Of a stretch of 41,930 bases of DNA, positions 1 to 41,930 are shown in pieces. Source of the DNA: Nitrosospira sp. (lineage in GTDB: Bacteria > Pseudomonadota > Gammaproteobacteria > Burkholderiales > Nitrosomonadaceae); the NCBI GenBank assembly GCA_026399575.1, contig JAPLQS010000008.1, positions 1 to 41,930 of the forward strand, read 5' to 3'. Under the pieces are notes generated by a model. That model worked only from the letters and a program-made list of their open reading frames with translations, was not told the origin of the DNA and searched no databases. Position numbers and translations under genes: made by a program. The number at the start of each line of letters is the position of its first letter. Position 1 is the first letter of the stretch.

Positions 1-416
1 ATGGAAATTTCATCATCCACCTGGCGCGCCAGCAGGCGCTCATCCACGCCTTCATAACGTCCGCACAGCAGTATAACCCCCGACAGCTTGCCTAACTCCA
101 TCACCACAGCCTGGTTGAGGAGCCGTCCCTGGGGGGAAAGGTAAATCACTTTCGTCCCGCTGGTTCCTTCTGCTGCCTGTCTTGCCTTGGCTGCGCTGAT
201 CGCCTTTTCCAGCGGTTGCGCCAACATCACCATGCCGGGGCCGCCGCCGTAAGGACGATCATCTACCGTACGATAATCATTCTCGGTGAAGTCACGCGGA
301 TTCCACGTGTGCAGCCGGTAAATCGCTTTTTCCTTTGCCCTGCCGGTTACGCCATATTTGCCGATGGCGTCGAACATTTCCGGAAACAGGGTGACGACAT
401 CGAATTCGAAAGGCAT
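1..416 (-). CDS. trmD: tRNA (guanine-37-N1)-methyltransferase TrmD, 3' part outside window
   Basis: TrmD uses SAM to methylate N1 of G37, next to the anticodon of some tRNAs, which prevents frameshifting. The first 138 codons are present; the C-terminal part lies beyond the left edge. The protein begins [15 protein letters not shown], the usual TrmD start. It contains the substrate-loop region [13 protein letters not shown] and the SAM-binding trefoil-knot motifs [11 protein letters not shown] and [12 protein letters not shown]. The ATG lies only 2 bp after the rimM stop, and the order rpsP-rimM-trmD is the conserved operon; rplS would be expected next, outside the window. No strong ribosome-binding site is visible, so translational coupling to rimM is likely. 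Confidence 0.97.
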
Positions 417-418
417 GG

Positions 419-931
419 CTAGTAGTCAACGCCCCAATCCACCGTCATCCGGCAAGCTGCCAAATCCACTTTCACGATCACTTGAGCGACAAATGGAATC
501 AGTCTTTCCACCGCACCCTCTTTCTGATTCTGCACCTGCAGTACATCGTTGGCGCCAGTTTCCAGCAATCCGGTTACTTTTCCCAGTTGTTCGCCTTGTA
601 GATTAACCACTTCAAGGCCGATTAAATCCGACCAGTAGTAACCATCTTTACCGTTTTTTGGCAAGGTCGGCAGCTGGCTGCGAGGGATCGCAATCTGCAG
701 CCCTTTCAGTTGCGCTGCTGCAGTACGATCAGCGCATTGTTCAATGGCAGCGGTCAGCATCTTGCCATGAACATTGCACTCGCTAATGTTCACCTGGCGC
801 CATTCGCCATCACCCTTGCCCAGCCACCACACCGGGTAGTCAAGCAGGCCATCCACATATTCGGTAAAGGGTAAAACCTTGATCCAGCCCAGCACGCCAA
901 AGGGGCCGGCAATGCGCCCCATCACCACCAT
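419..931 (-). CDS. rimM: 16S rRNA processing / 30S maturation factor RimM
   Basis: RimM binds ribosomal protein S19 and helps mature the 3' domain of the 30S subunit. The N-terminal barrel begins [19 protein letters not shown]. The C-terminal PRC-barrel shows [20 protein letters not shown] and ends VDWGVDY. I chose the ATG at 931, which gives 170 aa, normal for the family, and leaves 22 bp after the rpsP stop. A TTG at 988 is also in frame and would add 19 poorly conserved residues overlapping the end of rpsP; it is less likely but not excluded. The gene sits between rpsP and trmD in the standard operon. Confidence 0.93.
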
Positions 932-953
932 CGGTTCGGCTGTTTCGCCTGGC

Positions 954-1220
954 TTAGCTGCTTGTTGCGGCTTGTTGTTTTGCGCCAAACTGCTTGACCA
1001 GCCTTGTCACGGTGTCGGATAGCTGTGCACCCTGTGATTGCCAATGAGTGACGCGATCCAGTTGTACGCGCAATGCTTCCTCACCCGCGGTTGCCCTGGG
1101 ATTATAAAAGCCGATGCGCTCAATGAATTTTCCGTCACGGGCGTTGCGGGAATCCGCCACCACCATGTTGTAAAACGGACGTTTCTTGGCGCCGCCCCGC
1201 GCCAGTCGAATAATGACCAT
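954..1220 (-). CDS. rpsP: 30S ribosomal protein S16
   Basis: S16 is a primary-binding 30S subunit protein that stabilises the 16S rRNA 5' domain. The 88-aa product begins [20 protein letters not shown], the classical S16 start, and includes [15 protein letters not shown], the most conserved stretch of the family. Length is normal for proteobacteria (about 80-90 aa). It is first of the rpsP-rimM-trmD operon. An AAGG run lies about 12 bases before the ATG in the minus-strand reading. The 138 bp between it and the polA stop should hold the operon promoter; they contain the inverted repeat at 1272-1313. Confidence 0.98.
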
Positions 1221-1271
1221 GTCTGTGCCTATACCTTATGAAGGTCCGAAACCGAAAAGGGTGTGATTTTA

Positions 1272-1313
1272 CGGCAATTTTCCCGCTATTAGCAAGCAAT
1301 AAAGCAATTGCCG
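1272..1313. repeat. 8-bp inverted repeat between polA and rpsP
   Basis: CGGCAATT (1272-1279) and AATTGCCG (1306-1313) form perfect arms around a 26-bp AT-rich centre. They sit about 50-95 bp upstream of the rpsP start and just downstream of the polA stop. This could be an operator, or a long-looped hairpin ending the polA transcript. No U-tract follows a tight stem, so it is not a convincing intrinsic terminator. Confidence 0.45.
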
Positions 1314-1358
1314 AAAATGGAGGGCAGCGAGAGCGCACAACAATTTACGCTGCTGGGG

Positions 1359-4097
1359 CTAGTGCGCTTGCTCCCAATTCGGCCCCACACCTGTTTCCAC
1401 CAGCAGCGGAACATCAAGCTGGGCAACGCCGCCCATGAGTTTCGGCAACTCATGTTTTACCGTATCGATTTCGCTGTTGGGTACTTCCAGCACCAGTTCA
1501 TCGTGAACCTGCATGACGAGTTTGCTGCGCAGCTTTTCCCGCACCAGCCAGTCGCGCACCGCGATCATGGCGAGCTTGATGATGTCCGCTGCAGTACCTT
1601 GCATGGGCGCGTTGATGGCAGCGCGCTCCGCGCCTTGCCTGCGGTTGCCGTTGGGGCTGTTGATTTCCGGCAGCCACAGCCTGCGGCCGAACACGGTTTC
1701 AACGTAGCCGTTTCTTTTGGCGGCCTCCCGGGTGCGTTGCATGTAATCCGCCACGCCGGGGTAGCGCGCAAAATAGCGGTCCATGTAGGCGCGCGCGGCA
1801 GCGCGCTCGATTCCCAGTTGTGAGGCGAGACCGAATTCGGACATGCCGTAGATCAAGCCGAAGTTGATGATCTTGGCATAGCGGCGCTGCTCATTGTCCA
1901 CCGCTTCCAGTGGCACGCCAAACACTTCGGCAGCAGTGGCGCGATGGATGTCTTCGCCCGCGGCGAAGGCCTGGAGCAGTCCTGCGTCCTGCGCGATGTG
2001 CGCCATGATGCGCAGCTCGATTTGCGAATAGTCGGCAGAGATGATGCTGTGACCCGGCGGCGCGATGAACGCTTCACGGATACGGCGGCCTTCGGCGGTG
2101 CGCACCGGAATGTTCTGCAGGTTGGGTTCGTTGCTGGCGAGCCGTCCGGTCACTGCCACCGCCTGGGCATAATTGGTATGCACTCGCCCGGTATTGTCGT
2201 CGACCATGCGCGGCAGCTTGTCGGTATAAGTGGATTTAAGTTTGGCGAGACTGCGGTAATCGAGCAGGATTTGCGGCAGCGGATAATCCAGCGCCAGTTG
2301 TTGCAGCACATCCTCGTCGGTGGAAGGCGCTCCACCCGGCGTTTTCTTGATGACGGGAAGTTTGAGTTGGTCGAACAGGATTTCCTGGATCTGCTTGGGT
2401 GAATTCAGATTGAACGGCTGTCCGGCGATGGCGAATGCCCGTTGCTCCAGCAGCAGCATTTTCTCGCCCAGTTCACGGCTCTGGATTTCCAGCAGCTTGA
2501 TGTCCAGCAATACGCCGTTGCGTTCCATTTCAAACAGCACTTCCAGTACCGGCATCTCGAGCGTGCGGTAAACATGATCAAGTTTGGCATCACTGGCAAT
2601 TTGCGGATGCAGGTGCTGATGCAGTTGCAATGTGATGTCGGCATCCTCTGCCGCATATTGCGTCGCGCGCTCAATCTCCACCTGATCAAAACTGATGCGG
2701 CCGGCACCCTTGCCGGTCACTTCATCGTAACTGATGGTCTTGATGCCCAGGTGGCGCAGCGCGAGGTTGTCCATGTTATGCGGACGATGGGATTCCAGCA
2801 CGTAGGATTGCAACAAGGTGTCATGGACGATGCCGTTCAATTGCAAGCCATGATTGGCAAAAATATGCTTGTCGTATTTGAGGTTCTGTCCCAGTTTTGG
2901 TTTGGCCGGGTTTTCCAGCCAGGGTTTGAGCGCATCCAGTACGAGACTGAGCGCCAGTTGTTGCGGCGCACCGGCATAGCGATGGGTAAGCGGCAGGTAA
3001 GCGGCGTGATGGGGTGTGATGGAAAACGAGATGCCGACAAGTTGTGCCTGCATCGGATCCAGGCCGGTGGTTTCGGTATCCACTGAGACCAGAGGTGCGG
3101 CATCGATAAGTGCGAGCCATTCGTCCAGTTGGGACTGGGTGAGTATGGTTTGGTAGTCAGCGGGGGCTGTTTCAGCAGAAATTTGCTGGCGTGCAGTAAC
3201 TTCCTGATATCCGGCGGCGGAAGACACGGGGTCATTCCGTTCCGCGCCTGAGTCCTGGCGCAATTCCCGCAGCCAGGTTTTCAAATCCAGCCGCTCATAC
3301 AATTCTGCAAGTTTTGCCGTATCCTGCGGTTTCAAGCCAAGGTCATGCAACCCCAGCGGTAGCGCCACATCGCACTTGATGGTGAGCAGTGCGCGTGATT
3401 TGTCCAGCCAGTCGAGCGCCTTGCGCAAATTCTCGCCTACCGCACCACCGATTTCACTGGCATGGGCGATGATGTTGTCCAGCGTGCCATATTGCGTGAG
3501 CCATTTTACTGCCGTCTTGGAACCAACTTTCTCCACGCCGGGAATGTTGTCGGCGGTATCGCCGACTAGTGCCAGATAATCAAGCATGCGCGCCGGCGGT
3601 ATGCCGAATTTGGCAAGCACCCCGGCCTCATCGAGGATTTCGTTATTCATGGTGTTGACCAGCGTTACCTGCGGGTTGACCAGTTGCGCAATATCCTTGT
3701 CGCCGGTGGAAATTATGCAGCGCATGTTCTCATGCCCGGCTTGTTTTGCCAGGGTGCCGATCACATCATCTGCTTCCACTCCGTCGACTATCAGCATCGG
3801 CCATCCCATGGCGCGGATGCACTCATGCAGCGGCGCGATCTGCGCTGCAAGATCATCCGGCATGGGCGGGCGGTGCGCCTTGTATTCGGGATACAAGTCA
3901 TCACGAAAAGTCTTGCCTTTTGCATCAAACACGCACGCGCTATAATCAGCCTGGTAATCCTTGTGCAAACGGCGCAGCATGTTGAGAACGCCATGAATCG
4001 CACCGGTCGGCTCATTGTGGCGATTGCGCAAATCCGGCAGCGCGTGGAAAGCGCGATACAAGTAGGATGAACCGTCAACCAGCAGCAGTGTTTTCAT
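1359..4097 (-). CDS. polA: DNA polymerase I
   Basis: Pol I fills gaps, removes RNA primers and works in excision repair. At 912 aa it has all three domains. The 5' nuclease (about 1-290) begins MKTLLLVDGSSYLYRAFHAL and has the VEADD and STGDKD acidic motifs. The 3'-5' proofreading exonuclease (about 320-500) keeps its catalytic acids: D340 and E342 in SVDTETTGLD, and YAAEDAD at 481-487. The polymerase domain follows, with motif A SADYSQIELR (D689), motif B RRYAKIINFGLIYG (738-751) and motif C QVHDELVLEVP (H865-D866-E867). So proofreading appears intact. Its ATG faces the LOG-family gene with only 23 bp between start codons, so its promoter probably lies within that neighbour. Confidence 0.98.
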   Translation of the reverse strand: MKTLLLVDGSSYLYRAFHALPDLRNRHNEPTGAIHGVLNMLRRLHKDYQADYSACVFDAKGKTFRDDLYPEYKAHRPPMPDDLAAQIAPLHECIRAMGWPMLIVDGVEADDVIGTLAKQAGHENMRCIISTGDKDIAQLVNPQVTLVNTMNNEILDEAGVLAKFGIPPARMLDYLALVGDTADNIPGVEKVGSKTAVKWLTQYGTLDNIIAHASEIGGAVGENLRKALDWLDKSRALLTIKCDVALPLGLHDLGLKPQDTAKLAELYERLDLKTWLRELRQDSGAERNDPVSSAAGYQEVTARQQISAETAPADYQTILTQSQLDEWLALIDAAPLVSVDTETTGLDPMQAQLVGISFSITPHHAAYLPLTHRYAGAPQQLALSLVLDALKPWLENPAKPKLGQNLKYDKHIFANHGLQLNGIVHDTLLQSYVLESHRPHNMDNLALRHLGIKTISYDEVTGKGAGRISFDQVEIERATQYAAEDADITLQLHQHLHPQIASDAKLDHVYRTLEMPVLEVLFEMERNGVLLDIKLLEIQSRELGEKMLLLEQRAFAIAGQPFNLNSPKQIQEILFDQLKLPVIKKTPGGAPSTDEDVLQQLALDYPLPQILLDYRSLAKLKSTYTDKLPRMVDDNTGRVHTNYAQAVAVTGRLASNEPNLQNIPVRTAEGRRIREAFIAPPGHSIISADYSQIELRIMAHIAQDAGLLQAFAAGEDIHRATAAEVFGVPLEAVDNEQRRYAKIINFGLIYGMSEFGLASQLGIERAAARAYMDRYFARYPGVADYMQRTREAAKRNGYVETVFGRRLWLPEINSPNGNRRQGAERAAINAPMQGTAADIIKLAMIAVRDWLVREKLRSKLVMQVHDELVLEVPNSEIDTVKHELPKLMGGVAQLDVPLLVETGVGPNWEQAH

Positions 4098-4120
4098 TCA
4101 ATTCTTCTAAAGGTTTCCGC

Positions 4121-4849
4121 ATGAGCGCACAAGATAAACTAGCCAGCACCATGACCGCTGACCTGCTGGAGAAGTCCTGGTCGGCAAAAGAGTCCTGGCG
4201 CGTGTTCGGGATTATGGCAGAATTTGTCGAGGCGACGGAGCGCCTCAACTCGATCCAGCCTGCAGTAAGCATCTTTGGCAGTGCGCGCACTCTTCCCGAT
4301 CATCCCCACTACAAGCTGGCCGAGCAGATTGCACGGCAATTGTCCGATGCGGGTTTCTCGGTGATTTCCGGCGGCGGTCCCGGTATCATGGAAGCCGCCA
4401 ACAAGGGTGCGTATTCCGGCAAATCACTCAGCGTCGGCCTCAATATTCAGCTTCCGCACGAGCAGCACAGCAATGCTTACCAGGATGTCAGCCAGACTTT
4501 CCGCCATTTCTTTGCGCGCAAATACATGTTTGTGAAATTTGCCACCGCCTACGTAGTTATGCCGGGTGGATTCGGCACACTGGACGAATTGATGGAAGCG
4601 CTTACGCTGGTACAGACCGGCAAAACCCGGAAAATGCCGATCATCCTGGTCTGCTCGGATTTCTGGGGCGGCATGCTCGACTGGTTCCGGCAGTTGCTGG
4701 TAGCCGAGAACATGATCTCTGCGGAAGACATGGATCTGGTACAGTTGATCGATGAACCCCATCAAGTGGTGAATGCGATCTTCCAGTATTACGAAACCCG
4801 TGGCTTCGAGCCTTCGGCAGCGGAACGGGAAATTCAGCTCAATCTATAA
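4121..4849 (+). CDS. LOG family protein (nucleoside 5'-monophosphate phosphoribohydrolase fold)
   Basis: The 242-aa protein belongs to the TIGR00730/LOG family, whose characterised members cleave the N-glycosidic bond of cytokinin riboside or nucleoside monophosphates. The two family signatures are present: SGGGPGIMEAANKGA and the catalytic PGGFGTLDELMEAL. The longer N-terminus (about 45 residues before AVSIFGSART) and the C-terminal tail fit the larger bacterial subgroup rather than the short plant type. The ATG at 4121 was chosen because AAAGG lies about 9 bases upstream; the frame is open 54 bp further but that would run into the polA start. The true substrate cannot be told from sequence. 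Divergent from polA, upstream of a DUF2782 gene. Confidence 0.9.
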   Translation: MSAQDKLASTMTADLLEKSWSAKESWRVFGIMAEFVEATERLNSIQPAVSIFGSARTLPDHPHYKLAEQIARQLSDAGFSVISGGGPGIMEAANKGAYSGKSLSVGLNIQLPHEQHSNAYQDVSQTFRHFFARKYMFVKFATAYVVMPGGFGTLDELMEALTLVQTGKTRKMPIILVCSDFWGGMLDWFRQLLVAENMISAEDMDLVQLIDEPHQVVNAIFQYYETRGFEPSAAEREIQLNL

Positions 4850-4902
4850 CGGTGCGGGTCATTTCAGCTAGAATAAACGTATTGATCCAGCCGGGAGCCA
4901 TC

Positions 4903-5256
4903 ATGCGTCGAATAATTCTTGCACTGTTGTTGAGTCTTGCGCTGCCGGCGGCGGCGCAGTCCACTCCACCCAAGAAACTGGTGCCGATACCGGAGCCGCC
5001 AGAGTTGCCGCTGCCGCCGCCATCGGCCGGCTCAGAGCAGGATGCTTCGCTGGAACCACAGGTTACCATTATCAAGCGCGGGCAGGACACGGTCGAGGAA
5101 TATCGCAGCAATGGCCGACTTTATATGATCAAGGTTACTCCACGTATCGGTTTGCCGTATTACCTGATTGATAACCGCGGTGATGGTACGTTTGCCACCC
5201 GCAGCGATATGGATCAGGGCATACGTCCGCCGATGTGGGTAATACACCAGTTCTAA
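4903..5256 (+). CDS. DUF2782 family exported protein
   Basis: This small protein (117 aa) starts with a clear signal peptide, [19 protein letters not shown], with likely cleavage after AAA or AAAQ. A proline-rich linker (about residues 22-42) leads to a conserved domain with [23 protein letters not shown] and GLPYYLID. It matches the DUF2782 family, which has no established function and typically sits between polA and thrB in betaproteobacteria, as here. It is predicted to be periplasmic. The ATG at 4903 was chosen for the GGGAG 7 bases upstream and because the signal peptide begins there; the frame is open further upstream. Confidence 0.85.
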
Positions 5257-5326
5257 AATTTCCATAAAGGACGGGGAAGGGGGCGCGGCGGCTCATGTCA
5301 CGTCTTCCTTCCTATTCTCCCTACTC

Positions 5327-6277
5327 ATGTCTGTTTTTACCACTGTCACCCAAGAGCAGCTTTCTACCTGGTTGAGAAACTATTCCCTCGGTACGCTGCT
5401 TGATCTGCAGGGAATCTCCTCAGGTATCGAGAATACCAATTATTTTGTTACCACCAGTCACGGGAAATATGTTCTTACCCTGTTTGAAAAGCTGACTGCA
5501 TCCGAACTGCCCTACTACCTCAACCTGATGGCGCATTTGTCACGCCACGGCATTCCCTGCCCCAGCCCGGTAGCCAATATCGACAACAGATTTCTTGGCG
5601 AGCTGAACGGTAAACCGGCGAGCATCGTTACCTGCCTGCCGGGAAAATCACAGGAACATCCCACCCCCGCGCATTGTGCCGAAGTCGGCGCGTTGCTGGC
5701 AGACATGCACTTGTCCGGTCTGTCTTATCCCGGAAAAATGGAGAATCCACGCGGGCCGAAATGGTGGAAAACCATCGCGCCTGATGTCATGCCCTTTCTT
5801 GCGGCAGAGGAAGCGGAGATGCTCAAGGAGGAGCTGCGTTTTCAGTCCGCATACCATTTTGAAGATCTGCCGCGTGGCGTGATTCACGCAGATCTGTTCC
5901 GTGACAATGTATTATTCGTTGATGGCGCCATCGGTGGCGTGATCGATTTTTATTTCGCTTGCAATGATGTGTTGCTGTTTGATCTTGCCATTGCTGCCAA
6001 TGATTGGTGTCTGACGGAAAGTTGCGAACTGGATGAGGCGCGTCTATCATCCCTGATCGCAGCTTATCATCGCACCCGTCCGCTTGCCGCCATTGAACGC
6101 GATGCCTGGCCGGTGATGCTGCGCGCCGGGGCTTTACGCTTCTGGATGTCGCGGCTGTATGATTGCCATTTGCCGCGCATGGGAGAGCTGACTCATGTCA
6201 AGGACCCGGCCCATTTCGGGCGCATACTGAAAAATCATTCGACATCCTGCTTCGAGCTGGCACAGATCTGGATTTAG
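5327..6277 (+). CDS. thrB: Homoserine kinase (ThrB, APH-like type)
   Basis: This enzyme phosphorylates L-homoserine with ATP, the step before threonine synthase. The 316-aa protein is of the aminoglycoside-phosphotransferase fold used by many proteobacteria, not the GHMP-kinase ThrB of enterics. It has the N-terminal [12 protein letters not shown] region, the Brenner motif [10 protein letters not shown] (H187, D189, N194) and the Mg-binding acid in GVIDFYFA (D207). Length is typical. The Shine-Dalgarno is weak. Its stop codon abuts exactly the left end of the inverted-repeat element at 6278-6550, which may therefore shape the mRNA 3' end. Confidence 0.95.
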
Positions 6278-6550
6278 GGAACCACTGAACCAGTCCTCCG
6301 TGGAGCGCGTTGCAGGTAAAATCGGGATGATTGCAAGGCGCGCGACGTAGGTCGTAGCTGACCTACGAGGCCAAGGAGCGCAACGCAGCAAGCGCCAGAT
6401 TTTGCCGCAACCCTAGGGGGACGGGGCTTTGCAGGCGGTCTGCGGTGTCAGGCTCGTAGCGAAGGGAATGGCCATTCGCGTTCTCGCCTTTCGTGCATTC
6501 CATCCCGCAAAGCCGCCGTCGCGCCCGCGTGGGACTGGTTCAGTGGTTCC
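6278..6550. mobile_element. 273-bp MITE-like element with perfect 19-bp terminal inverted repeats
   Basis: The left end (6278-6296, GGAACCACTGAACCAGTCC) and right end (6532-6550) are perfect reverse complements. Inside are nested hairpins, for example CGTAGGTC/GACCTACG and the 12-bp palindrome GAATGGCCATTC, plus GGCTTTGC paired with GCAAAGCC. No ORF of note is inside. TTA occurs on both flanks (one base away on the left), compatible with a short target duplication but too short to prove one. It fills most of the 337 bp between thrB and the next gene. It fits a non-autonomous miniature transposon or a large palindromic extragenic repeat. No transposase is in the window, so mobility is inferred. 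Confidence 0.6.
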
Positions 6551-6614
6551 TTAAGCAGCAGATCGCCGGAGCAGGAACGGACGGCGAGTATTCGCCCTAT
6601 TGGAGATACGAAAA

Positions 6615-7337
6615 ATGGAAGCCAGGCAAGTTAATGCGAAGCAAGGATGGCAATGGATCGTGAACGGTTTCTACCTGTTTCTAAAAGCCCCGCTGGCCTG
6701 GATGCTGCTGTGTACTACCTTGCTGCTGATCGCAGCCACGTTGGCACTGATTCCGATGGTGGGACAGTTTTTTTTCACGTTGCTTTCACCATTATTCCTG
6801 GCCGGGTTGATGATGGGGTGCAGGGCGCTGGAGCGAGGTGAGAAACTGGAGATTGCCTATTTGTTTGCAGGTTTCAGGAAAAATCCCGTTCCGCTGATCA
6901 CCGTGGGAGGAGTTTATCTGGTGGGGCAGGTGCTGATCCTGGGCGTGGCCATGCTGCTCGGAGGCAGTGTGATGATGGATTTGCTGATGAACGGGAAAAG
7001 AGTCGATGAGAATGAGTTGAGGGGTGTCATGAGCAGCGGTCTTACTGCCATGATGGTAGCACTGGCGCTGTCCATCCCGCTGATGATGGCGGCCTGGTTT
7101 GCGCCATTGCTGGTGGCATTCAAAGAGATGCCCGCACTGGCTGCGATGCAGCTAAGTTTTCTTGCCTGTCTGAAGAACATCATACCGCTGCAGCTTTACA
7201 CCATCACGATGGTAGTACTGGCGGTGATTGCCGCAATGCCCTACGGTCTGGGATTCTTCGTGCTGGTACCGGCACTGTTCGCTTCACTCTACGCGAGCTA
7301 TGAGGATATCTTTGTGGATACAGTCGAGCCGACATAA
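6615..7337 (+). CDS. BPSS1780-like integral membrane protein of unknown function
   Basis: A 240-aa hydrophobic protein. Predicted membrane segments lie roughly at residues 17-45, 47-70, 90-118, 140-170 and 185-230 (five or six helices). The N-terminal MEARQVNAKQGWQWIVNGF and the GFRKNPVPL loop resemble the BPSS1780 family seen in beta- and gammaproteobacteria, for which no function is known. The start is the ATG at 6615, preceded by GGAGA; a TTG 15 bp upstream is a weaker choice. It runs convergently into uvrD with a 30-bp gap and no evident terminator. No partner genes suggest a role. Confidence 0.78.
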   Translation: MEARQVNAKQGWQWIVNGFYLFLKAPLAWMLLCTTLLLIAATLALIPMVGQFFFTLLSPLFLAGLMMGCRALERGEKLEIAYLFAGFRKNPVPLITVGGVYLVGQVLILGVAMLLGGSVMMDLLMNGKRVDENELRGVMSSGLTAMMVALALSIPLMMAAWFAPLLVAFKEMPALAAMQLSFLACLKNIIPLQLYTITMVVLAVIAAMPYGLGFFVLVPALFASLYASYEDIFVDTVEPT

Positions 7338-7367
7338 CCCGACGAGCTGTTTCCGACCATTCCTCTT

Positions 7368-9614
7368 TCAGGCGGGAACCAGCTTGGCATACTCCAGTGA
7401 CAGCCACTTTGTTCCGGCGTGACTGAATTTCACCTGGACACGCGCATCTGCACCCTGACTTTCGCAACTGACAATCACACCCGCACCAAACTTGGCGTGA
7501 GTTACATTCTGCCCCACGCGCCATTGCGCTGCTTCCGCATCCCGGACACTCGTGCTGTGATCCTGCATGCCGAATGCGGACTCCCGTATTGCCACGTTCG
7601 GCTCCCGGTTTCTGCTTTCTGTTGCCTGGTTCCGGTACCCTGCTCTCTGCACCGGCTGTAGCCATTTCAGCAGGTTATCCGGAATTTCCTGCAGGAAGCG
7701 CGATGGAACATTGTAGCGAGTCTGGCCATGCAGCATGCGGCTCTGGGCGAAACTCAAATACAACCGCCGCCGCGCACGGGTCAGGGCCACATACATCAGG
7801 CGCCGCTCTTCTTCCAGGCCACCCGCTTCGTTACGGCTGTTCTCGTGGGGAAACAGGCCTTCCTCCAGTCCGCTCAGGAATACAGTATGAAATTCCAGCC
7901 CTTTGGAAGAATGCACCGTCATCAATTGCAGTGCGTCCTGACCGCTGCCGGCCTGATGCTCGCCTGCTTCCAGCGAGGCATGGGCAAGAAATGCCGTGAG
8001 ACTGTCGTCTTCGGCTTCATGCACGAAGCTGGTGGCGGCATTGATTAATTCGTTCAGGTTCTCCAGCCGGTCAGCCCCTTCACGCTCGGCACGATAATGT
8101 GCCAGCAGTCCGCTATGCTCGAGCATATGTTCCACCACCTCCGGCAGCGGTAACCCTTCGCAGTCTTGGCGCAGCTTCTCGATCAGGGCAACAAAGCTCT
8201 CCATACCTTTCTTCGGTTTATCCGATCCCTTGCCCCTGCCAGGTGGCGCCTTGATCTCCGCATCCTGAATGAGGGTTGCCCCATCGCAACAATTCTGCCG
8301 CATCGCTGCCCATAACCCCCCTCCCTGGCGCTTGGCTTCATCTTGCAACTGTTCCAGGCTGCGCGCGCCAATGCCGCGCAATGGAAAATTGATCACCCGC
8401 AGCAACGCATTGTCATTGTCGGGGTTGGCAATCAGCCGCAGGTAAGCCAGTGCGTGCTTGATTTCCTGGCGTTCAAAGAAACGCATGCCGCCATATACCC
8501 GGTAAGCCAGTGCAGCATTGAACAGGGCATGTTCCAGTACCCGCGACTGGGCGTTGGAACGGTACAGCAAAGCCACTTGCGTGAGCGCCACTCCTTCGGT
8601 GCGCAGCGATTTCACCTCGTCGACGATGAACGCAGCCTCATCGAAATCGGTCGGTGCGTTATACACGCGCAGCGGTTCGCCATGACCTTCCGCAGTCCAC
8701 AGGTTTTTGCCGAGGCGTCCGCTATTGTTGCGTATCAGCGTGTTGGCGGCATCCAGTATGTTGCCGTGCGAGCGGTAGTTCTGTTCCAGCTTGATGATTT
8801 TCGTGATGCGGAAGTCACGCTCGAAATCCTTCATATTGCCGGTATTGGCACCGCGGAATGCATAAATGCTCTGGTCGTCATCGCCCACCACAAACACGGC
8901 GGCTCTGTCACCGGCCAGCAGTTTGAGCCATTTGTATTGCAACCGGCTGGTGTCCTGAAACTCGTCGACCAGAATATGGCTGAAGCGCGTGCAGTAGTGC
9001 TCGCGCAGAATCTCGTTGCGGATGAGCAATTCATAACTGCGCAGCAGCAGTTCGGCAAAATCCACCACGCCTTCCTTGTTGCACTGCTGCTCATAGACGG
9101 TGTAGAACTCGGTCATCTTGCGCGCGAAATCATCGTAGACTTCAACCTGCGATGCGCGCAGCCCTTCCTCTTTTGCATTATTGATGAACCACTGTACCTG
9201 GCGTGGCGGGAATTTTTCGTCGTCGGCACCGAGGCTCTTCAGGATACGCTTGATGATTGCCAATTGATCGGCAGAATCGAGAATCTGAAAGGCCTGCGGC
9301 AATCCGGCTTCCTGATGGTGGGCGCGCAGCATGCGGTTGCACAGACCATGAAAAGTGCCGACCCACATGCCACGGGTATTGATCGGCAGCATCGCGGAAA
9401 TGCGGATGAGCATTTCCTTGGCCGCCTTGTTGGTGAAGGTGACGGCGAGGATGCCGTGCGGACTGACTTGGCTGGACTGGATTAAATGTGCAATGCGGGT
9501 GGTGAGCACCCTGGTTTTGCCGCTGCCCGCACCTGCCAGAACCAAGGCTGACTGGTGCGGCAGGGTGACTGCTTCGAGTTGTTCGGGATTGAGGCCGGAA
9601 AGTAGGGAAGACAT
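7368..9614 (-). CDS. uvrD: DNA helicase II (UvrD/PcrA superfamily 1)
   Basis: UvrD is a 3'-5' DNA helicase of nucleotide-excision and mismatch repair. The 748-aa protein has the Q motif LNPEQLEAV, Walker A AGAGSGKT (27-34), motif Ia TFTNKAAKEM, Walker B DEFQD (217-221), motif III GDDDQSIYAFRGA, motif IV EQNYRS and motifs V/VI with TVHSSKGLEF and VALTRARRRLYL. The C-terminus ends in a UvrD-type Tudor-like domain (VGQNVTHAKFGAGVIV). Two oddities: a basic, proline/glycine-rich stretch APPGRGKGSDKPKKG inside the 2B region, and a linker before the Tudor-like domain (NQATESRNREPNVAIRES) whose DNA resembles the short repeats found in murE and murF. No good Shine-Dalgarno precedes the ATG. Confidence 0.96.
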   Translation of the reverse strand: MSSLLSGLNPEQLEAVTLPHQSALVLAGAGSGKTRVLTTRIAHLIQSSQVSPHGILAVTFTNKAAKEMLIRISAMLPINTRGMWVGTFHGLCNRMLRAHHQEAGLPQAFQILDSADQLAIIKRILKSLGADDEKFPPRQVQWFINNAKEEGLRASQVEVYDDFARKMTEFYTVYEQQCNKEGVVDFAELLLRSYELLIRNEILREHYCTRFSHILVDEFQDTSRLQYKWLKLLAGDRAAVFVVGDDDQSIYAFRGANTGNMKDFERDFRITKIIKLEQNYRSHGNILDAANTLIRNNSGRLGKNLWTAEGHGEPLRVYNAPTDFDEAAFIVDEVKSLRTEGVALTQVALLYRSNAQSRVLEHALFNAALAYRVYGGMRFFERQEIKHALAYLRLIANPDNDNALLRVINFPLRGIGARSLEQLQDEAKRQGGGLWAAMRQNCCDGATLIQDAEIKAPPGRGKGSDKPKKGMESFVALIEKLRQDCEGLPLPEVVEHMLEHSGLLAHYRAEREGADRLENLNELINAATSFVHEAEDDSLTAFLAHASLEAGEHQAGSGQDALQLMTVHSSKGLEFHTVFLSGLEEGLFPHENSRNEAGGLEEERRLMYVALTRARRRLYLSFAQSRMLHGQTRYNVPSRFLQEIPDNLLKWLQPVQRAGYRNQATESRNREPNVAIRESAFGMQDHSTSVRDAEAAQWRVGQNVTHAKFGAGVIVSCESQGADARVQVKFSHAGTKWLSLEYAKLVPA

Positions 9615-9728
9615 AGGGAGAAGGCTGTTTCCGGGGAAAATTCAAAGCCGGAATTATACAGCCTTCACCAAACTACGCAGAGAACAGAGTATGCAAGGAT
9701 GTCCGCGCCAATAAGATGGGCGTGACTG

Positions 9729-10598
9729 CTACTTCTTGCTTTTCGCCACCAGATCCAGAATCAGTGGCGTCAATATCAGTTCGATGGCCAGTCCCATTCT
9801 TCCGCCGGGCACAACAATGGTGTTTGGCCGCGACATGAAGGAGTCATGAATCATGGCAAGCAGGTAGGGAAAATCCATGCTCTTGGGATCACGGAAGCGG
9901 ATCACGACAAAACTTTCGTCCAGCGCCGGGATTTCACGCGCGATGAAGGGATTGGACGTATCCACCGTCGGCACTCGCTGGAAATTGACGTGGGTGCGGG
10001 AGAATTGTGGGGTAATGTAATGCACATAATCGTGCATGCGCCGCAGGATGGTATGTGTCACGGCTTCTGCCGAATAACCACGCGCACTCGTATCGCGGCG
10101 GATTTTCTGGATCCATTCCAGGTTGACAATGGGCACTACGCCGACCAGCAAATCTACGTATTTGGCTACATCCGCGGTGTCGCTCTTGACCCCGCCGTGC
10201 AGGCCTTCGTAAAACAGCAGATCGGAACCGGGTGCAAGCGGCGACCACGGGGTGAAGGTGCCGGCTTTCTGTTTGTGCGGCGCCGCTTCTTCGTCATTGT
10301 GCAGATACAAACGAGTTTTGCCCTTGCCGCTCTTGCCATATTCCTTGAACAGCGCTTCCAGTTTGTCGAATTCGTTGGCCTCGGGACCGAAATGGCTGAT
10401 GGGACGGCCACCGTCTTTTTCCGATTCGGCCACGGCTTTTTTCATTGCATCGCGGTCGTAGCGATGAAAGCTGTCACCTTCCACCACCACGGCGGTCAGT
10501 TTTTCACGGCGGAAAATATGCTCGAAACTGTTCTTGACCGTCGATGTGCCCGCTCCGGATGATCCGGTGACGGCGATAACAGGGTGTTTTTGTGACAT
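9729..10598 (-). CDS. prk: Phosphoribulokinase, class I (Calvin cycle)
   Basis: Prk phosphorylates ribulose-5-phosphate to the RuBisCO substrate ribulose-1,5-bisphosphate. The 289-aa protein begins MSQKHPVIAVTGSSGAGTST, with the P-loop at 12-20. Further matches to the proteobacterial octameric form are VVEGDSFHRYDR, the ISHFGPEAN substrate region, FYEGLHGG and VVPGGRMGLAIELILTPLI near the C-terminus. The ATG at 10598 was chosen for the strong AGGAGA 9 bases upstream; an in-frame start 21 bp earlier would include that site. No other cbb gene is adjacent, so it is scattered from RuBisCO. It shows that the organism can probably fix CO2. Confidence 0.96.
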   Translation of the reverse strand: MSQKHPVIAVTGSSGAGTSTVKNSFEHIFRREKLTAVVVEGDSFHRYDRDAMKKAVAESEKDGGRPISHFGPEANEFDKLEALFKEYGKSGKGKTRLYLHNDEEAAPHKQKAGTFTPWSPLAPGSDLLFYEGLHGGVKSDTADVAKYVDLLVGVVPIVNLEWIQKIRRDTSARGYSAEAVTHTILRRMHDYVHYITPQFSRTHVNFQRVPTVDTSNPFIAREIPALDESFVVIRFRDPKSMDFPYLLAMIHDSFMSRPNTIVVPGGRMGLAIELILTPLILDLVAKSKK

Positions 10599-13683
<3,085 letters not shown>

Positions 13684-13720
13684 GCTGAAATGGATCTAAT
13701 GACAGTGGCAGGAAATAATC

Positions 13721-14239
13721 ATGCAATTTAAATCATATCGTCTCCTCACCATCGGTACTTTGATTCTGCTGCTATCCGCCTGTGGCTTCCAGTTGCGTGG
13801 GTACGGGCTGCCACCGACCGTATTTTCGTTTGCTTCGCTTCATATTCCGGACCCGGAAGACTACCCTATTACTGCCGACATCAAACGCACTATCCATGCT
13901 GGCGGGAGCACGCGTGTCGTTGATGAGGCGAAGGGTGCGGAAGCCACGCTGCAAATCCTCAAGCAAACGAATGAGAAGAGTATTCTGTCGCTATCCGGGG
14001 AAGGCAGGGTGCGCGAATTTCTGTTGCGCTATCTGGTTTCTTACCGTCTCATCGATCCCAATGGGATAGAACTGGTTCCCGCCACCGAGATTGTCCGGGA
14101 ACGCGTTTTGCCTTTCACAGATGAGCAGGTGGTGGCGAAAGAAGCAGAGGAGGCGCTGCTCGTCAAGGAGATGCAAGCCGAGATCGTCAGGCAGATATTG
14201 CGGCGACTGGCGACAGTGGGGGCTGAAGGAAAACCCTGA
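13721..14239 (+). CDS. lptE: LPS-assembly lipoprotein LptE
   Basis: LptE plugs the LptD barrel and helps place lipopolysaccharide in the outer membrane. The 172-aa protein has a lipoprotein signal with lipobox LLSAC (modified Cys at residue 21), followed by GFQLRGYG, the hallmark start of mature LptE. The rest includes VVDEAKGAEATLQIL and a long charged C-terminal helix. AGGAAAT lies about 8 bases before the ATG. It is 37 bp after leuS and ahead of holA, the conserved order, so leuS-lptE-holA is probably one transcript. Some LptE homologues are called LptE/RlpB. Confidence 0.93.
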   Translation: MQFKSYRLLTIGTLILLLSACGFQLRGYGLPPTVFSFASLHIPDPEDYPITADIKRTIHAGGSTRVVDEAKGAEATLQILKQTNEKSILSLSGEGRVREFLLRYLVSYRLIDPNGIELVPATEIVRERVLPFTDEQVVAKEAEEALLVKEMQAEIVRQILRRLATVGAEGKP

Positions 14240-14369
14240 TCATGCAGGATGCGGGGAGCAATAGGATAGCCGGTGTCTGAAACCGCAATGACATGGTTAT
14301 TTCGGTATTCCTGGAATCGGAGCCCCCCGTTTAATTTTTCCACCTTGTCTGCGATAGATCTTCACTCTT

Positions 14370-15380
14370 ATGCGCATCAACCCTGATCAGCTTTCCCAGC
14401 ATCTGCAAAAGCAGCTCGCCCCACTCTACACGGTGTTTGGCGATGAACCGCTGCTGGCGATCGAGGCTGCCGACCTGATCCGCGCCCAGGCACGTCAGAC
14501 AGGCTATGTCGAACGCGAAATCTTCACCATAGACCACCATTTCAACTGGCAGGAGCTGCAGCAAAGCAGCAACAGCCTGTCGTTGTTTGGCGAACGACGG
14601 TTGATGGATATGCGCATCCCCTCCGGTAAACCCGGAAACCAGGGCAGTGCGGCGATCGAGGAGTATTGCCGTGCGCTGCCGCCCGATACCGTCACGCTCA
14701 TCACCTTGCCCAAGATCGACAAACAGGGTCAGGCGGCAAAGTGGTTCAAGGCGCTTGAAAGTACGGGAGCAATGGTTCCGGTCTCCCCGGTCGAGCGCAC
14801 GCGCCTGCCTGCGTGGATCGGCCAGCGCCTCGGGATGCAGCAACAGAAAGCCGATCCTGAAACTCTGCAGTTTCTGGCCGACAAAGTGGAGGGCAACCTG
14901 CTCGCGGCCCATCAGGAAGTACAGAAACTCGCGCTGCTTTATCCGCAAGGCATGCTGTCTTTCGACCAAGTGAAAGACGCGGTGCTGGATGTGGCGCGCT
15001 ATGATGTTTTCAAATTGTCGGATGCGTTGATGACGGCGGATACCGCCCGTTACACCCGCATCCTGGAAGGCTTGCGGGGTGAGGGCGCAGCATTGCCGTT
15101 TATTCTCTCCATTCTGGCAGGGCAGATTCGCGCGCTGATCATCATCCGCAAGGGGCTGGATTCCGGCAGGCCGCTGATGCAACTGATGAACGAAGCCAGG
15201 GTCTGGGGAGACAAACAGAAAGCAACGGAGCATGCGGCCAGATCAATCGGCCTCAAGCCGCTGGTGCGAGCCTTGCTGCATGCCGCGAAAATAGACAGGA
15301 TCAGCAAAGGCGTCGCCCAAGGCGATGCCTGGGACGAATTGCTGCAACTGGGATTGCGTTTCGCAGTCAGCAAGCGCTAG
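14370..15380 (+). CDS. holA: DNA polymerase III subunit delta
   Basis: The delta subunit opens the beta sliding clamp within the clamp-loader complex. The 336-aa product begins [35 protein letters not shown]; the [10 protein letters not shown] stretch is the recognisable family feature. It also has [21 protein letters not shown] and [24 protein letters not shown]. Length is typical (about 340 aa). A gap of 130 bp follows lptE. The ribosome-binding site is weak. Delta lacks the ATPase motifs of the other loader subunits, and none are visible here. Confidence 0.95.
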
Positions 15381-15468
15381 TAAGTGCCGGCTCAGCTGTA
15401 TCCACAACCGCCCATCAGCGTTAAAATCCGCATATTCACCAATTCATCAGGTACCTGGAGCTTGTGGT

Positions 15469-16734
15469 ATGGACATCATAGACATCAAAGCCTATATGCA
15501 ATCGGTCGGGCGCGAAGCCCGTGCCGCATCGCGCTTGATGGCCAAAGCCGAGACTGCCGCCAAAAACCGTGCACTCACCGCGATGGCCGCAGCCATCAAG
15601 CGCGACGAACAGAAACTGCTGGCCGCCAACGCGCTGGATTTGCAAGGGGCTAAAGCCCAGGGGCTGGATGCGGCCTTGCTGGACCGTCTGACGCTCACCT
15701 CCAAAGGGGTTGCCAGCATGGCGGAAGGTTTGCTGCAAATTGCCGCGCTGGCTGATCCGATCGGCGAAATCAGCGATCTGAATTACCGCCCTTCCGGCAT
15801 CCAGGTCGGGAAAATGCGCGTGCCGCTGGGCGTGGTCGGCATCATTTACGAAGCGCGTCCCAATGTCACCGCGGATGCCGCCGGATTGTGCCTCAAGGCC
15901 GGGAATGCGGCAATCCTGCGCGGCGGATCGGAAGCGATTCATTGCAACCAGGCGATTGCCGCTTGCGTGAAGGAAGGATTAAAAGCAGCCGGTTTGCCGG
16001 AGACTGCGGTGCAGGTGATCGAGACTACCGACCGTGCCGCCGTGGGTGAACTCATCACCATGAAACAATTCGTCGACGTGATCGTGCCGCGCGGCGGCAA
16101 GGGGCTGATCGAGCGCATTGCCAACGAGGCGCGCATCCCGGTGATCAAACATCTGGATGGCGTATGTCATGTCTATATCGATGCTGGCGCCGACCTGGAT
16201 AAGGCCATTCGGGTTGCCGACAACGCCAAGACGCAGCGCTACGGCACCTGCAACACCATGGAAACTCTGCTGGTGCATCAGGATATTGCCAGGGAAGTGC
16301 TGCCGCCGCTGTGCAAAATCTACCTCGACAAAGGGGTGGAGCTGCGCGGTGATGCAGCCTCCCGCGCGATCATCGAACAAATGAAGGCAGCCACGGAAGA
16401 TGACTGGTATACCGAATATCTCGCGCCGATTCTGAGTGTGCGGGTGGTGAGCGGATTGGAGCAGGCCATCGAGCACATTGCCGTTTACGGTTCGCAGCAT
16501 ACCGATGCCATTATCACCGAGGACTACACTCGCGCCCGCCGTTTTCTGCGGGAAGTGGATTCGAGTTCAGTGATGGTCAACGCCTCCACACGCTTCGCCG
16601 ACGGCTTCGAGTACGGTCTCGGCGCGGAAATCGGCATCTCCACCGACAAAATTCACGCGCGCGGCCCGGTGGGGCTGGAAGGGTTGACCAGCCAGAAATT
16701 CATCGTGCTGGGCGACGGACAGATACGGCAATAA
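15469..16734 (+). CDS. proA: Glutamate-5-semialdehyde dehydrogenase (gamma-glutamyl phosphate reductase)
   Basis: ProA reduces gamma-glutamyl phosphate with NADPH to glutamate semialdehyde, the second step of proline synthesis. The 421-aa protein starts [19 protein letters not shown]. It has [19 protein letters not shown], the cofactor region [14 protein letters not shown], and the active-site cysteine C261 in [15 protein letters not shown]. Length is normal. The ATG at 15469 was chosen because it follows a TGGAG site and matches the family N-terminus; the frame is open into holA, which is spurious. proB is not adjacent. It is followed after 52 bp by lpdA with a hairpin between them. Confidence 0.97.
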
Positions 16735-16738
16735 ACCA

Positions 16739-16774
16739 TTGCGGAAATCGGGGCGGATTCGATCCGTTCCGCAA
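16739..16774 (+). other. Bulged hairpin between proA and lpdA
   Basis: The right arm ATCCGTTCCGCAA (16762-16774) is complementary to TTGCGGAA (16739-16746) plus CGGAT (16754-16758). This gives a 13-bp stem with a 7-base bulge on the left and a TCG loop. It begins 4 bases after the proA stop and ends 12 bases before the lpdA ATG. No U-tract follows, so it is more likely an mRNA-stabilising or translation-modulating structure than a terminator. Confidence 0.5.
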
Positions 16775-16786
16775 CATGAGATTGTG

Positions 16787-18532
16787 ATGACTCAACTTAT
16801 CGAAATCAAAGTCCCCGACGTTGGCGATTTCAAGGATATTCCCGTCATCGAGCTGCTGGTGAAGCCCGGCGATACGGTAGCGAAGGAAACACCGCTCATC
16901 ACGCTGGAGACCGACAAGGCGACGGTGGAGATCCCTGCGCCACAAGCCGGGGTGGTGAAGGAAATCAAGGTCAAGGTGGGTGACAAGGTCTCGGAAGGGT
17001 CGTCCATTCTGATATTGGAAGCGGCGGATGCGGAGACGGGTTCTGCAATCCCTGTAGAGATCCCGCCAATTGTGCTCGATTCGCCCCTCGCTGCCGCCAG
17101 CATTGCTGCTCCGGTTACGCGCGGAGAGATTCACGCCGATGTGGTGGTGCTGGGTGCGGGGCCGGGCGGCTACACGGCCGCATTCCGCGCCGCCGATCTC
17201 GGCAAGAAAGTGGTGTTGATCGAACGTTACCCAGTGCTCGGTGGCGTATGTCTCAATGTCGGCTGCATCCCCTCCAAGGCGTTGCTGCATGTGGCGAAAG
17301 TCATCACCGAAGCGGAGGAGAGCGCACATCAGGGTGTTGCTTTCGGCCAGCCCGCGATAGACATCGACAAGCTGCGGGCGTGGAAAGAATCCGTTATCGG
17401 CAAGCTCACCAAGGGTCTGTCGGCGCTGGCGAAGCAGCGCAAGGTGGAAGTGGTGCATGGCACAGGTAAATTCACTTCGTCCCACATGATCAGCGTGGAA
17501 ACAGCCACTGGTGCAAAGACCGTATCGTTCGAACATTGCATCATCGCTGCCGGCTCCAGCGTGGCGCGCATTCCCGGTTTTCCCTACGATGATCCGCGCC
17601 TGATGGATTCGACCGGTGCATTGCAACTGGCAGACATTCCCAAACGCATGTTGATCATCGGCGGCGGCATCATCGGTCTGGAAATGGCGACGGTTTATGC
17701 TGCGCTGGGTTGCAAAGTCAGCGTAGTGGAATTGATGGAGCAATTGATCCCCGGCGCGGATGCAGATCTCGTCAAGCCATTGCAGCGGCGCATACAGAAA
17801 CGCTACGAAGCGATCTATCTCAAAACCAGAGTCACCCAGATTGAGTCGCAGGAAAGCGGACTCAAGGTTACCTTCGCGGGAGAGAAATCTCCCGAACCAC
17901 AGATTTACGACCGCGTGCTGCTGGCAGTGGGGCGCCGTCCCAATGGTCTCACTATTGGCGCCGAAAATGCCGGTGTCAATGTGGACGAGCGCGGTTTCAT
18001 TCCGGTGGACAAACAATTGTGCACCAATGTGCCGCACATTTTTGGCATTGGCGACATCGTCGGCGAACCCATGCTGGCGCACAAGGCCACGCATGAAGGC
18101 AAGCTTGCCGCAGAAATCATCGCAGGACACAAAGCAGCATTCGATGCGCGCACCATTCCCTCGGTGGCCTACACCGATCCGGAAATTGCCTGGATGGGTT
18201 TGACCGAAACCGAAGCCGCGAAACAAGGAATCGATTACGAAAGAGCCAGCTTCCCCTGGGCGGCCAGTGGCCGCGCGATTGCGATGGGGCGCGAGGAGGG
18301 CATGACCAAGCTGCTGCTGGATAAAAACACCCGGCGCATTCTCGGTGCAGGCATGGTCGGCGTCAATGCCGGCGAACTGATCGCCGAGACCGTGCTGGCG
18401 CTGGAAATGGGCGCGGACATGGAAGACCTCGGCCTCACCATTCATCCACACCCGACCTTGTCGGAAACTATTTTCTTTGCTGCTGAAATCGCGGAAGGAA
18501 CAATCACTGATCTTTACATGCCAAAGAGATAA
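16787..18532 (+). CDS. lpdA: Dihydrolipoyl dehydrogenase with N-terminal lipoyl domain
   Basis: E3 re-oxidises the lipoyl groups of 2-oxoacid dehydrogenase complexes, passing electrons through FAD and a disulfide to NAD. The 581-aa protein has an extra lipoyl domain (about 1-85) with the lipoylation site ETDKATVEIP (K44). A short linker leads to an FAD domain with VVVLGAGPGGYTAAFRA. The redox cysteines are C155 and C160 in GGVCLNVGCIPSK, the NAD site is IIGGGIIGLEMATVYA, and the C-terminal His-Glu pair is in HPHPTLSE. The fused type usually lies with aceE-aceF; here it follows proA instead. The ATG at 16787 was chosen because the lipoyl domain starts there. Confidence 0.96.
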   Translation: MTQLIEIKVPDVGDFKDIPVIELLVKPGDTVAKETPLITLETDKATVEIPAPQAGVVKEIKVKVGDKVSEGSSILILEAADAETGSAIPVEIPPIVLDSPLAAASIAAPVTRGEIHADVVVLGAGPGGYTAAFRAADLGKKVVLIERYPVLGGVCLNVGCIPSKALLHVAKVITEAEESAHQGVAFGQPAIDIDKLRAWKESVIGKLTKGLSALAKQRKVEVVHGTGKFTSSHMISVETATGAKTVSFEHCIIAAGSSVARIPGFPYDDPRLMDSTGALQLADIPKRMLIIGGGIIGLEMATVYAALGCKVSVVELMEQLIPGADADLVKPLQRRIQKRYEAIYLKTRVTQIESQESGLKVTFAGEKSPEPQIYDRVLLAVGRRPNGLTIGAENAGVNVDERGFIPVDKQLCTNVPHIFGIGDIVGEPMLAHKATHEGKLAAEIIAGHKAAFDARTIPSVAYTDPEIAWMGLTETEAAKQGIDYERASFPWAASGRAIAMGREEGMTKLLLDKNTRRILGAGMVGVNAGELIAETVLALEMGADMEDLGLTIHPHPTLSETIFFAAEIAEGTITDLYMPKR

Positions 18533-18612
18533 TCTGACAGTACGGCGCACGGTCGCCGCGACAGATTCACGCTACAATTCCGTGCCCTTCATTCTCGCTG
18601 CCACCCATCACC

Positions 18613-19164
18613 TTGGAAGCTTTCCTTACCTCCACCCTGCTGGTTGCCATCGCTGAAATCGGCGACAAGACCCAGTTGCTGTCGTTTGTGCTGGCTGCCA
18701 AACTGCGGCGGCCGTATCCCATCATGGCGGGCATCTTCGTCGCTACCCTGCTCAACCATGCACTGGCGGCCTCGGTCGGCACGTGGCTGGCAAGCCTGAT
18801 TTCTGCACAAGCTCTCAATTGGATCGTGGGCTTGTCATTCATCGGTTTTGGTCTGTGGGCGCTGAAGCCGGACAAGCTGGATGGTGACCCGCGCATACTC
18901 GGTGCCGGAGTGTTCGTCACGACGCTGATTGCATTTTTCATGGCGGAGATGGGAGACAAGACCCAGTTTGCCACCGTGGCACTCGCGGCACATTATGATG
19001 CGCTGACGCTGGTAGTGTTGGGAACCACGCTCGGCATGATGCTTGCCAACGCGCCTGCAGTCTGGATCGGCGAGGCGCTCGCGCACCGCATCAACATGCA
19101 GTGGGTGCGCTGGTTTGCAGCAGTTTCGTTCGTGTTGATGGGATGCTGGACGCTGCTCGGTTAG
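18613..19164 (+). CDS. GDT1/TMEM165 family cation transporter
   Basis: A 183-aa membrane protein with two copies of the family signature: AEIGDKTQ (about residues 14-21) and AEMGDKTQ (about 114-121), the acidic E-x-G-D-K-T motifs that line the ion path. About six membrane helices are predicted in two inverted halves. Characterised bacterial members export manganese; yeast Gdt1 and human TMEM165 move calcium and manganese. Manganese efflux is therefore the best guess. The start is a TTG at 18613, giving the typical N-terminus MEAFLTSTLLVAIAEIGDKTQ. No manganese riboswitch is visible upstream. It is convergent with the methyltransferase gene, 7 bp apart. Confidence 0.88.
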   Translation: MEAFLTSTLLVAIAEIGDKTQLLSFVLAAKLRRPYPIMAGIFVATLLNHALAASVGTWLASLISAQALNWIVGLSFIGFGLWALKPDKLDGDPRILGAGVFVTTLIAFFMAEMGDKTQFATVALAAHYDALTLVVLGTTLGMMLANAPAVWIGEALAHRINMQWVRWFAAVSFVLMGCWTLLG

Positions 19165-19171
19165 TTCCGTA

Positions 19172-20344
19172 TTACAACAGACGGCTTTTATCGCCACTGA
19201 CAAATCCGGCAAGAGGCTGGTGAATATTTTTGTCGAAGGCGATGACTTTGAACAGCTCTCCCATTTCGGCGGGGCTCACCAGCTTTTGCAACTGGTTTGC
19301 CAACGGCAGATAGACGCTGGTATTTACCGTCGGGGTTTGCGCCAGAATTTCAGTGATGCCGCAGTTGATGAGGAAATGCGCCTGGGTGGTATAGCCGCGC
19401 AATTCCAGTCCCGCATCGATTGCAACTTCGGTCAGGGCACTGAAATCCACGTGACTGGTAATGTCCTGTAAGCCCGGTAGATAGAACGGATCGTCGTGGG
19501 CATGGTGACGGTAATGGCACATAAGTGTTCCCTGATCGCGCTGCGGATGGTAGTACTCACTGTGGCCGAAACCGTAGTCGATCAGCACTATTGCGCCTTG
19601 CTGCAGAACGCCTGCGAGGCTGCGCATGAAACCGCGCGTGGTCAGACTGATTTCGCTGATGTAGTTTTTGCCGGGATCGACTCGGAGGTTGAGTGCGCGC
19701 GCCGCTGCGAAAAGCTCGCCATCAACCAGTGGCAGTTCTTTCCACTCGAACGCTGTGCCGTTCCACGTCACGCCGCGCTCGAATAAATCGCCATCGCGCC
19801 ACACCACCAGATGCACCGGCATGGCGTCGAGCACTTCATTGGCAAGCATCAGGCCGTTGAATCTGGTAGGCAAGTGCTCCAGCCAGTTAATTCGTGCTGA
19901 GAGATGCGGCGCATGCTTCTCGAATAATTCCCGTTGCCGCTGCCGCAGTTCTGCACTGACTTCCAGGATCAGATATTGCCCCGGCAGGTGCCCAAGTTTT
20001 TCCAGTTCCAGCAGCATATCAAGCGCGAGCTTGCCGCTACCCGCGCCGAACTCCAGGATGTTGCTGCCCTCATCACCCGTGAGTTCAAGCACTTGCGCCG
20101 CTTGACGCGCCACTGTTTTGCCGAACAGTGGAGAAATTTCCGGTGCGGTGACAAAGTCTCCGGTGCCACCAAACTTGGTTGCGCCGCCGCTGTAATAGCC
20201 CATGCCCGGTGCATATAGCACCAGTTCCATGTAACGCACAAACGAAATCCAGCCGCCGGCAGCGGTAATGTCAGCGCGGATCAACTCCTGCACGGCACGA
20301 CTATGCTGGAGCGCGGCTGCGTTCGGTATCGGTAGTGACGGCAT
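19172..20344 (-). CDS. MidA-like class I SAM-dependent methyltransferase (NDUFAF7 family)
   Basis: The 390-aa protein belongs to the DUF185/MidA family; mitochondrial NDUFAF7 methylates an arginine of a complex I subunit. It has the SAM-binding motif ILEFGAGSGKLALDML, the family stretch YMELVLYAPGMGYYSGG, FVTAPEISPLFG, and LANEVLDAMPVH. The bacterial substrate is not established, and complex I is a guess by analogy. The ATG at 20344 was chosen because it has GGAG upstream and the family-like start MPSLPIPNAAALQHSRAVQ; the frame is open 132 bp further into the divergent gene. It shares a 67-bp intergenic region with the pteridine reductase. Confidence 0.9.
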   Translation of the reverse strand: MPSLPIPNAAALQHSRAVQELIRADITAAGGWISFVRYMELVLYAPGMGYYSGGATKFGGTGDFVTAPEISPLFGKTVARQAAQVLELTGDEGSNILEFGAGSGKLALDMLLELEKLGHLPGQYLILEVSAELRQRQRELFEKHAPHLSARINWLEHLPTRFNGLMLANEVLDAMPVHLVVWRDGDLFERGVTWNGTAFEWKELPLVDGELFAAARALNLRVDPGKNYISEISLTTRGFMRSLAGVLQQGAIVLIDYGFGHSEYYHPQRDQGTLMCHYRHHAHDDPFYLPGLQDITSHVDFSALTEVAIDAGLELRGYTTQAHFLINCGITEILAQTPTVNTSVYLPLANQLQKLVSPAEMGELFKVIAFDKNIHQPLAGFVSGDKSRLL

Positions 20345-20411
20345 CGGCTCCGGAGTGCCTTTATGGTAAATTGTAGAAATTGCTGAATGTGCAAGTGTAG
20401 AGGAGATAGCG

Positions 20412-21152
20412 ATGCAAGGGAAAGTGGTACTCATCACCGCTGGAGCCAAACGGGTGGGTGCGGCCATCTGCCGCAAGCTGCACCTGCGCGGCGCGAACCT
20501 GATGCTGCACTACCGTTCTTCGCTGGAGGAAGCGCGGGGATTGCAGACTGAACTCAACCAGATCCGGCTCGGCTCGGTGGCATTGGTGCAGGCCGATCTA
20601 CTCGACATTACCCAGATGTCGAAGCTGGTTGACACAACCGTGCAGCAGTTCGGTCAACTGGATGCGCTGGTCAACAACGCTTCCAGCTTCTTCTCCACGC
20701 CACTGGGAGACGTCACCGAGGCAGCCTGGGACGATCTTGTCGGCAGCAATCTGAAAGCGCCGCTATTCCTGTCCCAGGCGGCAGCACCGCATCTCCGACA
20801 GCAGCGCGGTTGCATCGTCAATATCGTCGACATACATGCCGAGCGACCGCTTAAAAATTATGTCATCTACAGTGCCGCAAAAGGTGGATTGGCATCTCTT
20901 ACCCGCTCGCTGGCGCTGGAGCTTGCACCTGAAATCAGGGTGAATGGCGTTTCCCCGGGCCCCATTCTGTGGCCGGAGAATGATGAATGGGCAGATGTGG
21001 CAGTACGCCAGCATATCATCAGCAAGACGCTGCTCAAGCGCACGGGTGAGCCCGATGACATTGCCCGGACAGTGCTGTTCCTGATCGCCGATGCGCCTTA
21101 TATTACCGGCCAGATCATCGCCGTGGATGGTGGCCGCAGCGTGAATCTGTAA
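20412..21152 (+). CDS. Pteridine reductase (short-chain dehydrogenase)
   Basis: A 246-aa SDR enzyme that most resembles PTR1/FolM-type pteridine reductases, which reduce dihydrofolate or dihydromonapterin with NADPH. The cofactor motif is ITAGAKRVGAAICR; the Arg (TGxxxR-type) replaces the usual SDR glycine pattern and marks pteridine reductases. Next come LVNNASSFF, the catalytic YSAAK, and the C-terminal ITGQIIAVDGGRSVNL. A strong AGGAGA site precedes the ATG. Divergent from the MidA-like gene, an arrangement common in betaproteobacteria. A general SDR role cannot be excluded. Confidence 0.88.
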   Translation: MQGKVVLITAGAKRVGAAICRKLHLRGANLMLHYRSSLEEARGLQTELNQIRLGSVALVQADLLDITQMSKLVDTTVQQFGQLDALVNNASSFFSTPLGDVTEAAWDDLVGSNLKAPLFLSQAAAPHLRQQRGCIVNIVDIHAERPLKNYVIYSAAKGGLASLTRSLALELAPEIRVNGVSPGPILWPENDEWADVAVRQHIISKTLLKRTGEPDDIARTVLFLIADAPYITGQIIAVDGGRSVNL

Positions 21153-21268
21153 AGAGACCGCCATGAGCTCAAAAAATTTGCTGTTATCGGCAAAGGATCT
21201 TGCGCGCGACAGCCGGCATGCAATTTCTCGCATCGGCAGTTTGCTCTTTCTGCGGTTCGGTTTGATGG

Positions 21269-21274
21269 TAGTAT
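21269..21274 (+). promoter_or_regulatory. Candidate -10 box for rnpB
   Basis: TAGTAT matches five of six bases of the -10 consensus and ends 7 bp before the mature 5' end of the RNase P RNA, the expected distance for a transcript starting there. No clear -35 was found at 16-18 bp upstream. Confidence 0.5.
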
Positions 21275-21281
21275 CCCCATC

Positions 21282-21594
21282 GAAGCTGGCTAGACAGTCG
21301 CTGCCTGTTTTTCAGCAATGAAAAACGGGGAGAGGAAAGTCCGGGCTCCATAGAGCAGGATGCCGGTTAATGGCCGGCCGCTATAAGTCGCAAGACCCAA
21401 GGCGAGGAACAGGGCCACAGAGACGAGCGTATTAAGTTACGGTGAAACGCGGTAACCTCCATCCGGAGCAAGACCAAATAGGCAGGCTATGACGCTGCTC
21501 GCTGAGCCTGCGGGTAGGTTGCTTGAGCGTACGGGCAACCGTGCGCCTAGAGGAATGACTGTCCACGACAGAACCCGGCTTATCGGCCAGCTTC
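21282..21594 (+). ncRNA. rnpB: RNase P RNA component, bacterial class A
   Basis: This is the catalytic RNA that trims the 5' leader from pre-tRNA. The ends GAAGCTGGC (21282) and GGCCAGCTTC (to 21594) pair as helix P1. Conserved core blocks are in order: GGGGAGAGGAAAGTCCGGGC, then GGTGAAACGCGGTAACC, AGCAAGACCAAATAGG, AGAGGAATGACTGTCC and ACAGAACCCGGCTTA. The length of about 313 nt is slightly shorter than the E. coli RNA, partly because the P12 hairpin is short. It lies between the pteridine reductase and mraZ on the same strand. No strong terminator follows. Confidence 0.97.
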
Positions 21595-21866
21595 ATTTCA
21601 TTGTTGCAGGGACTTGTTCAGCGATCCCCTGACCACGTTGCTTTAATGGGGACTTACTCAGAGCTTTTCTCAAGCTTCACACCAGATTCACCTTCTTTAC
21701 CCCACTACTCCTCCAGTTTCGCCTGCAATACCTCACAAAGTGATAAGTTACATTCAGTTCTTCGTCTATCCCATTTATTTCTATAAGATATTTATTTGAA
21801 CCAGAAATCTTCTCCGGTTTCTTCTTTAAGTCTTTGTCGTATAAACAAAAACCCCTGATTTTTCAC
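21595..21866 (+). other. AT-rich non-coding region between rnpB and the dcw promoter
   Basis: These 272 bp contain no supportable gene. The open frame at 21601-21786 has low-complexity, serine-rich content and no ribosome-binding site. GC is visibly lower than in the flanks, especially around 21770-21860. A weak stem CAGGGA/TCCCCTG occurs just after rnpB without a U-tract. The region may hold the rnpB 3' end and upstream activating sequence for the dcw promoter, but nothing specific was recognised. Confidence 0.4.
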
Positions 21867-21895
21867 TTGACTAGCCCCCCTTTTTTAATTACAGT
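21867..21895 (+). promoter_or_regulatory. Promoter of the dcw cluster (Pmra)
   Basis: A -35 TTGACT (21867-21872, five of six consensus) is followed after 17 bp by a -10 TACAGT (21890-21895, four of six). Transcription would start near 21902, about 70 bp before mraZ. The -10 end touches the first MraZ box, which fits repression by MraZ. Confidence 0.6.
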
Positions 21896-21919
21896 GGGTG
21901 GAAGTGGGAAAAAGTGGGA
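21895..21919 (+). promoter_or_regulatory. Three MraZ boxes (TGGGN repeats)
   Basis: TGGGT (21895-21899), TGGGA (21905-21909) and TGGGA (21915-21919) repeat with an exact 10-bp period. This is the known DNA target of the MraZ regulator: direct TGGGN repeats separated by 5 bp upstream of its own gene. They overlap the -10 end and the predicted transcription start, so MraZ likely represses the whole cluster. Confidence 0.85.
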
Positions 21920-21973
21920 GAAAGTTCCGTGCTGAAAAGCGCTGGAATTCTCCCGGAAAATAAGGGGAACAAT

Positions 21974-22420
21974 ATGTTTCGCGGTGTTACGCCTATTAGT
22001 CTGGACAACAAGGGAAGGCTTGCGGTGCCCGCAAAGTATCGCGATGGACTGCTATCCTTTTGCGCCGGTCATCTGGTCGTTACCGCTGATCCTTCCAGGT
22101 GTTTGCTGGTCTATCCCCAGCCTGCATGGGAACCCATAGAGCAAAAACTCAACAGTCTTTCCAGTTTCAATCCCCAAAGCCGCAGTCTGCAACGTCTGCT
22201 GGTCGGCAATGCCAGCGATGTGGAGATGGATGGTGCCGGTCGCATTCTGGTGCCGCCGCCCTTGCGCCAGTTCGCTGGCCTGATCAAGGATGTGGTGCTG
22301 GTGGGGCAGGGTGCGAAATTCGAGTTGTGGGACGAGGAAAAATGGAATCTGCAAATCGAGAATGCCCTCGGATTCAAGGATAGCGGCATACCGCCAGAAC
22401 TCGACGGTTTCTCGCTCTGA
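21974..22420 (+). CDS. mraZ: Transcriptional regulator MraZ
   Basis: MraZ is a ring-forming regulator with two AbrB-like/SpoVT halves that binds upstream of its own gene and represses the dcw operon. The 148-aa protein begins MFRGVTPISLDNKGRLAVPAKYRD, the first DNA-binding half. The second half has VEMDGAGRILVPPPLRQFAGL. Length is typical. The ATG at 21974 was chosen because it has AAGGGG about 7 bases upstream and matches the family start; the frame is open 60 bp further. It is first of the cluster and ends 21 bp before rsmH. Confidence 0.97.
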   Translation: MFRGVTPISLDNKGRLAVPAKYRDGLLSFCAGHLVVTADPSRCLLVYPQPAWEPIEQKLNSLSSFNPQSRSLQRLLVGNASDVEMDGAGRILVPPPLRQFAGLIKDVVLVGQGAKFELWDEEKWNLQIENALGFKDSGIPPELDGFSL

Positions 22421-22441
22421 TATCGGGGTGATACCGCTTTC

Positions 22442-23383
22442 ATGCATACCACGGTGTTGCTGCAGGAAGCGGTGGATGCGCTGGCAGTCAAGCCGGACGG
22501 GGTTTACGTGGATGGCACTTTCGGTCGTGGCGGCCACAGTCGGCTGATCCTGGAGCGGCTGGGGGGAAGTGGCAGACTGATCGCGTTCGACAAGGACCCT
22601 GCTGCGGTAATGGCGGGGCAAGCCATCAAGGACGCGCGTTTTTGCATGGTGCATAGCGGATTCTCGCAGATGCAGCAGGTATTGCAGGAACTGGGTGTGG
22701 AGCGAGTGGATGGAGTATTGCTGGATCTGGGAGTGTCTTCGCCGCAACTTGAACAGGCACTGCGCGGATTCAGTTTTCGCTTTGAAGGACCACTCGACAT
22801 GCGCATGGACACCAGTCGGGGACAGACCGCGGCAGAATGGCTGGCCTCTGTTTCAGAAGCGCATTTGGGAGAGGTGATAAGAAATTATGGCGAAGAACGG
22901 TTTGCTAAACAGATTGCAAGAGCGATTGTTGCGGCAAGAGCGCAACAGCCTGTCGTTACCACACTTCAACTTGCCGAAATCGTGGCAGCGACCGTGCGTG
23001 CGCGCGGGCACCAGCGGGAAAACAAGCAGAATCCGGCGACACGCACCTTCCAGGCTATACGGATTTACCTCAATCAGGAGCTTGAAGAGTTGTCGCTGAC
23101 GCTGCCGCAATGCGTGGAGATATTGAATCCAGGCGGTCGGCTGGTGGTTATCAGCTTCCACTCGCTGGAGGATCGATCAGTGAAGCGTTTTATGCGTGAG
23201 GAGGCGAATCCTGACAGGCTTCCGCGAGGATTGCCATTGCGGGCAAAAGAAGTGCAGCAACTGACTTGTCAGAGATTGCGTCTGGTGGGCAAGGCGCTAC
23301 GACCGAGTGAGGAGGAAGTGGCTGCCAATCCACGGGCCAGAAGTGCAGTAATGCGGGTGGCGGAACGGATAAGCCCGGCATAG
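22442..23383 (+). CDS. rsmH: 16S rRNA m4C1402 N4-methyltransferase RsmH
   Basis: RsmH (MraW) uses SAM to methylate N4 of C1402 in the ribosomal P site. The 313-aa protein begins [33 protein letters not shown] in two conserved blocks: the VLLQEAV start and the SAM motif [10 protein letters not shown]. It also has [45 protein letters not shown] and ISFHSLEDR. It ends [13 protein letters not shown], the usual C-terminus. Second gene of the dcw cluster, 44 bp before ftsL. Confidence 0.97.
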
Positions 23384-23427
23384 CGGGAGTTGGAGACAGG
23401 AATGATCTTGGTTACCAAGAGGCGGAC

Positions 23428-23733
23428 ATGACCAGGCTGAATCTACTGCTGACGCTTATCCTCATCGCCTGCGCGCTGAGTGTTGTGACTTCACAGCATA
23501 ACGCGCGCAAGTTTTTTGTGGAGCTGGAGAAAGAACAGGAACTGGCGAGGCAGCTGGCGGTGGAATGGGGGCAGTTACAACTTGAACAAAGCACTTGGGC
23601 GATGCATGCGCGTGTTGAGAAAATTGCCAGCGGGCAGCTGCGTATGAGAGTGCCGGATGCAGCACGCGTTCGAATTGTTTCGCCGCTGAACGCGGTGAAT
23701 GCAAATGCCATTGCAGGAGCGCCCCGACCGTGA
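23428..23733 (+). CDS. ftsL: Cell division protein FtsL
   Basis: FtsL is a small bitopic inner-membrane protein that forms the FtsQLB complex and signals to FtsWI. The 101-aa protein has one membrane helix (about residues 5-22, LNLLLTLILIACALSVV) followed by a coiled coil (about 28-62, with HNARKFFVELEKEQELAR). Sequence conservation is low in this family; the call rests on size, topology and position between rsmH and ftsI. AAGAGG precedes the ATG. Its stop TGA shares one base with the ftsI ATG (TGATG), so the two are coupled. Confidence 0.93.
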   Translation: MTRLNLLLTLILIACALSVVTSQHNARKFFVELEKEQELARQLAVEWGQLQLEQSTWAMHARVEKIASGQLRMRVPDAARVRIVSPLNAVNANAIAGAPRP

Positions 23734-25454
23734 TGCCGGATTTCACACCGCGCAGCATCTTGCCCGCATGGCGCTCGCGCCTGCTGGTGGTGGTTTTGTT
23801 GCTGGGGTTGTTCGGGCTGGCGGGACGTGCTGTTTATTTGCAGGGAATGCACAACGGTTTTTTGCAGCAGAAGGGCGAGTCGCGTTACAGCCGCGTGATC
23901 GAAATGAGCGCACACCGCGGCATGATTACGGATCGTCATGGCGAGCCGCTCGCAATCAGTACGCCGGTGGAATCGGTGTGGGCGAGTCCGCAGGACATGG
24001 ATGCGACACCCACGCAGATAAAAAAACTGGCGAATCTGATCGGAATGGATGCTGCGGAAGTTCGTAAGCGCATCAGTGGACCGCAGCGTGATTTTGTCTA
24101 TCTGAAGCGGCATTTGCCGCCGGAAACTGCAGCCAAGGTGGTCGAACTCAACATGTCAGGCGTATTTCTTCGGCGGGAATTTCGCCGATATTACCCGGCG
24201 GGCGAGTTGACGGCGCACATGCTTGGTTTTACCGATGTGGATGACAACGGGCAGGAAGGAATTGAGCTGGCGTGGCAGGATGCGCTCGCCGGCCAGCCCG
24301 GCAGTCGGCGCGTCATCAAGGATCGCAAAGGACGTATTGTCGAAGATGTCGAGAGTATACGTGCACCCAGGCCAGGAAAAGACATAGCGCTGTCCATAGA
24401 CAGCAAAATCCAGTATCTCGCTTACCGCGAATTAAAACAGGCAGTGGAGGCAAGTAAGGCCAAGGCAGGCGGGATCGTGGTGCTGGATGCGCAGACCGGT
24501 GAGGTACTGGCGCTGGCCAATCTGCCGGTCTATAACCCCAACAACCGCGCGAAAATGAGCGGCGCACGCGCACGCAACCGCGCCTTGACCGATGTGTTCG
24601 AGCCAGGTTCAACCCTGAAACCGTTCACCGTGGCAGCGGCATTGGAGGCAGGCCGGATTGCGCCGGACACGATATTTCAGACGGCACCCGGCACCCTTAC
24701 CATAGGCAGGGCTACGATCCGCGACTCTCACAAGGAAGGCCCGTTGACGGTGGCGCAGGTGATCCAGAAATCCAGCAATGTCGGTTCCGCAAAGATTGCA
24801 TTGTCACTGCCATCGCAAACGCTATGGGAAATGCTGAGCCACTCCGGTTTCGGCGTATCCACCGGTTCTGGATTTCCCGGAGAAGTTACTGGCAGGCTGC
24901 GTCCCCACCACACCTGGCGTCCCATCGAACAAGCCACCATGTCGTATGGCCACGGTATTTCGGTGAGCTTGCTACAGTTGGCGCGTGCCTACACTCTGTT
25001 TTCTACAGAAGGCGAATTGAAGCCGATATCGCTGTTAAAGCTTGATGCACCAGTGGCGGGTGAGCGGGTGATTTCGCGTGCTACCGCTCTTGCTGTGAGC
25101 AGAATGCTGGAGATGGTGGTGAATCCCGGCGGTACCGGGCCACGCGCACAGATCAGTGGTTATCGGGTGGCAGGCAAGACCGGCACCGCACACAAGCTGG
25201 AAGGCAATGGTTATGCAAAAAACCGTTACATCTCCACGTTCGTCGGTTACGCACCCGCTTCCAATCCACGCTTGGTCATTGCAGTGATGCTGGATGAGCC
25301 ATCCGCCGGCCAATATTTTGGTGGTGTGGTGGCAGCTCCGGTATTCAGTCAGGTAATGGCTGGCGCCTTGCGCATATTGAGTGTTCCGTATGATGCGCCC
25401 ACCAATAATATCGTGTCATTTCCGGCAGCGCCTGAGTTGCGGGGTGATGTATGA
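23733..25454 (+). CDS. ftsI: Septal peptidoglycan transpeptidase FtsI (PBP3)
   Basis: FtsI cross-links septal peptidoglycan with FtsW. The 573-aa class B penicillin-binding protein has an N-terminal membrane anchor (about residues 10-30, RLLVVVLLLGLFGLAGRAV) and a pedestal domain with SAHRGMITDRHGEPLAIS. The transpeptidase domain carries the catalytic S293 in PGSTLKPF (SxxK), then QKSSNVGS (SxN), and GKTGTAHK (KTG). ATG at 23733 was chosen over the GTG one codon upstream; it forms TGATG with ftsL. Its stop overlaps the murE start by 4 bp. Confidence 0.97.
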   Translation: MPDFTPRSILPAWRSRLLVVVLLLGLFGLAGRAVYLQGMHNGFLQQKGESRYSRVIEMSAHRGMITDRHGEPLAISTPVESVWASPQDMDATPTQIKKLANLIGMDAAEVRKRISGPQRDFVYLKRHLPPETAAKVVELNMSGVFLRREFRRYYPAGELTAHMLGFTDVDDNGQEGIELAWQDALAGQPGSRRVIKDRKGRIVEDVESIRAPRPGKDIALSIDSKIQYLAYRELKQAVEASKAKAGGIVVLDAQTGEVLALANLPVYNPNNRAKMSGARARNRALTDVFEPGSTLKPFTVAAALEAGRIAPDTIFQTAPGTLTIGRATIRDSHKEGPLTVAQVIQKSSNVGSAKIALSLPSQTLWEMLSHSGFGVSTGSGFPGEVTGRLRPHHTWRPIEQATMSYGHGISVSLLQLARAYTLFSTEGELKPISLLKLDAPVAGERVISRATALAVSRMLEMVVNPGGTGPRAQISGYRVAGKTGTAHKLEGNGYAKNRYISTFVGYAPASNPRLVIAVMLDEPSAGQYFGGVVAAPVFSQVMAGALRILSVPYDAPTNNIVSFPAAPELRGDV

Positions 25455-27034
25455 ATACGGGATTCGGAATCTGGGATTTGCAGCCCAGGAAAAAATCAGA
25501 AACGCAGTTCGATGTTCATCTACTCGATGACCTCGGCATCAAGATTGACAATCTTGTCACCGACAGTCGCATGGTGAAGCCGGGAGACACGTTCCTCGCC
25601 TGTGTTGGCGATAAATTCGATGCCCGCGAATTCATTCCCCAAGCCATTGCTGCGGGAACAAACGCGGTGTTGTGGGAGCGGCATCGCGGCTTCTCATGGA
25701 GCCCGGCATGGCAAGTGCCCAATCTGCCGATAGCCGGGCTGCGCGTCAAGGCGGGAATGATTGCCAGCCAGGTATACGGCCAGCCATCGCAAAAATTGTG
25801 GCTCATCGGCATCACCGGAACCAATGGCAAGACATCGTGCAGCCATTGGATTGCCCAGGCCATGACAGCACTGGGTAGAAAAACTGCTGTCATCGGCACC
25901 CTGGGAAACGGTTTTCCCGGTGCACTCAAGTCCACCATCAATACCACGCCGGATGCAGTTCTGCTGCAGCAGGAAATGGCTGATTTTTTGCAGCATGGCG
26001 CTGGATGTGTGGCCATGGAAGTGTCATCACATGGAATTGAGCAAGAGCGCATCAACGGTACGACATTCGCGGTGGCGTTGTTCACCAATCTGTCGCGCGA
26101 CCATCTCGATTATCACGACAGCATGCAGGAATATGCCGCCGTGAAGGCGCGGCTGTTTCTGTGGCCCGGACTCAAATATGCGGTACTCAATCTGGATGAT
26201 GCGTTTGGTGTCGAACTGTCGCAGCGGCTTGCAGCCATGCCCACGCAGATTATTGGCTACGGATTTGAAGAATTAGGAATCGGTAACCGGGATTCGGAAA
26301 AAATCAGCGTTCTGCACGGGAGCAATCTCAAGTCAAGCATTGATGGTCTGGAGTTCGATGTCGAGTTCAGGAATGAACGAACAAAATTTAGAACCGAAGT
26401 AGTGGGCAGATTCAATGCCTCCAACTTGCTGGCAGTGCTGGCTGCTTTGCTGGCCAGCGGCGTCAAGCTGATCGATGCGGTGCAAGCTGTGCAGCAAGTG
26501 CGGCCGATAGCCGGCAGGATGGAGCGGTTGGGCGGCGGTGATCAACCGCTGGTGGTGGTGGATTATGCCCACACTCCGGATGCCCTGGAGAAGGTGTTGA
26601 CGACGCTGCGTGAAGTTCTTTGCAACCCCGACAACCAGCAGAAAGCAGAAGCCAAAAACTCGAAATTGATCTGTGTGTTCGGCTGCGGAGGTGAGCGTGA
26701 CCGCGGCAAGCGTCCGCTGCTGGGGAAGGTGGCGTCGCGATTAGCGGACGAAGTCATCATCACCAGTGACAATCCGCGCAGCGAAAATCCACGTGCCATC
26801 ATCGACGAAATCGCAGCGGCAGCGGACGCTAACTATCATATCGAGGAAGACCGGGCAGCGGCGATTTATCGGGCGCTACACGATGCGCGCCAGGGTGACG
26901 TGGTGCTGATCGCGGGCAAGGGGCATGAGATGTATCAGGAAATCGGCGGACACAGATTTCCGTTCAGCGACAGCGAAGTCGCACGCCAGGTATTGCAGGA
27001 TATGACCGCCCAGCAAGCGCGGGCGCAAAGATGA
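25451..27034 (+). CDS. murE: UDP-MurNAc-tripeptide synthetase MurE (meso-diaminopimelate-adding)
   Basis: MurE adds meso-diaminopimelate to UDP-MurNAc-L-Ala-D-Glu in the cytoplasm. The 527-aa protein has LVTDSRMVKPGDTF, the P-loop ITGTNGKT (K127), AMEVSSHG, FTNLSRDHLDYH, VVDYAHTPDALE and the DAP-selecting DNPR motif (440-443, TSDNPRSENPR). It is about 30 residues longer than E. coli MurE. The excess includes the N-terminus (MNTGFGIWDLQPRKKSETQ), a loop ELGIGNRDSEKIS and a loop NPDNQQKAEAKNS. Their DNA resembles short repeats, and the first two share the 12-mer GGAAAAAATCAG. ATGA overlaps join it to ftsI and murF. Confidence 0.97.
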   Translation: MNTGFGIWDLQPRKKSETQFDVHLLDDLGIKIDNLVTDSRMVKPGDTFLACVGDKFDAREFIPQAIAAGTNAVLWERHRGFSWSPAWQVPNLPIAGLRVKAGMIASQVYGQPSQKLWLIGITGTNGKTSCSHWIAQAMTALGRKTAVIGTLGNGFPGALKSTINTTPDAVLLQQEMADFLQHGAGCVAMEVSSHGIEQERINGTTFAVALFTNLSRDHLDYHDSMQEYAAVKARLFLWPGLKYAVLNLDDAFGVELSQRLAAMPTQIIGYGFEELGIGNRDSEKISVLHGSNLKSSIDGLEFDVEFRNERTKFRTEVVGRFNASNLLAVLAALLASGVKLIDAVQAVQQVRPIAGRMERLGGGDQPLVVVDYAHTPDALEKVLTTLREVLCNPDNQQKAEAKNSKLICVFGCGGERDRGKRPLLGKVASRLADEVIITSDNPRSENPRAIIDEIAAAADANYHIEEDRAAAIYRALHDARQGDVVLIAGKGHEMYQEIGGHRFPFSDSEVARQVLQDMTAQQARAQR

Positions 27035-28401
27035 TGGCAGTGCAGGAGGCGGCACGTGCTCTGGATGCTGAATGGCGCGGTGAAGATGCATTTTTTACCG
27101 GGGTTAGCACCGATAGCCGCATGGTGAGGCGCGGCGATTTATTTGTTGCGCTGAGAGGGGAGAAATACGACGGCCATGAGTTTGTGGCTACTGCGAAGGA
27201 GAAGGGTGCGGTAGCGGCGATGGTAAACCGAGGGACGGAGACTGGAAACCGGGAATTGGGAATCCCCCTGATACTGGTAAAGGATACGCGCCTGGGTCTG
27301 GGACAATTGGCGGCGCACTGGCGTGGGCGCTTTGCCATCCCATTGGTCGCGGTGACAGGCAGTAATGGCAAGACCACGGTGAAGGAAATGATTGCGTCGA
27401 TTTTACGGCAGGCGACAGATGGGGCAGACAGGGTGCTGGCGACGGAGGGCAACCTAAACAATGATATCGGTGTACCGCAGATGTTACTGCGATTGCGCGC
27501 ACAGCACGCTTACGCAGTGATCGAAATGGGCATGAATCACGCCGGCGAGATCGCATACCTGACTGGTCTGGCGAAGCCCAGCGTGGCGCTGATAACCAAT
27601 GCAGGTGCGGCGCATCTTGAGGGGTTGGGTTCGGTGGAAGCGGTCGCCCGCGCCAAGGGTGAGGTTTTCGAAGGGCTGGATCTGACGGGAGTGGCGATTA
27701 TCAACGCTGACGACCCTTACGCGCCGTTGTGGCGCAAGTTCGCGGGCAGCAGACGGGTGGTGGATTTTGGCCTGGGTGCAGGCGCAGCGGTGAGCGCCCG
27801 CTATCAGCTGAATCCGCTTGACAGCAAGATGACAATGACACTTCCGGATGGGATGGAGGAAGTGGCATTACAGGTTCCCGGCGAACATAACGTGCGTAAC
27901 GCGCTGGCGGCGGCGGCGGCCACAGCAGCCATGGGCATAGACAAGGAAATCATTGCGCTGGGATTGAGCAGTTTCAGCGGGGTGAAGGGACGCATGCAGA
28001 AAAAATGTGGTTTGCATGAGGCAACACTGATAGATGACAGTTACAACGCCAATCCGGAATCGGTGCGAGCCGCACTGGTCGTGCTGGCCGCCGCTCCAGG
28101 GAAAAAAATCCTGGTGCTGGGCGACATGGGTGAACTGGGTGCGAATGCGGTAGCTTTGCACGCGAGTATCGGTGAAGAGGCGCGTCTTGCCGGGGTAGAC
28201 AGGCTGTTTGCTATGGGTGAATTGAGTGCATATGCCGTGGCGAAATTCGGTGCGGGGGCGCGGCATTTTGAGCGCATCGAGGAGCTGGTGGCTGAAGTCA
28301 GGGGTCACCTGGCAGCCGATGTCACGGTGCTGGTGAAGGGATCGCGTTTCATGCAAATGGAGCGAGTGGTCAAGGATATCGAATTGTTAAGCGTGAAATG
28401 A
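27031..28401 (+). CDS. murF: UDP-MurNAc-pentapeptide synthetase MurF
   Basis: MurF adds D-Ala-D-Ala to the UDP-MurNAc-tripeptide, completing the cytoplasmic precursor. The 456-aa protein has [18 protein letters not shown], the P-loop [47 protein letters not shown] and [16 protein letters not shown]. Its start (ATGATG) overlaps the murE stop; the first ATG at 27031 is taken, though the second is equally possible. A loop near residues 68-80 ([14 protein letters not shown]) is slightly longer than in E. coli and its DNA (ACCGGGAATTGGGAATCCC) resembles the repeats in murE. Confidence 0.97.
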
Positions 28402-28435
28402 TCATGAGAAACAAAATTTCATTGTTGCGGTTGTC

Positions 28436-29521
28436 ATGCTGCTAGAACTGGCCCAATGGCTGGCGAAGGATATCCGCGCATTCAACGTGCTCAATTACAT
28501 TACGTTGCGCGCAGTGCTGGCGGCGCTTACCGCTCTGGCAATTTCATTCGTGGTCGGCCCGGCCATGATACGCAAGCTTACCGCTTATAAAATCGGCCAG
28601 TCAGTGCGCGATGACGGGCCGCAATCCCACCTCGTCAAAGCGGGCACGCCGACCATGGGCGGCGCATTGATCCTGGTGTCCATCGCCGTCACCACCTTGC
28701 TGTGGTCGGATTTGAGCAATCGTTACGTGTGGGTAGTGTTGCTGACCACATTGGGTTTCGGTGTGATCGGCTGGGTGGATGATTACCGCAAGGTGGTATA
28801 TCGCAATCCCAAGGGCATATCCGCCAAGTCCAAGTTTTTCTGGCAATCGCTGATTGCGATCTCGGTGGCGTTGTACCTTGCGCTCACCGCCGAGCTGCCG
28901 GCGCAGACCAGTTTAATCGTACCTTTCTTCAAACAGGTGGCGATCCCGCTGGGTGTATTCGGTTTCGTGACGCTGGCCTACTTTGTCATTGTCGGCACCA
29001 GTAACGCGGTCAACCTGACCGACGGTCTCGATGGTCTGGCCATCATGCCGACCGTGATGATCAGCAGTGCCCTGGCAATTTTTGCCTACGTGGCAGGTCA
29101 TGCGGTATTCGCGAAGTATCTCGGCATTCCCTATGTTCCGCATGCAGGTGAACTGGCTGTGTTCTGCGGCGCCATGGCGGGTGCAGGACTTGCTTTTCTG
29201 TGGTTCAACGCTTATCCGGCGGAAGTATTCATGGGCGATGTCGGCGCGCTGGCGCTGGGCGCTGCACTGGGTGTGGTGACGGTGATCGTGCGCCAGGAGA
29301 TTGTGCTGGTCATCATGGGCGGGGTTTTCGTGGTGGAAACCCTGTCGGTGATGCTGCAAGTGGCTTCATTCAAGTTGACGGGAAAGCGTATTTTCCGCAT
29401 GGCACCACTGCATCATCACTACGAATTGAAGGGCTGGAAGGAAAACCAGGTGGTGGTGCGTTTCTGGATCATCACCATGATGCTGGTGCTGTTTGGCCTG
29501 TCCACGCTGAAACTGAGATGA
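28436..29521 (+). CDS. mraY: Phospho-MurNAc-pentapeptide transferase MraY
   Basis: MraY transfers phospho-MurNAc-pentapeptide to undecaprenyl phosphate, making lipid I in the inner membrane. The 361-aa protein has about ten membrane helices. Family motifs are [18 protein letters not shown], the catalytic aspartates in [33 protein letters not shown], and the [11 protein letters not shown] loop near the C-terminus. Length is normal. It follows murF by 34 bp and has no strong ribosome-binding site. murD follows after 19 bp. Confidence 0.98.
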
Positions 29522-29540
29522 AAGATTCTGATGCGTCCAT

Positions 29541-30956
29541 ATGAATTTGCGAGGTAAAACCGTGTTGGTGCTGGGGATGGGTGAAACCGGATTGTCCATG
29601 GTCAAGTGGCTGTCGCGCCAGGGTGCGAACGTGCGTGCTGCTGACAGCCGTGTAGTTCCTCCCAATCTGGATGCAATGCAACGGGCCGTACCTGCTGCAC
29701 AGGTATTTACCGGCGCATTTTCCGCCGAGACCTTTGCCGGCATAGACCTCATCGCCATCAGCCCCGGTGTGCCGCTGGCAGAACCGCTGGTGCAGCAGGC
29801 AGCCAAGTGCGGGGTACCGGTAGTGGGTGATATGGAGCTTTTCGCTCAGGCACTTGGACAGACCGGCAGTCCAGAACCAAAAATCCTGGCGATTACCGGT
29901 TCCAACGGCAAGACCACGGTAACTGCCATGGTAGGGGCGATGGTGCAGCGAGCCGGGTGGGATGTCGAGGTGGCAGGCAATATCGGTCCGGCGGTGCTGG
30001 ATGCGCTGATGCAGCGGGAAGATTCCGGCAAATTGCCGCAAGCATGGGTTCTGGAGATTTCCAGTTTCCAGTTGGAGACTACCCAAAATCTTGATCCAGC
30101 TGTCGCGACAGTGCTGAATTTATGCGAAGACCATTTCGACCGCTATGCCGGAATGCAGGATTACGCCGCTGCCAAGGCCAGGATATTCCTGAGTGAGGGC
30201 GGTGGTGCACAGATCCTCAACCGCGATGACCCGCTGGTGCGCGCAATGGCCTTGCCCGGAAGAAAGCAGATGACTTTTGGTCTGAATGCGCCGGTTGCCG
30301 AGAGTGATTTTGGTTTGCTGCACGACGGTGGCGACACCTGGCTGGTACAGGGGGGGGCACGTTTGCTGAAAACCAGCGAACTCAGTATTACCGGTTTGCA
30401 CAATGCGGCCAATGCATTGGCCGCGCTGGCACTGTGTCATGCCGTGGAATTGCCGTTTGAGCCATTGCTGCAGGCCTTGCGTGAATTCAAGGGGCTGCCG
30501 CATCGGATGGAGAAAGTGGCGGCGTTCGGCGGCGTTACTTTCTACGATGACTCGAAAGGTACTAACGTCGGCGCCACGGTTGCGGCTCTGAACGGCATGA
30601 CGCAAGGTGTGGTGTTGATCGCCGGCGGCGATGGCAAGGGACAGGATTTTTTCCCGCTGCGGCAGCCATTGGCAGAATGTGCGCGCGCGGTAGTGCTGAT
30701 CGGGCGCGATGCCGGGAAAATTGCTGCTGCGCTGGCTGGTTGCGGTGTACCGCTGTATCAGGCGAAGACGATGGAGGAAGCGGTGCAGCAAAGCTTTGTG
30801 CTGGCACAACAGGGTGATGCGGTACTGATGTCGCCAGCGTGTGCCAGCCTTGACATGTTCAGAAATTACGCACATCGCGCGGAAGTGTTCGTCGCGGCGG
30901 TAAGAGAGTTGGCGGCAAAAGTTCCAGCCACGATTGAGCAAGGTCCCAGCCAATGA
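29541..30956 (+). CDS. murD: UDP-MurNAc-L-alanine:D-glutamate ligase MurD
   Basis: MurD adds D-glutamate to UDP-MurNAc-L-Ala. The 471-aa protein has the UDP-binding start [26 protein letters not shown], the P-loop [48 protein letters not shown] and FYDDSKGTN. It ends [17 protein letters not shown], as usual for the family. The ATG at 29541 matches the family N-terminus. Its stop overlaps the ftsW start (ATGA). Confidence 0.97.
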
Positions 30957-32116
30957 TTTACCAGACTGACATCAACAACCAGAGAATGCCGCACGACTTT
31001 GATCAGACCCTGGTCTGGTCTGCGATATTGTTGCTGAGCCTGGGATTGGTGATGGTCTATTCCGCTTCCATTGCCATCGCCGAAGCGGGGCGCGGCACCG
31101 GTGGCTATGCGGCTCATTTTCTCGTGCGGCATGGGGCTTATCTGCTGGTGGGTCTGCTGGCGGGATTGATCGCGTTCCAGGTGCCGATGCCGGTATGGCA
31201 GAAATATTCATTTCATCTATTCCTGCTGGGAGTGCTGCTGCTGGTGCTGGTGTTGATTCCCGGAATAGGCCGTGAGGTCAACGGCAGTCGGCGCTGGTTA
31301 TCGCTGCTGGTAGTGAATTTGCAACCATCCGAGTTCATGAAGCTGTTCGTAGTGATTTACGCCGCTGATTACACCATTCGCAAAAGTGCGTACCTGGACA
31401 GTTTTCGCAAAGGTTTTTTCCCGATGTTGATCGTGATGCTGGTGATAGGTCTGCTGCTGCTGCGCGAGCCGGACTTCGGCGCATTCGTTGTTATCACCGC
31501 CATCGCAATGGCGGCCTTGTTCCTGGGGGGCATGAATCTGAAGCTGTTCGCGGGGCTGATCAGTTTTCTGGTTGCCGGTCTATTGGCGCTGATCTGGGTC
31601 GAGCCTTACCGCATGCAACGCATTGTGGGGTTCATGGACCCGTGGATTGACCCTTATGGAAAAGGCTATCAGTTAAGTCATGCCTTGATTGCATTCGGAC
31701 GCGGCGAATGGCTGGGTGTTGGTTTGGGTGGCAGCGTGGAAAAACTTTTTTACCTGCCCGAAGCGCATACCGATTTCCTGCTGGCGGTAATCGCGGAAGA
31801 GCTGGGTTTCATCGGTGTGATAACAGTGGTGGCGCTGTTCGCGGGCCTGGTGATTCGCGCTTTCGTGATAGGCCGTCAGGCGGCGATGCGGGAACGTCAC
31901 TTTTCCGCGCTGGTGGCGCAAGGTATCGGCGTATGGCTGGGAGTGCAGGCTTTCATCAACATGGGTGTGAACATGGGGGTATTGCCTACCAAGGGGCTGA
32001 CCTTGCCGCTGATGAGTTTTGGTGGCAGCAGTATTGTCGCCAACTGTATCGCACTGGCAGTGTTGCTGCGAGTGGATTGGGAGAATCGGCAACTCATGCG
32101 GGGTCTCACCGTATGA
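30953..32116 (+). CDS. ftsW: Septal peptidoglycan glycosyltransferase FtsW (SEDS)
   Basis: FtsW polymerises lipid II into glycan strands at the septum, with FtsI as its partner. The 387-aa SEDS protein has about ten membrane helices, beginning with [18 protein letters not shown]. Motifs include [39 protein letters not shown] and [37 protein letters not shown] and [15 protein letters not shown] also match FtsW/RodA. It starts by overlapping the murD stop (ATGA). The N-terminus has a short cytoplasmic tail of about 20 residues. Confidence 0.97.
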
Positions 32117-32153
32117 ACGGGTGCTTGCAGAGAATCAATGTGGGAGTGCTGAC

Positions 32154-33239
32154 TTGGCGCACACCATCCTGATCATGGCTGGCGGAACTGGTGGCCATGT
32201 ATTTCCCGGATTGGCGGTGGCGGATTACATGAAGGCAGCGGGTTGGCGCGTCGTGTGGCTGGGAACCGAGGGAGGGATGGAGACAATGCTGGTGCCGCAA
32301 CGCGGGTATGACACAAGGATCATCCGTTTTTCCGGTGTGCGCGGGAAAAATGCTGCTGCGTGGCTGACGCTGCCGCTACGGCTGCTGCTGGCATTCTGGC
32401 AAAGCGCCAAGGTGCTGTTCCAGGTGCGCCCCGACGTGGTGTTGGGCATGGGTGGTTATCCGGCGTTTCCCGGTGGCCTGATGGCTTCGTTGCTGGGCAA
32501 GCCACTGGTGATACACGAACAGAATTCGATAGCGGGCCTCACCAACAAAGTGCTGGCGAAGTTTGCAGATAAGGTTCTGCTGGGTTTTCCGGATGCAATC
32601 AGAAATGATAACAAGACAGTATTTTCCGGTAATCCGGTGCGTCATGCGATCAGCCAGTTGGATGCGCCAGAAACAAGGTATGCCGCTCGTGATAAAAATG
32701 GCAGCGGAAGATTGAGATTGCTGGTGATAGGCGGCAGTTTGGGCGCGCATGCGCTGAACACCGTGGTGCCACAGGCATTGGGACTGATTCCGGAAAGCAG
32801 GCGCCCGCAGGTGACGCACCAGGCAGGAGCAAAGCATCTGGATACATTAAGAAAGAATTATGCGGAAGCGGGAGTGACAGGTGAGTTGGTGGCATTCATT
32901 GAAGACATGGCCGCTTGCTATGCCGATTGTGATCTGGTGATTTGCCGCGCTGGTGCACTCACCGTCGCTGAACTGGCAGCGGCGGGGGTGGCAAGCATAC
33001 TGGTGCCGTTCCCCTACGCCGTGGACGATCATCAAACTAGCAATGCCAGATTTCTGAGCGCGCGCGATGCAGCCGTGCTGCTGCCGCAAAAGGAGATGAC
33101 CCCACAAGGTTTGGCACAACTTCTGACGGAGTTAAGCCGCGACAGATTATTGGAGATGGCGGTAAAAGCGCGCGCACTGGCGAAACCCGATGCCACTCAA
33201 TTGGTGGCGCAAGTTTGCATCGAAATGGCAAAGGCATGA
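32154..33239 (+). CDS. murG: Lipid II synthase MurG (UDP-GlcNAc transferase), TTG start
   Basis: MurG adds GlcNAc to lipid I at the inner face of the membrane. The 361-aa form begins with TTG read as Met: [20 protein letters not shown]. Other motifs are [43 protein letters not shown] and the donor-binding [15 protein letters not shown] and DDHQTSNA. The TTG at 32154 was chosen because GGGAG lies 7 bases upstream and the length matches the family. The alternatives are a GTG at 32121 without a site, or an ATG at 32175 that would remove the first beta strand and is too late. It lies 37 bp after ftsW. Confidence 0.93.
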
Positions 33240-33249
33240 ATCCGGAACC

Positions 33250-34680
33250 ATGAAACATAAAGTCAAACACGTTCATTTTGTCGGCATTGGCGGCTCGGGT
33301 ATGAGCGGCATTGCCGAAGTGCTGTTCAACCTGGGTTACCAGGTGAGCGGTTCGGATCTGGCCGACAACGCCGCCACGCAGCGCCTGAAAAGTCTGGGTA
33401 TCACTATCCATCGTGGTCACGCACGTGATCAAGTGGCATCAGCGGATGCGGTCGTGACGTCAACCGCGGTGCAGCCGGACAATCCGGAAGTGGTTGCGGC
33501 TCATGCACGTAATGTTCCAGTGGTACCGCGCGCCATGATGCTGGCGGAATTGTTGAGATTGCGCCAGGGCATCGCTGTTGCCGGTACTCATGGCAAGACT
33601 ACCACCACCAGTCTGATCGCCAGCATTCTGGCGGAAGCGGGAATGGACCCGACCTTCGTCATCGGCGGCAGACTGGAAGCTGCGGGCTCCCATGCCAGGC
33701 TGGGCAGCGGAGAGTTCATCGTGGTGGAAGCAGATGAATCGGACGCTTCATTTCTCTACCTGCAACCGGTGCTGGCGGTGGTGACCAATATCGATGCCGA
33801 TCACATGGAAACCTACGGCCATGACTTCGGCAGACTCAAACAGGCATTCGTGGATTTTGTGCAGCACCTGCCTTTTTACGGGATGGCAATGCTGTGTGTG
33901 GATGACGCCAACGTGCGTGCAATCATGCCTGCGATTGCCAGACCCATCACCACCTACGGTCTGTCGGATACGGCGTTAATCCGCGCAGCGGATATTCGTC
34001 ACAGCGGGGGGCGGATGTGCTTTACCGCACTGATAGGGGTAAATGGCAAGACGCGCAAGCTCGACATCACGCTCAATCTGCCGGGGCTGCATAACGTGCA
34101 GAATGCACTCGCTGCCATTGCAGTGGGTAACGAGGTGGGGGCGCCGGATAAAGCCATCATCAGCGCTCTGGCCGGATTCAGAGGAGTGGGGCGGCGTTTT
34201 CAGCGCTATGGCGAAATCAAATTAGCCAGTGACAGGAATGAGCGGAGTGGCAGTTTCACATTGGTTGATGATTATGGTCATCACCCGGTGGAAATGGCAG
34301 CCACCATCGCTGCGGCGCGCGGTGCGTTCCCTGGGCGTCGCCTGGTGCTGGCATTCCAGCCGCATCGTTACACGCGTACGCGCGACGTGTTCGAGGATTT
34401 CGTCAAGGTGTTGTCCACCGCCGACGTGCTGCTGTTAACCGAAGTTTACCCCGCAGGCGAAGCGCCGATCGTGGCTGCCGACAGCAAGTCGCTAGCGCGC
34501 GCAGTAAGGGTGCAAGGTAAGGTGGAACCAATTTATGTCGAGACTGTGGGCGATCTGCCTGCTGCCATCCGTAGAGTGGCGCAGGACGGCGACGTGGTAC
34601 TGGTGATGGGAGCGGGGTCGGTGGGCGGAGTGGCGCCCAGTATTGTGCTGGGGGATGGAGATACAGCGGGCAAAGCATGA
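33250..34680 (+). CDS. murC: UDP-MurNAc:L-alanine ligase MurC
   Basis: MurC adds L-alanine to UDP-MurNAc, the first peptide step. The 476-aa protein begins [20 protein letters not shown], with the nucleotide-binding [14 protein letters not shown]. It has the P-loop [49 protein letters not shown] and [12 protein letters not shown], the family hallmark. Length is normal. ATG at 33250 was chosen because the Rossmann strand begins right after it; the frame is open 60 bp into murG. The Shine-Dalgarno is weak (CCGGAA). A 103-bp gap separates it from murB. Confidence 0.97.
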
Positions 34681-34783
34681 TGCGCCTGAGGGTTGGAGCG
34701 GCAAGAATGAAAGCAGCTGAAAAAGATCTGTGCGGCAGCATTAACGAATTTTTCACATTACCAGTCTGTTACAGGATGCGTGA

Positions 34784-35767
34784 ATGGATATGACGGAACC
34801 CGATAAATTCACTGCTGATTCATGCGTGCCTTCCAAAGAGGGGATGAAAGGAGTCCTGCGCGGTGAAGTGCGCGTGAATGAGTCGATGAAAAAGCATACT
34901 TCCTGGAGGGCGGGCGGGGAGGCAGAACGTGTTTATATTCCGGCCGATTTAGCTGATCTTGCCCAGTTCATGCGCACCCTGCTGCAGGGAGAGCCAGTGC
35001 ATATGGTGGGACTGGGCAGCAATCTGCTGGTACGTGACGGCGGGGTGCGCGGTACGGTAGTGCTGCTGCATGCGCGGCTGGATGAACTGCGTCTGGAGCA
35101 ACAGACCGCTGACGGAGGATTGATTTATGCCGGGGCGGGCGTGGCCTGTGCCAAGGTGGCGCGGTATGCGGCAGTGCATGGTTTGGCAGGCGCCGAATTT
35201 CTGGCCGGCATCCCCGGCACGGTGGGCGGGGCGCTGGCAATGAATGCGGGTTGTTACGGCAGCGAAACCTGGGAGATCGTTGAGCGCATACAGACGCTCA
35301 ATCGTGCTGGCCAGTTGCGAGTACGGCTGCCAAGTGATTACACAGTCGGTTACCGGCATGTGGCTTTGCAGCCGGAACCGGGGAATCTCTCTGCTGAAGA
35401 GTGGTTTGTAGGCGGGTGGTTCAGATTAAAAAATGGCGATGACGTGGTCTCGCGCAAGAAGATCAAGGAATTGCTCGCTCGGCGGATCGACAGTCAGCCA
35501 TTGAACCTGCCCAACGCCGGTTCGGTGTTTCGCAATCCGCAGGGAGACCACGCAGCGCGGCTGATTGAATCATGCGGGCTGAAGGGTTTTGGCATCGGTG
35601 GTGCGATGGTTTCATCCAAGCATGCAAATTTCATTGTCAATACCGGCAATGCTACTGCGGCTGATATTGAAGCAGTGATTGCAGCAGTACGCAGTACCGT
35701 GAAAGAACAGACCGGAATCGAATTGGTGCAGGAAGTGCGGATTATCGGAGTGGTCGGCTGTGAGTAA
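34784..35767 (+). CDS. murB: UDP-N-acetylenolpyruvoylglucosamine reductase MurB
   Basis: MurB reduces the enolpyruvyl group with NADPH and FAD to make UDP-MurNAc. The 327-aa protein has [30 protein letters not shown] (FAD site), [29 protein letters not shown]-type loop as [18 protein letters not shown], and [18 protein letters not shown]. Its organisation fits the type II MurB, which lacks the tyrosine-loop insertion of the E. coli type. ATG at 34784 was chosen; another in-frame ATG lies 6 bp later and one at 34844. The stop overlaps the ddl start by 8 bp. Confidence 0.96.
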
Positions 35768-36677
35768 TCATGATTTTGGAAAAGTGGCAGTTCTTCTCGG
35801 TGGCCGTTCCGCCGAACGCGAGATCTCGCTCAAAAGCGGCCAAGCTGTGCTGGCTGCGCTGCGACGCAGGAACGTGGATGCGCACCCGTTTGATCCTGCC
35901 GAGCAACCGATGGAAGCGTTGTTGCGGCAAGGGTTCAAGCGGGCGCATATCGCCTTGCATGGGCGCTATGGCGAAGATGGCACGGTGCAAGGCGCACTGG
36001 AACTGATGGGGCTGCCTTATACCGGCAGCGGTGTCATGGCGAGCGCGCTGGCGATGGATAAATGGCGCACCAAACTGCTGTGGCAGGCAGCGGGGATCAA
36101 CTCTCCGCGCTATGCCATGCTTGATGCGCAAAGTGATTTTGACGCGGTGGTACAGGAGTTGGGTCTGCCCCTGATCGTCAAGCCTTCACGCGAAGGATCG
36201 ACCATAGGTTTGAGCAAAGTGACAGCAGCAGAGGATTTGCCGGCTGCCTACCAGCTGGCGGCAAAGCATGACTCCATGGTATTGGCGGAGCAATTTATCG
36301 AGGGGATGGAATTAACCGCTGCCATTCTTGGCGAGACCCCGCTGCCGCTGGTGCGGATCGAAACAGCAGGTGGATTGTACGATTACCAGGCCAAGTATTT
36401 GTCCGACGATACCAGTTACTTCTGTCCAAGTGGTCTGTCTGCCGAGCAGGAACAGGCGATCCAGGCGCAAGCGCTGCGGGCGCACCAGATTCTGGGATGT
36501 GAAGGCTGGGGCAGGGTGGATGTGATGCTGGATAAATCAGGCAAGGCATATTTTCTCGAGACCAATACTTCTCCGGGCATGACTGACCACAGCCTGGTGC
36601 CGATGGCGGCAAGGGCGGCGGGAATATCGTTTGAGGATCTGGTGGTACGGATACTGGAGCTGGCGCATGTGGGATAA
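35760..36677 (+). CDS. ddl: D-alanine:D-alanine ligase, GTG start
   Basis: Ddl joins two D-alanines with ATP, supplying the dipeptide that MurF adds. The 305-aa ATP-grasp protein has [75 protein letters not shown] and [19 protein letters not shown]. The start is a GTG at 35760 with GGAG 9 bases upstream, inside the murB end; no in-frame ATG is near. Position in the dcw cluster corresponds to DdlB. It overlaps ftsQ by 11 bp. Confidence 0.96.
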
Positions 36678-37440
36678 CCACCACACGTTGCAGTTGCTGG
36701 CCAATCTGCTGCTTGCGCTGGCTGCCCTTGCGGCGACCTACACCATCGGTTTATGGATGGTGAATTCGTCAGTGTTTCCGTTGAAAGAAGTGAGTGTCAG
36801 TGGCAGCGGCATCAACGCCAGCGGCGGCGAATTGAAGCACGTGACACGAGAGCAAATAGATAAAGTGGTTCGCAGCAAGATCGCGGGGAATTTCCTGACA
36901 GTTGATCTGGACGCGACGCGTGACGCATTCGAGAAATTGCCCTGGGTAAGGGCTGCAGGTGTACGGCGGCATTGGCCGCAGACTCTGGAAGTAACGCTGG
37001 AAGAACATGTGGCAGTGGCACGCTGGGGCAACGAGGCGCTGGTGAATACCCATGGAGAGGTATTTGACGACGCTGCCATCACGCTTGATGGGAAATTGCC
37101 GGTATTCATCGGGCCGCCGGAAAGTTCATTCGATGTGGCACGGCAATATGCTGCTTTCAGCAAGTTGCTGCAACCGTTGCGGCAGAACATTGTCCAGTTG
37201 CATCTTTCACCACGTCGCGCCTGGCGCATTCACCTGGAGAACGGGACTGTGCTGGAACTGGGGCGCGATCAGATGGAAGCGCGCCTGGCACGCTATGTCC
37301 TGGCGTACGACCGCAGCCTCGCACAATTGAATCAACAGCTTTCTTATGTGGATTTGCGTTATTCCAACGGCTTTGCTGTGCGCATGCCGGAAGCATCGCA
37401 GCAGGAACCACGCAAACCAAACCTGAAAAAAGCAGCATGA
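36667..37440 (+). CDS. ftsQ: Cell division protein FtsQ
   Basis: FtsQ anchors the FtsQLB complex of the divisome. The 257-aa protein has a short cytoplasmic N-terminus, one membrane helix (about residues 8-32, [21 protein letters not shown]), then a POTRA domain beginning [11 protein letters not shown] and a beta domain with [19 protein letters not shown] and [16 protein letters not shown]. Size and topology fit. ATG at 36667 has GGAG upstream and overlaps the ddl end; the frame extends 36 bp further upstream without a site. It is followed by ftsA after 21 bp. Confidence 0.95.
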
Positions 37441-37461
37441 GATTAAGGATTCGCAAAATAA

Positions 37462-38700
37462 ATGAATAGAGTCAATGAAAATAAGAATCTGATTGTCGGC
37501 CTCGACATCGGCACTTCAAAGATCGTCGCTATCGTCGCCGAGGTCAAGCCGGAGGGCGGATTTGAAATTATCGGCATGGGCAGCCACCCGTCGCGCGGCT
37601 TGAAGAAAGGCGTGGTGGTCAACATCGAAACTACGGTGAACGCGATCCAGCGCGCACTGGAAGAAGCGGAGTTAATGGCCAATTGCAAGATTCGTGAGGT
37701 CTATACCGGCATTGCCGGTAGTCATATCAAGAGTTTCAATTCACACGGGACAGTGGCGATCAAGGACAAGGAGGTGTCGCGCATAGACGTGGAGCGGGTG
37801 ATGGAAACCGCCAAGGCGGTGAACATTCCGGCTGACCAGCAGGTGCTGCATATTCTCAATCAGGAATTTATCGTAGATGGTCAGGAAGACGTGCGCGAGC
37901 CTATCGGTATGAGCGGCATCCGTCTGGAAGTAAAAGTGCATATCGTTACAGGTGCGGTATCGGCAGCGCAGAACATCATGAAGTGCGTGCGTCGCTGCGG
38001 CCTGGAAGTGCGCGACCTGGTGCTGCAACCACTGGCTTCGGCAATGGCGGTACTGTCGGAAGACGAGAAGGATCTGGGCGTGTGCCTGGTGGATATTGGC
38101 GGCGGTACTACTGACATTGCGGTATTCACCAATGGTGCAATTCGTCATACGGCGGTGATTCCGATTGCTGGTGACCAGATCACCAATGATATTGCGATGG
38201 CTTTGCGCACCCCCACCAAGGATGCGGAGGACATCAAGTGCAGCTACGGCTGCGCTCTGCGCGGCATGGCTGATCCTCACGAAATGGTGGAAGTATCGGG
38301 CGTAGGTGACCGTGGTGCGCGCCAGCTTTCCAGACAAACGCTGGCGGAAGTGATTGAGCCGCGGGTGGAAGAGCTTTATTCCCTGGTGCAGGCCGAACTG
38401 CGCCGCAGCGGTTTCGAGGAACTGCTTTCATCCGGGATCGTCATCACCGGGGGCAGCAGTTCCCTGCAAGGTATGGTGGAGCTGGGTGAGGAAATATTTC
38501 ACATGCCGGTACGGTTGGGATTGCCGCACTATCGCGGCGGATTGGCGGAGGTGGTGCGCACACCGCGATTCTCCACTGGTGTCGGGCTGGTCATTGCCGG
38601 CATGGAACAGCTGCAGCGACACCAGCACAGCCGGCTGCAGGGTAATTCGTTCAAGCAGGTTCTGGAAAGAATGAAGAGTTGGTTTCAGGGAAATTTTTAG
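37462..38700 (+). CDS. ftsA: Cell division protein FtsA
   Basis: FtsA is the actin-like protein that tethers FtsZ filaments to the membrane. The 412-aa protein has the phosphate-binding GLDIGTSKIVAIVAEV, the 1C-domain region with GIAGSHIKSFNSHG, VDIGGGTTDIAVF, IPIAGDQITNDIA and VITGGSSSLQGMVEL. It ends with an amphipathic membrane-targeting helix, LERMKSWFQGNF. Length is normal. A weak AGGA lies about 12 bases before the ATG. The 126 bp before ftsZ probably hold a further promoter. Confidence 0.97.
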   Translation: MNRVNENKNLIVGLDIGTSKIVAIVAEVKPEGGFEIIGMGSHPSRGLKKGVVVNIETTVNAIQRALEEAELMANCKIREVYTGIAGSHIKSFNSHGTVAIKDKEVSRIDVERVMETAKAVNIPADQQVLHILNQEFIVDGQEDVREPIGMSGIRLEVKVHIVTGAVSAAQNIMKCVRRCGLEVRDLVLQPLASAMAVLSEDEKDLGVCLVDIGGGTTDIAVFTNGAIRHTAVIPIAGDQITNDIAMALRTPTKDAEDIKCSYGCALRGMADPHEMVEVSGVGDRGARQLSRQTLAEVIEPRVEELYSLVQAELRRSGFEELLSSGIVITGGSSSLQGMVELGEEIFHMPVRLGLPHYRGGLAEVVRTPRFSTGVGLVIAGMEQLQRHQHSRLQGNSFKQVLERMKSWFQGNF

Positions 38701-38765
38701 GGTTCGAGGCTGGGGATAGAGGAGTGAGCGTGCCGCGGTTGGTATCAGGATTGTCAGGTTTAGGG

Positions 38766-38794
38766 TTGAAAGTTCGAGGAAAATTTTTTAGAAA
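38766..38794 (+). promoter_or_regulatory. Candidate ftsZ promoter
   Basis: In the 126-bp ftsA-ftsZ gap, TTGAAA (38766-38771, five of six) is followed after 17 bp by TAGAAA (38789-38794, four of six). It lies about 33 bp before the ftsZ ATG. Extra promoters just before ftsZ are well known in other bacteria, so a local promoter is plausible. GTTCGAGG occurs twice, at 38702-38709 and 38772-38779. Confidence 0.45.
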
Positions 38795-38826
38795 TTGCGT
38801 TTTTAATTCACTAAAGGAGAAGCATA

Positions 38827-39992
38827 ATGTTCGAAATCATGGATACACAAACACAGGAAGCGGTCATAAAAGTTATCGGTGTCGGTGGTTGCGGTGGTAA
38901 TGCGGTGGATCACATGTCCAGAACGGCGTGCAGGGTGTGGAGTTCATTTGTGCCAATACCGACGCGCAGGCGTTGAAGCGTAATCAGGCGCGCACTTTGT
39001 TGCAACTGGGATCGACCATCACCAAGGGATTGGGTGCGGGGGCCAACCCGGAAATCGGGCGTGAAGCGGCTCTGGAGGATCGCGATCGTATCGCCGAGTT
39101 GATCGAAGGTGCGGACATGCTGTTTGTCACTGCCGGAATGGGCGGCGGTACCGGTACCGGTGCTGCGCCAGTGGTGGCACAGGTGGCGAAAGAGATGGGC
39201 ATCCTCACCGTGGCGGTAGTGACCAAGCCATTTGCATTTGAGGGCAAACGCCTGAAAGCGGCGCAGGCTGGAATGGAGGCGCTGTCGCAGCATGTTGATT
39301 CGCTGATCGTGATTCCCAACGACAAGCTGATGGTGGTGTTGGGGGAGGATGTCAGCATGCTGGATGCGTTCAAGGCCGCCAATAATGTGCTATATGGCGC
39401 AGTTGCCGGAATTGCGGAGGTCATCAACTGTCCGGGTCTGGTCAATGTAGACTTTGCCGATGTGAAAACAGTGATGTCGGAAATGGGGGTGGCGATGATG
39501 GGTTCCGCATTCGCCTCGGGCATAGACCGCGCACGCGTGGCAGCAGAGCAGGCAGTATCAAGTCCTCTGCTGGAAGACTTGAATCTCTCCGGGGCACGCG
39601 GGGTGCTGGTCAATATTACGGCCAGTTCGGGAATGAAGATGCGGGAAGTTCATGAAGTGATGAGTACCATCAAGGACTTTACCGCTGAAGATGCGACGGT
39701 AATTGTCGGTACTGTGATCGACGAAAGCATGGGGGATAACCTGAGGGTCACCATGGTGGCAACTGGGCTGGGTGGAGCGGTCGGCCGTACCCAACCCAAA
39801 CCGTTGAGCATTATTCACACCCGTACCGGAACCGACGATGCAGTATTGGTAGATGCAGCGAGCTGGAAGGAGTTGGAGATTCCCGCCGCGATCCGCACCA
39901 ACAGAAGGCACGATGCAACCGTGGAGGCGATGAAGCAATCCGGAGTGGATGTGCTGGACATCCCGGCGTTCCTGCGGAAGCAGGCTGATTGA
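38827..39992 (+). CDS. ftsZ: Cell division GTPase FtsZ, interrupted by a one-base frameshift
   Basis: FtsZ is the tubulin-like GTPase that forms the division ring. The N-terminus MFEIMDTQTQEAVIKVIGVG reads from ATG 38827, behind a strong AAAGGAGAA site. In that frame, after GGCGGNAVDHM (codons 20-30), the reading becomes nonsense and stops at 38974-38976, giving 49 residues. One base is missing at about 38916/38917: adding one (ATG-A-TC) restores HMIQNGVQGVEFICANTDAQ and a 388-aa protein. The rest is intact, with the signature MGGGTGTGAAP and the C-terminal peptide DIPAFLRKQAD. A start at the later GTG 38928 would lack the first GTP-binding loop. A sequencing or assembly error is the likeliest cause. 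Confidence 0.92.
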
Positions 39993-40164
39993 TGGGGACT
40001 CCTTAAGGACCAAACACCAGAGCATGCCGATGCCTTGATCCCGCCGCATTTCCGGAATGCGCAGCCAGCCGTGCCGCTCGGCATCACGCGACGAATGTCG
40101 GGAACGCACATGGGGCGACGCGAGTTTTGCCGCCTGCGCCACTGGTTAAGGACACTCACGCGTT
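39993..40164. repeat. Intergenic block flanked by 8-bp direct repeat, with nested palindromes
   Basis: Between the convergent ftsZ and dciA-like genes, TTAAGGAC occurs at 40003-40010 and again at 40146-40153. The direct repeat encloses 135 bp. Inside is a tight hairpin CGCATT-TCCGG-AATGCG (40045-40061) and smaller complementary words (ATGCCG/CGGCAT). CCTTAAGG at 40001-40008 is itself a palindrome. The pattern fits a small inserted element with an 8-bp target duplication. The inner ends are not convincing inverted repeats, so this remains tentative. lpxC, expected in this place, is not present. Confidence 0.4.
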
Positions 40165-40629
40165 CTAGCGCTGCGGCACCATCTGTTTGGCTTGCCTTTT
40201 CAGCAGTGATTCGATTGCGCTTTTTAATGGTGATGCCGGCAATTCTGCAGCCAATTGACTCAGGTTTTCCATGCCGACCGGGCCGATATTCAGGTTTTTA
40301 TCGACCTTGTTATCCACTTTAAAAGTATGGTTATGTGCTTGCACAGCAACCCGAATTGCAGTAACCTCGTAGCCCTTCTTGTTGAATTTTAATAATAACG
40401 ACGGTGCAATCTGTTTCAGTTTTGCCGCAATCGCGCCGCTAGTTGCGTATAGAGTCAAGCTTCCTTCGGAAAACCAGCCCACAGTGCAGCATCCTGCCAA
40501 TTGCGATGGGGCGATTTCCACGAATGCTCGCTGCATCAGGGTCAACTGGTTCGCTTGGGCGAACAGTCCTTGCTGATCTGCCGCTGTGCCAAGGGTGGTG
40601 AGGTAAAAATTGATCTTGCGTACAGTCAT
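40165..40629 (-). CDS. DciA-like (DUF721) protein, possible replicative helicase loader
   Basis: The 154-aa protein fits the DUF721 family, which includes DciA, a loader or operator of the DnaB helicase in bacteria without DnaC. It shows the DUF721 core: CTVGWFSEGSLTLYATSGAIAAKLKQIAPSLLLKF, given here as positions about 47-82, and a variable C-terminal tail. The identification rests on that core, the size and the place between the division genes and the M23-secA pair, where DUF721 proteins commonly sit in betaproteobacteria. No good ribosome-binding site was seen. It is divergent from the peptidase gene, with 26 bp between starts. Confidence 0.72.
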   Translation of the reverse strand: MTVRKINFYLTTLGTAADQQGLFAQANQLTLMQRAFVEIAPSQLAGCCTVGWFSEGSLTLYATSGAIAAKLKQIAPSLLLKFNKKGYEVTAIRVAVQAHNHTFKVDNKVDKNLNIGPVGMENLSQLAAELPASPLKSAIESLLKRQAKQMVPQR

Positions 40630-40655
40630 GGTTGAACGAAAATTTAGGGAATAAG

Positions 40656-41579
40656 ATGAATGTTATTCTAGTTTCCAGTAACTTGGTAAAAGCAAGAACC
40701 CTGACCCTGACCCTGACCGGCGTGCATCTGGCATTGCTGGCAGGGGCATTATTTCTGGTTATCGTAGTGCTGGCGCTGGGGTTGAATTATCTTTCATTGC
40801 GCTATGCAGACAAGATAGATAGCCCCTCCCTTCGGTCCCTGGTATTGAGTGTACAGCAGGAAGAGCGCCAGAAAAACCAATCGTACCTGCGCGATAGCCT
40901 GAATGCCATGGCGGTCAGAATGGGACAAATGCAGGCGCAACTGTTGCGGCTCGATAGCTTGGGTGAGCGTCTGGCTGAACTGTCCGGTATCAAGCCCCAG
41001 GAATTTTTATTCAATCAAACTCTGGGACAGGGGGGCGCGCTTTCCACTATGCCGGCACAGGATATTTCATTTGATGAATTCAACAGCAAAATGAATGAGC
41101 TGTCGCTTACATTGAATGATCGCACCGATAAACTGGGCGCGCTTGACACCTTTCTGCTGCAAGACAGACTCAAGAAAAAAACACTACCAACCCTCGCGCC
41201 TGTAGAAGCTAGATGGTTTACTTCCAGTTTTGGCTTGCGCATCGACCCTTTCACAGGAAAAAGCGCTTCTCATGAAGGAGTCGATTTTATTGCTGAGATC
41301 GGCACGCCCATCATGGCTGCGGCAGGCGGCGTGGTAGTCTACTCTGACTATCACCCCGAATATGGTAACATGATCGATATTGACCACGGCAATGACCTCG
41401 TCAGCCGCTATGCCCATGCCGCCAAGCGCTTGGTCAAACCAGGGCAAGTGGTATTACGGGGACAGAAGATCGCAGAAGTGGGGAGTACCGGCCGCTCTAC
41501 CGGGCCACACCTTCATTTTGAAGTCAGACACAGAGGCTTGCCGCAGAATCCAACGCGATTCTTGAAAGCGCCCGGCTGA
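40656..41579 (+). CDS. M23 family metallopeptidase, membrane-anchored
   Basis: A 307-aa LytM/M23 protein predicted to cut peptidoglycan peptides or to activate amidases in the periplasm. It has an N-terminal membrane helix (about residues 22-48), a coiled-coil stretch (about 65-115) and a C-terminal M23 domain. There the zinc ligands are visible: H and D in SHEGVDFIA, and the HLHFEV motif. So it is probably an active enzyme rather than an EnvC-like degenerate one. The ATG at 40656 has AGGGA upstream; a TTG 24 bp earlier is less likely. A hexamer ACCCTG is repeated three times at 40698-40715, encoding TLTLTL. Located just upstream of secA. Confidence 0.92.
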   Translation: MNVILVSSNLVKARTLTLTLTGVHLALLAGALFLVIVVLALGLNYLSLRYADKIDSPSLRSLVLSVQQEERQKNQSYLRDSLNAMAVRMGQMQAQLLRLDSLGERLAELSGIKPQEFLFNQTLGQGGALSTMPAQDISFDEFNSKMNELSLTLNDRTDKLGALDTFLLQDRLKKKTLPTLAPVEARWFTSSFGLRIDPFTGKSASHEGVDFIAEIGTPIMAAAGGVVVYSDYHPEYGNMIDIDHGNDLVSRYAHAAKRLVKPGQVVLRGQKIAEVGSTGRSTGPHLHFEVRHRGLPQNPTRFLKAPG

Positions 41580-41601
41580 GTCGGATTGATGATCTGCTGT
41601 G

Positions 41602-41635
41602 GGGGTGAGGCCGAAAACCTCACCCCTTTGTTTTT
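41602..41635 (+). terminator. Rho-independent terminator after the M23 peptidase gene
   Basis: A perfect 9-bp stem GGGGTGAGG (41602-41610) and CCTCACCCC (41618-41626) around a 7-base loop is followed by TTTGTTTTT. It lies 22 bp after the peptidase stop and separates it from secA. It is the clearest intrinsic terminator in the window. Confidence 0.92.
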
Positions 41636-41670
41636 GGACGACTGTTTAAACAGAATTATTTCGAGATTTT

Positions 41671-41930
41671 ATGCTTAACAATCTGCTCAAGAAAGTCTTC
41701 GGCAGCCGTAATGATCGGCTGGTCAAACAATATTTTCAGACGGTAGGTGTGGTCAACTCGCTGGAGCCTGCGCTGGCGTCATTGACTGACGCCGAGTTGC
41801 GCGCCAAAACCGATGAGTTCAAACAGCGCATTGCAAATGGAGAGACCCTGGATGCATTGCTGCCAGAGGCGTTTGCAGTAGTGCGTGAAGCTAGCAAACG
41901 GGTGCTGGGAATGCGCCATTTCGGTGTGCA
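41671..41930 (+). CDS. secA: Preprotein translocase ATPase SecA, 5' part only
   Basis: SecA drives protein export through SecYEG. The first 86 codons are present and run off the right edge. They read [21 protein letters not shown], then [21 protein letters not shown] and [21 protein letters not shown], all characteristic of the SecA N-terminus. The Walker A motif lies just beyond the window. It begins 36 bp after the terminator of the peptidase gene, so it must have its own promoter. Confidence 0.97.

Follow-up and report, generated by a model that had tools for sequence, protein, structure and literature searches.

ERIC, RUP, NEMIS and Correia sequences are MITE-like palindromic repeats of intergenic regions with a possible influence on mRNA ends, and in their own ends, sizes and host groups they differ from the element described here. 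Closer in form are the prokaryotic MITEs QMITE2 and Chunjie, which, according to the accessible text of PMC10969869, are short and combine terminal inverted repeats (TIRs) and direct repeats with a stable predicted fold; MITEs are described there as typically AT-rich. The relevant insertion sequences (ISs) are those of the IS5 group of the IS5 family (NCBIfam NF033581, transpos_IS5_4), which are 1.17 kb long, encode a DDE transposase, start with GGAA in their TIRs and duplicate a 4-bp YTAR target, the motif given for IS5 in the accessible text of PMC10359306. The element studied here lies at positions 6278-6550 of the window, by which we mean the whole 41,930-nucleotide stretch of Nitrosospira DNA that was analysed. 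It resembles the IS5 group in its GGAA-starting TIRs and YTAR duplications but lacks the transposase, and it shares with QMITE2 and Chunjie the short length, TIRs, direct repeats and stable predicted fold. Unlike the typical MITEs of that account, it is rich in GC (63%; the window has 56%), and paired changes appear to have maintained its fold across an order of bacteria. We consider it, with a probability of about 93%, to be a non-autonomous IS5-group MITE that is moved by an IS5 transposase and whose palindromic arms have a conserved pairing. A previous reading of the DNA from its letters alone (the sequence-only reading) had left the family unnamed; the YTAR target together with the GGAANNNCTGAA-like ends now allows its placement in the IS5 group. 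The features of the locus are as follows:

5327-6277, plus strand: upstream gene with a Pfam APH match (thrB in the sequence-only reading), whose frame stops at the insertion
6274-6277, plus strand: left copy of the target duplication, TTAG, which includes the stop TAG of the upstream gene and is one base off the right copy
6278-6550, plus strand: copy of the proposed IS5-group MITE, 273 bp, delimited by own-genome copies and by empty sites in relatives
6278-6296, plus strand: left TIR, 19 bp, GGAACCACTGAACCAGTCC, a perfect match to the right end
6278-6308, plus strand: 5' side of the predicted outer stem, pairing with 6521-6550 (10 of the 29 pairs of this helix 1 changed on both sides)
6309-6411, plus strand: internal palindromic arm 1, from fold and covariation; sister-genus copies have a module of about 150 bp near element position 112
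6412-6419, plus strand: two-pair hairpin CCTAGGGG at the arm junction, from fold, covariation and the folds of distant copies
6420-6520, plus strand: internal palindromic arm 2, from fold and covariation; sister-genus copies have a related module near element position 192
6521-6550, plus strand: 3' side of the outer stem, from fold and covariation counts
6532-6550, minus strand: right TIR, 19 bp, a perfect match to the left end
6551-6554, plus strand: right copy of the target duplication, TTAA (the seven empty sites have TTAA once, in G002, TTGA four times and GTGA twice)

Several features seen in the sequence-only reading, namely perfect 19-bp ends, nested internal palindromes, the lack of an ORF and a left end on the base after the stop codon, are reproduced here, the coordinates being exact. 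The 19-bp end pattern, with up to 3 mismatches allowed, occurs three times in the window, a number reached in 0 of 100 shuffles (mean 0, largest 0). A solitary degenerate end, GGGATCGCTGAACAAGTCC, lies at 21610-21628 on the minus strand and is possibly a relic. When extended, the inverted repeat spans 6274-6303 and 6525-6554 at 87%, because the flanks, TTAG/TTAA, are nearly self-complementary. The predicted RNA fold of the element has an energy of -151.4 kcal/mol; shuffled sequences average -110.0, which gives a z of -7.75, and the opposite strand folded with DNA parameters gives a z of -6.5. Five ORFs of at least 30 aa overlap the element, and the only one wholly inside it, of 46 aa on the minus strand, is not convincing; thus the element contains no transposase gene. 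The suggestion that it could end the thrB mRNA found no support: a scan of 5900-6900 for intrinsic terminators (a GC stem followed by a T run) recovered a sole site at 5925-5940 and none in the element, and the Rfam covariance models gave no match in 6000-6900 at E-values up to 1.

The element is mobile and dispersed, and has empty sites. The draft of its own genome (2.09 Mb, 93 contigs) contains 19 matches: 10 over positions 1-273 (81-100% identity, the window copy included), 2 halves, which represent a single copy on contig C63 that a 126-bp insert interrupts, and 7 fragments. The wider search recovered a match in 20 of 61 genomes and 6 of 28 genera, so that the copies which the sequence-only reading proposed to seek exist both at home and in relatives; the plasmid collection had no match to the element. 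The eight own copies that were compared differ pairwise by 3% or more, and therefore no fresh burst is visible. By a crude ORF test, 0 of 11 own copies lie inside an ORF of at least 100 aa, one of them (L005) having no ORF on its right. Inserts of 126 and 102 bp, at element positions 52 and 56 respectively, occur in an own-genome copy (L086:963-1088) and in one from the relative G001 (L146, contig C18), and are unlike the sister-genus module described below. A MAG labelled Gynuella sp. contains elements of 262-277 bp (L133, L135, L136) whose 19-bp ends are nearly identical to those of the window element and whose flanks match exactly (CTAG or TTAA). Their interiors have no blastn match to the window element at an E-value of 1, and they would thus represent similar ends on a different body.

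The copies are flanked by YTAR-like tetranucleotides, CTAA/CTAA and TTAG/TTAG being common, and in this they have the 4-bp YTAR target of the IS5 group. Across genomes we tabulated 53 insertion rows, merging those with the same flanks and dropping copies that lack an end (a wrong join gave L137 a second entry): the flanking bases are identical on both sides at all four positions in 19, at three in 12, at two in 14, at one in 7 and at none in 1. Hence 22 of the 53 rows match at two or fewer target bases, a few of them since the called end is one base off. In the window the upstream frame, which belongs to the Pfam APH kinase family, ends with a TAG at 6275-6277 and the element begins on the next base; the gene is probably thrB, as the APH-type kinase match fits this assignment. 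The downstream gene is present in all nine same-genus genomes, the own one included, and in seven of the eight relatives the element is missing between the two genes, which provides the empty sites that had been suggested as a check. The eighth relative, G001, has only a 37-bp end remnant, of the right-end type though it adjoins the upstream gene, which we interpret as the trace of an ancient insertion, either inverted later or opposite in orientation from the start, most of which was then deleted. The original target was probably the TTAA with which the upstream gene ended; as only one of the seven empty sites has TTAA, this assignment is drawn mainly from the right-hand copy in the window. 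We propose that duplication of this target restored the stop codon and so left the upstream gene intact. Specific targeting of stop codons was considered and set aside: in 14 of the 53 insertion rows the site coincides with the stop codon of an open frame at least 80 codons long, which is no clear excess over control intergenic YTAR sites (flanks, 47 of 267; window, 6 of 27), and the stop codon at this site is therefore explained by the YTAR target.

The strongest candidate for an autonomous partner comes from genome G244. Its IS (locus L248) is 1170 bp long and reads TTAG, GGAACCCCTGAACAAGTC and onwards to a second TTAG, and the MITE copy of the same genome (L243) likewise reads TTAG, GGAACCCCTGAACAAGTC and onwards to TTAG; the end bases of the two are alike at 18/18 and 17/18 positions and both have the TTAG flanks. 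The transposase of this IS scores 323.7 bits against the NF033581 cut-off of 140. Comparable elements were recovered from other genomes: 1) in G127 an IS of 1171 bp, with exact CTAA, CTAG or TTAG duplications at all six loci where ends were found and a transposase above the NF033581 cut-off; 2) in G049 an IS of 1174 bp (GGAACCCCTGAACAAGTT) with flanks CTAG/CAAG, and in G041 one of 1174 bp with an exact CTAG duplication, the transposases of both (L112 and L119) being above the same cut-off; and 3) in G036 an IS of 1197 bp flanked by CTAA/CTAA and in G015 one of 1210 bp flanked by CTAA/CTAG. Among the 20 MITE-bearing genomes, 7 have an NF033581 match above the cut-off and 10 have no match at all. 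Among 30 loci from the NF033581 search, GGAA ends with YTAR flanks were found at 7, all in G127 and G244, and IS and MITE ends were both found in G244 only. These counts are to be read with the fact that end-finding missed most loci, GGAA ends with YTAR-like flanks being found at 3 of 32 (L095-L126), 5 of 32 and 7 of 30 in three rounds; in the second round L109 and L173 are one place, as are L112 and L168, and L119 and L169.

The sequence-only reading had also proposed a search for a transposase with matching ends. G244 supplies one, while the search of the own draft recovered only stubs, which match at 14-15 of 18 end bases, and no IS5-group IS in complete form. These stubs are the contig ends C48, C55 and C93, which enter an IS starting with GGAAACACCGAATAAGTC, with flanks TTAA, TTAT and TTAG and a protein start MKQITLAA; the stub end is as in GGAACCACTGAACAAGTC, the end of other own copies, at 15 of 18 bases and as in the window copy at 14 of 18. 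In G007 the homologous 72-residue start matches NF033581 at 1e-11, below the whole-protein cut-off. Five own contigs in all (C48, C55, C93, C41 and C62; L198-L202) break in an IS5-group-like IS with ends GGAAACACCGAA(T/C)AAGT, and our guess is that C41 and C62 carry the other end of the contig-end IS. A search of the own draft with the protein P0001 gave no match. Two own transposases, on C17 (402 aa) and C31 (466 aa), both PF01609, were rejected as helpers as their ends differ. Derivation of the MITE by deletion of an IS interior was likewise rejected, as its interior has no similarity to the two IS5 elements compared.

The non-autonomous, MITE-like character suggested by the sequence-only reading is thus borne out by the copies, by the empty sites and the target duplications, and, in the one genome G244, by an autonomous partner whose ends match. 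From the dispersal, the end structure, the target duplications, the empty sites and the occurrence of a matching-end IS5 element beside the MITE in G244, we infer that an IS5 transposase moves the MITE in trans. In the proposed mechanism, the IS5-family DDE transposase would be made by a full IS elsewhere in the cell, would bind the GGAANNNCTGAA-like ends of the MITE and would move it into a YTAR tetranucleotide, whose 4 bp would be duplicated. At the window site the TTAA terminating the upstream gene would probably have been the target, and its duplication would have rebuilt the stop codon.

To survey the order we used a covariance model (R1) of the right half only, built from 24 elements with 138 positions and 33 pairs, the E-values of which are rough. 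At an E-value of 1e-5 or better it matched 47 of 250 genomes (the own one included) and 28 of 121 genera, counts per genome being lower bounds, as no more than 13 candidates in each were scored. Among 19 loci from this search, 12 have GGAA- or GGAG-type ends, lengths of 270-328 bp and flanks ranging from exact to poor duplications; the script found no ends at the remaining seven, and re-inspection showed an end in two of these. One genome, G155 (L239 and others), has at least 13 R1 matches, and among the matches listed 8 of 13 lie at contig starts; these may be near-identical recent copies.

The fold is conserved over comparable distances. In 35 elements 92.6% of 3468 cells pair, and 34 of 100 pairs have changes on both sides, against 5-17 in slid controls. 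A distant copy from a Rhodocyclales MAG (L131), 69% identical over the element, and one from a Betaproteobacteria MAG (L132), 73% identical over the right half only, have the same plan (fold z of -15.0 and -11.8). Of 99 pairs compared between the genus consensus and L131, 13 had undergone a Watson-Crick double change, and the comparison with the BP_23 copies gave the same number; the slid controls had 0-2 in both. Broken pairs numbered 22 and 16 respectively, and 38-42 and 31-38 in the slid controls; 10 and 11 of the 13 double changes fall within the internal arms. The consensus sequences of genus 1 and genus 2 differ by only 2 double changes and 7 broken pairs. In a test for clustering, a possible sign of template switching, the double changes form 3 and 4 adjacent pairs (permutation p of 0.20 and 0.06). 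Relatedness of the copies inflates the covariation counts, and the use of one member's RNA fold as the structure gives an advantage to consensus columns with G·T. On these comparisons, the long palindromes that form the internal arms appear to have had their pairing maintained by paired base changes across an order of bacteria.

Such paired changes would also be expected if the body of the MITE were a selected RNA, for instance a small RNA or a processed hairpin, dispersed by IS5 ends, and the two-sided changes in the internal arms and the architecture shared by L131 and L132 speak for this. On a transcribed strand under selection more G·U than A·C is expected, and the raw stem cells do show 231 G·T against 127 A·C. 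Yet G·T occurs in 47 and A·C in 44 of the 100 stem columns, and once the 6 columns with a majority of mismatches are removed the cells number 108 and 100; the similar column counts favour upkeep of the palindrome at the DNA level over selection on one RNA strand. Moreover, both the bias of the RNA-derived structure towards G·T columns and the inflation of the covariation counts weaken the case for an RNA. We accordingly regard a selected RNA body as unlikely. Template switching can create and maintain hairpins, according to the accessible text of PMC8794818. Hence the fold is most likely kept at the DNA level, by strand-switch correction in replication or by selection on the folded DNA strand, an explanation that is favoured rather than proved, and upkeep by selection on an RNA is the less likely one.

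The arms also accommodate additional hairpin-rich modules. Of 15 loci chosen for inserts, 13 are from the sister genus, with modules of about 110-180 bp near element positions 112 and 192 (e.g. L081:1057-1206, about 150 bp). The intervening stretch has been shortened or has given way to other sequence in six of the module-bearing sister-genus loci; L083 carries a tandem pair of modules. Among the matches listed, all 15 inserts at the two sites match the first. The module is present in 12 of the 61 genomes, 10 of them from the sister genus (G009, G012, G015, G018, G021, G024, G027, G030, G033 and G035), and in 0 of 9 of the own genus. It also occurs outside the MITE: L218-L221 have no MITE match and no matching TIR, and L222 has weak matches only; as judged by eye, a different palindrome is centred on the module in L218, L219, L221 and L222. 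Tandem module copies were seen in G012 and at L220.

Two further explanations fare worse. Membership in a large family of REP/BIME-like palindromes whose mobility depends on a REP-associated tyrosine transposase rather than on IS5 would agree with a repeated, palindromic element of which 0 of 11 own copies lie inside an ORF of at least 100 aa, but is very improbable given the 18-19 bp TIRs, the YTAR duplications and the ends in common with an IS5 element. A fixed structured RNA or a terminator of the upstream gene, for which the strong fold, the position directly behind the gene and the covariation in the stems might be cited, is scarcely credible and as the primary identity is refuted by the empty sites in seven of eight relatives, which with the dispersed copies contradict the single-copy feature fixed in all relatives that the sequence-only reading had linked to it, and the negative Rfam and terminator searches and the other end type beside the gene in G001 also oppose it.

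The non-autonomous IS5-group MITE is therefore the reading that we retain, and it is a new family of a known kind, whose conserved fold and modules set it apart from a routine repeat. Titles and abstract openings in the literature, and a text search for six end sequences, yielded no description of this MITE family, and the analysis showed no host function for it. More tentatively, it may be a long-lived lineage, in which a folded DNA chassis (the outer stem, two arms and the tiny junction hairpin) would have persisted over a betaproteobacterial order while its terminal repeats changed to suit the IS5 at hand. Its arm hairpin modules would be interchangeable and also be used inside another palindromic repeat, and the fold, held at the DNA level, would either aid transposition or be repaired by replication. 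The contig starts in G155 and the own contigs ending in an IS5-group IS suggest that such elements also bear on assembly breaks. Thus, what had been an unnamed repeat becomes a defined and testable IS5/MITE pair, in which the fold of the MITE appears to be maintained over an order, and such elements would be well suited to testing whether selection or replication-linked correction preserves palindromes.
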